In this document: piece by piece, positions 1 through 64,000 of the stretch | How positions within the stretch are numbered: the stretch's first letter is position 1 | Layout of the letters: the number at the start of each line of letters is the position of its first letter | NCBI RefSeq assembly: GCF_001895925.1 | Contig: NZ_MPPI01000002.1 | Location: 92,095-156,094, forward strand | Source: Phormidesmis priestleyi ULC007 | Lineage (GTDB): Bacteria > Cyanobacteriota > Cyanobacteriia > Leptolyngbyales > Leptolyngbyaceae | DNA length: 64,000 nucleotides | Reading direction: 5' to 3' | Notes under the pieces: generated by a model | Told to the model about the DNA's origin: nothing | The model's database searches: none | Seen by the model: only the letters and a program-made list of their open reading frames with translations | Program-made: the position numbers and the translations under genes

Positions 1-58
1 TTTGTTCAGCTACCTCTAAGTCAACAGAAATAATAGACAAACAATCTAAAGTTGCCAT
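1..58 (-). CDS. possible 5' end of a gene running off the left edge
   Basis: On the minus strand an ATG at 58 opens 19 codons that stay open to the window edge (first residues MATLDCLSII). The sequence before the ATG has a weak purine-rich stretch (AGAGATAG) right at the start codon. The piece is too short to assign a family, and chance is a real alternative. Confidence 0.25.
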   Translation of the reverse strand, partial: MATLDCLSIISVDLEVAEQ

Positions 59-154
59 CTATCTCTAGTTCTGGAATTGAGGTTGAGAAGGCGCTTCTAG
101 AACGGTTATGTTGACGAGGGGCGTAGCATTAAAATCCCTAATATCAATAGATGG

Positions 155-976
155 TCACTGCTCCAAGTCGGTTTGCTCAAACGATGAATTAGCAACTTGA
201 TGATTGCGAGACAAGCTTTGAATTTCTGTTCGTAGTGCAGCAATTTCTGTTTGTAAAGCTTGTATCGACTTTACCCCAGCAATCTCTGCTTGTTCATTTT
301 CAGCATCTTGACCCACAAAGAAGGTGGCGATCGTAGCGGTGACATAACCGAAGATTGCAAAACCATACACCGCTAATATAAAGCATAAAATACGACCCTC
401 CGGCGACTGGGGAAAATAGTCTGACCCCATGGTAGTCATCAGCATTGCAGTCCACCATAAAGCAGTGCTATAGCTTTCTAAACCGTTTGGCAGGTCTCGT
501 TCAAAGGCATACATTCCCGCCGCGCCGCCTAAAGTGACGATCGCAGTCGAAGCCACAACGTAGCCAAATCCGCGCCGTTGAAAGCTAGCACTCAGCGATC
601 GCATTCCTCTAGTGGTGCGGGTCATCACGCCTAACAATCGGACTCCTCGCGCTGCCCGCATCACCCGGAAAATTCGCAAGGTGCGGAGGGCAGGCAAAAC
701 CAGTGAGCAGACCGTTAACCAATTCCGCCGCAGATAAGCGCCTTTGTGGGGAGCCAGGACAAACTCTAATAGAAAATCAAAAATAAAGAGAATCCAAATC
801 GTGAGGCTAACAGCATTGAGAAATGGATTGGTATCCCAAATGAGTTCAATAATAAGTAGAGTTAGCCAGCCAAAGCTTAACACTAGCATTGGCACATCAA
901 GCCAGTCTTCAAGCTGTTGAAGAACTTCGCTGCGGACTTGCGATAGGGATTTTTCCAGGGGGTTCAAAGGATTCAT
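155..976 (-). CDS. voltage-gated-type ion channel, six-TM layout, unusual pore filter
   Basis: This 273-aa membrane protein has the layout of a bacterial tetrameric cation channel: S1-S4-like helices, an S4-like arginine ladder at about residues 98-115, a pore loop, a last helix, and a C-terminal coiled-coil tail (about 230-260). In potassium channels the filter reads TVGYGD. Here the aligned segment (residues 181-186) reads TTMGSD, so the Gly-Tyr-Gly core is missing. Family membership is clear from the layout, but potassium selectivity should not be assumed. It is a monocistronic-looking gene on the minus strand. Confidence 0.8.
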   Translation of the reverse strand: MNPLNPLEKSLSQVRSEVLQQLEDWLDVPMLVLSFGWLTLLIIELIWDTNPFLNAVSLTIWILFIFDFLLEFVLAPHKGAYLRRNWLTVCSLVLPALRTLRIFRVMRAARGVRLLGVMTRTTRGMRSLSASFQRRGFGYVVASTAIVTLGGAAGMYAFERDLPNGLESYSTALWWTAMLMTTMGSDYFPQSPEGRILCFILAVYGFAIFGYVTATIATFFVGQDAENEQAEIAGVKSIQALQTEIAALRTEIQSLSRNHQVANSSFEQTDLEQ

Positions 977-1297
977 GCTTTGTTGGCGGTGCTATAAGTT
1001 AGCCCACAGTAGCGCGATTGCCAATTTTCTATAGAGCGCTCTCCTTAAATGCTCGATCGCAACCCCACTCTTGATCTATCACTGAGCATCTAGCGCAAGG
1101 AAATACTATATTGACACAAGCGCGTCAGCCTTACTATTGTTCGCCAGCAATTCCAAATTCAAGCTCGAAAGCCACTTTTTGCGTGATCTGTTTCTGGCTT
1201 ATTGAACCCATTCTCAACAAGCCGACGATAAACCAAGGCTTGTCGAGTTCAAGGATCGTCAGAAACTTTTGAATTTGGAATTGCTGATTATTCGCAG
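977..1297. other. intergenic region with a 142-bp palindrome-ended element
   Basis: The 321 bases between the channel and SLH genes contain no convincing ORF. The only structure seen is the inverted-repeat element at 1145-1286, which ends just downstream of the SLH gene's stop codon. Confidence 0.6.
1145..1286. mobile_element. 142-bp MITE-like element with perfect 18-bp terminal inverted repeats
   Basis: CAGCAATTCCAAATTCAA at 1145-1162 is repeated as its exact reverse complement at 1269-1286. The 106 bases between them carry no ORF. Length and perfect ends fit a non-autonomous miniature transposable element. No clear target duplication is visible. It could also act as a bidirectional transcription end for the SLH gene, whose stop lies 12 bases away. 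Confidence 0.5.
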
Positions 1298-2233
1298 TTA
1301 GCGTTGTCCTACAATATATTGAGCGGTCGTCCGATCAGCGATCGGTTCAGCCCGACCTTGACTGACTAGGGCTTGATAAATTAAAGCGGCCATTTCTCCA
1401 CGAGTCGCAGGTTGGTTCGGATTCAAAACTCTAACATTCGGATGATTCACGACAATACCTGCTCTCGTTGCAGCGGCAACCTCATCCACCGCGTAAGCAG
1501 GAATTCGGTTTGCATCCTGATAGTATTGGTTCAATAACGCAGAGGGCGATTGAGTTTTAGGTTGATTGGGGGTGTTTGGGGTGACTGGCGTTGCGGCGCT
1601 AGATTGAGTGTTTGCAGCAGCAGCAACTACAGGACGGATCAATGGTGCTAAAAGCGCTGTTGACGCGATCGGAAACATCAGCCCTTGTCGTCTAGCTGGC
1701 TGAGGGCGAGTTGACTGACTTGAGGCAGTAGGGGTCGCAGATTGCTGTGACGTTTGTGCTGCCTTTTGCAACTCTAGATTTCGCGCCAGTGATGAGACTG
1801 CTTCTACCTTGCTCACAGGCTGTCTCGGACGAAAGTAACCGCCTGGATAGCCAGAGAGAAATCCCGTTTGGTATGCCTCCTTGATCGCAGGTGCTGCCCA
1901 ATATCCTTGGGGCACATCCTTAAAGGCGCTGCCGCTAGAAATGCTTCGCTCTTTACTTTGATTAAAAGCATCTCGAATAATCGCTGCAAATTCATCTCGG
2001 TCAACCGGGCTATTTGGACGATAAGTGCCATCTGGGTATCCGGTAACAATGTTACGGTCTGCCAGTCTAGCAATGAAAGGTTGCGCCCAGTGGTCTGACG
2101 TGTCTGGAAAGCTCACAGTTTGGGCAGTGACCGAATTTGACAGCGCAGAAATGAAGGGTGCAACTGTAGCGGTCAGGACTGCGATCGCAACAACTGCAAT
2201 CTCTATCTTAGGGGTTGGTGTCAGTTTCAACAT
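1298..2233 (-). CDS. S-layer homology (SLH) domain protein
   Basis: The 311-aa protein starts with a hydrophobic export signal (about residues 10-38). Two canonical SLH repeats follow (about 43-95 and 103-152), with signatures FPDTSDHWAQ...GYPDGTYRPN and FKDVPQGYWA...GYPGGYFRPR. A low-complexity Ser/Thr/Pro/Gln linker leads to a weaker third SLH-like unit at the C-terminus (about 235-295). SLH repeats bind cell-wall-linked polysaccharide, so the protein is expected outside the inner membrane. No enzymatic domain or beta-barrel is present, unlike large SLH porins of cyanobacteria. Confidence 0.85.
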   Translation of the reverse strand: MLKLTPTPKIEIAVVAIAVLTATVAPFISALSNSVTAQTVSFPDTSDHWAQPFIARLADRNIVTGYPDGTYRPNSPVDRDEFAAIIRDAFNQSKERSISSGSAFKDVPQGYWAAPAIKEAYQTGFLSGYPGGYFRPRQPVSKVEAVSSLARNLELQKAAQTSQQSATPTASSQSTRPQPARRQGLMFPIASTALLAPLIRPVVAAAANTQSSAATPVTPNTPNQPKTQSPSALLNQYYQDANRIPAYAVDEVAAATRAGIVVNHPNVRVLNPNQPATRGEMAALIYQALVSQGRAEPIADRTTAQYIVGQR

Positions 2234-2328
2234 GGTTCATCTTTATAGATAGCCGCTTACAAGTTAACTTCTTTATATGAAGCATTCGTCCATCGGTAGA
2301 ATGAGGTTAAGGTTTTTGTTGCTCTTGA

Positions 2329-2583
2329 GCAGCAGCAACGGGTAGACCTACTGATCAGCCCGCAACCGCCGCCGAAACTCTCTTAAATCACTTCGCCAGC
2401 CAGCAGATTGCAACCACGCCTGATACTCAGACCGAACTAGTTCAGCAAGTGCTATTAGCAGAGGCTAAAAAGGATTGGTTTTTTAGGCAGTTCTTAATCC
2501 AGCAAGGGCAGGAGGTCATTAAAACAATGCCAGAAAGTGTGATTTCAAAAGCGTTTGAGCAAGCGATCGAGCAGCTTGGTTAA
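2329..2583 (+). pseudogene. 5'-truncated ORF remnant of unknown family
   Basis: An open frame of 84 codons runs from just after a TGA (2326-2328) to the TAA at 2581-2583. It has protein-like composition (ending ...SKAFEQAIEQLG) but no ATG near its beginning; only internal GTG/ATG codons exist. A short separate frame upstream (ATG at 2311, MRLRFLLLL...) looks like the start of a signal sequence that ends in a stop one frame away. Together these suggest a frameshifted small secreted protein gene. It overlaps the photolyase stop by a few bases on the other strand. No family is recognised. Confidence 0.35.
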
Positions 2584-4034
2584 TCGACCTCTGGTTCTTT
2601 GCCTGTAATGGTTCGTTGCTGTTGATATTGTTCTTTAAATTTGCGCTGTTGTTGATTGTGATCGACGATCGCAGCCGGATAACCACAGCGATCGCGATCG
2701 GATTGCGAAATCTCTCCCGTAATCAAATCTTTAGTATCAACGCCGCGTAACTCTGGCAACCATTCACGAATGTAGTCTGCGTCTGCATCAAACTTTTTTG
2801 CCTGACTCGCAGGATTGAAAATTCGCAACGGCTTAGGGTCCATGCCACTTGATGCACTCCACTGCCAGCCGCCATTATTAGCAGACAGATCACCATCGTA
2901 GAGTTTTTGCATAAAATACTTCTCGCCTAACCGAAAATCTACGAGCAGATCCTTAGTTAAAAAACTGGCAACAATCATCCGGCAACGGTTGTGCATCCAG
3001 GCAGTTTCGTTCATTTGGCGCATGGCAGCATCGACGATCGGATACCCTGTCCGCCCCTCACACCAAGCCTGAAAATACTCCTCGTTGTTCTCCCACGGAA
3101 AGGTTTTGAGAACTTTGCGATAAGCCCCTTCTGCCAACTCTGGGAAGAAATACATCACGTGCTGATAAAACTCTCGCCACGCCAACTCTTGTCGCCACGT
3201 CTGAATGCTGGCTTGAGTTTCATCACTGCGGCTCTGCTCTAATGCCGTCACCGTTGCCGCCCACACCGATCGTACGCCAATCACCCCAAACTTAAGCGCC
3301 GCACTCAGCCGCGATGTCCCCGGATTTGCCGGAAAGTTTCGCTGTTCTTGATAAGCATTGATTGCCGCGTCACAAAATTCTGCTAATCGCGCTTGGGCAG
3401 CTTGTTCTCCCGGTTCCAGCATTAAAGCATTGTCCCAAACAAAGCCCAAATCTTTTGCAGTAGGAAGCGCGATCGCGCCCGCAGACTTTGCTGTTTCTGC
3501 CTCGGCTTCAGTCAGCCCTTCTGCACCCACAAAGTTAGGCATCGGTTCTGCTTTGGGTTTGCTGACCCAATTCCGCCAAAACGGAGAATAAACCGTGTAA
3601 GGCGAACCCGAACCTGATTTGATTTCTTCTGGAGAATGCAGTAGCTGATCCCAGGAAGTTTTGACTTCGATTCCGGCTTGGTTAAGGGCGGAGATCATTG
3701 CCCGATCGCGCTCCTGAGAATATGGCTCAACATCCCAATTCCAGAAAACCGCTTTGGCGTTCAGGGTTTTTGCCAGATTGGGAACTGCCACTCGTGGGTC
3801 GGCGTTGAGAATCAGTAATTGGCTTCCCGCTTCTGCATAGCGCTGCTGGAGCGATCGTAGACTCCCGATCATATAAGTGACTCGTGCAGGAGCGATATCA
3901 TCTCGCTGCAAAAGATTGGGATCGAGACAAAAAACGCCAACGACTTTGGGCGATCGTTGACGCGCGATCGACAGCCCGACATTATCCGCAGTTCGCAAAT
4001 CTCGACGGTGCAAAAACAAAATCAGATCAGACAT
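2580..4034 (-). CDS. phr: deoxyribodipyrimidine photo-lyase (class I CPD, 8-HDF type)
   Basis: This 484-aa protein uses blue/near-UV light to split cyclobutane pyrimidine dimers. An N-terminal Rossmann antenna domain opens with LILFLHRRDLR. The C-terminal FAD domain contains WRQELAWREFY, GYPIVDAAMRQM, WMHNRCRMIVASF and NGGWQW. The length equals that of the Synechococcus elongatus (Anacystis) enzyme, which carries 8-hydroxy-5-deazaflavin as antenna, and a cofH gene lies 7.6 kb away. It is the third gene of a folK-NUDIX-phr operon, 42 bases after the NUDIX stop. Cryptochrome function is less likely given the operon and length. Confidence 0.92.
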   Translation of the reverse strand: MSDLILFLHRRDLRTADNVGLSIARQRSPKVVGVFCLDPNLLQRDDIAPARVTYMIGSLRSLQQRYAEAGSQLLILNADPRVAVPNLAKTLNAKAVFWNWDVEPYSQERDRAMISALNQAGIEVKTSWDQLLHSPEEIKSGSGSPYTVYSPFWRNWVSKPKAEPMPNFVGAEGLTEAEAETAKSAGAIALPTAKDLGFVWDNALMLEPGEQAAQARLAEFCDAAINAYQEQRNFPANPGTSRLSAALKFGVIGVRSVWAATVTALEQSRSDETQASIQTWRQELAWREFYQHVMYFFPELAEGAYRKVLKTFPWENNEEYFQAWCEGRTGYPIVDAAMRQMNETAWMHNRCRMIVASFLTKDLLVDFRLGEKYFMQKLYDGDLSANNGGWQWSASSGMDPKPLRIFNPASQAKKFDADADYIREWLPELRGVDTKDLITGEISQSDRDRCGYPAAIVDHNQQQRKFKEQYQQQRTITGKEPEVD

Positions 4035-4076
4035 AGAAATCAGTAGAGAGCGAATGGCTACACTTTCTACTATCCC

Positions 4077-4625
4077 CTAACTCAGGAATGGTTTCGCCAG
4101 CATAAAGCTACAGATTGACTTAGCATCGGTCAAATCGCCTGAATAGATCGCCTGTTCTACTTCTTTAGAGGTCATCAGAACTGTTTCAATATCCTCATCG
4201 TCATCTTGCTTAGGAGGATTTTCTAGCAGTTCTAAATCCGTTGCCAGAAATGCGTAAATAATCTCATCCGAATAGCCCGGAGCCAAAAAGAACTCACCGA
4301 GCTTTTTCCATTGCCCTGCTCGATAGCCGACTTCTTCTTGAATCTCGCGCCCGATCGTTCCCGCCGGAGCTTCGCCCACTTCCAGCGTTCCTGCTGGAAA
4401 CTCTAGCAATCGCCCCTGCACTGTAAAGCGATATTGCCGAGTCAGCACCAGTTTGCCATCAGGCGTAACCGGAACTGCTAGAGCACCTCCCGGATGGCGC
4501 ACACATTCCCACTCGCCTTCAGATTTGTTAGGCAAGCGCAACCGATTGACTTCAAAATTAAACTTGCGCCCCTTATAAGAAAGGCGCTGTCTAAGCAACT
4601 GAGGCGGTTCTGAACCCAAAGCCAT
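4077..4625 (-). CDS. NUDIX hydrolase, ADP-ribose pyrophosphatase-like
   Basis: The start chosen is the ATG at 4625 (MALGSEPPQL), because the longer reading frame overlaps folK and only the shorter protein aligns with the family. The protein is about 182 aa. The NUDIX box is present as G(x5)E(x7)REIQEEVG, with GTLEVGEAPAGTIGREIQEE visible in the middle of the protein. The surrounding sequence (PAGTLE before it, LAPGYSDEIIYAF after it) matches ADP-ribose pyrophosphatases, which hydrolyse ADP-ribose to AMP and ribose 5-phosphate. It lies 29 bases after the folK stop and is probably co-transcribed with folK and phr. Confidence 0.85.
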   Translation of the reverse strand: MALGSEPPQLLRQRLSYKGRKFNFEVNRLRLPNKSEGEWECVRHPGGALAVPVTPDGKLVLTRQYRFTVQGRLLEFPAGTLEVGEAPAGTIGREIQEEVGYRAGQWKKLGEFFLAPGYSDEIIYAFLATDLELLENPPKQDDDEDIETVLMTSKEVEQAIYSGDLTDAKSICSFMLAKPFLS

Positions 4626-4654
4626 GAGCAAAAAGGGTAAAGGGCAAAAAGTCT

Positions 4655-5155
4655 CTAACTGCTCGCCTGTCTGACCCCTGAACGATCGACGAGTTGGGCA
4701 AGTTGAGCGATCGTCGCGCCCGTCACAGGCTCTACCCAATCAGGGGCAATTTCTGCGAGCGGAACCAAAACAAAGGCCCGATCGCACATCCGAGGATGGG
4801 GAATTTGCAAATCAGACGTATTTAAGATTACATCATCAAACAGGAGCAAGTCTAAGTCAAGGGTTCGCGCACTCCATCGCTGCTGTCTGACTCTCCCAAA
4901 CCCAAGCTCGACCTCTAGAAGGGCTTGTAACAATTTGTGCGGAGTGAGCGTAGTTTTCAGTAATGCACACTGATTGAGATAATCAGGCTGAGGAGGACTG
5001 TCAGGCAAGGTGAGCGCTTTAGTTAAGTAAAGGTGCGATCGCTGCACGACTTTGATCCCCGGTGTGCGATCGAGGGTTTCAAGCGCCGATTTTAGAATGG
5101 TCTGAGAGTCGCCCAGATTACTACCCAGCGCAATGGCACACGGAACAAATTGCAT
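4655..5155 (-). CDS. folK: 7,8-dihydro-6-hydroxymethylpterin pyrophosphokinase (folate synthesis)
   Basis: FolK transfers pyrophosphate from ATP to 6-hydroxymethyl-7,8-dihydropterin. Family motifs are intact: AIALGSNLGDS at the N-terminus, GFGRVRQQRWSARTLDLDLL (the PPPK signature) and IPHPRMCDRAFVL. The start at 5155 (MQFVPCAIAL) is preferred: the longer frame to 5275 would translate the interspersed repeat immediately upstream. First gene of the folK-NUDIX-phr operon. The repeat at 5182-5297 lies in its leader, so it may sit between promoter and gene. Confidence 0.92.
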   Translation of the reverse strand: MQFVPCAIALGSNLGDSQTILKSALETLDRTPGIKVVQRSHLYLTKALTLPDSPPQPDYLNQCALLKTTLTPHKLLQALLEVELGFGRVRQQRWSARTLDLDLLLFDDVILNTSDLQIPHPRMCDRAFVLVPLAEIAPDWVEPVTGATIAQLAQLVDRSGVRQASS

Positions 5156-5181
5156 AAAGTTCAAACGGATCAAATTCTCAA

Positions 5182-5297
5182 ACAGATTTTTATAGAGGAA
5201 TGGTTTGGCTAGGGGCAATCCCCCGTGGTTGCCCTCCGTCAGAGGTAGGCATGGGGGCGTTACCCCTACAGCCATTTCATTCCTTCATTCTGCAATG
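5182..5297. repeat. interspersed ~115-bp GC-rich element, copy 1
   Basis: The core around 5209-5274 is shared with copies at 48601-48715 and 50017-50132; all contain GGTTGCCCTCCGTCAG and GGGGCGYTAYCCCTACAGCC or their complements. The right end (CATTCTGCAATG) matches the ends of the other copies. Non-coding in all three places. It behaves like a MITE or REP-type family. This copy lies in the leader of folK. Confidence 0.75.
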
Positions 5298-5423
5298 TCC
5301 TTAAATATTAGGATAAAGAGTCGATTAAATTAGAGACACACGATCGCCACCAACCTACTTCACCTCGATCGATTGCTGCTATGATTGGCCGCGATCGCCC
5401 CTCTCAGCTTCAATAAATTTGGT

Positions 5424-6320
5424 ATGTCGTCGTTCTTCCTCAAATCTCTCAGCGTCTTATCAAGCGGATTGATCGTCTCAGGCTTTGTGATCTTGCCTGT
5501 GTGCGAGGTCACTCCAGTTGTGATGGCGCAAAACAACGAGCAGGCGGCAGAAGCTAAAGTCAGTCAGGGTTTACAGCTAATCCAGCAGGGCAGACTCAAC
5601 GAGGCGATCGACGCATTTCGGCAGGCAACGCAGATCAATCCCAAGATGGCAGCCGCTCACTATAATTTGGGGCTGGCACTGCGGCAACAAGGGCAACTGC
5701 AAGCCTCGGCAACGGCATTCCATCAAGCGACCCAGGCTGATCCCAATTTTGCCCTCGCTTATGCCAATCTAGGAGCCGCACTGATTGAAGGAAACAACCT
5801 CAATCAGGCGCGAGATTATTTGCAGCGATCGCTCGAACTCGACCCAAAACTAGGACTCGCTCACTACAATCTAGGACTGGTGCTAGAGCTTCAAGGCGAC
5901 TTGCCAAGGGCGGTTGGTGCCTTTCGAGAGGCAGCCCAGTTTACGCCCAACGCGCCAGAACCACTCTATCACTTGGGGTTGGTGTATCAAAAACAGCAAA
6001 AACCGAGTGAGGCGATCGCGGCATTTCGGCAAGCGGTGCAGCGCAACCCTAACTATGCAGAAGCTCATTACAGCTTGGGTTCAACTCTGTTTAGTCAAGG
6101 AGATTTAGGCGGCGCTCTGACCGCGTTTCGCAAGTCCAGCCAGGTGAACCCTAACTATGCCAATGCTTACTATGGAGCAGGGTTAGTCTTTGTCCGTCAA
6201 AACAAGATCAGCGACGCTCAACAAACTTTGAACTATGCCAAAAATCTCTTTACAGCACAAAAAAATCTGCCTTGGGCAGAAAAAGCAGAGCAGCAGCTTA
6301 AAAAGCTTAGAAATCGCTAG
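5424..6320 (+). CDS. secreted or periplasmic TPR-repeat protein
   Basis: The ATG at 5424 (MSSFFLKSLSVLSS) is preferred over an upstream TTG because it begins a signal peptide ending near the VMAQ cleavage-like site. The rest is seven or so tandem tetratricopeptide repeats of 34 residues (typical unit: A..NLG.AL..QG....A...F..A...NP). TPR arrays bind protein partners; nothing indicates which. It stands alone on the plus strand and is followed by a GC-rich hairpin at 6339-6354. Confidence 0.85.
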   Translation: MSSFFLKSLSVLSSGLIVSGFVILPVCEVTPVVMAQNNEQAAEAKVSQGLQLIQQGRLNEAIDAFRQATQINPKMAAAHYNLGLALRQQGQLQASATAFHQATQADPNFALAYANLGAALIEGNNLNQARDYLQRSLELDPKLGLAHYNLGLVLELQGDLPRAVGAFREAAQFTPNAPEPLYHLGLVYQKQQKPSEAIAAFRQAVQRNPNYAEAHYSLGSTLFSQGDLGGALTAFRKSSQVNPNYANAYYGAGLVFVRQNKISDAQQTLNYAKNLFTAQKNLPWAEKAEQQLKKLRNR

Positions 6321-6338
6321 AAAACCTCCCAGCAAACA

Positions 6339-6354
6339 AGGGGCTTAAGCCCCT
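6339..6354. terminator. perfect 16-base palindrome after the TPR gene
   Basis: AGGGGCTTAAGCCCCT is self-complementary and lies between two convergent genes. It lacks a T-run, so it is only a possible transcription end for the TPR gene or the opposing membrane protein gene. Confidence 0.35.
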
Positions 6355-6370
6355 CGTCAACTCAGTTTTA

Positions 6371-6742
6371 TCAACCGGGCGAATCTAAATCCAAGGCTTG
6401 AGAGCCACCTTGCTCAAGCTCTGCCAAAATCTTGCCTAATTGCCACCAGACTAGCCAGGTGATTCCGATCGTCAAAGGCACCGCGATTCCATAAGCCAGA
6501 AACGTAGGAAGTCCAAAAATCTCCATGCCAGCAGACAGAAAGAAGCAACAGCCGCCCGCAATGCCTAAAAATGGGACTAAAAGCTGCATTCCTCGCACAT
6601 TGGCTAGTGTGCGCGTCGATCGGTTTTTTGACCACTCGCGCACCGATTGTTTAAGGACGGCATCAAAGGCGGTGCCAGAAGCGAGACTCGCCAGCAGTCC
6701 GACAACGAGAAGCAGGTAAGGAGGTTCGGGAAAGCTATACAC
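6371..6742 (-). CDS. small conserved-type membrane protein of unknown function
   Basis: The 123-aa protein starts at a GTG (6742). It has an N-terminal hydrophobic segment (about 8-28), a charged stretch (KQSVREWSKNRSTRT) and two further membrane spans (about 50-70 and 78-102), then a short acidic tail. No known domain is recognised. It starts 38 bases after the stop of the ABC1 kinase gene on the same strand, so it may belong to that transcript. Confidence 0.65.
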   Translation of the reverse strand: MYSFPEPPYLLLVVGLLASLASGTAFDAVLKQSVREWSKNRSTRTLANVRGMQLLVPFLGIAGGCCFFLSAGMEIFGLPTFLAYGIAVPLTIGITWLVWWQLGKILAELEQGGSQALDLDSPG

Positions 6743-6780
6743 GGTTGGTTAAGAAGGTAATGGAGTTGATGGTTCGTCGC

Positions 6781-8538
6781 TTAAAACTTCTTCATCCTAC
6801 CGTTCGCAGAGGGATCAGTCAAAGCAGCCACCGAGGGAATAATAGCAGCAGTACGGGCAGCAGAAAACTCTGCGATCGCACCAACCGCAGCACTGAGCAG
6901 ACGATCGGGCTTGAGGTCGTCTTTGATCAGATCCCACAAGCGCCGGACTTCTTCAGTGTGCAGCCGATCGTCTTCGGTGAGTGCCAGCAGCAACTGTTGC
7001 CGCAAAAACTGACCTTCACCAGAGAGAATGTATTGCAGCCCTAGCTGAGCGGTTGGCAGCAGATCAAACCCGGCATCAGACTGAGCGATCGCGATCAGAT
7101 TCTCTAGTCGCTGCCATTGAAACTTGCCGTCTTTAAATAGCACTTCGATTAGCCTGCGCCGCAGTTGAGCCGATTCGCCCGTCAACAGACGACGAGCGAT
7201 GTAAGGATAGGCAACTTCGACGATTCTAAAATTGGGATTGAGGGTGAGCGCTAACCCTTCTTGAGTCACCAGCGATCGAATGATCAGCGCGAACTTTGCC
7301 GGAATTCGGAACGGATAGTCATACATCAGCTTCGAGAACTGATCGGTGATCGTCTTGAAGTTAAAGTCTCGGACGCTCTCGCCCATGATGTTGCCCAACA
7401 CCGACTCTAATGCTGGAACGATCGGATAAATATCAACATCAGATGTCAGAAATCCCAGTTTTACAAAATCTTTGGCTAGCTCAACGTAATCTTTGTTGAT
7501 CAAGTGAACGACAGCATCGACGAGCGTTTCTTTACCGCTTTCCTCTAGCTGATCCATCATGCCAAAGTCGATGTAAGCCATCTGCGCTGTTACCGGGTGA
7601 TTGCCGTTTGTCGAAGGTGGCGGGGCGACAGCAAACAAATTACCAGGGTGGGGGTCGGCGTGAAAAAAGCCGTGTTCGAGCAATTGCCGCAAGCCAGAAG
7701 TGACCCCAATCCGAATCAGAGCATCGGTGTCTAGCCCCGCTTGTTTGATGCGATCGGTATCAGTCAGCTTAAAGCCATTAATCCACTCCAACACGAGAAC
7801 GGTGTGAGTGGTGTAACGCCACACGATCGACGGAACTTTAACGGTGGGGTCACTGCGAAAATTATCGGCAAATTTTTCAGCGTTTCGCCCTTCGTTGATA
7901 TAGTCGATTTCTTCAAACAGTTTGGTGCCAAACTCATCGACAATCAGCGTCAGGTCATGCCCCAAATTGAGCGGCAGCCACGGTGATAGCCAGCTTGCTG
8001 CCCAACGCATCAGATAGAGATCGAGGGTCAAAATCGGGTGAAGATTGGGACGCTGCACCTTGACAGCAACCTCTTCGCCACTATAGAGACGAGCGCGATA
8101 GACCTGACCCAAACTTGCGGCTGCAACCGGGTCAGGAGAAATTTCGCTGAAAATATCACCGATCGTATTGTCAAGCTGCGTCTCAATAATGTGCAGAGCA
8201 AGCTCGTTAGAAAACGGCGGCAACTGATCTTGCAGCTTTACCAACTCGTCGAGAAAGTCTTGCCGCACCAAGTCAGGACGAGTGGAGAGCGCCTGACCAA
8301 CCTTGATAAACGTCGGCCCTAAATCAGTGAGAATCTGCCGTAGCTGAGAAGCGCGACGATATTTGTTCCGCTCCTCTTGCCCTTGCCATTCATCCCACTT
8401 GAGACCGAGGATAAATCCAACAAAAAATCCGGTGACTCTGAGGGCACGCCAGATAGCCCTCCACGGACGGTAGCGATAATATCGGGCGATCGTGCCCGCG
8501 TCATAGCGTCTAAGTTGACTCAGGGGACTTCGACCCAC
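6781..8538 (-). CDS. ABC1/UbiB/AarF family atypical protein kinase-like protein
   Basis: This 585-aa protein has the family's KxGQ motif (FIKVGQALSTRPDL), the nucleotide-binding Lys (EVAVKVQRP), the catalytic-loop motif HADPHPGNL and the metal-binding DFG equivalent (YIDFGMMD). A hydrophobic tail is not obvious. UbiB/ADCK proteins are ATPases needed for isoprenoid-quinone synthesis or lipid homeostasis; cyanobacteria and plastids carry several paralogues. Which one this is cannot be told from sequence alone. A plastoquinone-, tocopherol- or plastoglobule-related role is inference. Confidence 0.88.
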   Translation of the reverse strand: MGRSPLSQLRRYDAGTIARYYRYRPWRAIWRALRVTGFFVGFILGLKWDEWQGQEERNKYRRASQLRQILTDLGPTFIKVGQALSTRPDLVRQDFLDELVKLQDQLPPFSNELALHIIETQLDNTIGDIFSEISPDPVAAASLGQVYRARLYSGEEVAVKVQRPNLHPILTLDLYLMRWAASWLSPWLPLNLGHDLTLIVDEFGTKLFEEIDYINEGRNAEKFADNFRSDPTVKVPSIVWRYTTHTVLVLEWINGFKLTDTDRIKQAGLDTDALIRIGVTSGLRQLLEHGFFHADPHPGNLFAVAPPPSTNGNHPVTAQMAYIDFGMMDQLEESGKETLVDAVVHLINKDYVELAKDFVKLGFLTSDVDIYPIVPALESVLGNIMGESVRDFNFKTITDQFSKLMYDYPFRIPAKFALIIRSLVTQEGLALTLNPNFRIVEVAYPYIARRLLTGESAQLRRRLIEVLFKDGKFQWQRLENLIAIAQSDAGFDLLPTAQLGLQYILSGEGQFLRQQLLLALTEDDRLHTEEVRRLWDLIKDDLKPDRLLSAAVGAIAEFSAARTAAIIPSVAALTDPSANGRMKKF

Positions 8539-8726
8539 GTTCTGCTGTGCCTCTCAAGACTAAAAAAGAACTGCTACTAATTAATGATTACTAATTGTTA
8601 CCTTTTGTTTAATTCTAGTATGGAAAACTACAAAATTTTTGCTTTGCGTCCTCTATGCCACTCTTTCGCCTCAGATTGTCAACCGTGAAGTTTCTAGACC
8701 TTGTGCTGATTGTTGCAGACGATCGC

Positions 8727-9866
8727 TCACACCAAACAATCTTTCAAACTGTAAACAACCTGGTCTTGCTGCTCGATCGACAGTTCTGGAAACATCGGCA
8801 GAGACAGCACCTCATGGGCAGCCCGATCGGACACAGCTAACTGTCCTGGCAGATAACCCAGCGAGTGATAAATCGGTTGCAGGTGCAATGGCAATGGGTA
8901 ATAAACCATTGAGTTGACTCCCTTTGCCTGAAGTTGAGTACGGACGCGATCGCGCAGCAGTTCCTCGCCTTCAGGTTGACTCAAATCATCCACAATTCTG
9001 ACGGTGTATTGATTCCAGACGGGGCGACCGTTAGCAGGCACTTGAGGGGTCACCACTCTAGAAATGGGCTGAAGGAGTTGATGATAGCGATCGGCAACGA
9101 CTCGACGCTGATCGTTCCAGCCATCGAGATAGCGCAGTTTGATCTGCAAAATGGCTGCCTGCATTGCGTCGAGTCGGCTGTTGACTCCAAACTCTTCGTG
9201 ATAATAGCCGCTCCGTCGCCCGTGATCGCGCAGCATTCTTAACGTGGCGGCGATTTCCGGATCATTCGTGGTGATTGCGCCGCCGTCGCCACAAGCGCCT
9301 AAATTTTTGGTCGGGTAGAAGCTAAAACAGCCAATCTGCCCAAAGCTGCCGACTTTTTGACCTGCCCATTCTGCACCCGTTGCCTGAGCGCAATCTTCGA
9401 TCACGGCTAGGTGATGAGCGTTGGCGATCGCCATCAACCGCGTCATATCCGCTGGCTGCCCAAATAAGTGGACGGGAATAATCGCTTTTGTGCGAGGGTT
9501 AATCGCCGCTGCGATTTGACTCAGATCTAAGTTAAACGTCTGCGGATCGATATCGACAAAAATTGGCGTAGCTCCGACTGCGCTGATCGTTTCGCCTGTG
9601 GCAACAAAAGTGAAAGGCGTGGTGATCACCTCGTCTCCGGCTCCAATCTTTAAGGCGCGGAGTGCCAGATAAAGCGCATCGGTGCCAGAGTTGCACGACA
9701 CGCACTCAGAAACCCCCACATAACCAGCAAGCTGTTTCTCAAACGTTTCGACGATCGTGCCGCCAATATAGCGACCAGAGGCAAGCACATCTAAAACCGC
9801 TTGATTAATCTCTTCACCGATGATTTTATACTGTTCTGACAGGTCAAAAGGGGGGATGATATTCAC
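8727..9866 (-). CDS. DegT/DnrJ/EryC1/StrS-family PLP aminotransferase
   Basis: The 379-aa fold-type I aminotransferase carries the PLP-binding lysine in SFYPTKNLGACGDGG and the cofactor-phosphate motif SGTDAL near residue 60. The FTFVATGETI and HLFGQPADM blocks are typical of sugar aminotransferases acting on nucleotide-linked keto-sugars for polysaccharide or glycan synthesis. The substrate cannot be read from the sequence. It is a single gene, divergent from the FetB-like gene. Confidence 0.88.
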   Translation of the reverse strand: MNIIPPFDLSEQYKIIGEEINQAVLDVLASGRYIGGTIVETFEKQLAGYVGVSECVSCNSGTDALYLALRALKIGAGDEVITTPFTFVATGETISAVGATPIFVDIDPQTFNLDLSQIAAAINPRTKAIIPVHLFGQPADMTRLMAIANAHHLAVIEDCAQATGAEWAGQKVGSFGQIGCFSFYPTKNLGACGDGGAITTNDPEIAATLRMLRDHGRRSGYYHEEFGVNSRLDAMQAAILQIKLRYLDGWNDQRRVVADRYHQLLQPISRVVTPQVPANGRPVWNQYTVRIVDDLSQPEGEELLRDRVRTQLQAKGVNSMVYYPLPLHLQPIYHSLGYLPGQLAVSDRAAHEVLSLPMFPELSIEQQDQVVYSLKDCLV

Positions 9867-10006
9867 TCAATTGCACCACGCGCCGTAATTGCTAATGCCG
9901 CTTTCAGAAACGGTTTTCTTAGGCGTTAGACTATTAAACCTTTCAATTGTTTCAACAAATCCACTATCTGGCAAGATCGGGAGGTTGAGAAGAGCATTGA
10001 CACGGT

Positions 10007-10771
10007 ATGGATTTACTGATTCGACTTCCCTGGGCGCTGGGGCTGATTTTAGCAGCGATCGCGCTTTCATCTTGGCAAAAGCTCGGCTTAGAAGGCAGCT
10101 TGGCACTCGCGGCAGGGCGAACGATCGCCCAACTCACCGTAGTCGGCTACTTTTTGGGGGTCGTGTTTGCCTTCAAAAGTCCTTGGGCGGTGTTGGCGGT
10201 TTTAGGGGGAATGCTCATCGTTGCGTCGATCGTAGCTCGCAATCGCATCAGTCAAAAGATTCCTCGCTTGCTGCCGTTGATTGCTGGCTCGATTTTAGTT
10301 AGCACTGCTCTGACGTTGACCTACACCAGTTTGCTGATTGTGCAACCACAGCCCTGGTATGATCCGCAGACGGTGATTCCCCTCGCGGGCATTGTGTTGG
10401 GCAACGCAATGAATGGAGCGGCGATCGCGGGCGATCGCTTGGTCAGCACGCTTAACTCTAGTCAACTCGAAATTGAGACGCATCTCAGTTTGGGGGCAAC
10501 TCCTCAACAAGCGGTGGCGCAATATCGCCGAGATGCCATCAAAGCGGGGTTAATTCCGACTATCAATTCGATGATGGTGGTGGGGCTGGTGACGCTTCCT
10601 GGAATTATTACAGGTCAACTGCTGGGTGGGGCAGATCCGATCCAGGCGGCGGCGTTTCAGATGTTGATTTTGTTTATGTTGGCGTTTGCCACGTTGCTGA
10701 CTACAATACTCGTGACCCAGGGGTTGCTGCGACAGTTTTTTAACCAGGCGGCGCAGTTGATTCTGTGGTGA
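10007..10771 (+). CDS. fetB: FetB-type (UPF0014) ABC transporter permease
   Basis: The 254-aa membrane protein has about seven predicted spans and the UPF0014/FetB hallmarks: ETHLSLGATPQQAV followed by AGLIPTINSMMVVGLVTLPG and GQLLGGADP. In E. coli FetB works with the ATPase FetA to export iron. No fetA-like ATPase gene is adjacent, as in many cyanobacteria where the partner is elsewhere. The ATG at 10007 starts the first hydrophobic helix. Confidence 0.85.
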   Translation: MDLLIRLPWALGLILAAIALSSWQKLGLEGSLALAAGRTIAQLTVVGYFLGVVFAFKSPWAVLAVLGGMLIVASIVARNRISQKIPRLLPLIAGSILVSTALTLTYTSLLIVQPQPWYDPQTVIPLAGIVLGNAMNGAAIAGDRLVSTLNSSQLEIETHLSLGATPQQAVAQYRRDAIKAGLIPTINSMMVVGLVTLPGIITGQLLGGADPIQAAAFQMLILFMLAFATLLTTILVTQGLLRQFFNQAAQLILW

Positions 10772-10882
10772 GCTAATCTTTGAACGACTTTTTGGTCGCA
10801 GATTGTCCAGCGAATGTAAGAGAATATTCTCGTGAGGTTGTTAGCGATCGCTTCCAATTACTTTTATCTTTGCTGGTAGCCC

Positions 10883-11644
10883 TTGAATCCTTATCTCAAG
10901 CGTTCCGTTCCGTCAGTCTTTAAAGGCATCGCTCTGTTTACGCCCGGTGGAGATTTGGTCTATTGCATCGACCCCGGCAAACAAGGACGGTGGCACTTAA
11001 ACCTGTGTGCGACATTACAGGAAATTTTAGAGCTACCTGAACCGCCCCATTTTTTAGTGCCTTGCTATACGGCGACGCTCGATCGCTGGCTTGATTCTGC
11101 CACTCGACAAGTGAGAACTTTTGCCGAAGCCTATCCGCTCGTCTTTCGCTATCGGGCGCTATTAGATGCCGTGTTTGAGACTCAGCACATCAACTGGCAG
11201 ATCGCACCCTTACCAGAAGAGGTCTGCGAACCAGCGCTGCTGGCCACCTATCGAGCGCAGTTTCCCCAACTTTGGGAGAGCCACGATTTGGTGATTCGAG
11301 TTGACAGCCCGATCGAGCGCCCCGAATCTGCTCATCGTCCTGCGATCGCGTTTTCTCAAAATTACACTCAGGGCTATGTGTTGCGGCTGTTTGTGTCGGG
11401 CTATAGTGCAGCAACTCAGCGAATTTTAGAGAACTTGCATCAACTCTTAGAAGAGTCGCTCAGTCACCCTTATACACTGAAAGTAATCGACATTTTTACA
11501 CACCCAGAACAGGCAGAAATCGATCAGGTTTCGGCAACTCCAACGCTGGTCAAGGTTTATCCGCGCCCAGTGCGACGAATTGTGGGAGACCTCAACGATG
11601 TCAATCGGGTGTTGCGAATGTTGGGAGCGCCAGGTGAAAGATAA
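10883..11644 (+). CDS. KaiB-like domain protein with a 130-residue N-terminal extension
   Basis: The C-terminal ~90 residues (from [11 protein letters not shown]) match the KaiB thioredoxin-like fold: [32 protein letters not shown]. The VGDL tail holds the Gly and Asp at the positions that control fold switching in KaiB. The N-terminal half ([21 protein letters not shown]...) is a separate unrecognised domain, so the protein is 253 aa rather than about 105. Translation appears to start at TTG 10883, since no ATG or GTG precedes the conserved beginning. Ten bases separate its stop from cofH, so the two are probably one transcript. A clock role is not established. Confidence 0.8.
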
Positions 11645-11654
11645 AGGGCAAACG

Positions 11655-12827
11655 ATGAACGTCACAGAGATTCTAGAACGAGCGATCGCAGGCGATGACC
11701 TGTCGCCTGAAGCAGGGGTAGTGTTGCTGAAGCAAACTGAGCAGGGGAAGATCGAGCAAATTCGCGACACTGCCGATCAACTTCGACGACGACAAGCGGG
11801 CGAAACAGTGACTTACGTGATCAATCGCAATATTAACTTCACCAACATCTGTGAGCAACACTGTAGCTTTTGTGCATTTCGACGAGACAGTGGAGATGAA
11901 GGCGCTTATTGGCTCGATCGGGCACAAATCTTAGAAAAGACCACTGATGCGGTCGATCGTGGAGCAACTGAGATTTGTATGCAGGGTGGCTTAAACCCAG
12001 AGGCGCAGATTAACGGGGCATCGCTCCCCTATTACTTAAAAGTGATTGAAACGATTAAATCTGAGTTTCCTGATCTGCATCTCCACGCATTTTCGCCGCA
12101 AGAAGTCGAGTTTATCGCCCGAAAAGATGGCTTGACGTTTGCAGAAGTGATTGTTGCACTGCGAGAAGGCGGAGTCGGTTCGATGCCCGGAACGGCGGCT
12201 GAAGTGTTAGACGACGAAGTGCGGCGAATTCTTTGCCCTGAAAAGATCAACTCAGAAACCTGGTTAGAAATTGTCAAAACCACCCACCAGCAAGGACTCC
12301 CCACCACTAGCACGATGCTCTCAGGGCACATCGAAACCCCAAAGCAGCAGATGCGACACCTAGAATTGATCCGATCGCTCCAACAATCTGCCAAAACCCA
12401 CGGCTACACAGGGATCACTGAATTTATTCTGCTGCCATTCGTCGGGCAAGAAGCGCCAAAACCTCTACGTCGGCGAGTCGGACGCGATCAGCCCGTTCTC
12501 TCTGATGCCCTCTTGCTGATGGCAGTCGCCCGGATCTTTCTAGGTAACTGGATTCCCAATCATCAGCCAAGTTGGGTCAAACTGGGGCTAGAAGGAGCCG
12601 TAGAAGCGCTGCAATGGGGTTGTAACGATATCGGCGGCACCCTGATGGAGGAGCACATTACGACGATGGCAGGCGCTTTGGGCGGCACCTGTATGGAAGT
12701 GGAGACATTGCAACAAGCGATCGCAGCGATCGATCGTCCGCATCAGCAGCGAGATACGCTTTACAGAAAAGTGGTCACAAAGTCGCCCATGATCAGACAG
12801 AAAGCTGGCACTTTGACAAACCCCTAG
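11655..12827 (+). CDS. cofH: CofH, F0 synthase subunit 2 (radical SAM)
   Basis: CofH joins 5-amino-6-ribitylaminouracil to a tyrosine-derived radical in making 7,8-didemethyl-8-hydroxy-5-deazariboflavin (F0). The radical-SAM cysteines are C66, C70 and C73 (CEQHCSFC). [12 protein letters not shown] and [12 protein letters not shown] are typical of the MqnC/CofH group. The start at ATG 11655 is chosen; the longer frame overlaps the KaiB-like gene. The 390 aa suit CofH. CofG is not in the window. In cyanobacteria F0 is the antenna of 8-HDF photolyases, which fits phr at 2580-4034. Confidence 0.9.
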
Positions 12828-12894
12828 CAAGATTCATAAAGAACGTGCATACTTTCTAAGTGATCACGGCGTTGCTAACATTTTTCTGCTATTG

Positions 12895-14682
12895 ATGAAA
12901 GCCAAAACTAAACCTCGATCGCAAAAGCTTCTTCTGTTGCTAACACTCGGAGCCTCTGCTCTTCTCATTGGTGGCGGAGCGGTGACTTATTGGCTGGTGT
13001 CTCGGCAAGGGCGCTTGAGCGTTATGCCAGTCGGCGCGAATGTCGTTCCTCAAGATGCGCTGATGGTCGTGTCAGTCTCGACCGAGCCAAGTCAGTGGGA
13101 GCGGCTGCGATCGTTTGGCACTCCTCGCAGTCAAGCCGCTTTTGACCAAAATTTGGCGCAGTTGCGCGATCGCTTTCTCACCAGCAAAGGGCTAGATTTT
13201 CAGCGAGATGTGCAGCCCTGGGTGGGCAAAGAAGTGACGCTGGCGTTTTTATCACCTCAGTTAGGAGTGTCGGTGCCCGCTCCGTCTCAGCCCGCTCTAC
13301 CTGCCAACCCTGAACCGACGGTGATGGTGCTGCCGATCGCTAATCCCGCCAAGGCAAAAGAGATTTTAGATCAGTCTTCAGCCACTAAGACTGGTCGGTG
13401 GTCAGTCCGCAAATATAAGGCCGTAGACGTTCGCGAAATGCTGGGCACCCCGGCGCAAAGTGTGTCGATCGCCGCGCTAGATACCCAGTTGGTCGTTGCA
13501 ACAACTCCAAAGGCGATCGACCGAGCGATCGACACTTATAAAGGGGGCAAAGCGCTCTCTGGCACTCCCGGTTATGGGAACGCTTTAGAACAGATTAAAG
13601 CCGAGCAATCTTTGGGAAGTGTGTATGTCAATATTCCTGCACTGGTTAACTCGTCGTCGGCAAACTCTAATCGTCCAGTGCCGTCCCAAGGGTTGATGAA
13701 CCAGCTTCAGCAAAACCAAGGGCTTGCTGCCACGGCAACGATCGAGCCTGACGGCATTCAATTTAAAACGATTTGGTGGCTGACTCCCAACAGCAAGCAA
13801 CGGTTTGAGGGCAGAAACACCGCCAAGATCATGCCAAGTCGTCTTCCAGCAGAGACACTAAGAATGGCATCCGGCGGGGACTTAAAGCAATTTTGGCAAG
13901 AGTTTACCCAAGGGGCTTCTTCAAGTTTGGTGCGCTATATTTTTCCGCAGGGACTATTGAGCAACCCAGAAAAGCTGCGCCAGGGAGTCAAATCATCAGT
14001 GGGTTTAGATCTAGATCAAGACTTGCTTAACTGGATGCAGGGAGAATTTGCGATCGCGCTGATTCCGTCTCCTCAAAAATCGTCATCCCCTTCACCGACC
14101 AGTTTGGTATTTATGGTGCAAAGCAACGATCGTCGCAGCGCAGAAAAAACGCTAAAACAGCTAGACGAAGTGATGGCAAGCAAATATACCTTTAAAGTCG
14201 AGGACGCAAAAGTTGAGGGTCAGTCGGTGGTCAACTGGTCGCTGCCAACGGGGGATATCAGCGTGACTCACGGTTGGCTAGATGGCGATGTCGCATTTCT
14301 CAGCCTCAATCTGGGGGCTTCTGCGGCTCCGAGCTTCTTACCAAAGCCTGCAAATTCGCTAGCTGAAAATGAAGCGTTTAGAAAAACGACCAAAACCACG
14401 CTAGAGCAGAATAATGGGCACTTCTTTATGGATGTCGATCGCGCCCTCAGCCTCAATAATTTCTTCCCATTACTGCAATTGCCCCCAATGAATCGCATGG
14501 TGCTAGAAGCCACAAAATCGATCGGGGTCACATCGGCTGTGACGAGCGATCGCACTACTCGTTACGACATTTTTGTCACCTTGCAAAAAGGCAATCAGCC
14601 TGGAGTGTTGCCTAGCCCTAGTGCGTCTCCGAGCGGGGGTGCTAGTCCATTACCCCTTCCTTCAGCGTCGCCGTCTCCCTAG
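12895..14682 (+). CDS. DUF3352-type exported protein
   Basis: The ATG at 12895 follows a TTG by three bases and is the likelier start. The protein (595 aa) opens with a charged N-terminus and one hydrophobic segment (about 10-35) that acts as signal or anchor. The long soluble region begins with the VVPQDALMVVSVSTEPSQW type sequence of DUF3352 proteins. The C-terminus is a Pro/Ser-rich tail (about 570-595). DUF3352 proteins are widespread in cyanobacteria with unknown function. It begins 68 bases after cofH and could be on the same transcript. Confidence 0.75.
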   Translation: MKAKTKPRSQKLLLLLTLGASALLIGGGAVTYWLVSRQGRLSVMPVGANVVPQDALMVVSVSTEPSQWERLRSFGTPRSQAAFDQNLAQLRDRFLTSKGLDFQRDVQPWVGKEVTLAFLSPQLGVSVPAPSQPALPANPEPTVMVLPIANPAKAKEILDQSSATKTGRWSVRKYKAVDVREMLGTPAQSVSIAALDTQLVVATTPKAIDRAIDTYKGGKALSGTPGYGNALEQIKAEQSLGSVYVNIPALVNSSSANSNRPVPSQGLMNQLQQNQGLAATATIEPDGIQFKTIWWLTPNSKQRFEGRNTAKIMPSRLPAETLRMASGGDLKQFWQEFTQGASSSLVRYIFPQGLLSNPEKLRQGVKSSVGLDLDQDLLNWMQGEFAIALIPSPQKSSSPSPTSLVFMVQSNDRRSAEKTLKQLDEVMASKYTFKVEDAKVEGQSVVNWSLPTGDISVTHGWLDGDVAFLSLNLGASAAPSFLPKPANSLAENEAFRKTTKTTLEQNNGHFFMDVDRALSLNNFFPLLQLPPMNRMVLEATKSIGVTSAVTSDRTTRYDIFVTLQKGNQPGVLPSPSASPSGGASPLPLPSASPSP

Positions 14683-15035
14683 GGAGTCGCATGAAAATGA
14701 GATTACATCACCAATGGCTAAATGATTCATCAGCAGGGACAAGCTGACGATCGAGCTAATATGGCACCCATTCTGCGATGGCATAACTGTCTGAATAGTA
14801 GACTGTTCATGCCCTTTTGACTGTTGACCGAATGCTATCATTTCCCTTTACTTTTTTCTTTCTCTTTAACAGCGCCCCGCAAACGGAACGCTAACGACCC
14901 CGTTCACCCGCCGCTAGTAGCTTCTCGAACTCCGCGAAGAGACTCTATACGGTCAGTGTGCAACGGATTGTTAGACCGCTTCTCACTGGTCTCGCTTATG
15001 ATAAACGCATTCTCGTATGTTTGGGAGTTTGAACT
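14683..15035. other. intergenic region with attC-like site
   Basis: The 353 bases between the DUF3352 gene and the small ORF at 15036 hold no convincing gene. The recognisable structure is the attC-like inverted repeat at 14889-14976, which marks the left edge of the accessory island. Confidence 0.6.
14889..14976 (+). repeat. integron attC-like site A
   Basis: Left half: CGCTAAC (14889-14895), spacer, CGTTCAC (14901-14907). Right half: GTGCAACG (14958-14965), spacer GATT, GTTAGAC (14970-14976). The right outer box matches the R' consensus GTTRRRY. The inner boxes pair except for one extra base on the right arm, the extrahelical base typical of attC. The left outer box only partly fits RYYYAAC. 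The 88-base length and orientation match site B at 17338-17424. Confidence 0.5.
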
Positions 15036-15254
15036 ATGTCTCTCTTTGAGTTGATTCCTTTAGTGAACAATCTGAGCCAGTCGGACAAATTATCACTCTT
15101 CAAACTTCTAGCCGCACAAATCCCAGACGCTGAACTACAAGTCATCTTTTCTGCATCAGAGTATCCAGTTTGGTCGCCCTACGATGCAACAGAAGCTGCA
15201 CACATTCTGATGCAGATGATCCAGGATGACCAAGAGGCATCAACTCATGCCTAG
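15036..15254 (+). CDS. small protein paired with a retropepsin-like gene
   Basis: The 72-aa soluble acidic protein (MSLFELIPLVNNLSQSDKLS...) is unlike characterised families. Its stop overlaps the ATG of the next gene (ATGCCTAG), so the two are translationally coupled. Helical, Leu-rich N-terminal sequence recalls small partner proteins of toxin-antitoxin-like pairs, but no toxin motif is present in the partner. It is the first gene inside the island after attC-like site A. Confidence 0.6.
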   Translation: MSLFELIPLVNNLSQSDKLSLFKLLAAQIPDAELQVIFSASEYPVWSPYDATEAAHILMQMIQDDQEASTHA

Positions 15255-15641
15255 TACAATCGAATTTCCCTTTTCTGACGATGAAGCATTACCCACAATT
15301 CCCATCACTCTGAGTCATTCAAGCTTTTCTGTCTCCACGAATGCACTGCTGGATACTGTGGGTCTACGGTTAATCTATTACCTTATGACATCGGGCTACA
15401 ATTGGGTGCAATTTGGGAGGAACAAACTGTCCGCTTGCCATTGGCTGGGAATCTTGCAAGGGTTGAAGCACGAGGTATGTTTGTGCATATTCAAATTGGA
15501 AATTTGGAACCCGCTCGCCTAGCATTTGCTTGGGCACAAGCCTCTCAGATACCCTTAATCCTTGGACAAACAAACTTCTTTCGAGAATTCGATGTCTGTT
15601 TTCAGCGATCGCGACGCACGATCGAAGTTACTCGCTTCTAA
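15247..15641 (+). pseudogene. retropepsin-like (clan AA) aspartyl protease gene, frameshifted
   Basis: The first frame reads MPSTIEFPFSDDEALP...STNALLDT and then leaves frame. The continuation in another frame reads LPYDIGLQLGAIWEEQ...PLILGQTNFFREFDVCF and ends at 15641. Removing two bases within ACTGTGGGTCT (about 15355-15364) restores ALLDTGSTVNLLPYD, the D-T/S-G catalytic signature of single-domain aspartyl proteases, and joins both frames. The two frames are offset by two, as such an insertion predicts. The break falls at the active site, so the product is inactive unless recoded. A sequencing error would also explain it. Confidence 0.8.
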
Positions 15642-15775
15642 CAAGCGCTGATATCGATCGCCCCAATCTTGCCATAATTGCCTTCCTCGACTTGAGGGCG
15701 CACTTGAGTTTCATAGGTCTCATCGCCATATCGAGCGAATTCTTCTTTGCTGTAGCGGGGTTGCCGGACTGCCAT
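15638..15775 (-). pseudogene. truncated small gene, N-terminal fragment of 45 codons
   Basis: ATG at 15775 opens MAVRQPRYSKEEFARYGDE, continuing through YETQVRPQVEEGNYGKIGAID to a stop in ISAC. This resembles the start of a cyanobacterial small hypothetical family that normally runs to about 80-95 residues (recalled from family knowledge, not searched). Here it ends early at a TAG formed in CTAACAAGCGCTG, overlapping the last bases of the convergent protease frame. The coincidence of the breakpoint with a CTAAC motif like those in the attC-like sites is suggestive of a recombination junction. Confidence 0.5.
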
Positions 15776-16049
15776 AGGTTTGACCTTATTCCAACTTTTG
15801 TTCCTCTATTCTAACCTGAGCATTCGGCGTAACTATTGTCCAGAGAATAGATGATGTTAGGTTTCGGTACACTTTATCTGACCTACAAGTGAGCGATCGC
15901 CTCCTCCCGGCATCAACCTCTCTAAATCCTGAACTACAGAATCGCTCGCCCTCAAAACTTAACGTCTCCTATTAATCCAAAGTTGCTAGGTGAGTTTTGA
16001 TTCTTCCGAGATCTCTTTTTCGTATCTTTTGCTATGGAAAACTATATAA

Positions 16050-16862
16050 CTAATTCAAATCCACAACCTCCAATTGGTATTGGCTGACATAGCTCAACGT
16101 AATCCCACACTTATCAAGATCTGGACTATTTTTATAATCTTCGGGAAAATCTTTAGGAAAATAGAACGTCGCCTCATCATATCTAAAGGATAAAACTATG
16201 GGTCTTGTTTCTCCAGCTTTCAAATTCTTAACTCTACCAATATTATCTACAAATTGACTCCCTTTTAAACTCTGACAAATAGGCAGAAGGTTGGAACCTT
16301 CCTTAGGGTATATTCCCCAACCAGATACAGTGCCTTTGACTTTAATTGAAAATTCTTTTACATCAATATTGCTTGTATTTGTTACTGTTCCGTCAAATGT
16401 AGAAAAGTCTGAACCTTTAACTACTCTTGCGTTGAGTTCGATATCCTCTGGCTTCGGTTTCAATTCAGATGTATAAGAGGGCGATTGAGGTGATTCTGTT
16501 GATGCTTCAGAAGAGGGAGTTGGGGATGGAGAAGGGGATGGTACAGAAGAATAAGGCGTTATAGAAGATTGAGGTGATTCTGTTGATGCTTCAGAAGAAG
16601 GAGTCGGGGATGGAGAAGGGGATGGTACAGGAGAATAAGGCGTTATAGAAGGAGGTATGGATGAATTTTCTTGAATGCGAGATTGTATCTCTTTTACGCC
16701 AGTCTTCGCTCCAAGTCCAACCATTCCCGATACAAAAAAGATGAGGAAAAGATTGGATAGGATAACGACCCAATTACCAGCTTCAATGTTGACTTGAAGA
16801 TACCGAAAATAATCTCGACCAACTTGAATCAGATCTCGACCTGCATTCCCTTTTTGAGACAC
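16050..16862 (-). CDS. membrane-anchored Pro/Ser-rich protein with tandem 28-residue duplication
   Basis: The start chosen is GTG 16862: it follows the previous gene's stop and has AGGGGAAAT at good spacing, while longer versions overlap the upstream gene. N-terminal VSQKGNAGRDLIQVGRDY leads into one membrane span (about 35-58). A Pro/Ser/Thr linker follows, holding two near-identical 28-residue units (SITPYSPVPSPSPSPTPSSE...), and then a C-terminal domain of about 120 residues (GTVTNTSNIDVKEFSIKVKG...) that looks like an FxLYD/CARDB-like beta-sandwich. Function unknown. It is likely co-transcribed with the 83-aa protein upstream. Confidence 0.65.
   Translation of the reverse strand: MSQKGNAGRDLIQVGRDYFRYLQVNIEAGNWVVILSNLFLIFFVSGMVGLGAKTGVKEIQSRIQENSSIPPSITPYSPVPSPSPSPTPSSEASTESPQSSITPYSSVPSPSPSPTPSSEASTESPQSPSYTSELKPKPEDIELNARVVKGSDFSTFDGTVTNTSNIDVKEFSIKVKGTVSGWGIYPKEGSNLLPICQSLKGSQFVDNIGRVKNLKAGETRPIVLSFRYDEATFYFPKDFPEDYKNSPDLDKCGITLSYVSQYQLEVVDLN
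16483..16650 (-). repeat. 84-bp tandem duplication inside a coding sequence
   Basis: 16483-16566 and 16567-16650 are near-identical 84-base units differing at a handful of positions, encoding the Pro/Ser-rich linker of the 16050-16862 protein. The high identity indicates a recent slippage or unequal-crossover event. Confidence 0.9.
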
Positions 16863-16873
16863 GGCTATTTCCC

Positions 16874-17125
16874 CTATGGCTTTGTCGTTCTTTCTGTTGA
16901 GGTCGAACCGGGTTGGGGTGAAGACTGTTGAGGATTTCCTGAACCAGTAAGCCATCCAGAATTCACTGCCCAGGCTAATCCTCCTGAAGCCAAAACACCA
17001 AATAGAAAAAATGGAATCCAAACATTGACTCGTGTAGAGGCAATTTTATTTCCGCCAATTACCTCTGCATTCCTTCCTGCTTTTACTTGTTGAACAGGTC
17101 TTTCATCAGGTCGATTGTTTGTCAT
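16874..17125 (-). CDS. small single-span membrane protein, AGRN/VIGGNK motif
   Basis: ATG at 17125 is preferred over an upstream TTG. The 83-aa product has VQQVKAGRNAEVIGGNK at its N-terminus, one membrane helix (about 35-57) and a short Ser/Thr/Pro tail. The N-terminal motif parallels QKGNAGRDLIQVGRDY in the next protein. Such AGR(D/N) motifs occur in cyanobacterial signalling and effector-associated proteins, but no function can be assigned. The next gene starts 12 bases downstream. Confidence 0.55.
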   Translation of the reverse strand: MTNNRPDERPVQQVKAGRNAEVIGGNKIASTRVNVWIPFFLFGVLASGGLAWAVNSGWLTGSGNPQQSSPQPGSTSTERTTKP

Positions 17126-17337
17126 TTTCTTAATTCTTGATATCAATTTAGTAAACAGCTATTTCGGGTCTGTCGTTTAAGCAGCACGCAAAGGCAAAGT
17201 TGCTATACAGTAGACGTTGCTCATATAAAAATGGGTTATTTTGCTTGAGGTATTTCCTGTCAATATCTGCTCACCAAAGCCCTTAACCTCCGCGACAAAT
17301 CGATTATTTTTCGGTAACGAGAGTCTCGATAGAAGAC

Positions 17338-17424
17338 AGCTAACGGTCGCGCTCACCGGACGCAGATAACCTTTGCAACCAACCGACAATACTTCATCGT
17401 TCCGGTGCAGCGCGGTTGTTAGGC
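17338..17424 (+). repeat. integron attC-like site B
   Basis: Left half: AGCTAAC (17338-17344), 5-base spacer, CGCTCACCGGA (17350-17360). Right half: TCCGGTGCAGCG (17401-17412), 5-base spacer CGGTT, GTTAGGC (17418-17424). The right outer box fits GTTRRRY exactly. Inner boxes pair over 11 bases with one extrahelical base, and the 5-base spacers do not pair. Order, spacing and bulge are those of attC. One mismatch from RYYYAAC is present in the left outer box. Confidence 0.6.
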
Positions 17425-17446
17425 GGTGGTCATCCCAAAAACTGAG

Positions 17447-17902
17447 TCAGACCTGCATTGAGTTTGCTAAAGCTTTAAACCGTCCGGCAGCATCTTCAAG
17501 CACTCGCAAATCTGCTTCAACAGTTTGTAGTTTGGACTTTGGTATGACATCTAGTGAACCTGAATCTGCAACGGACTCAAGAGACGTACCTTGAAGGAAA
17601 GCACTTATCGTTCGTCCTTTATAAACTAATGCGTTGGCAAGTATTTGTTTATATCGCTCTAGCTTCTCTTCACCAACCTCCTCCCCAACTATGTCAAACA
17701 GGCTATATAAATATTCATCAACTTCTGAACACAAACTAGCTGGAACTTCGCCCTCACGAAACTTTTTAACAGACTGATTCAAACAATCTGAAATATTATT
17801 AAGATACGTTGCCACACGCTGACGACGTTCAAGGACAGATTTGTCGAGATCAGCTTTCAGACCCAGGAGATTTTTCGCTAAATCAAGTAGATCCTTTACC
17901 AT
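17447..17902 (-). CDS. helical protein of unknown function at the island edge
   Basis: ATG at 17902 (MVKDLLDLAKNLLG) is favoured because GAAGGG lies at good distance before it; the longer frame to 17962 has no such site. The 151-aa product is largely alpha-helical with no membrane span or known motif; it is rich in charged residues (ERRQRVATYLNNISDCLNQS). It resembles helical partner proteins found near signalling or conflict genes only in general character. Its stop lies 22 bases beyond attC-like site B. Confidence 0.55.
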   Translation of the reverse strand: MVKDLLDLAKNLLGLKADLDKSVLERRQRVATYLNNISDCLNQSVKKFREGEVPASLCSEVDEYLYSLFDIVGEEVGEEKLERYKQILANALVYKGRTISAFLQGTSLESVADSGSLDVIPKSKLQTVEADLRVLEDAAGRFKALANSMQV

Positions 17903-18498
17903 TTTTAACCCTTCAAATTTAGAACTGATACGCTTTACAAGCTTAGAATAGATGCCTCTCACATAAGACTAAATCAATCAGCAATTGCTAATGATCTCAA
18001 TGGTTTCAATAACTCCAAATATGCCTTAAGAGTAGCCCTTCTAACAACTATACCGACCTCAGACGAACGATCTTCTTGTTGTCCCCACCAGAAATTCAAG
18101 CCGCCTAATTGAAGCGAATTCAGCCGTGCTTGAGTGTGTCAAAATCTTGCGCGTGACTTATTTGTTGCATCGGCTGCAATGAGTAGTTAAATTGCAGTTA
18201 GAGTAATTGTAGCAGATAGTACAAGTGTAGTTTTTACTGCAATTTAACTACTATTTCTGCCGTTTGAACTCCTCACATAAAGTATAAATGCCCTCTACAA
18301 GGAAATTATGCTGTGTGGAAACCGGATAACTCCTGTTTTTTTTAGGTTTTACACCGAATCTTCACAGAATAACCCCCCTATTTCGGCAATTATCCTGATT
18401 GGAGTTTAGGCTCTGCGCTCAGAGAGTTACAGCTCCATCAAGTACCCGCTTCAATTTCAAAAACTGGCAGATTTAACTTGTAAATTGGGATTTCATTT
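17903..18498. other. gene-free stretch with a perfect 17-bp inverted repeat
   Basis: About 600 bases with no supported gene. It holds the hairpin at 18182-18252 and a GCCTAATTGAAGCG stretch near 18102 that may be the remnant of another recombination site. Otherwise nothing is recognisable. Confidence 0.5.
18182..18252. repeat. 71-bp element with perfect 17-bp inverted repeats
   Basis: AGTAGTTAAATTGCAGT at 18182-18198 pairs exactly with 18236-18252 across a 37-base loop. There is no T-run, so it is not a classical terminator. It could be a very short mobile element or a regulatory hairpin. Confidence 0.7.
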
Positions 18499-19233
18499 TC
18501 ATGCAGCTCCCTTAGGGTGTCGAGATTGTCCAAAGGGGCAGAGGTCGAACACTGGGCAACGCTGACAAGCGGGTTTTTGATAATAGCAACAGCGCTGACC
18601 GTGAAGCATTAAGACTTCATGATTGTCATAGACTTGCTGGGCTGTCCAGTCTGACGGCAATTGAGCCTCTAAAATGGCGTGTGATGGGGCAACCGCGATC
18701 GTTTCCACAATCAACCCCAATCGAATCGCAACTCGGTGATGATGGCTATCGACTGGGAGGGCGCGACGACGCAGCACACTAAATGACAGCACCGCAGCAC
18801 TCGTTTTAGGTCCGACTCCAGAAAGCGATTCGAGCCACGCTCTTGCGTCTGTGACAGAAAGATCTTTGAGAAAATCTAGCGAGAGATCGCCATCCCGACG
18901 ATCGCTGATCAGTTTCAAGATCTGTTGAATGCGGGGCGCTTTTTGCTCTGCCCAAGTGCAGCGAGCGATCGCTTGTTCGACTTCGGCAACGGGAGCATCG
19001 CGCACTAGCTCCCAAGTGGGAAACCGTCGCCGCAGTTCATGAAAGGCATTGGCAGAGTCGGCATTGCGAGTGCGGTGAGACAGCAAGGCTGAAAACAGTT
19101 CACTGAGTGGGTCTAGCTCGTGAAAGTAGGGAATCGGACACCCATAAGTCTGACAGAGCCGATCGTGCACCTGAATCAATTTTTGCTGAAGCTCTGGTGT
19201 GACCGTGAGGTCAAGCGATTTTTTAGCCCGCAT
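18499..19233 (-). CDS. endonuclease III-like HhH-GPD DNA glycosylase with FeS cluster
   Basis: The 244-aa protein has the helix-hairpin-helix SLSGVGPKTSAAVL, including the lysine used by bifunctional glycosylases, the catalytic Asp in LPVDSHHHRV, and a C-terminal 4Fe-4S loop with spacing C-x6-C-x2-C-x5-C (C-YYQKPA-C-QR-C-PVFDL-C). It would remove oxidised pyrimidines in base-excision repair. It is divergent from E. coli Nth and may be the second cyanobacterial paralogue, so the symbol nth is not assigned. Confidence 0.85.
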   Translation of the reverse strand: MRAKKSLDLTVTPELQQKLIQVHDRLCQTYGCPIPYFHELDPLSELFSALLSHRTRNADSANAFHELRRRFPTWELVRDAPVAEVEQAIARCTWAEQKAPRIQQILKLISDRRDGDLSLDFLKDLSVTDARAWLESLSGVGPKTSAAVLSFSVLRRRALPVDSHHHRVAIRLGLIVETIAVAPSHAILEAQLPSDWTAQQVYDNHEVLMLHGQRCCYYQKPACQRCPVFDLCPFGQSRHPKGAA

Positions 19234-19324
19234 GATAACTGCACAAAACCTACTCGATTAGATTCACGCAGATGGCTGAGTGGCACATCGGTTGTCAGGC
19301 AGAGATCTTAAGGGTGAACTGATT

Positions 19325-21013
19325 TTAGCCTCTAGAAAAACTATAGATAGTTTGAGTTTCCAGCGCATCGCAGATCGACGAGGGCAACTGATTGATCGAG
19401 AACGTCTGTCGATCGATCTGCATCTGCAAGCCGATCAAAGGATCAGACCCTGGCGAAATAATAAACTCCAGCGTTTGTACTGATGACCAGCAGGTTACAT
19501 TGTCAAGAATCTGCCCGATCGCAGAAATATAAGGATGTCCGGGCGATCGATACCAATCAGCACCACTCACTAAGGCTTGCTCAAATCCAAGATGCACGAT
19601 CAGCGATCGCTCACCAAACAACGCCGATGCTACAGGTCGCGCTTCTTCTTGCAGCGTCAAGTCGTAGATTTTAGCCAGATGCCGCAGCTTTTCGAGCCGT
19701 TCATAGCGTTCTGTCACCGATTCTTCATGCTCAAAGTGCAGCGCGATCGTCACCAGATAAGTTTGCAGAAACAAGTGACCCATTTTTTCGGCTTTGGTCG
19801 CTAGATAAGAAGAATTGTAGGAGGTGGCTTCGATCAATAGAGGCACGCGATCAACCATCTCCAAGCCATATCCTTTTAAGCCAGCGATTTTACGAGGATT
19901 GTTCGTGATCAGACGAATTTGTTTAACTCCTAGATCGTTGAGAATTTGCGCCCCCACGCCGTAGTCTCGCAAATCGGCTGGAAAGCCCAATCGCTCGTTT
20001 GCCTCGACGGTATCGAGTCCTAAGTCTTGCAGCGAGTAAGCCTTGAGCTTGTTAACTAAACCGATGCCGCGCCCTTCTTGCCGCAGATAAACGACGATCC
20101 CCATCCCAGCATTTTCGATCATTTTGAGGGCGGCTTGTAGCTGCATTTGGCAATCACAGCGCAGTGAACCGAGGGCATCGCCCGTCAGACATTCTGAATG
20201 CACCCGCACCATCACAGGGCGATCGCCAAACTCTCCGGGATCGCCTTTGACGATCGCCACATGCTCAGAGTGATCGAGCAAATTGCGATAGGCGTAAATT
20301 TTGAACTGCCCAAATTGGGAGGGCATATCGGCAACCGTTTCGCGGCACACAAAGCGCTCATGCCGCAGCCGATAGCTAATCAGATCTGCAATGCTGATGA
20401 TTTTTAGATCGTGCATCTTGGCGTATTTCACAAGCTCAGGGAGCCGCGCCATTGAGCCATCAGCATTCTGAATTTCACAGATCACTCCAGCCGGATAGAG
20501 TCCAGCAAGGCGAGACAGATCGACGGCTGCTTCAGTATGACCCGCACGCTTTAAAACACCGCCTTCTCTCGCGCGAATCGGAAATATATGACCCGGACGA
20601 CGAAGATCAGCAGGTTGGGTATCTGGACTGAGAGCCACCTGAATGGTGCGGGCGCGATCGTCTGCCGAGATTCCAGTCGTGACTCCAACTTTTGGAGAGG
20701 CATCAATGCTGACCGTAAAAGCAGTCTGATTGCTGTCAGTGTTTTCTCGCACCATCAGAGGAACGTCTAGTTCATCCAAACGGGTGCCAGTCATGGCAAT
20801 GCAAATTAGACCCCGCGCATAGACTGCCATGAAATTGATCAAGTCTGGAGTCGCAAACTGAGCAGCACAGATCACGTCTCCTTCATTTTCTCGATTTTCA
20901 TCATCGACGACGACGATCGCTTTCCCTGCCTTTAGATCCACGAGAGCATCCTCGATCAAATCAAAAGGAAACGGCTGGTTAGAAAGGGGTTGAGCGTTAA
21001 CGGAGAGGTTCAA
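19325..21013 (-). CDS. ribBA: bifunctional RibBA (DHBP synthase / GTP cyclohydrolase II)
   Basis: The N-terminal domain (about 15-215) is 3,4-dihydroxy-2-butanone 4-phosphate synthase, with [10 protein letters not shown] and RPGHIFPI. The following domain (about 220-420) is GTP cyclohydrolase II, with the zinc motif C-x10-C-x-C ([14 protein letters not shown]) and [13 protein letters not shown] further ~140-residue C-terminal extension is typical of the cyanobacterial enzyme (about 560 aa). It feeds riboflavin synthesis, whose ribitylaminouracil intermediate is also the substrate of CofH. No FMN riboswitch was seen upstream. Confidence 0.95.
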
Positions 21014-21486
21014 AGCGGTAACACCGTAAAGTTTTTTGAAGCGGCTTTATCTTTAATTGTAATTCTTTGACTTCGGAAGCGTTCTGATCTGGGAAGGATT
21101 TCTGTTGCCGAAGAATGCTTGAACCGAAGTGCTCAACCTAGAAACTACTAATTTCTGGGCGCTCAGAGAATCAACTAGGTAAATGCAGGAATAGAAAATC
21201 AGAGTACAGTATCTTGAACTCACTCTTTATATTTAAGTATTGTAAATTCCTCCACTCAAAAACTCCAGGCATTAATTACCTACTACGTCGCAAGTCATCT
21301 CATTTCAGGAGCTTTTTCAGAATAACAATCGCTTCTCCGTATCTTATGAAGCCAAAGTTAAGCTCAAACTAACGCTAGAGTGAAAGGCGATCGCTTAAAA
21401 CCTTCAAGTCATTCTCCACTTCGACAATTTGAGGATTACAATGCAGCAGAAGTCTAGTAGTTCATCTGTCGTAAAGGTCAAGAAAC
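21014..21486. other. divergent intergenic region between ribBA and argC
   Basis: The 473 bases hold the promoters of two diverging genes. No RFN (FMN) riboswitch consensus, ARG box or small ORF could be recognised. The stretch is AT-richer around 21220-21260. Confidence 0.5.
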
Positions 21487-22545
21487 ATGGGTGACTTAGA
21501 GCGTGTACCCGTTGGTGTGATTGGTGCATCAGGCTATGGAGGGGTGCAGTTAGTGCGGCTCCTGACCGACCATCCAAAGTTAGAACTTGCCTATTTGGGC
21601 GGCGACAGCAGTGCAGGGCAAGAATATTCGAGCCTTTATCCGCATCTGGGGCATCAAGTGCAACAGATGATCGAGCCGATCGACCTTGAAAAGATTGCCG
21701 ATCGCTGTCAGGCTGTGTTTCTCTCGCTGCCGAATGGCTTGGCGTGCAAAATGGCTCCGACACTGTTAGAGAAAGGCTGCAAAGTCTTGGATCTATCGGC
21801 AGACTATCGATTTTCTGACCTCGATACTTACACTCACTGGTATGGGCTGGAGCGAGACGATCGCGAGGTCGCTGAGACCGCCGTTTATGGTCTGCCAGAG
21901 TTGTATCGCGATCGCATTGCCGAAGCACAGTTGGTGGGCTGTCCGGGTTGCTATCCGACGGCGAGTTTGATGGCATTGTCACCGCTCTTTAAGCAAGGCT
22001 TAGTGCTGACCGAAACGGCGATCGTGGACGCAAAATCTGGCACCTCTGGCGGTGGACGGCAGCCCAAAACTGGCTTATTGCTGGCTGAGGCAGACAACTC
22101 GTTAGGGGCATACAGCGTTGCAGGGCATCGTCACACGCCCGAAATTGAGCAGATTTGCAGCGACCTAGCGGGGCACGAAGTATTGGTGCAGTTCACGCCT
22201 CACCTGATTCCGATGGTTCGGGGAATTTTGGCGACGGTCTACGCAACGCTGCGCGACCCAGGGCTGGTCAGAGAAGATTTGTTGACCATCTATGGCGCGT
22301 TTTATCGCAACTCTCCGTGGGTGAAGCTGTTGCCAGGAGGGGTTTACCCACAGACAAAGTGGGCTTGGGGCACTAACCTTTGCTATATCGGGGTCGAAGT
22401 CGATCCGCGCACCAATCGGGTGATTGTGATGTCTGCGATCGATAACCTAATGAAAGGACAGGCAGGACAAGCCATCCAATGTCTCAACCTGATGATGGGT
22501 TGGGAAGAAACATTAGGATTACCAAAGCTAAGTTTTTACCCATAG
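21487..22545 (+). CDS. argC: N-acetyl-gamma-glutamyl-phosphate reductase
   Basis: ArgC reduces N-acetylglutamyl phosphate to the semialdehyde with NADPH (third step of arginine synthesis). Seen here: NADP motif [13 protein letters not shown], catalytic cysteine C155 in GCPGCYPT, and HRHTPEIEQ in the substrate region. The 352 aa match the usual length. Single gene on the plus strand, followed by the hairpin at 22568-22613. Confidence 0.96.
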
Positions 22546-22567
22546 TAGCGGTGGAATTAAGAAAACC

Positions 22568-22613
22568 CTCCTCGTGAAGCGGGGCGAAACCCTCGCCAAC
22601 CCTTCACGAGGAG
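22568..22613 (+). terminator. hairpin with a perfect 12-bp stem after argC
   Basis: CTCCTCGTGAAG (22568-22579) and CTTCACGAGGAG (22602-22613) pair exactly. A partial copy of the left arm and loop (CCTCCTCGCGAAGCGGGGCG) occurs near 26613, so this is probably also a repeated element. No T-run follows, but it lies between convergent argC and cobM. Confidence 0.5.
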
Positions 22614-22626
22614 AAGGGGGCAAGAT

Positions 22627-23514
22627 TCAAAGTCCCTCTCCTTGGGGAGAGGGATTTAGGGTGAGGGCAGTCTGCTCTGGTCGAAACAATCGGCTATGGT
22701 CAGGGTGATAGAGCCGCGATCGCTGATCCGTCCAGTCCCCACGCTCAACTACCCCAAACTCTAGGGGAACGGTTTCTGCTGCTAAAGCCGGACTGATTAC
22801 ATAAAGCGTCGTTCTAATCAGGTCTTGCTCGTGGGTGACGATCGCCATTTGGTCGAGCCGCACGAGCCGAATTTTTTCGTCTGCCCAGCCCAGCCGAAAG
22901 CAGATCGCGATCGGAGTCTCCGCCGGATAGTGCTGCATCAATTTTGCTTGAGCATTTTCGACGTGACGGGCGCTCAAATAAAGACACAAACTGGCACGAT
23001 GAGCCGCCAGCGTCGAGAGTTCTTCCGCGATCGGAACTTCGGTGCGTCCACTAATCCGAGTCAAAATAATTGACTGCACGACTCCCGGTATGGTGAGTTC
23101 GACCCGCAGCCGAGCCGCCGCTAGCTGAAAGGCACTGATTCCGGGCACCACCTCAAACGGAATCTGAGCGTCAACCAAGGCTTGCATCTGCTCTTGCACC
23201 GCACTATACAGGCTAGGATCGCCTGAATGCAGCCGCACCACTGAGCAACCCGATCGCACTCGTGCAATCATCAGTGGCAAGATTTCCTCTAAGGTTTTGC
23301 TGGCAGTTTGAATAATTTCGGCATCCGATCGAGCTTCTTCAAGAATCTGCTGCGGGATCAGAGAGTCAGCAAACAAAATTACATCGGCTTGAGCAATTAA
23401 CTTCTGCGCTCTGACCGTCAATAAATCCGGGTCTCCTGGCCCCGCACCCACAATATAAACACCTGCCGCTAGGGGAACCGACTTTAAACGAGATGTTTCT
23501 GACGCATTTAGCAT
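22627..23514 (-). CDS. cobM: precorrin-4 C11-methyltransferase (cobalamin synthesis)
   Basis: The 295-aa protein shows the tetrapyrrole methylase pattern: VYIVGAGPGDPDLLTVRA, VVRLHSGDPSLYSAVQEQ, VVPGISAFQLAAA and TIPGVVQSIILTR, the last typical of CobM/CbiF. It methylates C-11 of precorrin-4 with S-adenosylmethionine. It is longer than the usual ~255 aa: the last 15 residues (TALTLNPSPQGEGL and the stop) are encoded by the interspersed repeat at 22628-22673, so the natural stop has been overrun or replaced. Confidence 0.92.
   Translation of the reverse strand: MLNASETSRLKSVPLAAGVYIVGAGPGDPDLLTVRAQKLIAQADVILFADSLIPQQILEEARSDAEIIQTASKTLEEILPLMIARVRSGCSVVRLHSGDPSLYSAVQEQMQALVDAQIPFEVVPGISAFQLAAARLRVELTIPGVVQSIILTRISGRTEVPIAEELSTLAAHRASLCLYLSARHVENAQAKLMQHYPAETPIAICFRLGWADEKIRLVRLDQMAIVTHEQDLIRTTLYVISPALAAETVPLEFGVVERGDWTDQRSRLYHPDHSRLFRPEQTALTLNPSPQGEGL
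22628..22673. repeat. interspersed palindromic repeat forming the end of cobM
   Basis: The unit CCCTCTCCTTGGGGAGAGGG followed by ATTTAGGGTGAGGG is a widespread cyanobacterial REP-like sequence. Related but degenerate copies are visible near 33300-33370, 38641-38690 and 46680-46722. Here it is translated in frame as the CobM C-terminus. Confidence 0.75.
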
Positions 23515-23590
23515 TGCTCAACCCTCTCGTCACAACTACTTAACTAGCTCAATAAAAAAATGATTTTTGATGACATGAGTTTTTCCGGAT

Positions 23591-23670
23591 CTATACGGGC
23601 AATCTGAGTAAAAGGATATGGTAGATGCACCCTGACTATCCCCAGAGAGTTACTCTTTGGGGGTTTTTTA
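23591..23670 (+). ncRNA. candidate small RNA ending in an orphan terminator
   Basis: Between cobM and lgt, both on the minus strand, there is a plus-strand terminator (23640-23669) with no plus-strand gene before it. Upstream is a possible promoter: TTGATG near 23567 and TATACG at 23592-23597 with about 19 bases between. A transcript of roughly 65-70 bases is predicted. It matches no RNA family that could be recognised by eye. Confidence 0.35.
23640..23669 (+). terminator. rho-independent terminator (plus strand)
   Basis: CCCCAGAGAG (23640-23649), loop TTA, CTCTTTGGGG (23653-23662) with one wobble pair, then a T-run (23664-23669). The reverse complement has no T-run, so it serves plus-strand transcription only. 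Confidence 0.75.
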
Positions 23671-23674
23671 TTAC

Positions 23675-24571
23675 TCAATGCAAGGGTTCTGGAGGAGCAT
23701 TGGGATCAGACACCACATCGGGGAGAGATCGCCCCAAGCCGTAGAGCCAGACAAGTCCGATCGTGCCGATCGCGATCCCCGCTAAACTGACCATCTGTGC
23801 TGCCCGCAACGGCCCCAACATCAAACTATCGGTACGGAGTCCTTCAATCCACACGCGACCCGAACTGTAGCCTATCAAGTAGACCAAAAATAGCGTGCCA
23901 ACTTTTAGACGCGGCTTGCCTTGCAGATCTCGAAAGAACAGCGTCATCAATAGCCCAAACACCATCAAATTCCACAGTGATTCATAGAGAAAGGTGGGAT
24001 GGTAATATTCAATCGTTTCAAATCCGGGTGGGCGACGGGCAATTTGTCTGCCACCTTCGACTACATAGCGAGGAATGAACAGTTTCCAAGGCAGATCAGT
24101 GGGTGCGCCAAACGCTTCGGAATTGAAAAAATTGCCCCACCGCCCGATCGCTTGGCCCAAAATCAGCGAAGGTGCCACCAGATCAGCCAGTTGCCAGAAT
24201 GAAACTTGCTTCAGTTTTGCAAAGATCAGCGAGGCGATCGCGCCTCCTAAAATGGCTCCATGAATCGCGATGCCTCCCTCCCAGATGGCAATAATCTTTT
24301 GAGGCTGCTGGGCATAATCTTGCCACTGAAACAGCACATAATAAAGCCGAGCGCTCGGAATGGCGGCAATCACCAACCAAACCGCCAAATCACTCAGCAA
24401 GTCAGGGTCGATTTGCCGCCGAGCCGCTAGTGACTGAGAGAGGGTTGCCCCAATTAAAACAGCCGAGGCGATCAGCAACCCATACCACCGGATCGCGATC
24501 GGACCCCATTCGACCAAAATCGGGCCAGGAGACGTAAATTGAAACGCCAAAAGAGCAGTATCAGAGAGCAT
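23675..24571 (-). CDS. lgt: prolipoprotein diacylglyceryl transferase
   Basis: Lgt moves diacylglycerol from phosphatidylglycerol to the lipobox cysteine of prolipoproteins in the inner membrane. The Lgt signature is visible as [13 protein letters not shown], with HGAILGG before it and [11 protein letters not shown]-like [11 protein letters not shown] after. The 298-aa protein has seven predicted spans. Single minus-strand gene. Confidence 0.96.
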
Positions 24572-24783
24572 GAAGACTCAGACGAGATTCGTATCGGGCA
24601 TCCAAACGATACCACTTCGCGACAACTCTATAAATAATCAGAACTCCGATCGAGCAATTCTTCCAAGGCTAAGATTGCAAATTCAATAAACCCAGCATCT
24701 GCATGCACGGCACTGCCGTGCCCATTGACCTTACAAGTAACCAACGTGGTTTAATTCACGATCCTTTATTTAATTTGCGATCC

Positions 24784-26361
24784 CTATTTAATGTGAGGCA
24801 CGATCGAGCCTTGAGGAATGTCATATCCACCCGCATCGCTAACCAGACTGGCGTTGAAAGGCAAGCGAATCACAAACTGGCTCCCCTGTCCTTCGCACGA
24901 TTTTACCTCGACGGTGCCAGAGTGAAGCCCAGCTAGGCGGCGAGTCAACGCTAACCCCAGCCCAGTGCCTTCATGACGGCGAGAGAGCGAGCCATCGATC
25001 TGCTGAAACGGCTTGAACAAAAGATGCTGCTTATCTTCAGGAATGCCGATGCCTCGATCCCAAACGGTCATCTGCACCTCTTCAGCTTGCATTTTGATGT
25101 CTAGCCCAATTTCGCTCTCTTCTTCTGAAAATTTAATGGCGTTTGCCAGCAAATTCAACAGCATTTGACGGATTCGTAGCTCGTCAGCCATCAAGTAAGG
25201 CAAGTGGGGCTGCACGGTGTAATGAATTTTGATTTTGCGGGCTTTAGCTTGCTCACTCACTAGAGCTAACGTGTCTTCACATAGATCGTTGACGACGATC
25301 GGGCTAATCTCTAGCCGCATCTGTCCTGCTTCAACTTTTGACAGATCTAACACGTCGTTAATCAAACTCAGCAAATGCTGTCCGCTTTTGTGAATTTGCT
25401 GAGTATAGAGTTGCTGCTTAGGATTTAATAGCCCAAAGATTTGCTGCTTTAGAATGGAGGAAAATCCTAAAATCGAGGTGAGCGGCGTTCGCAACTCGTG
25501 AGACATATTAGCTAAAAATTCTGATTTCAAACGGCTTGCACGTTCTAGCTCGATATTTTTGGAAGCTAACTCTGCTTCGATTTGCTTTTGCTGAGTGATA
25601 TCTCGCGTGATAAACGAGACCGCTATGGGATGATTCTTTTCGTCATAAATCGGCCCAACCGAGACGAGTGCCGGAAACCGCTCTCCATTGCGACGGCTGC
25701 AAATCACTTCTCCGCTCCAGCCGCCTGCGATCGCTTGCTGAACGAGCCACTGAGTTTGTCGCCGCTCTGGGTAAAAGATCTCGGCACTTTTGCCTTGCAA
25801 AACCCCCGATCGCCAGCTAAAAATTCGACCAGCCGCCGGGTTAGCGTAGAGAACTTCGCCTCTCAAATCAGTAATCACCGCAGCATCATAAGCAGATTCC
25901 ACCGCTCTCGAAAACATCTGTAACTGCTTTTCGATGCGTTTGCGCTCACTGATATCGCGCCCAATGCCCATGCCGCCGACGAGTTCGCCCTTTCGATATA
26001 GCAGTTTGCCATTGACTTCTAAGTGAATTTCTGGACCCGTGCGGGGTTGCAGCACAAAATCAAAATCTCTAAGCTCTCCAGTTTTGATCAGATTGTTGAA
26101 TGCTTTTGCCGTTCTGGCTCGATAAGCAGGGGCTACAAAATCTAAGCAAGAATGTCCTAAAATCTCATCTTCGTGGCACCCTAGGAGTTTTTGCCCATAA
26201 GAATTAATGTAGGTCATGGCCCCTGCTAAATCTACGGTATATACCATGTCGTTGGCGGTTTCTACATACGCCCGAAAAAGCTCTTCTGACTGACTTAAAC
26301 TAATTTCTACAGTGCCAATGCGGAGAAATTGATCTTGAAGCAGACTGTCTTGTTTCAACAT
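24784..26361 (-). CDS. PAS-PAS sensor histidine kinase
   Basis: Two PAS domains (about 25-145 and 150-270) precede a HisKA domain with the phospho-accepting His in MSHELRTPLTSILGFS. An HATPase domain follows, with N box NLLANAIKFSEEE, G1 DRGIGIPEDKQ and G2 GTGLGLALTRRL. The 525-aa protein has no membrane span, so it is a cytoplasmic sensor. No response regulator is adjacent and the ligand is unknown. Confidence 0.9.
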   Translation of the reverse strand: MLKQDSLLQDQFLRIGTVEISLSQSEELFRAYVETANDMVYTVDLAGAMTYINSYGQKLLGCHEDEILGHSCLDFVAPAYRARTAKAFNNLIKTGELRDFDFVLQPRTGPEIHLEVNGKLLYRKGELVGGMGIGRDISERKRIEKQLQMFSRAVESAYDAAVITDLRGEVLYANPAAGRIFSWRSGVLQGKSAEIFYPERRQTQWLVQQAIAGGWSGEVICSRRNGERFPALVSVGPIYDEKNHPIAVSFITRDITQQKQIEAELASKNIELERASRLKSEFLANMSHELRTPLTSILGFSSILKQQIFGLLNPKQQLYTQQIHKSGQHLLSLINDVLDLSKVEAGQMRLEISPIVVNDLCEDTLALVSEQAKARKIKIHYTVQPHLPYLMADELRIRQMLLNLLANAIKFSEEESEIGLDIKMQAEEVQMTVWDRGIGIPEDKQHLLFKPFQQIDGSLSRRHEGTGLGLALTRRLAGLHSGTVEVKSCEGQGSQFVIRLPFNASLVSDAGGYDIPQGSIVPHIK

Positions 26362-26689
26362 CGTAACCAGTTAATTTAAGTAATTGAAAGAAGCGGTAGA
26401 AACACATTTATAGGGAGAGGCACTGACTTGAGCCTATCAGTTTTATTCGTTGCCTTGAGCCTGACTTAACTATAAAGTTTCTACCAGGTTTGCTGAGAAA
26501 GAAGCCGGGATTTTACGGATTCTTTCTCAGTAGATTCAACGGATCTCGCAGTTTATACCCAGTGTTTATACTCGTACTCAGTAGTAAGTAGCTAGGTGAA
26601 ATTAAATAGAACGTCCTCCTCGCGAAGCGGGGCGAATCTGGCAATTCATGTCACTATTTAGCAATGCCGTTTTTGTTTTAACGATCGCG
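26362..26689. other. intergenic region with a repeat fragment
   Basis: The 328 bases between the kinase gene and the AI-2E transporter gene hold no ORF. A stretch near 26613-26636 (CCTCCTCGCGAAGCGGGGCG) is a partial copy of the element after argC. Confidence 0.5.
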
Positions 26690-27862
26690 CTAGCTTTCTA
26701 CGGGTTGGCTTGACGCAATCTCTTTTGCTTTCTGTTCTGGCTTTTCTGCAATTGTGTTGGGTTGGGAGATCGCGGCATGATCGGCGGGCGTGACAATCAC
26801 CGGAGTGGGCGATCGCAACGCCACTAGCGCACTCTTAACCACAACCGCAGTCGGCACCGCAATCACAACGCCCAACAGCCCACCCACTCGCGCCCCGGTT
26901 AAAATCGCCAAGAACACCCAGACTGGGTTTAAGCCCGTCACACTGCCAATCACTCTAGGGGCAATCAGGTTTTCTACAATCTGCTGCACGATTAGAGCAG
27001 CAATCAACACTTCAACGCCGACCCCAATATCTCGCAGTGCTACTAGGAGTGTGACGATCGCAATGCCTACTGAGCCACCAAACGGCACCAGCGCCATCGT
27101 GCCGATCGTCAGCCCAAACAGCAACCCAAACGGCACTCGCATCACTAGAAAAATGATCGTTAGCGTCGAACCCATCAACGTGGCTGAGATCAGTTGTCCA
27201 AAGAAAAAATTCTGAAAGCTGAGGCGCAGGGTTTGCGAAAAGGGTTGACGAATCGAAGTCGGCAACCATTCGATCAGGCTTTGCCAGAGTCGATCGCTAT
27301 GCTGCAATAAATAAAACGTCAGCACCAGCGTCAGCAGAAGATCTAGCAGGCTCGTCACCGTGAACACCGCTAGATTCAAGACTTCTCCGGTGATGCCCTG
27401 AAGCGAACTTTTGAGCCGATCGGTGATCTGTTCTGCCAAAATATCCAAATTGATCGGAAACCCGGCACTCTCAATTTGATCATTCAGCAAAAATAACTGG
27501 CGCTGTCCTGAATCAAACCATTCAGGCAATCGGAGGACGAGTTGCTGTGCCTGCTCGATCGCCAGGGGCACCAGCGTCACGCCCAACCCCAAAAAGATCG
27601 AGAGCGTGAAGAGGAAGACGACGATCGCGGCTCGTCCACGCGTTGCACCATGAGCCTGCATAAAGCTCACAGGGTAATTAAGGAGAAACGTCAGCAGGGA
27701 GGCAGCAATTAAAATCACCAGCAGCGAGTGAAAATAGTCGAAGATCGACGAGATCGCCCAGGCGTTTAAAACTAACAGAGGTGCCACGAGTGCGATCGTC
27801 ACCGCACGAGCGACCGGGGTCATTAAATTCCACCAGTTAAGCACTTTGTTGCTTTTGTGCAT
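26690..27862 (-). CDS. AI-2E (PerM/YdiK) family transporter
   Basis: The 390-aa membrane protein has the family's eight-span layout with a soluble loop in the middle (about 100-150) and the conserved C-terminal region VEVLIAALIVQQIVENLIAPRV...GLNPVWVFLAILTGARVGG. A charged tail follows the last span. Members export autoinducer-2, Na+ or other small molecules; the substrate here cannot be predicted. Confidence 0.85.
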   Translation of the reverse strand: MHKSNKVLNWWNLMTPVARAVTIALVAPLLVLNAWAISSIFDYFHSLLVILIAASLLTFLLNYPVSFMQAHGATRGRAAIVVFLFTLSIFLGLGVTLVPLAIEQAQQLVLRLPEWFDSGQRQLFLLNDQIESAGFPINLDILAEQITDRLKSSLQGITGEVLNLAVFTVTSLLDLLLTLVLTFYLLQHSDRLWQSLIEWLPTSIRQPFSQTLRLSFQNFFFGQLISATLMGSTLTIIFLVMRVPFGLLFGLTIGTMALVPFGGSVGIAIVTLLVALRDIGVGVEVLIAALIVQQIVENLIAPRVIGSVTGLNPVWVFLAILTGARVGGLLGVVIAVPTAVVVKSALVALRSPTPVIVTPADHAAISQPNTIAEKPEQKAKEIASSQPVES

Positions 27863-27964
27863 ATTGCAGCTAAAAATAACAGGAACTGCCCGAAAATCAC
27901 GAGAGCCTCATACATTATCTCTTGCTGACTGCATCTAGTTCATCTTCCTTAATTGCGATTCTTC

Positions 27965-28321
27965 ATGAACGAACTTGATTCTCTTGAAAATCAGGACATC
28001 CAACACCTGAAGCTATTTCTCTATTTGCTGCCTGTGTTTGGCTTTTTTCCGGCACTGTGGACGTTATATCGAAATAAGGGCACCCGACCAGAACGATCGT
28101 TAAGTCGTTTAGTGATTAAGCTGGCATTGGGCTGGCTAGTCGCCTATTTTTTATTGGGGGCAGGCGCGACGACTTCTGAATCGCTGCAAATTCCTCTGCT
28201 ATTGACGAGTAGCCTCCTAACTTCAGGCTATTTCTTGGTGAATTTGTGGATGATGGTGCAGTTGTGGCGACGCAAAGCGATCGAGCTACCGCTATTAGGA
28301 CGGGTGGGACGGTTGCCTTGA
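27965..28321 (+). CDS. small membrane protein of unknown function
   Basis: ATG 27965 (MNELDSLENQD) is preferred over the TTG 12 bases earlier. The ~118-aa protein has three or four hydrophobic segments (about 15-32, 50-72, 80-105) separated by basic loops (RNKGTRPERSLSR). No family is recognised. Its 3' end overlaps the convergent ATPase gene by 27 bases. Confidence 0.65.
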   Translation: MNELDSLENQDIQHLKLFLYLLPVFGFFPALWTLYRNKGTRPERSLSRLVIKLALGWLVAYFLLGAGATTSESLQIPLLLTSSLLTSGYFLVNLWMMVQLWRRKAIELPLLGRVGRLP

Positions 28322-29689
28322 AGCGGAAAGTTTATTTTTTCCGAGTGCTTGGCGGAGATGTTTCATTTCTAAAGTTGCAGAATCTGCGGCGGCAAAAAAG
28401 GCAGCAGAACGGGCGATCGTACCAATTTCTCCGCCTGTTAAAGAAAATTTGGCTAACTCATTCCAATCGATATCACTTAAGGGAGCTTGAGGCGGAAAGG
28501 CTTGCTGCCATAACTTTAATCGAGCTGCCCGATCGGGCATTGGAAATTGCAGCGTTTGCTGAATCTGCGACCGCAACCTCTGTCCAATGATGGGAAGCCG
28601 TCGCACACTCAACAAAGTGAGACTGCGGCTCGATCGTCGTGCGGCTAAAAATTGGTGAAATTGATTCATAGGAGAAGTTCTGCTCAACCCAATCTCAGCC
28701 GACTTGATGAGTAGAACCGTTGGGGCTTGTCTGACGATCGTACCCATCAGATCAGCTTGCTCTAAAGGAGTTAGTTTCGCAAGATCGATCTGCATTAATG
28801 GAGTGTTGAGCGCTTGAGCGATCGCGCTAGCAGCACTCAGTTTGCCCGTTCCAACCGCGCCGACCATCAATGCCACAATCCCAGGAAGTCGCCCAGTGTC
28901 TAAATTCTGAAACCCCCACTCTTCATCCACTTGAACACAAAACTGAATCTGATGACAAAGGTGCTTAAGGTCAGTCAGCAAACTCTCAGGCAGCACCAAG
29001 GTTGAGAAAGATGCAGACTCAGAATGATGAGGTTGAGGGGTGCGAACTGAATCACTTAGTAGCAGATCGACCAGCCGATCACAGAGTTTGATCGAGCGAT
29101 TCAGTAATGGTGTAGTCGGTGAAAGTAACTTAATCAGTTGATGTTGAATTAGCGGACTCGATGCTGTGAGACTCGATCGAGCGGCTCTCCACTCGATATC
29201 GGTTCGACAAAACAGCCGCAGCGCTAAATCAACATTGGGCAGATCAGAGCGCTCAGATTCTTTGCCCTGCAAATATCCATAGAGTTGGGCATAGCGGCGA
29301 TGCACTTCGGGCGCAAGTCCCATCAAGATCAAGTTCTTCTCGAAGGGACTGAGGCTCAAGCGATCGCACAAAGCAGGCAAAGCGAGTTCGATTCCCTGCT
29401 GCTGGCTGGAGCGAATTCTCGCCTCAATCTGCTGATGATAATTGCCCTTCGCTTCCGACGGGTTAGATTTTCGCCGCTCTACCGGAGAATCGTGCGCGAT
29501 CTGTCCTTCCAAGCTGACGATTCCTTTCCACCAGTGGCTAGTCGCACGATCGGCGGCGGTTTTGGCAACGCGATCGATTTCCCTGGTTTCTTTGCGCTGC
29601 CTCGCTACTGCGGTTAACAGCAGTCGTTCTAGCCAGTTAAGCTCAACTTTTAGATAAGTCCAATTGTCTGGAAAGGGTTCGGCTTGCAT
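28295..29689 (-). CDS. AAA-type ATPase resembling contractile-injection-system ATPases
   Basis: The 464-aa protein has an N-terminal helical region (NWLERLLLTAVARQRKE; later LSPFEKNLILMGLAPEVHRRYAQLYGYLQ and VDLALRLF) that resembles the ATPases of contractile injection systems (Afp15-like). A C-terminal AAA domain follows. Its Walker A reads GAVGTGKLS, with Leu where Thr/Ser is expected, and no clear Walker B DE pair is seen (VLLIKSAEIG). It may therefore be a weak or inactive ATPase. No sheath, tube or baseplate gene is nearby. The similarity is judged by eye. Confidence 0.6.
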   Translation of the reverse strand: MQAEPFPDNWTYLKVELNWLERLLLTAVARQRKETREIDRVAKTAADRATSHWWKGIVSLEGQIAHDSPVERRKSNPSEAKGNYHQQIEARIRSSQQQGIELALPALCDRLSLSPFEKNLILMGLAPEVHRRYAQLYGYLQGKESERSDLPNVDLALRLFCRTDIEWRAARSSLTASSPLIQHQLIKLLSPTTPLLNRSIKLCDRLVDLLLSDSVRTPQPHHSESASFSTLVLPESLLTDLKHLCHQIQFCVQVDEEWGFQNLDTGRLPGIVALMVGAVGTGKLSAASAIAQALNTPLMQIDLAKLTPLEQADLMGTIVRQAPTVLLIKSAEIGLSRTSPMNQFHQFLAARRSSRSLTLLSVRRLPIIGQRLRSQIQQTLQFPMPDRAARLKLWQQAFPPQAPLSDIDWNELAKFSLTGGEIGTIARSAAFFAAADSATLEMKHLRQALGKNKLSASRQPSHPS

Positions 29690-29695
29690 ATCCCG

Positions 29696-30109
29696 CTATT
29701 CTTTCCCCAATTCGCGAATAAATTCGAGTGGCAAGCCGTCGGCATCAGCGATAAACGTGACTTCATAGACGCGATCGCCGATCATCTGCTGAGTTGGCTC
29801 TAAAAGTATCTTTAAGGGCGAATCAGAAAAGCGCTGTTTCAACTCGTCTAACCAGCGAGGTAAATTGTCGGTGGCTTGAGTCAAATCAAACGACAAATGA
29901 TAATAACCTACATAATGCTCATCCCCAAACGCATCGGCAGCCGGGTGCGGCTCAGGAATTTGCACCAGCTCAATGCGCCCGCCTAGCCCCGCCATCCAGC
30001 AAGCCAGCGTGTAGCCCGTTGTAAATCGCTCTTCGACCGTAAAGCCAAGCTGCTCATAAAAAGCGATCGCCCGAAAAATATCAGCAGTCCGAATCGAAGC
30101 GTGATGCAT
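29696..30109 (-). CDS. VOC-family (glyoxalase/dioxygenase fold) protein
   Basis: The 137-aa protein begins MHHASIRTADIFRAIAFYEQLGF, the usual opening of VOC enzymes. It ends with FIADADGLPLEFIRELG, whose Glu and early His are candidate metal ligands. The substrate cannot be predicted. It ends 6 bases before the AAA ATPase gene starts, so the two are probably one transcript. Confidence 0.85.
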   Translation of the reverse strand: MHHASIRTADIFRAIAFYEQLGFTVEERFTTGYTLACWMAGLGGRIELVQIPEPHPAADAFGDEHYVGYYHLSFDLTQATDNLPRWLDELKQRFSDSPLKILLEPTQQMIGDRVYEVTFIADADGLPLEFIRELGKE

Positions 30110-30144
30110 AAAAGGCAGGTTCCAGGTTTCAGTCTGACCCTTCT

Positions 30145-30654
30145 TTACTCAAACAATCGAAAATAAGGATACCTAACGGGCGCTCCGGGTTCTTTCTCTA
30201 AATCGAAGTTAATCACATCCCAGCAAGGCTCGTCTTTAGGATCAGGGCTAAACTCAACGGTTAAACCATAGAGTCGCGGTTTAGGAGAGTCGCTCTGACC
30301 CCGCCAAGGAGTGCTGCGCTCAAGATAAGTGCTGATTAGATCTTGATAGCGCTGGGCGATGATCACTTTTGTGGCTCGATAACCTTGGGTATAAAGCCGA
30401 TCGAGCGCCTCGTGAATCTCAAACCGAATGCCATCTGGGTGAGTATGCTGACGATACCACTCGTCTTTCCACAGTCGCCAGTGTCGTCCAGATTGCAGGT
30501 GAATTAGCTCACTCGTTTTGGGATCAGCTTCAAAGGCACCATGACGCTGGCACAGATAAGTGTCTGTCAAAGTCAATGCTTGAATCGTCTGACGGCAGTG
30601 AGGGCACTGAATCTCTGGACCAAAAATTGGGTATTGAAAGCCTGGGCTGGTCAT
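30145..30654 (-). CDS. cyanobacterial conserved protein with a CxxC zinc-ribbon-like N-terminus
   Basis: The 169-aa soluble protein has CPHCRQTIQ near the N-terminus with a later CQRHG, suggesting a metal-binding ribbon. The rest is conserved in character (RHWRLWKDEWYRQHTHPDGIRFEIHEALD...). It resembles the cyanobacteria-restricted family TIGR02652, of unknown function; that link is from memory. It lies 35 bases upstream of the VOC gene on the same strand. Confidence 0.65.
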   Translation of the reverse strand: MTSPGFQYPIFGPEIQCPHCRQTIQALTLTDTYLCQRHGAFEADPKTSELIHLQSGRHWRLWKDEWYRQHTHPDGIRFEIHEALDRLYTQGYRATKVIIAQRYQDLISTYLERSTPWRGQSDSPKPRLYGLTVEFSPDPKDEPCWDVINFDLEKEPGAPVRYPYFRLFE

Positions 30655-30745
30655 GAATTGCTAGCGTTCATGTAAGGGGGCGCGTCATCGTGAAACTATT
30701 ATAACTAGGGAAGTTTCCCACCCTCTAGAGCAATTCGGTGTAACT

Positions 30746-31312
30746 GTGACTCACTTTGATGAATCTTTCCTATCAGCCTCTCCCTCTTACTGGTCGCCGC
30801 CCGATCTCTCTCAAGCAGCATTTATTGCCCCCAACGCAACAGTTATGGGCTGGGTAGAGGTGGCACCAGGAGCCAGCATTTGGTATGGCGCGATCGTCCG
30901 GGCAGATATAGAACGAATTTTAATTGGAGCTTTCACGAATATTCAGGATGGGGCAATTCTACACGGAGATCCTGGCAAACCCACCATTCTTGAGGATTAT
31001 GTGACGATCGGACATCGGGCCGTGATTCACAGTGCCCATATTGAGCGAGGCTGTCTGGTTGGAATTGGCGCGATCGTGCTGGATGGAGTGCGCGTTGGGG
31101 CAGGCAGCATCATTGGGGCAGGCTCGGTGGTGACAAAAGACGTGGCGGCACGATCGCTAGTGGTTGGCGTTCCGGCTAAACCCCTGCGTGACTTGTCAGA
31201 GACTGAAGTCAGTGATCTGATCAAACACGCTCAACATTACGAAAAGTTAGCACTTGTCCACGCTGGAAGGGGCACTGATCCCGGCTTTGACGTGCAGCAT
31301 CCGCCAAGCTGA
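30746..31312 (+). CDS. gamma-class carbonic anhydrase family protein (left-handed beta helix)
   Basis: Start is GTG 30746 (MTHFDESFLS). Hexapeptide repeats run from about residue 30 to 150. The three zinc-ligand histidines of the gamma-CA family appear in ILHGDPG and GHRAVIHSA. The C-terminal helix follows (SDLIKHAQHYEKLA). It is the short (188 aa) YrdA/PaaY-like type, not CcmM, since there are no RbcS-like repeats. Catalytic activity is not assured. Confidence 0.82.
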   Translation: MTHFDESFLSASPSYWSPPDLSQAAFIAPNATVMGWVEVAPGASIWYGAIVRADIERILIGAFTNIQDGAILHGDPGKPTILEDYVTIGHRAVIHSAHIERGCLVGIGAIVLDGVRVGAGSIIGAGSVVTKDVAARSLVVGVPAKPLRDLSETEVSDLIKHAQHYEKLALVHAGRGTDPGFDVQHPPS

Positions 31313-31394
31313 GAAAACTGCTTTGAAAACGTGCCCAAATAAGATAAAAATGAGAGTAAGAATTCTAAAAAGTTTTTGAAGAGAGAACACTGGT

Positions 31395-31514
31395 ATGGAT
31401 TTTGATTTTCGCATATTGATCGTTTTGCTTCCGATCCTAGCCGCCGGGGGTTGGGCAATTTCTCGGATTGCTCCAGTCGCAGTCAAGCAAATCCAAGCCT
31501 TCTTAGCAAAGTAG
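31395..31514 (+). CDS. psbY: photosystem II protein Y
   Basis: The 39-aa product begins MDFDFRILIVLLPILAAGGW and ends RIAPVAVKQIQAFLAK. It has a single membrane helix followed by the basic tail, matching cyanobacterial PsbY (for example ...LLPVLLAGGWA...AVKQVQ). PsbY sits at the periphery of photosystem II near cytochrome b559. It lies 82 bases after the carbonic anhydrase-like gene and is followed by a hairpin at 31564-31594. Confidence 0.9.
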   Translation: MDFDFRILIVLLPILAAGGWAISRIAPVAVKQIQAFLAK

Positions 31515-31563
31515 TTAAGCTTGGCTCCGTCCTGATTTGAATTCGATTCCTGATTATCACAAG

Positions 31564-31594
31564 GCCGATGCTTCTGATTGCTAGAACCATCGGC
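31564..31594 (+). terminator. hairpin downstream of psbY
   Basis: GCCGATG (31564-31570) pairs with CATCGGC (31588-31594); TTCT/AGAA extend the stem inside. A short T stretch follows (TTTG). Likely terminator of psbY. Confidence 0.55.
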
Positions 31595-31607
31595 TTTGCC
31601 ATTAGAC

Positions 31608-31690
31608 AGGACTTACGCATTTTCCAAAACCTCGGAGGTTTTAACCAAGGCGACAGAGTGGCTTAAACCTCGGAGGTTTGCGTAAGTTTT
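31608..31690. mobile_element. MITE-like element, copy 1 (ACTTACGCA ends)
   Basis: The ends AGGACTTACGCA and TGCGTAAGT are inverted repeats. Inside are two palindromic AAACCTCGGAGGTTT units and GACAGAGTGGCTTAAACC. A second copy lies at 38783-38866 in the opposite orientation. ACTTACGCA-ended short elements are common in cyanobacteria and are probably moved by transposases encoded elsewhere. Confidence 0.75.
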
Positions 31691-31768
31691 ATTAGAGATG
31701 ATTTTTCGGTTCCATCCTTCTAAAATGAGTAGGCTCAACCCTAGAGAACAAACGAGGTATAGGCTCCG

Positions 31769-32248
31769 ATGCTAGACGAACAGGCTAAAAAAACGATGTT
31801 GCGGAAAATTCCTCACGGGCTGTATGTCTGTGGGGTTAAAGACGGAGAAGAAGTCAATGGCTTTACGGCGAGTTGGGTGATGCAGGGGTCTTTTACGCCT
31901 CCGCTCGTGATCAACTGCGTTAAGCAAGACTCAAAATCTCATGCCATGATCCACTCTAGTGGCGTGTTTGCCCTTAGCCTTTTAGAAGATGGGCAAAAAG
32001 ACATGGCACAGAAATTTTTTAAGCCTCAGCGGCGCGTTGGCAATAAATTTGAGGAGATCGAGTTTTATCTGGGCGAAACAGGTTGCCCCATTATTTCCGA
32101 CTCGCTGGGCTATGTTGAGTGTCAGGTAGTCGGCAGGGTAGACAAAGGCGACCACACCGTTTTTGTGGGTGAAGTGATTGCGGCCGGAGTGCATCGCGAG
32201 GGCAACCCTCTCCTACTCGAAACCACAGGCTGGCAATACGGCGGTTAA
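31769..32248 (+). CDS. flavin reductase-like domain protein
   Basis: The 159-aa protein matches the flavin reductase fold also found at the C-terminus of cyanobacterial flavodiiron proteins: MLRKIPHGLYV, NGFTASWVMQGSFTPPLV and GDHTVFVGEV. It probably binds FMN and reduces it with NAD(P)H. The GGFTA... loop and SHAMI segment contact the flavin in this family. Stand-alone gene; the physiological partner is unknown. Confidence 0.88.
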   Translation: MLDEQAKKTMLRKIPHGLYVCGVKDGEEVNGFTASWVMQGSFTPPLVINCVKQDSKSHAMIHSSGVFALSLLEDGQKDMAQKFFKPQRRVGNKFEEIEFYLGETGCPIISDSLGYVECQVVGRVDKGDHTVFVGEVIAAGVHREGNPLLLETTGWQYGG

Positions 32249-32264
32249 CTCTAAGTTCAGCATT

Positions 32265-32840
32265 TTATCTAAAAAAGAAGGGGTGTCCACTTTCATAGAA
32301 GTTGAGCCGCCCAAATCCTAAAAATTGCCCGTGGGTTTTCTCACCGGGAGGAAATGCTGTGACCCCAAACAAATAAACGCCGCCGTAGAGAGGATTACGA
32401 TCGGGAGACAGCGCGATCGTCACGATCTTTCCAGGTGGCAGAGGCGGATTGAAGTTAACCGTCACCGTGCGCGATTTACGATCGGTTGTGATCTCTCCGA
32501 GTGGCAATTTTGTGCCGAGTCGCTGGCGGGTGCCCTCAAACGCCTCAATTTCTTTGGGCGAAAATCTTACAGTGTCGGTGCCCTCGTCTTGCATGATCGT
32601 CACCCGCTGCAAGGGTTCTCCAGCATTTTCTAAGTGGTTGAGGGTGAAATAGTAAGTCACCGACCAAGCATTGACAGAATTGTTAGTGCTGGAGGCTCCC
32701 ACAAATCGGGGAGGCGCAATGAAAAATACAGTTCCGTCTGAGAGTTGTACCGCTTGAGTGGGTGAGTGAGGCGTGGCGATCGCGCCCACTACAGCGAGAG
32801 AGACAGCTCCTATAGACAGCGCAAAACGACGAATCATCAT
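32265..32840 (-). CDS. DUF2808 secreted protein
   Basis: The 191-aa protein has a signal peptide (MMIRRFALSIGAVSLAVVGA, cleavage near residue 30). The mature domain VQLSDGTVFFIAPPRFVG...TYYFTLNHLENAGEPLQRV is typical of DUF2808, found almost only in cyanobacteria, function unknown. The tail FGRLNFYESGHPFF is also conserved in the family. It is convergent with the flavin reductase gene, 16 bases apart. Confidence 0.8.
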   Translation of the reverse strand: MMIRRFALSIGAVSLAVVGAIATPHSPTQAVQLSDGTVFFIAPPRFVGASSTNNSVNAWSVTYYFTLNHLENAGEPLQRVTIMQDEGTDTVRFSPKEIEAFEGTRQRLGTKLPLGEITTDRKSRTVTVNFNPPLPPGKIVTIALSPDRNPLYGGVYLFGVTAFPPGEKTHGQFLGFGRLNFYESGHPFFFR

Positions 32841-33240
32841 CAGAAATAGTTTTGGTTAAATTAAAAGCAGCGAATCGTTAGGGCAGATTAGGTTCAGTTT
32901 AATCGATTCATTATCTAGCTTGCTTTGTGTTGTTATTTAAGCGATCGTTAACTTCTATTAAATTCAGTCTTTATCTATTAAAAGTGACCCCACTTCTAGA
33001 GAGCGGTGCTAAAGTTTATATAGACACAAAGAGATGCAGTATCTTCACTCTCTTAAATCTTTTGCTTTTGGGTCTGTGTCTCCTGCCCAAAGCGCCTGCA
33101 ATTCCCGAAAAGTACGTTTTAGCTCGCAACTAGTCTAGTCGTAGTGTTGTTGAAAAAGGAGGAATAGCTCTAGTTTCATGCCTACGGAATTGTAGTCACT
33201 GTCCCCTTATAAAACCTTCGTTTGTTTATAATCTTTCTTC

Positions 33241-33280
33241 AATGAACCTGACACGTTTCCGTCAGGTTCATTGCCCTTTT
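33241..33280 (+). terminator. strong plus-strand terminator hairpin without an obvious gene
   Basis: AATGAACCTGAC (33241-33252) and GTCAGGTTCATT (33261-33272) pair perfectly over 12 bases around an 8-base loop. GCCCTTTT follows. TATAAT occurs at 33227-33232. The nearest plus-strand gene ends 1 kb upstream, so an unannotated transcript may end here. Confidence 0.65.
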
Positions 33281-33454
33281 AAAGGTAGTTTTGTACGATC
33301 GCCCTCACTCTAGGGAGAGGGAACTAAAGACTCTAACTCCCTTCTTCTCCTTAGAAAGGTTAGGGATAAGGCAGAAGACACCTACAAATTTGACAGGTTA
33401 TTGATCCACGTAGTTCGACGAGTTTTTTCGCTTCGTTGTCAGCGGCTTTTGCCC

Positions 33455-33528
33455 CCTAAATCCCTCATTTTGGGGGACTTTGAACCGGAATTTTTGGCTT
33501 GAAGTCCCCCAAAATTGGGGGATTTAGG
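33455..33528. mobile_element. MITE-like inverted repeat (CCTAAATCCC...GGGATTTAGG)
   Basis: The left arm 33455-33480 and right arm 33502-33528 are near-perfect reverse complements (26-27 bases). Ends CCTAAATCCC and GGGGGACTT are those of a short element common in cyanobacterial genomes. No coding capacity. Confidence 0.7.
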
Positions 33529-33637
33529 TAGCTCTCCCGAATTCACAACCGGAGCAACCCCCTTCTATCTAACTGACGTTGATCCAGATCCTGAGTAGAT
33601 CAAGGGGTAGTTAACGTTAGGAGTGCAGAGACGAATT

Positions 33638-33790
33638 TTACCAGTCTGAAGACTGCTTTTTGTCTGAAAGCTCACCTTCGTAAGGCTGAACCCCAGTTTC
33701 AGGGTAGGAATCATCATTAAGCCCAAAAATGCGAGTTAAGGCTCCAGAGACGTAACCAATCACATCTTTAATCACTTTGGGAAGGTTCAT
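33638..33790 (-). CDS. 50-aa conserved-type small protein
   Basis: ATG at 33790 is preceded by AGAGGTGA at correct spacing. The product reads MNLPKVIKDVIGYVSGALTR, then IFGLNDDSYPETGVQPYEGE and a short polar tail. An amphipathic N-terminal helix and the PETGVQPYEG motif recall small uncharacterised cyanobacterial proteins. No function can be given. The ribosome site and composition argue it is real. Confidence 0.65.
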   Translation of the reverse strand: MNLPKVIKDVIGYVSGALTRIFGLNDDSYPETGVQPYEGELSDKKQSSDW

Positions 33791-34007
33791 AAAATTCACC
33801 TCTAAGCTAGGTAGATTGTGTGGGAGAGCAGCCTATCGATGTAGCGGGCTGATAGCACTCTTCAGTTGATAATAAGATTATGCACAACCTGATTTAGTTT
33901 GGGTAGCAAAAGACTTAATTGTTTAGATGATCTTCAGAGTTCTCGATAATTCTAGCTTTCCTGTAAGTAGGCCGAATTAAACTTACGAAGTAAGGATTAA
34001 ATCTTCT

Positions 34008-34613
34008 TTAGTCTCGTCGCAACTCTTCTGGAATGCCGATCGCAGAAAGCCCCGCGATCGCTCTTAAACTTTGACCCCTTAACAACTCAATAAAACTTAG
34101 CGGACGTTTCTCAAATTGAGCCACCGACTCGATTGCAGATAGCAAATACCCGGCTGCATCCGTTTCGCTATAGCCTCGCCGTTGAGCCACCTGAAGCGCA
34201 CGCTCATCTGCATCGAGTTCGAGGCTAGTGCTGTGGTTGTTGCGCCAAATTTGAGTGGCCGCGATCGCGCTCAAGGCACTCGCTAGCGCAACGCCCACAA
34301 AATCTTGCTGAAAAAGCTCTATGCCCGTTCCTACTACGCCTGCTGCGACGAGTCCAAAATTTAGGTTGGGCTGAAACCATTTGACAGCCCCTAGCCAGCT
34401 AACCGTGCGTAAGATCAGCAAATCTCGCTGGGTTCTGGGTAGGCGACTCCAAAGGTCAAAGTTGATATAGATGGGGCGATCGCGCATCCACGGCATCGGA
34501 AATGGGGCATCAATCACCCACCGTTGCTCTGGCTTGCTCACAAGCTTAGTAGCCATGCGCCCAGAGGCTGGCATCACATCTAACAAGCGGCGAATTTCTG
34601 GCTCTGGGTTCAT
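34008..34613 (-). CDS. DUF3318-type membrane-associated protein
   Basis: Two ATGs are adjacent; the second (34613) has AGGGA at workable distance and is chosen. The ~201-aa protein begins MNPEPEIRRLLDVMPASGRM and has two hydrophobic segments (about 95-130). It continues SLELDADERALQVAQRRGYS, consistent with the cyanobacteria/plant family DUF3318. Function unknown. The D-x-x-A region is reminiscent of M48-type substrate regions but lacks HEXXH. Confidence 0.75.
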   Translation of the reverse strand: MNPEPEIRRLLDVMPASGRMATKLVSKPEQRWVIDAPFPMPWMRDRPIYINFDLWSRLPRTQRDLLILRTVSWLGAVKWFQPNLNFGLVAAGVVGTGIELFQQDFVGVALASALSAIAATQIWRNNHSTSLELDADERALQVAQRRGYSETDAAGYLLSAIESVAQFEKRPLSFIELLRGQSLRAIAGLSAIGIPEELRRD

Positions 34614-34691
34614 CATTCCCTGATTTTAAGGCAACCGGGAATCGATCGCGGATAATCGGTTGACCCATTACCGCGATCGATCGCCCTGTTC

Positions 34692-34820
34692 TTACAGACC
34701 CAAAGACAGCAAGTCTGGTGAAACCGAGTTGATCAAAATAAACACGGTGAGCACAAGACTCGTAAACAACACGGCTAACACAGCAGCGTTAGAAAAATAT
34801 TTCAAGAGAGCAGATGGCAT
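34692..34820 (-). CDS. psaJ: photosystem I subunit IX (PsaJ), divergent
   Basis: The 42-aa membrane peptide MPSALLKYFSNAAVLAVLFT...ILINSVSPDLLSLGL has the PsaJ pattern (LKYFS..A.VLA, one helix, PDLL) and follows psaF. GGAGG precedes the ATG. In other PsaJ proteins the helix ends with ILIEFNRFFPDLL, where the Glu is a chlorophyll ligand. Here the aligned position is hydrophobic and FNRFF is replaced by NSVS. The identification rests on position plus motif. PsaJ binds chlorophyll and carotenoid beside PsaF. Confidence 0.82.
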   Translation of the reverse strand: MPSALLKYFSNAAVLAVLFTSLVLTVFILINSVSPDLLSLGL

Positions 34821-34914
34821 ATTGAAACCTCCTAGAGATATAACGCTTTAGTTTGAACTTTAGATTTTGAGGCTAAGAATGATTTGAGACTCAAAATCTA
34901 CTCACTCTCAAGTG

Positions 34915-35412
34915 CTAACGGGGCGAAACAGGAATTTTAGAATCATCCTCTTGGATTTCACCTGTGAGTATTTGCTTGACGAATGTCAAAGGCCAAAACA
35001 GGGCAGCAATGAAGCTTTGAATCGCAACAGGCACATCGATTTGAACTTCTTTATATTCATTGGTGCCATTCTTATGCACGGTTTGCAGATAGTTGCGGCC
35101 TGCCCAGCCTAACCAGCCAGCCAAATATAAGAACAGTAAGCCAGGAATAATAAACTCGCCTGCATGGTTAAGACGACCGTCTGTGATCAGATGTGGCAAT
35201 CCATCATCTTTGCCGCACAGCAACCCAGAATCTGCATATTTTTGAAACCGATCGGCCGCCGTTGCGCTGACAGAATCTTTAGCGCGTTGAGCAAACATCT
35301 CAGAATCACGACAAGGAACGAGCAAACCAGACACGTCTGATTCAGCCGAGGCAGACGGAGCAACCCCAACCCAAAGGGCAAAGACCAAAATTAAAGCAAA
35401 CAACTGTCGCAT
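34915..35412 (-). CDS. psaF: photosystem I subunit III (PsaF)
   Basis: The 165-aa precursor has a signal peptide (MRQLFALILVFALWVGVAPS, cleavage after ASA). Its lumenal domain has two conserved cysteines (VPCRDS and LLCGKDDGLPHL), followed by DGRLNHAGEFIIPGLLFLYLAGWLGWAGR (split around the membrane helix) and the C-terminal KIPVSPR. All are PsaF features. It is first in the psaFJ operon and divergent from tsaD, the order known from other cyanobacteria. Confidence 0.95.
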   Translation of the reverse strand: MRQLFALILVFALWVGVAPSASAESDVSGLLVPCRDSEMFAQRAKDSVSATAADRFQKYADSGLLCGKDDGLPHLITDGRLNHAGEFIIPGLLFLYLAGWLGWAGRNYLQTVHKNGTNEYKEVQIDVPVAIQSFIAALFWPLTFVKQILTGEIQEDDSKIPVSPR

Positions 35413-35576
35413 AGAATTGTTTCCCCTTAAATAAGAAGAGTGAGCGATGTAAAAAGACGAGACTTTTGTAGGACTGAATTCTCTAACCTGTGCAGCGTTC
35501 TAATGGTGATTAGAGATGCTCAGACAGAGTTTAAGCTACTGTTGAATAGCCCATTCCTTCAAAAAATTACCAGCAA

Positions 35577-36644
35577 ATGGCAACGGTTTTAGCAATTGAA
35601 ACAAGTTGTGACGAAACGGCGGTGGCGATCGTTAAAAATCGTCATGTGATCAGCAGCATTGTCTCATCTCAGATTGCCATTCATCGTCAATATGGCGGCG
35701 TGGTGCCGGAGGTCGCATCTCGTCAGCACGTCGAAATTGTCAATCAAGCGATCGCGCAATCGCTCACAGAATCGGGACTTGGTTGGTCAGACATTGACGC
35801 GATCGCAGCCACCTGTGCGCCGGGATTAGTCGGTGCGCTCTTGGTCGGGTTGACGGCTGCCAAAACGCTGGCACTGGTTCACCAAAAACCTTTGATTGGC
35901 GTTCATCATTTAGAGGGACACATCTACGCCTCTTATTTGACTGATCCGACTTTAGAGCCGCCTTTTCTCTGTTTATTGGTGTCGGGCGGACACACCAGCC
36001 TGATTTACGTCAAAGAGTGCGGTGTATACGAGATTTTGGGACAAACTCGCGATGATGCAGCAGGAGAAGCTTTTGATAAAGTGGCCCGATTGCTGAATTT
36101 AGGCTATCCGGGAGGCCCAATTCTCGATCGTCTCGCTACCGAAGGCAATCCCAAAGCCTTTCCGCTCCCAGAAGGAAAAGTTTCAAAGCCAGAAGGTGGA
36201 TTTCATCGCTATGACTCTAGCTTTAGTGGCTTAAAGACGGCTGTTTTGCGACTAACCCAAACGCTTCAGCAATCAGGTCAACCGTTACCTGTGAATGACA
36301 TCGCCGCCAGTTTTCAGGCAACCGTTGCAAAAGCGCTAACCAGACGAGCGATCGCCTGTGCTTTAGATTATGGACTGAACACGATCGTGGTCGGCGGTGG
36401 CGTGGCGGCAAATAGTGGGTTACGGCAACACCTACAAGATGTAGCCAGCCAGCACAATCTACGAGTGCTGTTTCCCCCAATGAAATTTTGCACCGACAAT
36501 GCGGCAATGATTGGCTGCGCGGCAGCAGAACATTTTGAGAAAGGACATCGCTCACCGCTGACTTTGGGCGCACAGTCACGATTGCCTGTGTCGGATGTGA
36601 TGAAGCTCTATGGGTCTAACGCTAATTCCCACTCTGCTGACTGA
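35577..36644 (+). CDS. tsaD: tRNA N6-adenosine threonylcarbamoyltransferase
   Basis: TsaD completes t6A37 modification of ANN-decoding tRNAs. Motifs: [12 protein letters not shown], the metal-binding [15 protein letters not shown], and [10 protein letters not shown] followed by [10 protein letters not shown]. The 355 aa equal the usual length. TsaB, TsaC and TsaE are not in the window. Convergent overlap of 37 bases with the next gene. Confidence 0.96.
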
Positions 36645-37201
36645 CTATTCCAAATAGGTTGGGCGGTTTCTCCGACAATATAAGGGCCCCAATAACGCTG
36701 TGACCCATCTTGAGCAAAGGCAACCACAACATCGCCTTTTTTGAGCCTAACGGTACGATCGGGCAGAGACACCAATAATCCCTTTTCGCTGCCTTCACTA
36801 GGTGAAAAATCCCAGTGAACCGGAGAGCCAAACCCCGCAGGAGCGGTCTCGCCCGATTTTGTATTGGTCGTTTTAGGTTGACGAGAGAGTAAGGCAACTC
36901 GGAGGGGATGACTCGATCGATTACTCACCCGCAAGGTGCCTTGATGGGCGGCGGTCATAGCAGGATCAGGCTTATCGATGGGTGAAGCAGTGCTGGAAGT
37001 TTGCCCAGAGGGTCTTGTCTCAAAGGCTTTCTGCTCGCTTGCTTGAGAAGGATCGGTCTTGATAATTGGAATTGAGTCGGGTTCTGTGACTCCGACTTCG
37101 ATTTGAAATCGCCTCGACACTAGCCATCCACCGACTAGCAAGACAGCCATCGCTAACGCAATTTTGATCGCAGGGTTCCCTCTTGTCTTCATTTCGTTCA
37201 T
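36608..37201 (-). CDS. membrane-anchored protein of unknown function
   Basis: An N-terminal anchor (about residues 10-28) is followed by a long polar Ser/Thr/Pro linker (about 40-85). A soluble domain of about 110 residues follows ([21 protein letters not shown]...[20 protein letters not shown]...[27 protein letters not shown]) that looks all-beta. No family is recognised. A second ATG nine bases in (37192) is an equally possible start. Confidence 0.65.
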
Positions 37202-37301
37202 CCACCCCGCAGCCTCTTCTTCTACTCTAGTAATAGCAATCTCCAGCCCCGATCGGGGAGAATTTTTTCGATCGCTTGACCTTTACCCCTCCCCTTTTTT
37301 G

Positions 37302-37634
37302 ATGCAAAATACTCGCCTCAATGGTCTGCTAGGAGCTGTGACTGATCAAATCGGTCAATTGTTTCAAAATCCGTGGCGGCGAACCTCGCTGTTGTTGATT
37401 AGTCTGCTCTTTGGTTTTTATGTAGGCACCGCGATCTCAACCACCGCAGGGCAGATGGCACAGTTGGACATTGTGGCGGCAGCTATTCTAGTGGTGTTGA
37501 CCGAGGTGATTAGCCGGGTAGTTTATAGTCGCAGCGATCGAGTCCGGCGATCGCTGCCCGCAGAACTGATCAACACCCTCAAAATCGGCATGACCTACAG
37601 CTTATTTATCGATGCGTTTAAGTTGGGAAGCTGA
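37302..37634 (+). CDS. ycf20: Ycf20 / DUF565 protein
   Basis: ATG 37302 (MQNTRLNGLLGAV) is chosen; the upstream extension does not look coding. The 110-aa protein has LFQNPWRRTSLLLISLLFGFYVG, a second span and a VLTEVISR segment, matching Ycf20/DUF565. This family is shared by cyanobacteria and plastids, and its plant members are linked to non-photochemical quenching. It is a thylakoid or plasma membrane protein by inference. Confidence 0.85.
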   Translation: MQNTRLNGLLGAVTDQIGQLFQNPWRRTSLLLISLLFGFYVGTAISTTAGQMAQLDIVAAAILVVLTEVISRVVYSRSDRVRRSLPAELINTLKIGMTYSLFIDAFKLGS

Positions 37635-37655
37635 ATGCGCTCAAGAGCCAACTGA

Positions 37656-38291
37656 TCACTTTCTAAACTGATAGGATTCGGTTTTTGCGCCCCAAACTTG
37701 TTTGCCGTCAGCCCCATAGCCGCGATCCCAGGTGTCCATTCCTACTGAGTGAAGCGTGATTTGATTAGTGATTCTCACGGCTCCTCTGACGTTAGCGGGG
37801 CAGCCATCGATCGGCGTTCTTCCGGCATAATCGTTGCCCGATCGTTTGAGAAAAACATTGCAAACGGGCTTGCCGAGGTCACTCAATTTAACCACACGGG
37901 CGGCTTCTGGCTGATTGCACAACCCAATCCATGCCTTTGGGTTGGCGGGGCGAAAAGAGCGCGATCGAATCGTCTGACTATAGGCGCTGGGAGAGATTTG
38001 CAGAAACCGTTGGCGATAGGGGCTGGCTAACTTTGCTGAAAGCGCTTGTTCTTGATAAAGATAAACCGTGTTGGCTTCTGGCGACGCATCGCTCAAGCTG
38101 ATCTTGCAGGTCGTCATTCTGACATTTGGAGCTTTGGAGTTTGCGGCGGCTTGAGCAGAAGTATCCATCACCCCTGACAATCGGTTCACCACATCATTGA
38201 CTTGCTCGATCGATTGCCCTGGATCGGCTGCCAAAACTGGCACGGCAACGGCGAGAAGACAGAGACTCAATAATAGTTTGAAGTCATTCAT
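37656..38291 (-). CDS. CpcT/CpeT-type bilin lyase homologue with a signal peptide
   Basis: The C-terminal part matches the T-type phycobiliprotein lyase family: YRQRFLQISPS, PKAWIGLCNQPE, CNVFLKRSGNDYAGRTP, GCPANVRGA and HSVGMDTWDRGYG. This family attaches phycocyanobilin to Cys-153/155 of beta-phycocyanin or allophycocyanin-like subunits. This member, unusually, starts with a clear signal peptide (MNDFKLLLSLCLLAVAVPVL, then AADP), so it is exported and cannot act on cytoplasmic phycobilisomes. Export-competent paralogues of unknown role exist in the family. 211 aa. Confidence 0.82.
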   Translation of the reverse strand: MNDFKLLLSLCLLAVAVPVLAADPGQSIEQVNDVVNRLSGVMDTSAQAAANSKAPNVRMTTCKISLSDASPEANTVYLYQEQALSAKLASPYRQRFLQISPSAYSQTIRSRSFRPANPKAWIGLCNQPEAARVVKLSDLGKPVCNVFLKRSGNDYAGRTPIDGCPANVRGAVRITNQITLHSVGMDTWDRGYGADGKQVWGAKTESYQFRK

Positions 38292-38425
38292 TTAGAATTT
38301 TTGAGATGCGATCGCCTCATAAGCCTTCTTAATAGATTAGAGACCCTCACCTCGATTAGCAAGCGTTTAAGATAATCAATGAACACACTGCTATTAGCCG
38401 AGCTTTGAGAATTGGAGACGAGACT

Positions 38426-38617
38426 ATGGAGATCAACTGTGCCGAAGCTTGCAAAAACGGCTGCGTTTTGGGAGACAAATGTCCCAATCTAGAATATAAA
38501 GATCAGACATCCAAGTTCATTCAAGAAACGTCGCTCGATCAGATGATCGCGATCGCAGAAGAAGCCGCCCGCAAAAAAATGACGGCTCCTCCACAGTGGA
38601 TATTGCCCGAAGATTAG
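38426..38617 (+). CDS. 63-aa cysteine-containing cyanobacterial protein
   Basis: ATG 38426 is preceded by GGAGACGAG. The product begins MEINCAEACKNGCVLGDKCP, with four cysteines spaced C-x3-C-x3-C-x5-C in the first 20 residues, then a helical part and a PPQWILPED end. The cysteine pattern suggests metal or FeS binding. No function is known. Single small gene. Confidence 0.7.
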   Translation: MEINCAEACKNGCVLGDKCPNLEYKDQTSKFIQETSLDQMIAIAEEAARKKMTAPPQWILPED

Positions 38618-38943
38618 ACAAAGACAAACTCAAACAATGGCACCTCTCCTGCGGGAGAGGGAACAAGATTTCTAGCTTCCCTCTCCTGCACGTAGTTGTT
38701 AACAGTCACTTTGTTGAAGGACGATCGCTGAAACGATGCCAAATTTTCACCAATCCATCAATTAGGAATAATTGGAAATTCGACCAAAACCTCGGAGGTT
38801 TAAGCCACTCTGTCGGTCCCGATGCTTGATTTTTGGTTAAAACCTCCGAGGTTTGCGTAAGTCCTACTTATGCGTAAAACAACCGCGATCGACTGCAAAA
38901 AATAGTGTGACAGTTTCTCACTCTCAAGAAGCGTTCGATCGCA
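38618..38943. other. intergenic region holding repeats
   Basis: The 326 bases contain a REP-like CCTCTCCTGCGGGAGAGGGA unit (38643-38662) and MITE-like copy 2 (38783-38866). No further ORF is supported. Confidence 0.6.
38783..38866. mobile_element. MITE-like element, copy 2 (ACTTACGCA ends)
   Basis: Reverse-complement copy of the 31608-31690 element, with the shared AAACCTCGGAGGTTT palindromes, GCCACTCTGTC and the end TGCGTAAGTCCTA. It carries about 12 extra bases (CCCGATGCTTGA) near the middle. One end is less clear. Confidence 0.7.
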
Positions 38944-39684
38944 CTATCGAACATTAGTCGAACTAGCAACAGTCGCGATCGGCACGCCTCGAAAGGGAAC
39001 CGTTTCAGGAATCTGCAAGTCAACCCGGTTTAACCCGGCTGGAACTCGCAGCATCACCATCACATCAACCGACTCACCCGGGCGCAAACTGTAGAGCGAA
39101 AGCGCGTTGCCACTAGGCGTGCGGAAGTTGAGGGCTGGATATCGCATATTGGTTCGAGAATTAATGGCAGCGGTTTGAGCGAGATCAATATCGCTGCCGC
39201 GCAGTTTCTCACGCAGCCGCTGAACGCGCAGTTTCAAATTTACAACATTTGAATCACTGGCTCCGTTGACCCGATCGGCAGACAGCAGCTCAATCCGTCC
39301 ATCTCCGTTATAAACAGGTTGGACAAAACGACCCGGCTCAATGCGTTGCGCGATCGGCAGCAAATTGCCTAGAAGGGCAAACGATCGGATACTCTTTTGA
39401 GACGCAGAATTAGCAGCGATCGGACGGTTAGCGGCTTGCAGAATTGCCTCAACATCTCGGTGGGTTCTCACAGCTTGAACCACTGCAATGCTGCTGAAAA
39501 GAAATGCCACGATCGAGAGCAGCAAGGCTAGCCCAGCCGCCGTATCGGTTGCTAAGTTGCTGCCCCCAACTCCTTCACTAGGCTTGGGACGAGTGACATT
39601 AGGACTAATATTAGGGCGAGGTGAACGCTGATCGATATCTTGCTCTTGAAATTTGGGTCGCTCAAGGTTACGTTCTTGTACCAT
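38944..39684 (-). CDS. single-span membrane protein of unknown function
   Basis: The 246-aa protein has a ~45-residue disordered N-terminus rich in Pro, Arg and Asn, one membrane helix (about 48-72), and a C-terminal domain of ~150 residues (SGSALS-like region, SLRPGESVDVMVMLRVPAGLNRVDLQIPET) that looks like a beta-sandwich. It is separated from the upstream exporter gene by a terminator, so it is probably its own unit. No family recognised. Confidence 0.6.
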   Translation of the reverse strand: MVQERNLERPKFQEQDIDQRSPRPNISPNVTRPKPSEGVGGSNLATDTAAGLALLLSIVAFLFSSIAVVQAVRTHRDVEAILQAANRPIAANSASQKSIRSFALLGNLLPIAQRIEPGRFVQPVYNGDGRIELLSADRVNGASDSNVVNLKLRVQRLREKLRGSDIDLAQTAAINSRTNMRYPALNFRTPSGNALSLYSLRPGESVDVMVMLRVPAGLNRVDLQIPETVPFRGVPIATVASSTNVR

Positions 39685-39863
39685 GATATTTACCCCGAAG
39701 TGTGCGATTTGTTCAAGCTTATAAGAAGAATTAACTTTTTTGCTCCTTCCTAAAGGAGTGACTTCTAATTGGCTTTTTCATTCATTTGTCATAGGCAATT
39801 TAGGACGTTTTGATAGCCGATTTGACGAAACGATCGCGTTCTCAAGAACCTACTATTTAAACC

Positions 39864-39890
39864 AAAAAAGGGCGCTGTAATTGCGCCCCT
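39864..39890 (-). terminator. rho-independent terminator of the exporter operon
   Basis: On the minus strand GGGCGC-AATTACA-GCGCCC is followed by TTTTTT (stem 39870-39875 with 39883-39888; A-run on plus strand at 39864-39869). It follows the exporter stop by about 20 bases. Confidence 0.85.
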
Positions 39891-39909
39891 TCAGAGTTTT
39901 GTAGAGCTT

Positions 39910-42477
39910 TTACACCGAGGCTTGCTGACGTTGGTAGAGCGACCAATATAGTCCTTTCGATCGCAGCAACTCGTCATGAGTGCCTTTCTCAGCGATTACG
40001 CCTTTCTCCATTACCAGAATTAGATCAGCGCGTTTGAGCGGTGCAAATCGGTGAGCGATCAGAAACACGGTTTTGCTTTCGGCAAGTTTTTGCAGGTTTT
40101 GCAGAACTTGCTGCTCGGTTTCACTGTCTAGAGCACTCGTCGCTTCGTCTAAAACCAGCATCGGGGCATCTGAGAGAAATAATCTGGCTAAAGCCACTCG
40201 CTGCCGTTGTCCTCCTGATAGGGCAGTGCCTCGCTCACCAACACTTGTCTCATAGCCTTGCGGAAGTTCGCTCACAAAGTCATGGGCGACGGCTAGCCGC
40301 GCCGCTTCGACCACCTGCTCTGCGGTCACATCGGGGCGACCTAAGCTAATATTTTCTAAAACGCTACCGTTAAAGAGAAAGTCTTCTTGCAGCACGACCG
40401 CCATTTGGCTGCGAAGTGAATGCAGATCGGCGCTCTTAATATCAAAGCCATCAATCAAGATCCGACCTGATTCGGGCTGATAAAGTCGCTGCAACAGCTT
40501 AGATAGCGTGCTTTTACCAGAACCACTGCGCCCAACTACGCCGATCAGCATTCCCGGTTCTGAGGTGAACGAGATGCCTTTTAGCACAGGCTCTTGCTGA
40601 GGGTTGTAGCGGAAAAAGACTTGATCAAACGTCGTTTGACCTTTGAGCGGCGGCAGCACCAAACCTGATCCGGGTTCTGCTTCAGGGGCGACGTTGAGAA
40701 TGTCACCAATGCGATCGACCGACAGCAACACCTGCTGCAAGTTTTGCCAAAGCTGCACGAGGCGAAGCAACGGCCCCGTGACCCTTCCCGATAGCATTTG
40801 AAACGCAACCAACTGACCCACGGTTAATTTCTGTTCGATCACCAAGTGGGCACCAAACCATAAAATCAGCAGATATGAAAGGTTGGTGAGAAAGTCACCC
40901 AGATTTTGGCTGATGTTGGAGGTTGTAGACGCTTTAAAACTGGTGCGAATATAGCGGGCGAATAAACCTTCCCAGCGATCGCGCGATGCCTTTTCTGCCG
41001 AGTGCGCCTTAACCGAGTGAATGCCCGTAATCGTCTCGACTAAGAAAGACTGACTGTCGGCACTGCGGTTAAACGTCTCGTTGAGCCAGTTCCGCAAAAT
41101 CGGAGTGGTGGTCAGTGTCAGCGCTGCATACAACGGCAATACGGACAACGCAATCCCGGTAAGCGGAACGCTGTAGAAGAACATTAACGCTAGATAAACT
41201 ACGGCGAAAAAGCTATCTAGAATCACTGTCAGAGCAGTTCCAGTTAAAAACTGGCGAATCGTCTCCAATTCCTGCACTCGTGCGACGGTATCGCCCACTC
41301 GTCGCGCCTCAAAGTAAGACAGAGGCAACCGCATCAAGTGACGAAAAAGCTGCGCCGACAGACTCAAATCCAGTCGTCGCGCCGTGTGGGTGAAGATAAA
41401 TAGACGCAGAATTCCGAGAACCGCTTCAAAAACTGCCACCGAGAGCAGCGCGATCGCCATTACATCCAGCGTTGGGATGCTGCCCTGCACCATCACCTTA
41501 TCAATGACTACCTGAGTAATCAAAGGAGTAGCTAATCCCAAAAGCTGCAAAGTAAATGACGCGAATAGCACTTCGCCCAGCAGACCTTTGTATCGCCAAA
41601 TCGCAGGTAGAAACCAGCTTAAGTTAAACCGTTCCTGTTTTTGAATCGGCTCGATTTGCCAGAGTTGCCCATCCCAGCGCTGTTGGACGGTCGATCGGTG
41701 AATCGCCTCACAGTTCATCGTCGGATTGATCGGATCAGCGATGATCAAGCGATCGCCCCGCACCCCATACGCCACGACCCAATGTGGCTCCACTTGAAAA
41801 GAAACTGCACCCTGTCCCTCGCCTGCCTCCTGCTCTCTACCCCACAGCATCATTGCCGGAAAATTGAGCAGTCGCAAACTCTGCCAGTTGGTTTCAATGC
41901 GCCGAAGCTGTAGCCCCAATTTCTCTGCTGCATCAACGACGTTTGTGGGGCGCTGCCCGCGAAGCTGACGCTGCACCCAATCCATCTGAGCCGGATTTTG
42001 TAAATGATTAGACACCATCGTCAGACAGGCGGCTGCCGTATTCATTCCGGCTACAAACGGAAAACCATTCACCGACTGAGCAGAGTGGTCACTTTCTGGC
42101 TGATAGCGGCGGCGCTGAATGGCCCAAAAGCGATCGATCTCCACTGAAGACAGCGATGACCAGTTACTTGCCGTCCACTGCACAATTTGCACATCGTTGC
42201 TGGCGGCTCGTGCCTTCCAACCCGGCAGTTCTAGCAGGTCGCCCACCCACTCACCGGGCTTTAGCAACAGCGATCGCCCGTCATCGGCGACCAGACGCAC
42301 CTTGCCCGCTAAAACAATCAGTTGCACATCGGGCGTTTCTTCTGACCAGAGTAACGCTCCAAGCTTACAGCGACGGATTTCGGCTTTAGTCTTAAATTGA
42401 ATCTGCTGTTCTGGGCTGAGAAACGACAGGGGCGGTGACTCCCAGGGCAGATTTGCAGCAACGTCATTAGTAATCAT
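39910..42477 (-). CDS. peptidase-like (degenerate C39) ABC exporter with cNMP-like N-terminal domain
   Basis: This 855-aa protein has four parts: a cyclic-nucleotide-binding-like beta-barrel (about 15-110), a C39-like domain (about 135-275), an ABC exporter membrane domain (about 290-575) and an ATPase (about 605-850). The ATPase has Walker A GRSGSGKST and LSGGQRQRVALARL, VLDEATSALD. In the C39-like domain, where active peptidases have Asp-Cys, residues 146-147 are Asn-Thr (GMNTAAACL). HWVVAYG and IADP are kept. It is therefore a non-cleaving, HlyB-like chaperone domain. It exports a protein or peptide; no HlyD adaptor gene adjoins. Confidence 0.85.
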   Translation of the reverse strand: MITNDVAANLPWESPPLSFLSPEQQIQFKTKAEIRRCKLGALLWSEETPDVQLIVLAGKVRLVADDGRSLLLKPGEWVGDLLELPGWKARAASNDVQIVQWTASNWSSLSSVEIDRFWAIQRRRYQPESDHSAQSVNGFPFVAGMNTAAACLTMVSNHLQNPAQMDWVQRQLRGQRPTNVVDAAEKLGLQLRRIETNWQSLRLLNFPAMMLWGREQEAGEGQGAVSFQVEPHWVVAYGVRGDRLIIADPINPTMNCEAIHRSTVQQRWDGQLWQIEPIQKQERFNLSWFLPAIWRYKGLLGEVLFASFTLQLLGLATPLITQVVIDKVMVQGSIPTLDVMAIALLSVAVFEAVLGILRLFIFTHTARRLDLSLSAQLFRHLMRLPLSYFEARRVGDTVARVQELETIRQFLTGTALTVILDSFFAVVYLALMFFYSVPLTGIALSVLPLYAALTLTTTPILRNWLNETFNRSADSQSFLVETITGIHSVKAHSAEKASRDRWEGLFARYIRTSFKASTTSNISQNLGDFLTNLSYLLILWFGAHLVIEQKLTVGQLVAFQMLSGRVTGPLLRLVQLWQNLQQVLLSVDRIGDILNVAPEAEPGSGLVLPPLKGQTTFDQVFFRYNPQQEPVLKGISFTSEPGMLIGVVGRSGSGKSTLSKLLQRLYQPESGRILIDGFDIKSADLHSLRSQMAVVLQEDFLFNGSVLENISLGRPDVTAEQVVEAARLAVAHDFVSELPQGYETSVGERGTALSGGQRQRVALARLFLSDAPMLVLDEATSALDSETEQQVLQNLQKLAESKTVFLIAHRFAPLKRADLILVMEKGVIAEKGTHDELLRSKGLYWSLYQRQQASV

Positions 42478-42527
42478 GGGGCTTTTGCATTAAGGCTAAA
42501 TGGGGGGTTAAAGGCGATTCTCAAAAT

Positions 42528-43286
42528 TTACTCTACCTGAAGCTTGACGGTCATTTTTTGGATTTTTTCTGCTAGCCAGCGCTCAAATAATTCAGTTTGC
42601 AAAGTTTGTCGTAATTGCTGATTATCAAGCGTTGCCGGAATCACTTGCTCGACTCTAAACAATGCCCAACGCTGCTCAACCTCGATCGGCCCAACCAGAT
42701 CACCCGGTTCGGCAGAATCGATCGCCGCCCTAATCTGATCGGGCATCGTGCCACGACTCACCGGGCCCATCATGCCATTGGAGATGCGATCGTCGGCGAT
42801 CGAGTGTTCTTGAGCGAGTTCTTCAAAACTCGTCCCTTCTTGAATCTGAATCTTTAGCTCATCGGCAAGTTCTTGATTTTCGACGATGATGCGAGAGAGG
42901 ACGACGCGATCGAGAAACACCTTACGCTCAATAAAATATTCTTGCAGCTTTGCGTCTGCAATCACACTCTTGAGCTTTTCAACTTTAAAGTTTGAGTTAA
43001 TTTGACTATGGAAGGTCGAATAATCTGACCCGTTGCGATTGAGCCATTCTTGAAAAACCTTCGGGTCGGTCAACTGCTGCTGAAGGCGGAAATCAATCAC
43101 CGCTTGCTCAATTACCGCCGAATTAATATCCAAATCTTCTCGATTTGCGATTTCTTGTTCTAATACATATTGCCGTAGAATATCGCCCAAAAATCCTTGC
43201 AGTTTCCCAGCAGTCTGAAGATATTTCAGACATTCTCTTAAACTAATTGATTGCTCGTCAACGGTGAGAAAGGCTTTAGCGTCCAT
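42528..43286 (-). CDS. PpiC-type (parvulin) peptidyl-prolyl isomerase
   Basis: The 252-aa protein has an N-terminal SurA/trigger-like helical part (about 1-120). The parvulin domain (about 128-225) contains RVVLSRIIVE, FEELAQEHSIADDRISNGMMGPVSRG and QRWALFRVEQVIPA. There is no signal peptide, so it acts in the cytoplasm. It lies 50 bases upstream of the exporter gene and probably prepares or holds the secreted substrate, an arrangement repeated in cyanobacterial type I-like export loci. Confidence 0.85.
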   Translation of the reverse strand: MDAKAFLTVDEQSISLRECLKYLQTAGKLQGFLGDILRQYVLEQEIANREDLDINSAVIEQAVIDFRLQQQLTDPKVFQEWLNRNGSDYSTFHSQINSNFKVEKLKSVIADAKLQEYFIERKVFLDRVVLSRIIVENQELADELKIQIQEGTSFEELAQEHSIADDRISNGMMGPVSRGTMPDQIRAAIDSAEPGDLVGPIEVEQRWALFRVEQVIPATLDNQQLRQTLQTELFERWLAEKIQKMTVKLQVE

Positions 43287-43794
43287 GAGTTTGTTTAGTT
43301 ACCCGGTGTTCAAGTTTGATGTTAGCGTGCCCAAAACTACGGTATTTTCGACCAGTGCTTTACGAAATGTCTCAGAGATTTAACGGAAGCTATCGTGATT
43401 AAACTTGAAGATCTAGGGTTTCCGACTCCGCAATTTCAACCAAATATCTTAAAAATTAAGCTGTACCTTCATGATTCTTACTGGGTACTGACGTAAAATC
43501 ACGCTACAAATACGGTATCTTCATAAATTGGGCTTCAGCTTTAAATTTACGAGTCTAAGAAGTCTGGATTAAATAAAGTGGGATAGCCATCTCGGTTGTC
43601 TGGGCAGGCAAGATGCCTACCCCACAAGATCTACATCTTATTTAATTCACATTCTTAAGTTAAAGATTTAGAGAGGGCGATCGCTCTCACAACCTTTAAC
43701 TAAAATCGTAAATAGATCTGAACTCCGACCGGGAAACCGGGGTTTTATGGCATGATCTGTAAGTAACTATCTGCGATCAACAGGAAAATCGGTT
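43287..43794. other. divergent intergenic region between ppiC-exporter operon and peroxiredoxin
   Basis: The 508 bases hold no leader-peptide-like small ORF for the exporter, although searched by eye in both directions. A common interspersed repeat (GGGCAGGCAAGATGCCTACC near 43602-43621) is present. Confidence 0.5.
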
Positions 43795-44430
43795 ATGGCT
43801 CTCCGACTAGGCGACACAGTTCCCAACTTCACTCAAGACTCTTCTGAAGGCACTATCAATTTTTATGACTGGGCTGGCGATAGTTGGGTGATTTTGTTCT
43901 CACACCCCAAAGATTTTACGCCCGTCTGCACCACCGAGCTGGGCACGGTTGCAAAGCTTAAGCCTGAGTTTGACAAGCGCAATGTCAAGGTTTTAGCGCT
44001 CAGCGTCGATGATGTCAACTCTCACACAGGCTGGATTGGTGACATTGAAGAAACTCAAAGCACCAAGCTCAATTATCCGATCTTGGCTGATCCAGACCGG
44101 AAGGTTTCAGATCTATATGACATGATCCACCCCAACGCCAACAATACGCTGACGGTGCGATCGGTGTTTGTGATCGATCCTCAAAAGAAATTGCGGCTCA
44201 CTTTCACCTATCCCGCAAGCACTGGGCGCAACTTTGATGAGATTTTGCGTGTGGTTGACTCGCTGCAACTCACCGATGATCACAGCGTCGCAACCCCGGC
44301 TAACTGGACAGATGGCGGCGATTGTGTGGTGGTGCCTTCGATTTCTACTGAAGATGCCAAGAAAAAGTTTCCTAAAGGCGTGACCGAACTCAAGCCTTAT
44401 CTACGCATGACTCCCCAACCCAACAAATAA
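43795..44430 (+). CDS. 1-Cys peroxiredoxin (Prx6 type)
   Basis: The 211-aa enzyme reduces peroxides via peroxidatic C45 in DFTPVCTTELG. It has the long Prx6 C-terminal arm ending KPYLRMTPQPNK and the RSVFVIDPQKKLRL dimer strand. A second Cys (GGDCVVVPS, near 178) is present; whether it resolves is unknown. Single gene with its own terminator at 44479-44505. Confidence 0.93.
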   Translation: MALRLGDTVPNFTQDSSEGTINFYDWAGDSWVILFSHPKDFTPVCTTELGTVAKLKPEFDKRNVKVLALSVDDVNSHTGWIGDIEETQSTKLNYPILADPDRKVSDLYDMIHPNANNTLTVRSVFVIDPQKKLRLTFTYPASTGRNFDEILRVVDSLQLTDDHSVATPANWTDGGDCVVVPSISTEDAKKKFPKGVTELKPYLRMTPQPNK

Positions 44431-44478
44431 GGGTGACAGAGATCTCACAATTAGTCCAAGTCAACATTTAAATTACGA

Positions 44479-44505
44479 GGGTAGGTTTAGACCTGCCCTT
44501 TTTTT
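44479..44505 (+). terminator. rho-independent terminator of the peroxiredoxin gene
   Basis: GGGTAGGT (44479-44486), loop TTAG, ACCTGCCC (44491-44498), then TTTTTTT (44499-44505). Confidence 0.88.
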
Positions 44506-44659
44506 AATAAATTTCATGAAGACGATCTGCCCGTGAAAAATCTTCTAAATTTATACAATTTCAGTCAAGCGATGGATTGTCGATTGAGAAGAAGCTTGTA
44601 AGTTCGTAGATGTTGAGGAGTGTATAAGATCTTGAGATTAAGACCAGAAGTTTTATTTC

Positions 44660-46636
44660 ATGGTTAAGCGATCGCTACGGGCATCACTTTCTGGGGTTGA
44701 GCAAGCAAAGCGCGCCTTTGCTCATACGGGATGGACTCAAGAAAATCTAGCAGGAGAAGTCGGTTTAAAGACACGTCAATCAATCTGGCGGTTTTTTACG
44801 GGGCAGCCGATCGAGCGTCAAGTTTTTCTAGAAATTTGTTTAATATTAAGCCTACATTGGCGAGAAATTGCGGTCGATCCTCCCGCAGACTTTCCTGAAC
44901 CTGGAGCGTTTGGCACAAAGCTTAATTCCCAGGGAACCGCTCAGGCTTCTGTTTTAGATATCGACACTTTGGTACAACAGGTACGATCGCAGCGTCAAGA
45001 CAAAATTCAAGATCAGTGCGGCACCTTGCAGTTATTAGACGTTAACCACCCTGTTAAAATTGACGACATTTATATTGATGTCAACACGTTAGAGGAGATT
45101 CCGAGCCAGCAGTGGTTAGAGTTGGCTGATTTGCAACGCTTTACGCCTAAAGAATGCGATCAATCTGGACTAGGGGATGTATCCCAAACCCAAATTGCGG
45201 GCATGAAAGCAGTCAAAATCTACTCGAAACTGCGGGTGTTGGGCAAGCCAGGGGCAGGTAAAACCACTTTTTTGCAATATCTCGCGATCGGCTGCAACCG
45301 AGGTATCTTTGCGGTCGATCGAGTTCCCATTTTTATCACTCTGAGAGATTTTGCTGATGAATCTAGGGCAGCAGGCGAGTTTAGCTTACTCAACTATATT
45401 CGTGAAGAATTTCTCACTTCTGGGATTTCAGAGGTGGCTGAAACTCTATTTCGCGAGGGCAGAGTGTTGCTATTGCTCGATGGGTTAGACGAAGTACTTG
45501 ACCAAGAGCGCAGGGTCGTTGTGAACGAAATTCGCAGACTCTCAGAGAAGTATCAAAAGAATTTGTTTGTCGTCGCTTGCCGCCCAGCGACCCAAGCCAT
45601 TAATCTTAGACGCTTCACAGATGTTGAGATAGCTCCGTTTAGTCAAGATCAAATTGTGGCTTTTGCTCAAAAGTGGTTTACAACTCTGACAAAAACCACG
45701 ATTCAAGCGGGGCACGAACAGGCAGTTCGGTTTATTGAGACATTAGACTTGGCTGAAAATATGCCCTTCCGCAGGCTTGCCGTTACGCCTCTATTTCTCC
45801 ACCTCGCCTGCTGGGTCTTTCATCACCAGGGAAAATTTCCTACCAAGCGATCGGAGTTTTATAAGCAATGTTTAGATCTCTTGCTCAACAGATGGGACGA
45901 AACTAGAGGTATTGAGCGCGACGAAATCTATCGCGGCTTTTTATTGCCCCAAAAGCTGAAGCTGCTGAGTCAAGTTGCCACACTCACGTTTGAGCAAGGA
46001 GATTACTTTTTTGGACAAGAAGCCGTCGAACAACAAATTGGTGACTATATCCGCGATTTGCCCAATGCTGCGATCGAGCCAGAGGAGTTGCAATTAGAGA
46101 GTGAAGGCATCCTCAAGGCGATCGAGCTACAGCACGGACTCTTGGCAGAACGGGTGCAAGGGGTTTTCTCCTTCTCCTATCAGATATTTCAAGAATATTT
46201 TACGGCTCGAAAGATTGTAGCCAGTCACAGTCTGCAAGCCTCCGATCGAGCTTTAGAACGGCTAGTCAGCCATATCACTGAACCCCGCTGGCGAGAAATC
46301 TTCCTGCTGACGGTTGCGATGTTGCGAAGTGCAGACTCTCTAGTGCAGTTGATGAAGCAACAAATTGATGCGATCGTGGCTCATGATCCCTACCTGCAAG
46401 ATTTTTTAGCGTGGACAAGCCAAAATCTTGCCACTCCGCCGCCTGCTGCAATTCGCTGGCACTTCAACCCTGATCAGCAGCAGGTGTTGCAGCGATACTA
46501 TGATGCAAACCAATTGTTGCTCGACTGCCTCAACAGCAACTGTGAAGTAACGGCAGCCGTGCGGCAGCAGATTGAAACCACTTTATTATTGCCTCGAAAA
46601 GAACTTAAGGAGCGGGAATGGGGCAGTGCTTTCTGA
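44660..46636 (+). CDS. NACHT-domain STAND NTPase with N-terminal helix-turn-helix
   Basis: The 658-aa protein begins with an HTH-like region (about 10-75: AFAHTGWTQENLAGEVGLKT, then RQSIWRFFTGQ). It continues with a NACHT module: Walker A GKPGAGKT (195-202), Walker B LLLLDGLDE (270-278), sensor RPATQ and the winged-helix/superhelical arms. The C-terminal ~180 residues (FSFSYQIFQEYFTARKIV...ITEPRWREIFLLTVAML...) are of the NACHT C-terminal helical type. Bacterial NACHT proteins with this layout (bNACHT) block phage and kill the host cell. No canonical effector domain is visible. Stand-alone gene. Confidence 0.85.
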   Translation: MVKRSLRASLSGVEQAKRAFAHTGWTQENLAGEVGLKTRQSIWRFFTGQPIERQVFLEICLILSLHWREIAVDPPADFPEPGAFGTKLNSQGTAQASVLDIDTLVQQVRSQRQDKIQDQCGTLQLLDVNHPVKIDDIYIDVNTLEEIPSQQWLELADLQRFTPKECDQSGLGDVSQTQIAGMKAVKIYSKLRVLGKPGAGKTTFLQYLAIGCNRGIFAVDRVPIFITLRDFADESRAAGEFSLLNYIREEFLTSGISEVAETLFREGRVLLLLDGLDEVLDQERRVVVNEIRRLSEKYQKNLFVVACRPATQAINLRRFTDVEIAPFSQDQIVAFAQKWFTTLTKTTIQAGHEQAVRFIETLDLAENMPFRRLAVTPLFLHLACWVFHHQGKFPTKRSEFYKQCLDLLLNRWDETRGIERDEIYRGFLLPQKLKLLSQVATLTFEQGDYFFGQEAVEQQIGDYIRDLPNAAIEPEELQLESEGILKAIELQHGLLAERVQGVFSFSYQIFQEYFTARKIVASHSLQASDRALERLVSHITEPRWREIFLLTVAMLRSADSLVQLMKQQIDAIVAHDPYLQDFLAWTSQNLATPPPAAIRWHFNPDQQQVLQRYYDANQLLLDCLNSNCEVTAAVRQQIETTLLLPRKELKEREWGSAF

Positions 46637-46754
46637 AAAGCCATTTAAGTTAATTGTTTGAAGACAAAATTCCGCAGACCGCCCTTACCCTAATTCCCTC
46701 TCCCCAAGGAAAGGGAAGGCAGATTCATACTTTGATTCAGCAATGCCCAAAAAA

Positions 46755-46792
46755 CAATGCACCCTTTAGCCAGGACTAGAGGATGCATTTTA
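46755..46792 (-). terminator. terminator for the 46850-47242 gene
   Basis: On the minus strand ATGCATCCTCTAG...CTAAAGGGTGCAT forms a hairpin followed by TGTTTTTTGG. It lies about 60 bases after the stop codon. Confidence 0.6.
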
Positions 46793-46849
46793 GGTTTGCG
46801 ATTAGCGAGAAGACTTTAACCGATCGTGCTGAGAAACGGATTGGCTCAG

Positions 46850-47242
46850 CTATGCTTCGGTGATTTCTTCGGGAATCGCTTCGGTGGTTTCTTCTGTCAC
46901 TTCTTCAACGATCGCTTCTGGCTGAGGTTCAGGCGCGATCGGAGCTTTGACAGGTTTTGGGCCCCGCATCAAAGCAGGATTCATCATCTGCTTGGGTTCA
47001 TCGTCTTGAGAGCCTCTCTTGCCTCTGCCTGATGAACGATCGTTGCTCCGTCCCGACGAGCGATCGTCGCTTCGTCCGGCCGGACGATCGTCGCTTCGTT
47101 CTGATGAGCCTGATGAACTCGATGAGCGCTGAGGCTTTGCAGGAGCAGAAGGCTTAGAATCTGAAGCTTGGGAAGTGGCATCAGACGAATTTGACAAATT
47201 CTCGGTCTGCCGCTCAGATTTCTTGATGGGACGTTCTACCAT
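46850..47242 (-). CDS. disordered Ser/Arg-rich protein with NPALMRGPKPVK motif
   Basis: The 130-aa protein is low-complexity: a Ser-rich start, several RSDDRSSGR-type repeats encoded by CGATCG-containing units (about 47030-47095), then MNPALMRGPKPVKAP and an acidic tail (EEVTEETTEAIPEEITEA). The NPALMRGP motif recurs in small cyanobacterial proteins of unknown function. It may bind nucleic acid or ribosomes; that is a guess. Confidence 0.6.
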   Translation of the reverse strand: MVERPIKKSERQTENLSNSSDATSQASDSKPSAPAKPQRSSSSSGSSERSDDRPAGRSDDRSSGRSNDRSSGRGKRGSQDDEPKQMMNPALMRGPKPVKAPIAPEPQPEAIVEEVTEETTEAIPEEITEA

Positions 47243-47430
47243 GGGTTGCTTCTGTTGACTCCTTTGGTATCATATCTTGCCAAGCGACAGACTGAACTGA
47301 TTTCTCGCCGCTAACCGAACGAATATTAGGCGGCTTTCACACCGTCAGGAACCTGAGAAAGTTGTTCACACTTCGTTACACTAAAAACATCAGTTAAGCG
47401 TGAACATTCTATAGGGTCAGAGGTCGCTGT

Positions 47431-48555
47431 ATGAACGGCAATATTCGCATCGGTAATCTGTTTGGCATTCCTTTTTACGTTAACCCGTCCTGGTTTTTAG
47501 TGCTGGGATTATTTACCTGGAGCTATAGCAGTGGCATTACGGCTCAATTTCCAGCGTTAAATAGTGGGGTGCCTCTGCTATTGGGTTTAGTAACTTCTCT
47601 ACTGTTGTTTGCCTCAGTGCTGGCACACGAGTTGGGGCATAGCTTTGTTGCACTACGTCAAGGCATTGGGGTGCAGTCAATTACGCTGTTTTTGTTTGGC
47701 GGACTTGCCAGCCTCGACCAAGAATCGAAGACTCCTGGCGAAGCATTTTGGGTGGCGATCGCAGGGCCAGTTGTCAGCCTTCTGTTGTTTGGGCTGTTGA
47801 GTCTGATGACATTAGCAACTGGCGCAGCTACGCCTTTGACTGCAATTCTCAGTTTGTTGGCTTCTGTTAACCTCGCCTTAGCCCTGTTTAACTTGATTCC
47901 TGGGTTGCCGCTTGATGGTGGCAATATTCTGAAAGCATTAGTCTGGAAGGTGACGGGCAACCCCTATAAAGGAGTTGCGTTTGCCAGCCGGGTTGGGCAG
48001 ATTTTTGGTTGGGTCGCGATCGCCTCTGGGCTGCTGCCGCTGGTTATTTCAGGTAGCCTTGGCAGTGTTTGGAACCTATTAATTGGCGTGTTTTTACTGC
48101 AAAATGCAGGTCGAGCTGGACAGTCTGCCAAAATTCAAGAACAGTTTATCGGGCTGACTGCGGCAGATGCGGTTGCCCTGAACAGTCCAGTCGTTTCTGC
48201 ACAACTTTCGCTCAGAGAGTTTGCTGATCAGCAGATTTTGAGCCGCGACAACTGGCGTAAGTTTTTGGTGACCAATGCCGAAGGGCAACTGGTTGGTGAG
48301 ATTGCGATCGATGCTCTGCAAACCCGATCGGTTGAGCAGTGGGTTGATACTCAGGTTCAAGACTTGATGAAGCCGATCGAGCCATCGCTAACGGTTGCAT
48401 CGGGTCAACCTTTGCTAGAAGTGGCGAAGCTGCTAGAAGAAAAGCAACTGCCTGCGTTAACCGTCGTTCGTGATAATGGGGTTTTAGTTGGAATTCTAGA
48501 GAAAGCCTCGATTCGAGATTTGATCCAGCGTCGCACTCAAGCAACTCCTGCCTGA
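47431..48555 (+). CDS. site-2 protease (M50) with C-terminal CBS domains
   Basis: The 374-aa membrane metalloprotease has HELGH at residues 66-70 and the second zinc-site motif LIPGLPLDGGNIL. Two CBS motifs follow (about 240-370: AADAVALNSPVVSA, VQDLMKPIEPSLTV, LEEKQLPALTVVRDNG). The M50B CBS subgroup cleaves membrane-embedded regulators such as anti-sigma factors; the substrate here is unknown. CBS domains usually sense adenine nucleotides. Single gene. Confidence 0.88.
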   Translation: MNGNIRIGNLFGIPFYVNPSWFLVLGLFTWSYSSGITAQFPALNSGVPLLLGLVTSLLLFASVLAHELGHSFVALRQGIGVQSITLFLFGGLASLDQESKTPGEAFWVAIAGPVVSLLLFGLLSLMTLATGAATPLTAILSLLASVNLALALFNLIPGLPLDGGNILKALVWKVTGNPYKGVAFASRVGQIFGWVAIASGLLPLVISGSLGSVWNLLIGVFLLQNAGRAGQSAKIQEQFIGLTAADAVALNSPVVSAQLSLREFADQQILSRDNWRKFLVTNAEGQLVGEIAIDALQTRSVEQWVDTQVQDLMKPIEPSLTVASGQPLLEVAKLLEEKQLPALTVVRDNGVLVGILEKASIRDLIQRRTQATPA

Positions 48556-48600
48556 GTAATCGGAGTTCACGCGCTTGCACCCTTTGTATGCAAGAAAAGG

Positions 48601-48715
48601 CGTTGCAGAATGAGGAGATGAAATGGCTGTAGGGGTAGCGCCCCCGTGCCTACCCCTGACGGAGGGCAACCACGGGGGGATCGCCCCTACCCAAATCATC
48701 GCTACGTTCAGGAAT
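48601..48715. repeat. interspersed ~115-bp GC-rich element, copy 2
   Basis: Reverse orientation relative to copy 1: CGTTGCAGAATGAGG start, core GGCTGTAGGGGTAGCGCCCC and CCTGACGGAGGGCAACCACG, end CGTTCAGGAATG. No ORF. It lies between the protease and the histidine kinase. Confidence 0.75.
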
Positions 48716-48831
48716 GCCGAAAGTTTTTGACTGTATATTACAGATTGAGTTACGATCGGGCGAGCTGATTCTAGTTTGTCTAGACTGGTCAAAGCCCTGC
48801 GATTTTTCCAACAAACTCTTTATTGCATGCC

Positions 48832-50016
48832 ATGTTGGATCTGAGTCAACTTCTGAGTGAGAAAATCGAGGTCATTACTCAACAATGGGTAGAAGCTGTC
48901 TCCGACGATCGTCAAATTAAAAGCGCCGATTCTTTGCCTCGATCGGCGATTAGAAACCATATTCCGATGGTTCTTAAAGCGCTAGTGACGATTTTGTCAC
49001 AATCAGAAGTGAGTGACACTCAGACAGTGATTCGTGACAGCTTAGTTCACGGTTCTGAAAGAGCCGAACAGGGCTTTGATGCGGCTGAGATCGCACGAGA
49101 GTATCATCTTCTGCGGTCTGCGCTGTTTAGAAATCTTCAACCAGATCTGATTAACACAACGACAGCGGAAGTATTTAGGGTAATGTCGCTGATTGATCAA
49201 GTGATCGATGAAGCGACCGCGCAGTGTTTTAAGAGTTATATGCAAGAACGATTGCAAGAACTAGAGAACCTGCAAACTCAACTGATGTTTAATAATGAAG
49301 AACTGAGTCGATTAATCCGGGCAAGCCAAAAAAACTTTTCTCATCTTGCCCATGAGCTAAAAACGCCTCTGAGTTCGATTATCGGTTATTCAGAACTATT
49401 TTTAAGACAGCAGCGACGATCGGAATTAGAAGATTCTGTTCCCAGTTTAGAGCATATCGATCGGGTGGTGCGAAACGGTCGCCGCTTGTTGCGATTGATT
49501 AATGATGCTCTAGAGCTTTCTCGTAACGAGACGAGTGAAATTGAGCTTCAACTAGAATGGACAGACGTGCGATCGGTGATTCATTCAGTTCTAGAAGTGG
49601 TACAGCCGCTAGCCGACGCACGAGCATTGCCTCTTTTATGGAACTGCACTCCAGACTTCCCTTCAGTGTTGATAGACTCGTTTCGTCTGCAACAGATTTT
49701 GATTAATCTCATGAGTAATGCCATTCGCTATACTCAAACGGGTAGCGTCACTTTGGCGTGTTGTGTTCTGAACAATGAGCAGTGGACTATGAGCGTCATC
49801 GATACTGGAATTGGCATCTTGCCAGACGTTCAAGCCCGAATTTTTGACCCCTTTTTTCGAGGGCAGCCCTCTGATGCGAGTCAGATAGCCGATAGCACCG
49901 GGTTGGGGTTAGCGATCGTTGATCTGCTAGTGAAGCGACTACAGGGCACGATCTCGGTGACTTCTGAAGTTGGGAAAGGATCGACGTTTACGATCGTGTT
50001 GCCCATCGAAACCTAG
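48832..50016 (+). CDS. sensor histidine kinase with RsbRD-like N-terminal domain
   Basis: ATG 48832 (MLDLSQLLSEK) is preferred over a TTG nine bases upstream. The N-terminal ~150 residues resemble the RsbR N-terminal-like helical sensor (ITQQWVEAVS..., EIAREYHLLRSALF). HisKA follows with SHLAHELKTPLSSIIGYSE, then HATPase with NLMSNAIRYTQT, DTGIGILPDVQ and GLGLAIVDLLVK. No membrane segment; soluble. No response regulator adjacent. The repeat copy 3 begins directly after the stop. Confidence 0.9.
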   Translation: MLDLSQLLSEKIEVITQQWVEAVSDDRQIKSADSLPRSAIRNHIPMVLKALVTILSQSEVSDTQTVIRDSLVHGSERAEQGFDAAEIAREYHLLRSALFRNLQPDLINTTTAEVFRVMSLIDQVIDEATAQCFKSYMQERLQELENLQTQLMFNNEELSRLIRASQKNFSHLAHELKTPLSSIIGYSELFLRQQRRSELEDSVPSLEHIDRVVRNGRRLLRLINDALELSRNETSEIELQLEWTDVRSVIHSVLEVVQPLADARALPLLWNCTPDFPSVLIDSFRLQQILINLMSNAIRYTQTGSVTLACCVLNNEQWTMSVIDTGIGILPDVQARIFDPFFRGQPSDASQIADSTGLGLAIVDLLVKRLQGTISVTSEVGKGSTFTIVLPIET

Positions 50017-50132
50017 CGTTGTTGAATAGAAGAATAATTTGGGTAGGGGCAATCTCCCCGTGGTTGCCCTCCGTCAGGGGTAGGCACGGGGGCGCTATCC
50101 CTACAGCCATTTCATTCCCTCATTCAACAATG
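50017..50132. repeat. interspersed ~115-bp GC-rich element, copy 3
   Basis: Ends CGTTGTTGAATAG and CTCATTCAACAATG are inverted repeats, giving the best view of the element's termini. The core is shared with copies 1 and 2. It abuts the stop codon of the kinase gene (TAG at 50014-50016). Confidence 0.78.
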
Positions 50133-50177
50133 TCTAAAACCTCAGATTCTGTAAGCCTTTGGCCAACAATTTCCGGC

Positions 50178-53100
50178 TTAAAGAATTTGTTCCAAAATTG
50201 TTGGGTCTTGAATCTCCTTATCCTTTGAGAGCAGCACCACTTTAGAAATCACTTCTGCTGTTTTAGGGTCATTATCAACAAACGGCAGAAAGATCCGACC
50301 CCGATGCTGAGAAGCTACTGGAATGATGCAAAGCGCTCCTCCAGGTTGACGGTGAACTATTGCACTCCCTAGGTGAATCGAATAGCTGCCCAAATGCCCC
50401 TCAATCAAAACGTGCTTGCTCTGAATTTGGACATTTGAAAGCTTCAGCAAGCGGCAAGTTTCTCGCACCAAGGTCGATCGCATTTCCACGGTCGAGGCAG
50501 TGGCTTCTGGATCGACTCCGCCTTGATGGGCCACACTCACCACTAAATCTAAATCTCGCATCACTTCGCTGAACAAAGCGGATGGGACTTCGTTTAAGGG
50601 CAGTGGTTTCCATTCATCGCGGCGGTAGAACCGCACATCTGCGATCGTTAATCCTTCCACTTCCAGCGGCGTATAAAATCCATTCAGAAAGTCTACTTCT
50701 GCGATTAACCCTTCTGTGTGAAAAGTGCGCCGCACACCTTGATCGGGTGACGTAATCCAACCGCGTTGACCAAATAGCGCGATCGCTTGTCGCGGATTCA
50801 CCTGATGTCCTTCATAGCGATGCGATATCTGTTCAGATTGCTCTGCGGCAGTCGGCACATACAATTCGCGGAACACTTGCTTAAACGGTTGGGCGCGAGA
50901 CTGATTAAAACAATCTTGCTGCCACAAATGCCACTCGTTGGATTGTAGTAGATCATACGGGTGAGCAATACGAAGTGTGTCAGATTGAATCGCTCGAATG
51001 GTTTCGTCATGGTGACGTAATCCAGTTTGCTCTAGATAACCAATGTCGCGATCGTCCACTAGAATCAGTTGATTCAACATTGGCGCAAGCACGGGATGAT
51101 TGCGAAGCTGAATCAATTCGTTAACAGCAAAGCGATCGCCGCGACACATGGCTTGCTCTAACGAAATCCGCATTCGAGAAGCTTGTTTGGTGATGTCTTG
51201 TTTACGGCTGGTGAGTACTTGAATTTGAGGATCTTTCTTGAGCTTGATAGGGATGGATTTGAGCGGTTTGCCAGCTTTAGACACTGCAATTTCGGGTTCT
51301 CCTAGTGCATTGATCGATAAGCTGATACTCACCGTGTCGATCGCAATAGTTTGCGCCTGACCTGCGAGATCGGCAACAGCCGCCGCTTCCATCGCCCATT
51401 GCAGGCGTTGTGGATCGATGAAACCCGCAGTTCTCGCTAAGTTTTCTAAGCCAATTTCGACCGCAAGTTTTTCACTAGCTTGACGCTGAGAGCCAAACTT
51501 TTTGCTCGATCGTAGAAACTCCTGAAGCAACTGATAGCGATCGAGCAGTTCTTTTTCACGTTTCTTGCCTTTGGGTAAGGGCAACAATCCCAAAGCGCGA
51601 ACCGCATCTTGATGGCGTTTTTTGAGGATGCGATCGCGAACTTCTCCAGATTCAAGATTGCCCAGCATTGCATCTGCAAACAGTTTTGCACGTTGATGTC
51701 CGCCTCCACTCGAGGCAAACTGTGCCATCTCATAAATCTGTTGCCAATGTTCCTTTTTCAATCGCTTCCGAATGCTCAAAAACCAGGCAACATCAACCGC
51801 GCCATCCATCAAACTTCGAGTTGAAAGCGGTGTGCGTTCGCTAATTTGAGCCTCCCACGTTTCTCGCACATCTTGCTCAACTGACCAGCTTGTGTCTTTG
51901 GTGTGGGCATGAATCCACCACACTGCATCTGCCAGCCCAACCCAACTTAATGAATGTTCAACATAGTTCACCCACTGGGGCGCGTAGAATGCAAACTGAA
52001 TCAGTTTCTCATCTGCGATCTGAGCCGACATCACACGCTGTTTAAACTCTTCGGGCGTGTCTTCTGGAGCCGGAAAACTGACTCGCATTAAATGACTAAA
52101 CACAGTCGCTTTGCTGAGATTGTTGTAGCTATAGCCTCGCACCAGTTTTTCTTGTCCTAGCGCTTGAATTAACTGGACTATTGTTGAAATTCCGGTCAGC
52201 GATCGCAGAGAACAAGCTGCACTCGAAGCCGCTGTAGGAAAGTTGCCCCGTTGAAGTTCAACTGCGAGAATGCGTTGTCGAATGCGATCGGCAATTTCAC
52301 GTAAGTATGGCAATGCTTCATAACTATGTGGTTTGCGTCGAGTGAGTTCGGCTAGTTCTGAAAAATGGGTTCTGAGGGTTGCTTTTGCCTCCGCTAATGT
52401 TCCGGGTGTCAATTCAGGCTGTGCTGTTAGATCTCGCTCTGGTGCGCCGACTAAATGAAAGATTAAATCTGCTTCCTTGGCTGCTCCAGCTTGATAAGCA
52501 GCATGAACATCCCACACGGTTGTCACTGAATAGTAAGACGGAATCCAGCGATCGAGCCAGCGATTTAGCTGCCACCATCGTACTCGATAATCTTGTTGTT
52601 GGTCTTCAGGAATTAAGAACTCATACGAGTATGCATAACGAATCCAACTGGCTAGGAAATTATTAGCACAACTGCGAACTCCCCAGTAATGGTTATTGAG
52701 CCACTCTGGATTAGTAGATAGTGTCTCCGCTGGAATCAGTTGGAGAATGTGAGCGATCGCGTTTAAGATAAACTCCGAGGCTTGCTCAGGCGGATGCTGA
52801 TAGATCAGCCATCGGATTACAGAATTTACAAGACTAGGATACCGAAGCGATTGCTCTGGTAGAGTCACTAAGTTTTCCAGAGTTGTTGTGAGAGATTGCA
52901 AGCTTATTTGGTTTTCTACAGCAAATTCATCATTTTGTTCGCGCTTTCCAAATGCGGGTGCGATCGCACGAAATAATTCCAGCCCATCTTCGTCGCGTAA
53001 TCTAGAAGTTCGCTGCTGCCACCAATTTTCCCAAACATCGCTCAAAGGTAGATTTGCACGATTTTCGGATTGGGAGAGACGAAGATCAACGCTCGGAAAT

Positions 53101-55106
53101 TCTGAGTTCAAATTGCCCAGTAAGTCCTCTTGTTCCCCCTCCCAAGCTGGAAACTTCACGGGGGTTTGTCGATGTTCGTGAATCAGTTCATCGAGTGCTA
53201 TTAAACAAGCCATCGAAGCTGGAGTGTTAAACGTGACGTGTGCGGTAGGTTCTGGAGTTGCGATCGGTGTTAGTTCAGCAACATTGATTAATCCCAGCGC
53301 ATCAGTTAGTGTTACTTCTTTGGTTTCAGGTTCTAGAATTGTTGCCAGCCATTGTTCTTCGGTTGTTGTTTGCTTTGATTGTCGTGCTTGATACTCGATC
53401 GCTAAAGTTCGACAAGATTCAACGGTTCTCTGACTCAACACTAGCTCTCTCAGCAGTTCTAATCCAGCTTGCCGTTGGGGTGCTTGCTTTGCTTGTAAAA
53501 GTCGTTTGGCAGACGCGATCGCACTTTTATCTGATTGATTTAGCAACAATCCTAAAATCCCTCGTCGCAGATCACTCGCTTTGCGCGTCATCAACTGTTC
53601 AATCTGAGTGCTTTCGTCAGTCGTAATCGTGCATTGGTGCAACAGTCGAATCACTTCTTGTCGAACCCACTGCTTCGCATCGCCAACCAGCTTAAACAAT
53701 GTGTCTCGAATCTCCGCATCCCAAGGTTGCACTGCTGCTAACAATTGCGCTACTTCCTGCCGTTTGTAAGCATCCATCACCGACAAAAACGGAATTAACC
53801 GTTTGGGCGATCGTGTTCCTAAATGATGCACTAATGCAGTTGCAACTAGCCCCTGACTTGACTCTAGCCGCATCCATTCCCAAACGATCGCAGAAGTTTT
53901 TGGCTTTTCAGGAAAACGCGGTAGATTTTTCTCTAAATGCTCGAACACTTCAGACGTTTTCAATACCTCGTCTGCACAGTATTGAAATGTTTGAACTGCA
54001 TGGGTTGCAACCTGTAAATCGGGATCGTCGATCGCATCGATTAACGCCAATCGCGCAGGCGTGATGCTTAACTGAGTTAAGAAATGGACAACAACAAAGC
54101 GATGGGTGGGTTCGCAGTGCTGCAAAAGAGGAACAGCAGTCTCGATCGCCGCGATCGCATCTCTAAATCCCAAGCTCCAAAGTGCTAGATAAACCGTCTG
54201 TGGATCAGAACTTTCTAATGCCGATTGTTGAGCCGTTTCATCGCCTAACAATTCGCTGACTTGAATTAGAATTTGCTTGGCTAACTTTTCATTCAGCGAC
54301 TCTAACCCAAAGCCAAACCAAACATCGATCGCCCGAACTACAGCACTAAACCGGGTCAGATTCTCTGCTACAATCAGCCGCAACATTCGCTCAAAGGCGA
54401 TCGGGTGTGCTTCATCAATGGTTTCTAAAATCGTCTGTCTTAAACCTTCTTGCCGCTGTGCTGCCAGCAACAATCGTTCAACAAACTCCCAACCCTCTGG
54501 TCGATTTGCAACGAGCAATCCGCGAGTGATATGTCGTCCCATCACTCCAATTTCATGATCTCCCTGAGCCGAATCGAGCAGAATTTGAAAGATAGTCTGT
54601 CCTAGCTCATCGCCTTGATTAATCGCGGCTGCAAACAAGATCCCAAATGAATCTATCCCTCTTCGCAGATAAGGAACCCAAGCCGCAAACCAAGTTAGAT
54701 CTTGGTCATATCCCTCTGCTGCCTCAATCAAAATTAGGAGCCAATTTCTCCGATTTTGCTGAAACTGTGGGTGATGAGGTGCGCGAAACGATCGCCGAGA
54801 ATATCCCGATTGATAAGGCAACTGAGTATGAAGATTCCAAGCCGCAGTGACGATCGTGCCAAACTGTGGAAACAAGCAATCAAAAATTGGAGTCGGATCA
54901 TCAACACGGTCTAACTGTTGCAGCGCTGTGTCTCGGTATTGATAGATCTCTGTTGACGAAAGACCATCCGCACGATGACCTATTAATGCATAGGCGATCG
55001 TGCGGCTCGGCTCCGGCAATGCTGCAATTTGTTGAAGTCGCTGCGATCGCCAATTTTTGTCATAAACCTGCTTTAATTGAGCTTGTGCAACTTCAGGATT
55101 CAGCAT
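50178..55106 (-). CDS. giant DUF4132-type protein (MolR/YehI-like) with helical repeat N-terminus
   Basis: Start ATG 55106 (MLNPEVAQAQLKQVYDKNW) is chosen because the longer frame merely covers the gap after the previous stop. The ~1642-aa protein has a long HEAT-like helical region (about 1-700), a central helical region, and a C-terminal domain with RIAHPYDLLQSNEWHLWQQD and QPFKQVFRELYVPTAAE. These are typical of DUF4132 (E. coli YehI/MolR). In E. coli this family lies with MoxR ATPase and vWA proteins. Those partners are not here; an NB-ARC/WD40 protein and a 143-aa protein precede it in one operon. No catalytic motif is known. Confidence 0.78.
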   Translation of the reverse strand: MLNPEVAQAQLKQVYDKNWRSQRLQQIAALPEPSRTIAYALIGHRADGLSSTEIYQYRDTALQQLDRVDDPTPIFDCLFPQFGTIVTAAWNLHTQLPYQSGYSRRSFRAPHHPQFQQNRRNWLLILIEAAEGYDQDLTWFAAWVPYLRRGIDSFGILFAAAINQGDELGQTIFQILLDSAQGDHEIGVMGRHITRGLLVANRPEGWEFVERLLLAAQRQEGLRQTILETIDEAHPIAFERMLRLIVAENLTRFSAVVRAIDVWFGFGLESLNEKLAKQILIQVSELLGDETAQQSALESSDPQTVYLALWSLGFRDAIAAIETAVPLLQHCEPTHRFVVVHFLTQLSITPARLALIDAIDDPDLQVATHAVQTFQYCADEVLKTSEVFEHLEKNLPRFPEKPKTSAIVWEWMRLESSQGLVATALVHHLGTRSPKRLIPFLSVMDAYKRQEVAQLLAAVQPWDAEIRDTLFKLVGDAKQWVRQEVIRLLHQCTITTDESTQIEQLMTRKASDLRRGILGLLLNQSDKSAIASAKRLLQAKQAPQRQAGLELLRELVLSQRTVESCRTLAIEYQARQSKQTTTEEQWLATILEPETKEVTLTDALGLINVAELTPIATPEPTAHVTFNTPASMACLIALDELIHEHRQTPVKFPAWEGEQEDLLGNLNSEFPSVDLRLSQSENRANLPLSDVWENWWQQRTSRLRDEDGLELFRAIAPAFGKREQNDEFAVENQISLQSLTTTLENLVTLPEQSLRYPSLVNSVIRWLIYQHPPEQASEFILNAIAHILQLIPAETLSTNPEWLNNHYWGVRSCANNFLASWIRYAYSYEFLIPEDQQQDYRVRWWQLNRWLDRWIPSYYSVTTVWDVHAAYQAGAAKEADLIFHLVGAPERDLTAQPELTPGTLAEAKATLRTHFSELAELTRRKPHSYEALPYLREIADRIRQRILAVELQRGNFPTAASSAACSLRSLTGISTIVQLIQALGQEKLVRGYSYNNLSKATVFSHLMRVSFPAPEDTPEEFKQRVMSAQIADEKLIQFAFYAPQWVNYVEHSLSWVGLADAVWWIHAHTKDTSWSVEQDVRETWEAQISERTPLSTRSLMDGAVDVAWFLSIRKRLKKEHWQQIYEMAQFASSGGGHQRAKLFADAMLGNLESGEVRDRILKKRHQDAVRALGLLPLPKGKKREKELLDRYQLLQEFLRSSKKFGSQRQASEKLAVEIGLENLARTAGFIDPQRLQWAMEAAAVADLAGQAQTIAIDTVSISLSINALGEPEIAVSKAGKPLKSIPIKLKKDPQIQVLTSRKQDITKQASRMRISLEQAMCRGDRFAVNELIQLRNHPVLAPMLNQLILVDDRDIGYLEQTGLRHHDETIRAIQSDTLRIAHPYDLLQSNEWHLWQQDCFNQSRAQPFKQVFRELYVPTAAEQSEQISHRYEGHQVNPRQAIALFGQRGWITSPDQGVRRTFHTEGLIAEVDFLNGFYTPLEVEGLTIADVRFYRRDEWKPLPLNEVPSALFSEVMRDLDLVVSVAHQGGVDPEATASTVEMRSTLVRETCRLLKLSNVQIQSKHVLIEGHLGSYSIHLGSAIVHRQPGGALCIIPVASQHRGRIFLPFVDNDPKTAEVISKVVLLSKDKEIQDPTILEQIL

Positions 55107-55160
55107 CTTTCCAAGGCTCCTACAAAAACAACGCAGCAAAATATGACTTATTGTTCCCAA

Positions 55161-55592
55161 TCACCCGCCGACTAATGGAACCAATCGCAGAAAAAGCAAC
55201 TGCGATCGCGCATTTAGCACCACTTGCGCTTCTAGATCTTCAATCTGCTCATCATCTAAAAACACAAAATACAGCCCATCTATAAACGCTTGAAGTGCAG
55301 TTTCTACGGCTATTTGAACGTCAACAGCTTGGTTTAACTCACTGCCACCCGCATCAATTTTGCCTTGTTCTACCCCCAGTTGAATCTGTTCAGGACTCAA
55401 AATCGTCAACAGTCGCCGTTGACTTTGCCGCGTTTTAAAGGCTTCGACCTCAGCTTGAACAATGTGAGTGAGGAGCGATCGCAGCGTCACTTCTGCGTCG
55501 CCCATTTCTTCTGATAAGAACAATTCCCAATTGGCGAAAGTTGGGCGAGTCTTGCCCATAACTTTGCCAGAAATGGTGAGTTTTGTAGTCAT
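55161..55592 (-). CDS. 143-aa partner protein of the DUF4132 operon
   Basis: Soluble protein beginning MTTKLTISGKVMGKTRPTFA and continuing with VEVTLRSLLTHIVQAEVEAF-like helical sequence (AEVTLRSLLTHIVQAEVEAFK), then ILSPEQIQLGVEQGKIDAGG and a Leu-rich end (LLFLRLVPLVGG). No recognised domain. It starts 29 bases after the NB-ARC/WD40 stop and ends 54 bases before the DUF4132 gene, so it lies in the middle of a three-gene operon. Confidence 0.75.
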   Translation of the reverse strand: MTTKLTISGKVMGKTRPTFANWELFLSEEMGDAEVTLRSLLTHIVQAEVEAFKTRQSQRRLLTILSPEQIQLGVEQGKIDAGGSELNQAVDVQIAVETALQAFIDGLYFVFLDDEQIEDLEAQVVLNARSQLLFLRLVPLVGG

Positions 55593-55621
55593 AGAAAGAA
55601 AACTGATTTAGATCAATTGTA

Positions 55622-58600
55622 CTATATAACTGTTCTATTTTCAGCTTCAGAAGCGATCGCGCCTAGTGAAAAGACAGTTGCCTTTTGAGCCTGGGTAAGT
55701 CCGATCGCACCTTTAATGTTCATCTTCTCATAAGGACGAGGTGCTTGTAGGCGTTGCAAATGCTGCCCTGTTGTGAGATCCCAAGACTGGATGGTTTCGT
55801 CTTGACTGCCACTTAGAAGGGTGCGATCGTCATTAGTGAGGACGATCGACCAAACCCAATTCTGATGTCCTTGCAAGAGATTAAGGCATTCTCCAGTCGC
55901 CACATCCCACACTCGTATTGTGGTGTCAGCACTGCTGCTAATCAGTTTGTTGCCCTTCTGATCAAAGATAATCGATAGAACTTGGCTCGTGTGCCCGTGC
56001 AGAGTTTGAAGGCAATCGCCAGTTTTGATGTCCCAAAGTTTGATGGTTTGGTCATCACCACAAGTGGCAAGCCGTTGAGCATCAGGACTGAAGACAACTG
56101 CCCAAACGCGATTAGTATGTGCCTCTAATGTCTGGAAACACTCACCTGTTGAGACATCCCAGAGTTTAATGATTTGCTCATAGCCACTGCTAGCAAGCCA
56201 TTGTCCATCAGGGCTAAAGGCGATCGCCAACACCGAGCTAGTATGTCCCGACAATGTTCGCAAACATTTCCCAGTATGAGCATCCCAAAGTTTTACCGTT
56301 TGGTCATAGCTGGCACTAGCGAGTAGGGTTCCATCAGGACTGAACGCGATCGCCCACACCCAACTAGTGTGACCTTGCAGCGTGTTCAGACATTTCCCCG
56401 TGTGGACGTTCCAGAGTTTGAGAGTACGATCGAGACTGGCACTCACCAAAACGCTGCCATCGGGACTGAATGCAACTGAGAACACTCGGTTTGTGTGTCC
56501 TCGCAAGATTGTGCAGGGTTGAGTCGGTGATTTAAAATCGCCCTTCCACAGTCGGATGGTCTGATCTTCGTGCCCGCTGGCGAGTAGGCAATTTGTTGGA
56601 TTGAGCGCGATCGTATAAATCGAATTACTGTGTCCCTGAACCGTTTTTGTACATTGCCCAGTATAGATATCCCAAAGTCTTGCCGTGTGGTCATCTCCGC
56701 CACTAGCAAGCAAGTCTTTTTGAGGATGAAAGCCCACTGACCAGACTCGATTGGTGTGCTTTTGCAGCGTCCTCACACATTCCCCAGTCTGCAAACTCCA
56801 TAGCTTTACCGTTTGGTCATAGCTGCCGCTTGCCAAAATCTTTCCGTCGGGACTGAGCGACACTGAAAACACTACGCCTTGATGTCCGACCAGTGTTTCA
56901 AGACAGCGTTCGGTATGGAGATCCCACAGTTTGATAGTGCTGTCAAAACTGCCGCTGATCAGCATTTGACCATCAGAACTGAGGACAATTGTTTTCACCC
57001 ATTGTTGGTGTCCGATTAGTGTTTTTAAACAGTTTTCTGTAGCAATGTCCCATACCTTAATTGCGTTGTCTTCTCCAGCGCTGATTAACGTGCGATCGTG
57101 CGGGTGAAAAATCACGCTCCAGACACAAGCACCATGACCGTAAAACGTTTTCAAACACTGTCCGGTTTCAACATCCCATAGCTTGATGGTTTGATCTTCG
57201 CTGCTGCTGGCAAGTTGTTGGGCATCTGGGCTAAAAGCGATGTCAGTCACAATGCTGGTGTGTCCATGCAAAATGCTTCGTAACTGTCCTGTGTGAATGT
57301 TCCACAATCGAATGGTGTGATCTTGACCGCAACTCGCTAAAGTCTGCTGATCTGAACTGAAAATAACTCGCCAAACCCAACCAGCGTGACCTTTGAAGAC
57401 TCCAAGCTGCTGACCTTGAGAGGCATTCCAGAGTTGAGTATCGCCATTTGTGTCGCTGGTCGCCAGCAGCTGTCCATCAGGACTAAAGGCAACTGAGGTA
57501 ATGCCTCCAAACGTGGCAGCAAAACTACAGTCGATGAATTCTGCGTGAGCAAAGTTGACGTGATGTAAGTTGATATCTCGCAAGTCAGCTTGGCGAATCT
57601 GCAACTGAGAAAAGTCATAGCCCGTTAAGTCAGTTCCGAGATGACGGAACAAATTGAGGAGATTTCCGCCGCCGTAGCCAGATTCAGCCGATTCTTGCAG
57701 GTTGACTAAGAGTTGGGTGAGGTGATGCTCGATCGCTTTAGGCACTCGAAACACAGCCAACAATTGCTCAACCACAGGTCTGACAATGACGCGAATCTGA
57801 GTGTCTCGAATGTAGTCCTTCGCCTGAGCTTTCACGAGAGCATGACTGAGAAAGCGCTGAGGTGATTGAGTGATAATCTCATGGCTCACCTGCTCGATCA
57901 GTCGCTCCGTGACGAATTCCATCACCACAGGTTGCAGCGTAAACCCGATCGGACTGCTTTCAATCAGCGATCGCCAGCGCAACGATTCCAGCACTTCAAC
58001 CAGTTTTGAGCTAGACAACTCCGGCACAATATCTGCCCGCAGTTCCGAGGGCAAAACGGCTTCGCGATTAATCGCTAACCAATCCATCACTTGAGCTTCT
58101 AAATCAGACAAACGAGCCATTTGTTGGGTTAACAAACTGCCGATGCCATTAAAGACGACTGTTCCTTGCTCTAAAAATTGCCCAATGTCGCTTGAGAATA
58201 AGTCTTGAATCGAGGTAGCTGCAATCTTGAGCGCCAGCGGGTTGCCTCGATAGTGTTCGATTAGTTTTGCAGTGTCAACTCTTGAACTCGTTAAGCCTTT
58301 AGCATCTAAAATATGATGTCCAGCGATCGCATCCACACCCGCCAATGACCAAGTACGAATCGGTAACTTTTCGCCCTCAAGCGCACTGACCTCCTGCGGT
58401 TTTTCTCGACTGGTCAACACCACACAGCTTTGATGAGCAATCTCTCCGACTCGCTTCAGGAGCTCGCCATATTCTTGATAGCCATCACGATAAGCTCCTG
58501 CCCGTTTGCCGCCTTCTAGCAATGCGTCAAAGTTATCGAGAATAATCAAACAGCGCGATCGCCGCAACAATTCAACTAGCTGAGAAATCTTGTCTCCGAT

Positions 58601-59176
58601 CTCTTGAGACAAATCTTGGTGAGGCGAAAGAAATCTGATCAGAGTCGTTAACAAATCTGCGATCGCTGGAGTATCTCGGAGCGATCGCCAAATCACAGCG
58701 TCAAACTCCCCTTGCATCTGCTCTGCTAGCTTGACTGAGAGCGCAGTTTTTCCCATGCCGCCCATGCCCAGCAGCGTCACCAAGCGGCAACGGTCTTCCA
58801 GAATCCAGTGTTGGAGCGTCGTGATTTCTTGAGTGCGACCATAGAAGATAGAAACGTCGATCGCGTCGCCCCAGTCAGTGCGATTTTGAGTTTTGGGCTT
58901 TGAGTTTTGAATTGCAGTCAGGTCATCTTTGACGGCTCGTTTCAGCACACCTTGAAGATTGTGCTTCGAGACTTTTACGCCATAAGCTTTTGAAAGGACG
59001 TTCCACAGTTTATAGCCTGTATCTTTGATATATCCCGCTTCGTAGCCAGAGAGTCGAGCAATTTCTCCATAGGATAGACCCTCCCAACTCTGCCGCAGCA
59101 CCAATTCTTCGACCTTGTTTAAGCGCCCTCGCTCCAAGATTTGCTCAACGACTGCTAAGGCTTCTTCGATCGTCAT
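55622..59176 (-). CDS. STAND NTPase: HTH, NB-ARC and 14 WD40 repeats
   Basis: The 1184-aa protein starts with the HTH-like domain often called the vWA-MoxR-associated N-terminal HTH (about 1-85: LSYGEIARLSGYEAGYIKDTG). An NB-ARC core follows, with Walker A GMGGMGKTAL (137-146) and Walker B LIILDNFD (210-217), then a winged-helix region (about 330-470) and pentapeptide-like sequence (about 530-565). Fourteen WD40 repeats of ~42 residues close it (about 567-1155), enough for two seven-bladed propellers. STAND proteins oligomerise after the repeats sense a ligand. First gene of the operon with the 143-aa and DUF4132 proteins. Confidence 0.92.
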   Translation of the reverse strand: MTIEEALAVVEQILERGRLNKVEELVLRQSWEGLSYGEIARLSGYEAGYIKDTGYKLWNVLSKAYGVKVSKHNLQGVLKRAVKDDLTAIQNSKPKTQNRTDWGDAIDVSIFYGRTQEITTLQHWILEDRCRLVTLLGMGGMGKTALSVKLAEQMQGEFDAVIWRSLRDTPAIADLLTTLIRFLSPHQDLSQEIGDKISQLVELLRRSRCLIILDNFDALLEGGKRAGAYRDGYQEYGELLKRVGEIAHQSCVVLTSREKPQEVSALEGEKLPIRTWSLAGVDAIAGHHILDAKGLTSSRVDTAKLIEHYRGNPLALKIAATSIQDLFSSDIGQFLEQGTVVFNGIGSLLTQQMARLSDLEAQVMDWLAINREAVLPSELRADIVPELSSSKLVEVLESLRWRSLIESSPIGFTLQPVVMEFVTERLIEQVSHEIITQSPQRFLSHALVKAQAKDYIRDTQIRVIVRPVVEQLLAVFRVPKAIEHHLTQLLVNLQESAESGYGGGNLLNLFRHLGTDLTGYDFSQLQIRQADLRDINLHHVNFAHAEFIDCSFAATFGGITSVAFSPDGQLLATSDTNGDTQLWNASQGQQLGVFKGHAGWVWRVIFSSDQQTLASCGQDHTIRLWNIHTGQLRSILHGHTSIVTDIAFSPDAQQLASSSEDQTIKLWDVETGQCLKTFYGHGACVWSVIFHPHDRTLISAGEDNAIKVWDIATENCLKTLIGHQQWVKTIVLSSDGQMLISGSFDSTIKLWDLHTERCLETLVGHQGVVFSVSLSPDGKILASGSYDQTVKLWSLQTGECVRTLQKHTNRVWSVGFHPQKDLLASGGDDHTARLWDIYTGQCTKTVQGHSNSIYTIALNPTNCLLASGHEDQTIRLWKGDFKSPTQPCTILRGHTNRVFSVAFSPDGSVLVSASLDRTLKLWNVHTGKCLNTLQGHTSWVWAIAFSPDGTLLASASYDQTVKLWDAHTGKCLRTLSGHTSSVLAIAFSPDGQWLASSGYEQIIKLWDVSTGECFQTLEAHTNRVWAVVFSPDAQRLATCGDDQTIKLWDIKTGDCLQTLHGHTSQVLSIIFDQKGNKLISSSADTTIRVWDVATGECLNLLQGHQNWVWSIVLTNDDRTLLSGSQDETIQSWDLTTGQHLQRLQAPRPYEKMNIKGAIGLTQAQKATVFSLGAIASEAENRTVI

Positions 59177-59360
59177 CAGTTCAATTCCTTCCAGGCACTA
59201 TTGAATGGTGTGACGTTTGAAGGTCACTGATTTCGCTACTTCAGTAGATACCGCATCCAACCTAACTTTTTCCGGAGGAACAGACTGACTCGTTATGCAG
59301 TCTTGACAAAGGCTTCAGCTTCTATAAACTTCTACCCGTTCAGCCGCCTCAGTAGAATCC

Positions 59361-59397
59361 CTGACTTTTAACTGACTTTAATCCGACTTTTCCGACT
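59361..59397 (+). promoter_or_regulatory. direct-repeat cluster 1 (GACTTTT, about 11-bp period)
   Basis: GACT occurs at 59363, 59374, 59385 and 59394 (spacing 11, 11, 9), in CTGACTTTTAACTGACTTTA, then CCGACTTTT and CCGACT. TAAGGTT begins at 59421. The 11-bp period is one helical turn, as in PhoB/OmpR-type response-regulator boxes. Confidence 0.55.
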
Positions 59398-59681
59398 AGT
59401 CAAGCGTAATGCCAAAAAGCTAAGGTTATCGAAACAGCAGGCAGTCAGGGAAACGTCATTTTTTGGATTACTTAGAAGCTAAGAGACCTGCTTAAAAGGG
59501 GGTCGCGATCGCGTTCTGTCATCAGAGTGTGAAGAGGAGCGATCTGTACAAAAAACACAGGATAGCTCAACAGGCAAAGATTTTCGTTCAAGTGAGTAAG
59601 GGTTTTTGTGCGGGGTGCGATCGCCAAGTAACTGCACATTCTCAATAGAAGTGCATTTAGGAGATCGCTTGCGGAGTACAT

Positions 59682-59719
59682 CTGACTTTTCTCTGACTTT
59701 TCTCTGACTTTCTCCGACT
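59682..59719 (+). promoter_or_regulatory. direct-repeat cluster 2 (GACTTTT, 11-bp period) before the 59793 gene
   Basis: GACT occurs at 59684, 59695, 59706 and 59716 (spacing 11, 11, 10), with the last unit CCGACT as in the other clusters. TAAGGTT begins at 59742, about 26 bases on, and the gene starts at 59793. This looks like activator sites above a promoter. Confidence 0.6.
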
Positions 59720-59792
59720 GACAAAGCAAGTGAACAGAGATTAAGGTTGAACAGTCCAAGCAAACATTTAGATACCAAGGAGTATTGCTTCA

Positions 59793-60131
59793 ATGCGTAA
59801 GAGCGCTCATGTAGCCGTTTTGACTGCTTTCAGCACATTGCTAGGACTTCTGCCACTGACTGCTTCTGCTCAAGTTGCACCTAATCAAACTGTCATTTGC
59901 AGTAGTCTAGCCGGTAGAGCAACCTTTAAGCTTGACGGTAAGGTGGAGGCTTTAGAGGCTAAACAGTGCCGTACCTATTCTGGACGTTCTACCTATCTCT
60001 TTTATACCGAGTATGGTCGCAATCCTCGATACTCGCTTAAGCGCGTATTGTCTGGTGGGGAACAGTATGACTTTCAAAAGAAGCCATCGGGAGATCTTGA
60101 TGTTGTTCTAGTTAAAATCATTCCCAGGTAG
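59793..60131 (+). CDS. small secreted protein
   Basis: The 112-aa protein has a clear signal peptide (MRKSAHVAVLTAFSTLLGLL, cleavage near TASAQ). A mature ~85-residue domain follows with two cysteines (VICSSLAG and KQCRTYSG) likely bridged, and a beta-rich end (YDFQKKPSGDLDVVLVKIIPR). AAGGAG precedes the ATG. No family. The upstream repeat cluster suggests regulated expression. Confidence 0.75.
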   Translation: MRKSAHVAVLTAFSTLLGLLPLTASAQVAPNQTVICSSLAGRATFKLDGKVEALEAKQCRTYSGRSTYLFYTEYGRNPRYSLKRVLSGGEQYDFQKKPSGDLDVVLVKIIPR

Positions 60132-60184
60132 GTTACTGCTGACCTCTACGTTGCGCTGACCAATTAGTGAGATCGCATCCTTTC

Positions 60185-60219
60185 CGTAGGTTGGGTTTCG
60201 TTCCTCAATCCAACCTACG
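60185..60219. terminator. GTAGGTTGG inverted repeat
   Basis: CGTAGGTTGG (60185-60194) pairs with CCAACCTACG (60210-60219). This is a common interspersed cyanobacterial hairpin and may end the 59793 transcript. No T-run. Confidence 0.45.
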
Positions 60220-60362
60220 AAACTACTCAAATCCCAACATATGAACGGAAGTTAAGTTGAACTCAGTTCAGATCAAAGTCATTTTGTTGGGTAGGCGCTG
60301 GGGCATCACCTGAAATTTACGTGTTGGCATTTAGCTTCAACTATCGATACTAAAGGAAATCC

Positions 60363-61700
60363 ATGAACAAAGTTTGCCTGAAAATCTTTGCAACCTCTTT
60401 TTTTATGTCTGGCGCTGGAATTGTGTTCTCTGAATTGGCAGGAGCATTCGATGTTAATTCGTGCGTTAACTTAACTATGCCAGAGACTTTAGATCTACTG
60501 AAACCTGTTGACTCAACACTAGAAGCCTGTGTGCCTGAGTTGAAAAAGGTCAACGACTTATCTTCTAGTGTGGCATCTAAAATCAATGGCGCTCTATCTA
60601 CTCTATCTGGTGCTGAAATTGGAAATGAAGGTAAGTACGAGTTGAGCCGCGTCACTTACAACCTTTCAGGCAAGGAAATCAAAGTTGAAGGAGTGATTTT
60701 GGCAAGGCACGTTTATGGCGAGATCAAGGAACAAATTCCAGTTCCGGTTACAAAGTACCGGAAAGAACAGTTTCCTGTCACAGTCACAAAGTATCGGAAA
60801 GAAAAAGTTCCTGTCACAGTCATGAAAACCCAGACTAAGAGAGTACCTTACATTGAGATGGAATCTAGGTGTGTACTCAGTATCGGGGGTAAATGTCGTA
60901 AGAGAGTAGATGTGCCAGTAGACAAGTGGCGAGAAGTGACAGTTAAAGTGCCTGTTGTTGAAATGCAATGGAAAAATGTTCCATATCCAGACGTAGAGAT
61001 GCAGTGGAAAAATGTTCCATATCCAGACGTAGAGATGCAGTGGCGAACCATTCAACCTCCACCAATTTCGGCTACCTGCAACTACACTTACATCTATAAC
61101 CTAACCACAAGTGAATCAACGCCAACGATAAGCTGTGGTCAAGGTGGAATTGGTAACTTGACAATCAATGCTAGCGCACTTGCTAGGGTGTTAAATGGTG
61201 AAGTTCCCTCGTTGGGTTCGATCGTTGCAGCCGTAAATATGATTCCTCCAGGCGTGACTGATAAGTCTGACGACACCTACGATCAAATTCGCTCTCAGCA
61301 ATCGGGAGCAGAACCCGGATCACAAACTTCTACCTATTTTTCGTCGCGCTCCTTCGTGGAGTGGGCTTCCACGAAAAATCTAGCTACAAATCTCATACTC
61401 TCTGGTGTTACTGGTGGAGCGCTCTCCAGCCAACTCATGCTGGAGCTTGAAGAAAAAATCAAGTCTGAGTTCATCTTTTTCTCCCAGTTTGCGACTCAAG
61501 TGGGGGCAGAAATTGCATTAGAACAGTTTCTTGAGCTTGCGAAGACAGGAAGCTTAAGTATTCCTAGTCTTGGTTCTGTTGAATTCAAGGTCGTTAATGT
61601 TCCAGTTAATCGGGTTATGTGTGTTACGGGTACAGATAAATGCAATCCACCTGTCCCCGAGCCTAGAATCGGTTTTGCTATCAAGTTGAAGAAGACTTAA
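60363..61700 (+). CDS. secreted protein with internal beta-type tandem repeats
   Basis: The 445-aa protein starts with a signal peptide (MNKVCLKIFATSFFMSGAGI, ends near residue 29). Between about residues 120 and 235 it has repeats: three related VPVTxTKYRKE units, then two identical VEMQWKNVPYPD units and a third VEMQW start (36-base period, 60957-61040). The C-terminal half has Cys pairs and a helical region (SSQLMLELEEKIKSEF). AAGGAA precedes the ATG. No family is recognised; an outer-surface or matrix protein is possible. Confidence 0.7.
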   Translation: MNKVCLKIFATSFFMSGAGIVFSELAGAFDVNSCVNLTMPETLDLLKPVDSTLEACVPELKKVNDLSSSVASKINGALSTLSGAEIGNEGKYELSRVTYNLSGKEIKVEGVILARHVYGEIKEQIPVPVTKYRKEQFPVTVTKYRKEKVPVTVMKTQTKRVPYIEMESRCVLSIGGKCRKRVDVPVDKWREVTVKVPVVEMQWKNVPYPDVEMQWKNVPYPDVEMQWRTIQPPPISATCNYTYIYNLTTSESTPTISCGQGGIGNLTINASALARVLNGEVPSLGSIVAAVNMIPPGVTDKSDDTYDQIRSQQSGAEPGSQTSTYFSSRSFVEWASTKNLATNLILSGVTGGALSSQLMLELEEKIKSEFIFFSQFATQVGAEIALEQFLELAKTGSLSIPSLGSVEFKVVNVPVNRVMCVTGTDKCNPPVPEPRIGFAIKLKKT

Positions 61701-61717
61701 TACGGGAAACGTCTGTA

Positions 61718-61994
61718 AAAGCTTGCCGAGAAGCGTGGCATAACAGGCAGTTCTCACTGCACCTTTAGCTGGAAATCTGTTGCCTCCTTTGCTCAGTTTT
61801 ACTCGTACGATTCCACTGGCAACTACCCTGCTTACGCTTATACCTACGGGGATGTCGCTTTTTCCAATTCATCTTCTGCAACCCCTGTGCCAACCCCTGC
61901 CTTGTTGCCTGGTTTGGTCAGTCTAGGTCTAGGAGTTTTGCGGAAGCGCAAAGCTAACCAGGCGCAAGCGATTTTAGAGGAGCATAGAGCATAG
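61718..61994 (+). pseudogene. C-terminal remnant of a PTPA-CTERM sorted protein
   Basis: An open frame after a TAA (61715-61717) with no start codon ends ATPVPTPALLPGLVSLGLG, then VLRKRKANQ and a short tail, stop at 61992-61994. This is a PTPA/PEP-CTERM-type sorting tripartite signal: motif, hydrophobic helix, basic cluster. The upstream ~45 codons (FAQFYSYDSTGNYPAYAY) look like the end of a beta-rich secreted domain. The rest of the gene is missing. Confidence 0.65.
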
Positions 61995-62227
61995 AACATA
62001 GCTGCGATCGTCCTTTAATTTGTGAAGGGCGATCGTATCAATGGTGAATGGATGGTTTTGTTTAACAGTGCGGAAAGTTTGACGAAAGGTTGGAATTGTT
62101 GGGCTTCGCAAGCTCAAGCCAACCTACAGAAGATTACTCACCCAGGTTACGATCGCTGTTTTGTCCGACAATCGATGGGAGCAATACGATAAACTAAAAC
62201 CTATCATCTATTGTGGGAAGGAAACGT

Positions 62228-62488
62228 ATGGTCACACAAATAATGGTACAGCCCTCCTCTTGGGTCGAAGCCGGAATTCAAATTCAAAAAGTACGTGGAC
62301 TCAACCTCTTCAAGTTCACCGACGAACTGCAAACCCATCTCGAAATGCTTCTTGATAAGCATAAAGACAACACGCTTACCGAAGCCGAAGCCGCTGAATT
62401 TGCTGGCATTACCGAACTCGATCGCATCTTCACACTGATCAATGCTCGGATGATCGCGGAATCACCAGTAACCACTCGTGACAATTAG
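62228..62488 (+). CDS. small protein coupled to an HNH endonuclease gene
   Basis: ATG 62228 (MVTQIMVQPSSWVEAG) follows a GGAAGG-like site and is preferred over the GTG 15 bases earlier. The 86-aa product is soluble and helical (FKFTDELQTHLEMLLDKHKD), then AEAAEFAGITELDRIF. Its stop overlaps the start of the HNH gene by 11 bases. Pairs of this kind are common in cyanobacteria; a toxin/antitoxin-like relation is only a guess. Confidence 0.7.
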   Translation: MVTQIMVQPSSWVEAGIQIQKVRGLNLFKFTDELQTHLEMLLDKHKDNTLTEAEAAEFAGITELDRIFTLINARMIAESPVTTRDN

Positions 62489-62927
62489 TCGTGCTACCCG
62501 TCAACGTGTCCGCCAACGTGCTAATTCCTTGTGTGAATACTGCCACTCCGCAGAAGAAGGCAGCACCGCGCTATTTACCTTCGACCATATCATTCCTCAG
62601 TCTCTCAATGGCAGTGATGATGAAGACAATCTTGCCCTAGCCTGCACCCGCTGCAACGGTCGCCGCTATAACTTCATGGATGGCATAGACCCAGACACCC
62701 AAACCACTCAGCGATTATTTAATCCTCGACAAGATCATTGGACAGACCACTTTATCTGGAACCATGATGGTCAAAAGATTATTGGTATCAGTCCAATGGG
62801 ACGCGCAACAATTAATCGGCTAGATATAAACGACGATCGCCATGACGATGGCTCTATTCGTCGCGCCCGTCGGCTTTGGATGCGTGGCGGATGGCATCCC
62901 CCCAATCATGATCCACAACAACAGTAA
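62478..62927 (+). CDS. HNH endonuclease
   Basis: The start is GTG 62478, overlapping the previous stop. The 149-aa protein contains the HNH nuclease core: CEYCHSAEEG, TFDHIIPQSLNGSDDEDNLALAC, TRCNGRRYN, with the C-x2-C pairs that stabilise the fold. It resembles the stand-alone HNH proteins of cyanobacteria, whose target is unknown. Confidence 0.88.
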   Translation: MTISRATRQRVRQRANSLCEYCHSAEEGSTALFTFDHIIPQSLNGSDDEDNLALACTRCNGRRYNFMDGIDPDTQTTQRLFNPRQDHWTDHFIWNHDGQKIIGISPMGRATINRLDINDDRHDDGSIRRARRLWMRGGWHPPNHDPQQQ

Positions 62928-63273
62928 AGCTATCCTCGAACGAAAGAGAGACCGCCGAGTCAGGTAAAAAAAGTCTAATTTACTTAGCCATCGATTGAAT
63001 TGATCACCCTCAAGTGATCGCCTGCAAACGATTAAGTGCAGTGAAACCCGACAGAATCGACCCGATCGCCCTTTTTATTTTCTTCTTTAATAAAATACCC
63101 ATCATCCAGCCGCCCCTCTCAGGAAAAACTGACTTTTATCTGACCTTTTACCGACTGCCAAGTAGAGTAGTCGGCGGCTACATTTAATTCATCGATTAGG
63201 GGTGCGATCTCCAAGTGATGGAATCTTCTCTATATCTGAGTTTGATTGTTGCCCCTTCTCTTAATTAAACGAT
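62928..63273. other. intergenic region with direct-repeat cluster 3
   Basis: 346 bases without an ORF. The recognisable feature is the GACT repeat cluster at 63131-63156. The region presumably holds the promoter for the alpha/beta hydrolase gene. Confidence 0.5.
63131..63156 (+). promoter_or_regulatory. direct-repeat cluster 3 (11-bp period)
   Basis: GACT/GACC/GACT at 63131, 63142 and 63153, in GACTTTTATCTGACCTTTTA followed by CCGACT: the same unit, period and closing CCGACT as clusters 1 and 2. It lies ~120 bases upstream of the hydrolase start. Confidence 0.5.
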
Positions 63274-64000
63274 ATGCCTAAAGTCACGATCGGCGACCTG
63301 AATATCAACTACAAAATTCAAGGTCAGGGCGATCCACTGTTAATGATTATGGGTCTTAGCTTCAGTTTATTAGATTGGGGCACAGAACTTCCTGAGCTAC
63401 TCTCACAGCGTTACAAAGTGATTCTGTTTGATAATCGGGATGCAGGAGAAACCAGTCGCGCTGCTTCGCAGATACCGCAAGGGTCGCCCCATGCCTATAC
63501 CATTGATCAGATGGCAGATGATGCCGCAGCTTTACTTAATGTATTAGGTGAGTCTAAAGTTAATGTATTGGGTGTCAGCATGGGCGGCATGATTGCCCAG
63601 CACTTTGCCCTCAATCACGCTGACAAATTGCATAAGCTGATTCTCGGCTGCACAATGGCTGGAGGAACCTGTAGTCAATTTGGAGCTTTGAGTAACTTGT
63701 TCAACAGCGATGTCCTGGAGTTACTCTTCACACCAGAGTTTATCCAACAGCATCAACTCGACTTAGAAACATTCTTCCAAACAACTACACCGCTTCACAG
63801 CAAAGGGGATGCTTTAGCACGTCAGTTTTATGCGATGAGCAGTCACGATACTTGTGATCGATTGGGAAAGATCACAGCCCCGACGCTGGTGATCACTGGA
63901 GATCGCGATCGCGTCATTCCTCCACAAAACAGTGATATTCTGACCCAAAAAATCTCTGGTGCTAAACAAGAAACCATCAAAGATGCCGCTCATGCTTTCT
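63274..64000 (+). CDS. alpha/beta hydrolase, 3' end beyond the window
   Basis: ATG 63274 begins MPKVTIGDLNINYKIQGQGD, followed by PLLMIMGLSFSLLDW. The nucleophile elbow is GVSMGGM (Ser), the acid is in TGDRDRVIPP (Asp) and the His in AAHAF near the edge. 242 codons are visible; the family is usually 265-290 aa, so only the last helix is missing. Substrate unknown; haloperoxidase/esterase-like annotations are common for this group. Confidence 0.85.
   Translation, partial: MPKVTIGDLNINYKIQGQGDPLLMIMGLSFSLLDWGTELPELLSQRYKVILFDNRDAGETSRAASQIPQGSPHAYTIDQMADDAAALLNVLGESKVNVLGVSMGGMIAQHFALNHADKLHKLILGCTMAGGTCSQFGALSNLFNSDVLELLFTPEFIQQHQLDLETFFQTTTPLHSKGDALARQFYAMSSHDTCDRLGKITAPTLVITGDRDRVIPPQNSDILTQKISGAKQETIKDAAHAF

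What the first reader, a model, noticed from the sequence alone, without database searches (positions are those of the whole stretch)
10883..12827. KaiB-like fusion protein in an operon with cofH
Seen: a 253-aa protein with a KaiB-fold C-terminus (retaining the VGDL fold-switch region) and an unknown N-terminal domain lies 10 bases before cofH. Inference: possible link between a clock-type protein and deazaflavin supply for light-driven repair, or a KaiB-derived redox/thioredoxin role.
Basis: partly seen in the sequence, partly recalled or inferred. Interest (0 to 1): 0.5.

Follow-up and report, generated by a model that had tools for sequence, protein, structure and literature searches.

The report
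KaiB-4 protein, ancestral pilus-motor neighbour
The gene is a widespread but unstudied cyanobacterial relative of the clock protein KaiB; its neighbour cofH is a local arrangement, while in nearly all examined cyanobacteria outside this family that have the gene it sits directly behind a pilus-retraction motor gene, which points to a possible link between the daily clock and cell-surface pili.

Summary
In detail: window 10883-11644 encodes 253 aa (TTG start) with a KaiB domain at residues 168-248, ending 10 bases before cofH. The protein is not new: it is the 'elongated KaiB', KaiB-4. The KaiB domain of its Thermosynechococcus ortholog was solved by NMR (8UBH) in the fold-switched, thioredoxin-like state; the conserved N-terminal domain has no known function.

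The cofH pairing is local: 28 of 39 KaiB-4 genomes of the window's family, 0 of 41 outside it. The widely conserved neighbour is pilT2, a PilT-type pilus ATPase: upstream in 40 of those 41, and in 11 family genomes as pilT2-kaiB4-cofH. The window's lineage has separated kaiB4-cofH from pilT2. The open-access library searched shows no mention of this linkage.

KaiB-4 lacks G89 and D91 (0 of 43; KaiB-1 21 of 21) but keeps much of the half that contacts KaiC. Best guess: a permanently binding-competent KaiB domain reads a RecA-like ring (KaiC, or PilT2 itself) and acts on pilus retraction. Deazaflavin and thiol-redox readings lack support. Against coupling: some genomes keep KaiB-4 without pilT2 beside it, and PilT2 shows no residue signature of KaiB-4 presence.

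The parts
10883..11644 (+). KaiB-4 (elongated KaiB), 253 aa, TTG start
   Evidence: phmmer best PDB match 8ubh, E 2.1e-22
10919..11290 (+). conserved N-terminal domain (about residues 13-136); 23 invariant and 16 nearly invariant positions in 29 orthologs
   Evidence: the 80 listed of 407 genome-contig hits all bear cyanobacterial titles; no significant Pfam or PDB relative; AF2 model of moderate confidence, pLDDT 64.8, pTM 0.56
11384..11626 (+). KaiB domain (residues 168-248); positions of G89 and D91 of KaiB-1 are changed and the C-terminal tail is short
11655..12827 (+). cofH, FO (8-HDF) synthase subunit; lineage-specific downstream neighbour
   Evidence: adjacency counted
10007..10771 (+). 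UPF0014 / FetB-like permease; upstream neighbour in the relocated kaiB4-cofH arrangement
   Evidence: FetB equivalog TIGR00245 146.1 bits, below its cut-off of 410
8727..9866 (-). DegT/DnrJ-type aminotransferase (name recalled from the sequence, no family search run); same block in relatives
12892..14682 (+). DUF3352 protein, downstream neighbour in the relocated arrangement

Best explanation
SHOWN: the protein is KaiB-4, an ortholog of the elongated KaiB of cyanobacteria, whose gene lies directly behind pilT2 in nearly all genomes sampled outside the window's family; in the window's lineage kaiB4, with cofH behind it, stands apart from pilT2. SHOWN for an ortholog by others: the KaiB domain rests in the thioredoxin-like, fold-switched state, the state in which KaiB binds KaiC. 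SHOWN HERE by sequence: G89, D91 and most of the tail of KaiB-1 are gone across the family, and the lateral KaiB-KaiB contact residues are eroded. INFERRED: pilT2-kaiB4 is the older order. INFERRED: KaiB-4 is a permanently binding-competent reader that docks through its KaiB domain on a hexameric RecA-like ATPase ring, most likely the CI ring of KaiC (as SasA does), and through its cyanobacterial N-terminal domain affects the second pilus-retraction motor PilT2, so that pilus retraction (motility, phototaxis, surface behaviour) is coupled to the state of the clock. INFERRED: the cofH neighbour shares only transcription.
For: pilT2 directly upstream on the same strand in 41 of the 42 other genomes, 40 of 41 outside the family; 61 of 80 genome-contig loci, with 6 more cut off upstream (these loci partly come from the same genomes). 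42 of 43 KaiB-4 genomes have a pilT2 ortholog. Partner identity: proline-rich N-terminus, and apart from the canonical pilT beside a 684-aa PilB-like frame on C62 in G000; the review PMC12288463 describes PilT2 by that proline-rich N-terminus (passages). Fold-switched state of the T. vestitus domain (PMC10808063, passages). G89 and D91 in 0 of 43 KaiB-4 against 21 of 21 KaiB-1; G89A/D91R are changes used in fold-switched KaiB (PMC6378743, passage). In the C-terminal half, which forms most of the KaiC interface (same passage), P63, L65, P70, P72 and G78 are kept in 43 of 43 and R74 in 37. KaiC in 42 of 43 KaiB-4 genomes. Clock control of pilus biogenesis and competence in S. elongatus (PMC7125226, passages).
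Against: Gene order does not show contact. KaiB-4 is kept where pilT2 is missing from the neighbourhood: L121, L154 and L157, whose other neighbours are conserved, and L112, L122 and L160 (whether these genomes hold pilT2 elsewhere was not tested). G051 has KaiB-4 and no pilT2 ortholog at E 1e-100. In 17 of 39 family genomes, the window's among them, kaiB4-cofH stands without pilT2 beside it. 17 of 21 KaiB-4-negative class genomes keep pilT2. No position in the last 360 residues of PilT2 separates KaiB-4-bearing genomes (42) from lacking ones (16 of 17 recovered) at my thresholds. KaiC is near-universal (63 of 64 class genomes), so its presence tests little. Most pil genes of S. elongatus are themselves clock-expressed, so no post-translational coupler is required. 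The full-length AF2 model failed (pLDDT 56).
Confidence: 0.4

Rival explanations
1. KaiB-4 is a dedicated regulatory subunit of the PilT2 hexamer and needs no KaiC: the KaiB domain has moved from one RecA-like ring to another.
For: Widespread pilT2 linkage; eroded lateral KaiB-KaiB surface, R23 in 20 of 43 and K26 in 11 of 43. Other cyanobacterial pilus-motor interactors are known, and Slr0845 homologs lie mostly next to pilBTC (PMC12288463, passage).
Against: The C-terminal half stays close to KaiB-1; KaiB-4 without pilT2 in G051; no PilT2 residue signature.
Confidence: 0.2
2. KaiB-4 works only on the clock, as a competitor or modulator of KaiB-1 and SasA on KaiC; linkage to pilT2 reflects shared expression time.
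For: KaiC in 42 of 43 KaiB-4 genomes; fold-switched state of the ortholog (PMC10808063); kept where pilT2 is not beside it.
Against: Not linked to kaiBC in the own genome, where that locus lies on another contig; does not explain why linkage to pilT2 has been kept so widely.
Confidence: 0.2
3. One reading: KaiB-4 acts with CofH in deazaflavin supply for light-driven DNA repair.
For: kaiB4-cofH adjacency in 28 of 39 family genomes, 17 of them without pilT2 beside it; the 12 of these 17 that were in the tree form one clade with support 96.
Against: 0 of 41 KaiB-4 genomes outside the family have the pair; 10 family genomes have pilT2-kaiB4 without cofH behind it; KaiB-4 without CofH above cut-off in G051, cofH without KaiB-4 in 16 class genomes; cofG unlinked.
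Confidence: 0.05
4. A KaiB-derived thioredoxin-like redox protein.
For: Thioredoxin-like fold of the ortholog's domain (8UBH); C42 of the N-domain in 42 of 43.
Against: No CxxC in 43 of 43; no Cys in the KaiB domain in 36 of 43.
Confidence: 0.03

Closest known systems
Elongated KaiB / KaiB-4 (Schmelling 2017 PMC5520375; Wayment-Steele 2023 PMC10808063, PDB 8UBH, WP_011056401.1)
   Same: Same ~250-aa layout: conserved ~150-aa cyanobacterial N-terminal extension plus KaiB domain close to KaiB-1; best PDB sequence match.
   Different: The passages read mention neither pilT2 nor cofH; 'pilT' has 0 hits in the main text of PMC5520375; PMC10808063 was not searched for these words. The window's copy is apart from pilT2.
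SasA
   Same: A KaiB-homologous domain with a thioredoxin fold that binds KaiC, fused to an effector (PMC6769508, passage).
   Different: SasA carries a histidine kinase; KaiB-4 has an unknown N-terminal domain. The own genome has a separate KaiB-domain protein in a 410-aa frame (L002), taken here for SasA from its length and domain only.
KaiB-1 (clock protein)
   Same: Same domain; K43 and the ATPTL / P-P-RR-G core.
   Different: KaiB-4 lacks G89 and D91 and has a short tail, and A41 is T in 41 of 43.
PilT2 of cyanobacteria
   Same: The conserved genomic neighbour; proline-rich PilT paralog.
   Different: A separate protein; its own role is unsettled (PMC12288463, passage).

Membership tests
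Elongated KaiB / KaiB-4 | About 150-aa N-terminal extension conserved in cyanobacteria | tested here: met
   orthologs at 42-67% identity over nearly the full length; the N-domain occurs in 100 of 386 genomes, 99 with open frames of 240-331 aa and 1 broken (G187)
Elongated KaiB / KaiB-4 | C-terminal KaiB domain | tested here: met
   PF07689 93.1 bits, cut-off 27
Elongated KaiB / KaiB-4 | KaiB domain rests in the fold-switched state | not testable with these tools
   Shown for one ortholog by NMR (PMC10808063); sequence marks agree; my AF2 model was too poor to tell
KaiB-1 (core clock KaiB) | Equivalog score of TIGR02654 | tested here: not met
   80.8 bits against 145.3
KaiB-1 (core clock KaiB) | G89 and D91 and the C-terminal tail, as in KaiB-1 of 21 genomes that also hold KaiB-4 | tested here: not met
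   G89 and D91 in 0 of 43 KaiB-4 against 21 of 21 KaiB-1; no residue at KaiB position 97 in 40 of 43
KaiB-1 (core clock KaiB) | Binds KaiC | not testable with these tools
   much of the C-terminal half is conserved
CofH | Equivalog-domain score TIGR03551 | tested here: met
   411.9 bits, cut-off 374.1
Thioredoxin-like redox protein | CxxC active site | tested here: not met
   0 of 43 orthologs
PilT2 (the partner) | PilT family score, proline-rich N-terminus, apart from the pilB-pilT locus | tested here: met
   own copy 460.1 bits (cut-off 319.1) on C30; the highest-scoring PilT is on C62 next to a 684-aa PilB-like frame; naming follows PMC12288463
ADF/gelsolin-like fold (N-domain) | Structural match | tested here: inconclusive
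   Foldseek best E 0.085, VIA-align Z up to 3.9 on a model of pLDDT 64.8

The most novel reading that the evidence does not exclude
KaiB-4 is a physical clock-to-pilus coupler: a KaiB domain fixed in the KaiC-binding fold, fused to a cyanobacterial adaptor domain that controls the PilT2 retraction motor, giving post-translational circadian gating of pilus retraction and explaining both the unassigned KaiB-4 and the unassigned PilT2.
Probability: 0.2. Interest if true: 0.85.

Novelty: new member of a known kind. Interest (0 to 1): 0.55.

Why it matters
Two conserved cyanobacterial proteins of unsettled role, KaiB-4 and PilT2, prove to be genomic neighbours in nearly every KaiB-4 genome sampled outside the window's family. 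That gives a concrete, testable link between the Kai clock and type IV pili, and a possible reason for keeping a KaiB domain in the fold-switched state. It also corrects the reading of the cofH pairing as the main clue.

Tried and rejected
Deazaflavin link as the main explanation: rejected because the pair is confined to the window's family in this sample and is labile there. A plain 'pair not conserved' verdict: also rejected, since 28 of 39 family genomes keep it.

AF2 of the full protein (36 sequences): pLDDT 56, not used. AF2 of the N-domain (74 sequences, 86% mean column identity): pLDDT 64.8; Foldseek and VIA-align gave only weak ADF/cofilin- and gelsolin-like arrangements (best E 0.085; Z under 4), not interpreted. 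I had looked for a Roadblock or Longin fold; none is named in the rows shown, which excludes nothing. The viral-contig scan found no relative. The profile search of PDB sequences gave only weak hits (best E 0.046), as did Pfam for 29 members (best E 0.03).

Co-variation test of PilT2 against KaiB-4 presence: no discriminating position. Caveats: 16 against 42 sequences, fixed thresholds, no correction for phylogeny; L228 gave no hit and was not pursued; G033, G045 and G135 have two pilT2-like copies each and only one was taken (for G033 and G045 the lower-scoring one). The same call found one very weak KaiB-4-like match near pilT2 in a KaiB-4-negative genome (L222, E 0.019), and varied longest frames behind pilT2. 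Promoter and terminator scan: numbers near chance.

Paper searches for the linkage: KaiB with cofH 0 papers, KaiB with PilT2 0, KaiB with words beginning pilT 16, none on this subject by title; of these I read passages of PMC7125226 and PMC4858521, which discusses KaiC-like ATPases and KaiB-like partners of archaeal pili. The 2024 Sci Adv paper on circadian oscillation of pili (PMC10807798) is not held and was seen only as a reference title.

Full report
WHAT IS THERE. Window 10883-11644 (+) encodes a 253-aa protein from a TTG start; relatives L084-L088 begin with the same TTG-AA(C/T). Pfam finds one domain above threshold, KaiB, at residues 168-248. The next gene, cofH, starts 10 bases after the stop codon and passes the CofH cut-off. 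Upstream are a UPF0014/FetB-like permease and, on the other strand, a DegT-like aminotransferase (name recalled); downstream is a DUF3352 protein.

IT IS A KNOWN, UNASSIGNED PROTEIN. The best PDB sequence match is 8ubh. Passages of PMC10808063 show this to be the KaiB domain of a Thermosynechococcus 'elongated KaiB', called KaiB-4, whose N-terminal domain is of 'unknown homology and function'; by NMR its major state is the fold-switched, thioredoxin-like one, and it is monomeric. PMC5520375 (passages) described ~250-aa KaiB proteins with a ~150-aa N-terminal extension highly conserved in cyanobacteria and found no homologs elsewhere.

DISTRIBUTION. Of 146 genomes drawn from the phylum, 66 match the query at E 1e-6, but only 43 carry the full-length protein; the rest match by the KaiB domain only (sorted by hand). 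In a draw of 386 genomes (which repeats many of the first) the N-domain occurs in 100; 99 have open frames of 240-331 aa, long enough for the fusion, and G187 has stops inside. In the window's family it occurs in 39 of 42 genomes; one of the three without it is the only other held genome of the window's genus, G175. A scan of bacterial and archaeal genomes gave 407 relatives; only the best 80 are shown, all with cyanobacterial titles.

GENE ORDER OUTSIDE THE FAMILY. I fetched up to 20 kb around the 42 non-window copies and clustered all frames. A ~429-aa PilT-type ATPase is upstream on the same strand in 41 of 42, 40 of them within 400 bases and one at 682. The exceptions among 43 are the window and L051 (G051). 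G000 and G060 belong to the window's family, so outside the family the figure is 40 of 41. cofH is next to KaiB-4 in 0 of those 41; the nearest case, G011, is about 35 kb away; G051 has no CofH above cut-off; G019's contig ends about 220 bases downstream of kaiB4. In the 80 genome-contig loci, pilT2 is upstream in 61 (60 within 700 bases, one at 2.3 kb), 6 are cut off upstream, and 13 lack it: 7 loci with kaiB4-cofH (L083-L089) and 6 others (L112, L121, L122, L154, L157, L160).

WHICH PILT. The window's genome has four PilT-family proteins above cut-off. The partner's ortholog is the C30 copy (mean identity 69% to the 41 partners, against 40-48% for the other three); it starts with a proline-rich stretch and has no kaiB4 beside it. 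The highest-scoring PilT, on C62, lies beside a 684-aa PilB-like frame. PMC12288463 (passages) defines PilT2 by a proline-rich N-terminus, calls the published Synechocystis phenotype doubtful, and speculates on a PilU-like role.

GENE ORDER WITHIN THE FAMILY (coordinates compared by hand; 39 genomes): pilT2-kaiB4-cofH 11; kaiB4-cofH without pilT2 beside it 17 (estimated gap about 0.3-0.5 kb in G146 and G156); pilT2-kaiB4 without cofH 10; neither 1 (G152). All 42 family genomes have pilT2 and 40 of 42 have cofH. In a tree of 45 proteins (30 family loci, 15 others), the 12 relocated copies included form one clade with support 96, consistent with one separation event for them; the other 5 of the 17 were not in the tree. 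cofH adjacency is scattered among the remaining family members. In L083 and G154, probably one genome, pilT2 is still about 2.7 kb away but inverted, with the aminotransferase and permease between, which looks like a rearrangement intermediate. I infer that cofH came to lie behind kaiB4 in this family and that kaiB4-cofH later parted from pilT2; the reverse order of events was not formally tested.

CO-OCCURRENCE in the 64 class genomes (counted by hand): KaiB-4 43, pilT2 59, KaiC 63 (E 1e-200; the one miss, G039, has KaiB-4). KaiB-4 without pilT2: 1 (G051). pilT2 without KaiB-4: 17. Neither: 4. KaiB-4 nearly always has pilT2 in the genome, but pilT2 does not need KaiB-4. KaiC is too common to test.

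THE KAIB DOMAIN. I aligned 43 KaiB-4 domains with 21 KaiB-1 (20 picked by hand in genomes that also hold KaiB-4, plus the window's own). KaiB-1 has G89 and D91 in 21 of 21, KaiB-4 in 0 of 43; nothing aligns at position 97 in 40 of 43 KaiB-4. G89A/D91R are changes used in fold-switched KaiB (PMC6378743, passage). The lateral contact residues named in PMC6769508 (passage) are eroded: R23 in 20 of 43, K26 in 11, E or D at 84 in 28. In the C-terminal half, which forms most of the KaiC interface (PMC6378743, passage), P63, L65, P70, P72 and G78 are kept in 43 of 43, R74 in 37 and R75 in 41. On strand b2, K43 is kept in 43 of 43 while A41 is T in 41; that these two contact KaiA and CikA is recalled. 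This fits a KaiB domain that is permanently competent to bind but less fit for the cooperative KaiB ring. It carries no thiol site.

THE N-DOMAIN. Twenty-three invariant positions in 29 orthologs, including KG-A-L-TP, WH, FL-P and the aromatics F98, W105, Y123, F127 and W131. There are no significant relatives in Pfam or PDB sequences. The AF2 model is of moderate confidence and its fold matches are weak; I draw nothing from them.

HOW IT MAY WORK. KaiB in the fold-switched state binds the KaiC CI ring, and SasA carries a KaiB-like domain for the same site (PMC6378743 and PMC6769508, passages). KaiC and PilT both form hexameric RecA-like rings (general knowledge). The simplest reading that uses all the facts is a SasA-like reader: the KaiB domain senses the ring state of KaiC, and the N-domain passes it to PilT2. 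The alternative is that PilT2 itself is the ring bound. Neither is shown. Clock control of pilus genes and competence in S. elongatus runs at least in part through gene expression (PMC7125226, passages).

AGAINST. Some Nostocales-type loci keep KaiB-4 where pilT2 has gone from the neighbourhood; G051 has no pilT2 ortholog; PilT2 carries no visible mark of KaiB-4 presence (with the caveats given under Tried and rejected); the pair is apart in the window's lineage; the genus-mate G175 does without KaiB-4. Linkage may reflect shared regulation only.

PRINT STATUS. In the open-access library no paper holds KaiB with cofH or KaiB with PilT2; 16 hold KaiB with words beginning pilT, most unrelated by title. 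Subscription papers were not searchable.

Noticed in passing
L004 (G000:C30:293983-294174): A fourth, weak KaiB-like frame (109 aa, 25.6 bits, below the cut-off of 27) in the window's genome, about 27 kb from the pilT2 copy on the same contig.
   Followed up: no
L121, L154, L157: pilT2 is missing from an otherwise conserved neighbourhood (UDP-GlcNAc-epimerase-like gene, small membrane protein, kaiB4; gene names recalled), while kaiB4 is kept.
   Followed up: partly
L149 (Nostoc carneum NIES-2107, AP018181.1): The pilT2-kaiB4 pair lies on a record titled plasmid1 (554 kb).
   Followed up: no
L136 and L158 (contig CASBRD010000153.1): Two KaiB-4 loci with pilT2 on one 59-kb contig, about 26 kb apart in opposite orientation; possibly an assembly duplication.
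   Followed up: no
G187:C1:1969535-1969946: A KaiB-4 N-domain with stops inside, in a 2.8-Mb genome: a decaying copy.
   Followed up: no
G014:C1, G024:C31, G027:C1, G030:C26, G048:C210, G064:C1, G074:C24, G093:C26, G129:C6, G145:C1: Tandem pairs of short KaiB-like genes a few hundred bases apart in several genomes, at 33-41% identity to the window's KaiB domain.
   Followed up: no
window 16050-17021 (-): Predicted protein with one hydrophobic stretch and repeated Pro/Ser/Thr-rich segments (PSPSPSPTPSSEASTESPQS).
   Followed up: no
G156:C148:11526-12527: cofH match in an open frame of 599 aa, longer than usual; a fusion or a long upstream frame.
   Followed up: no
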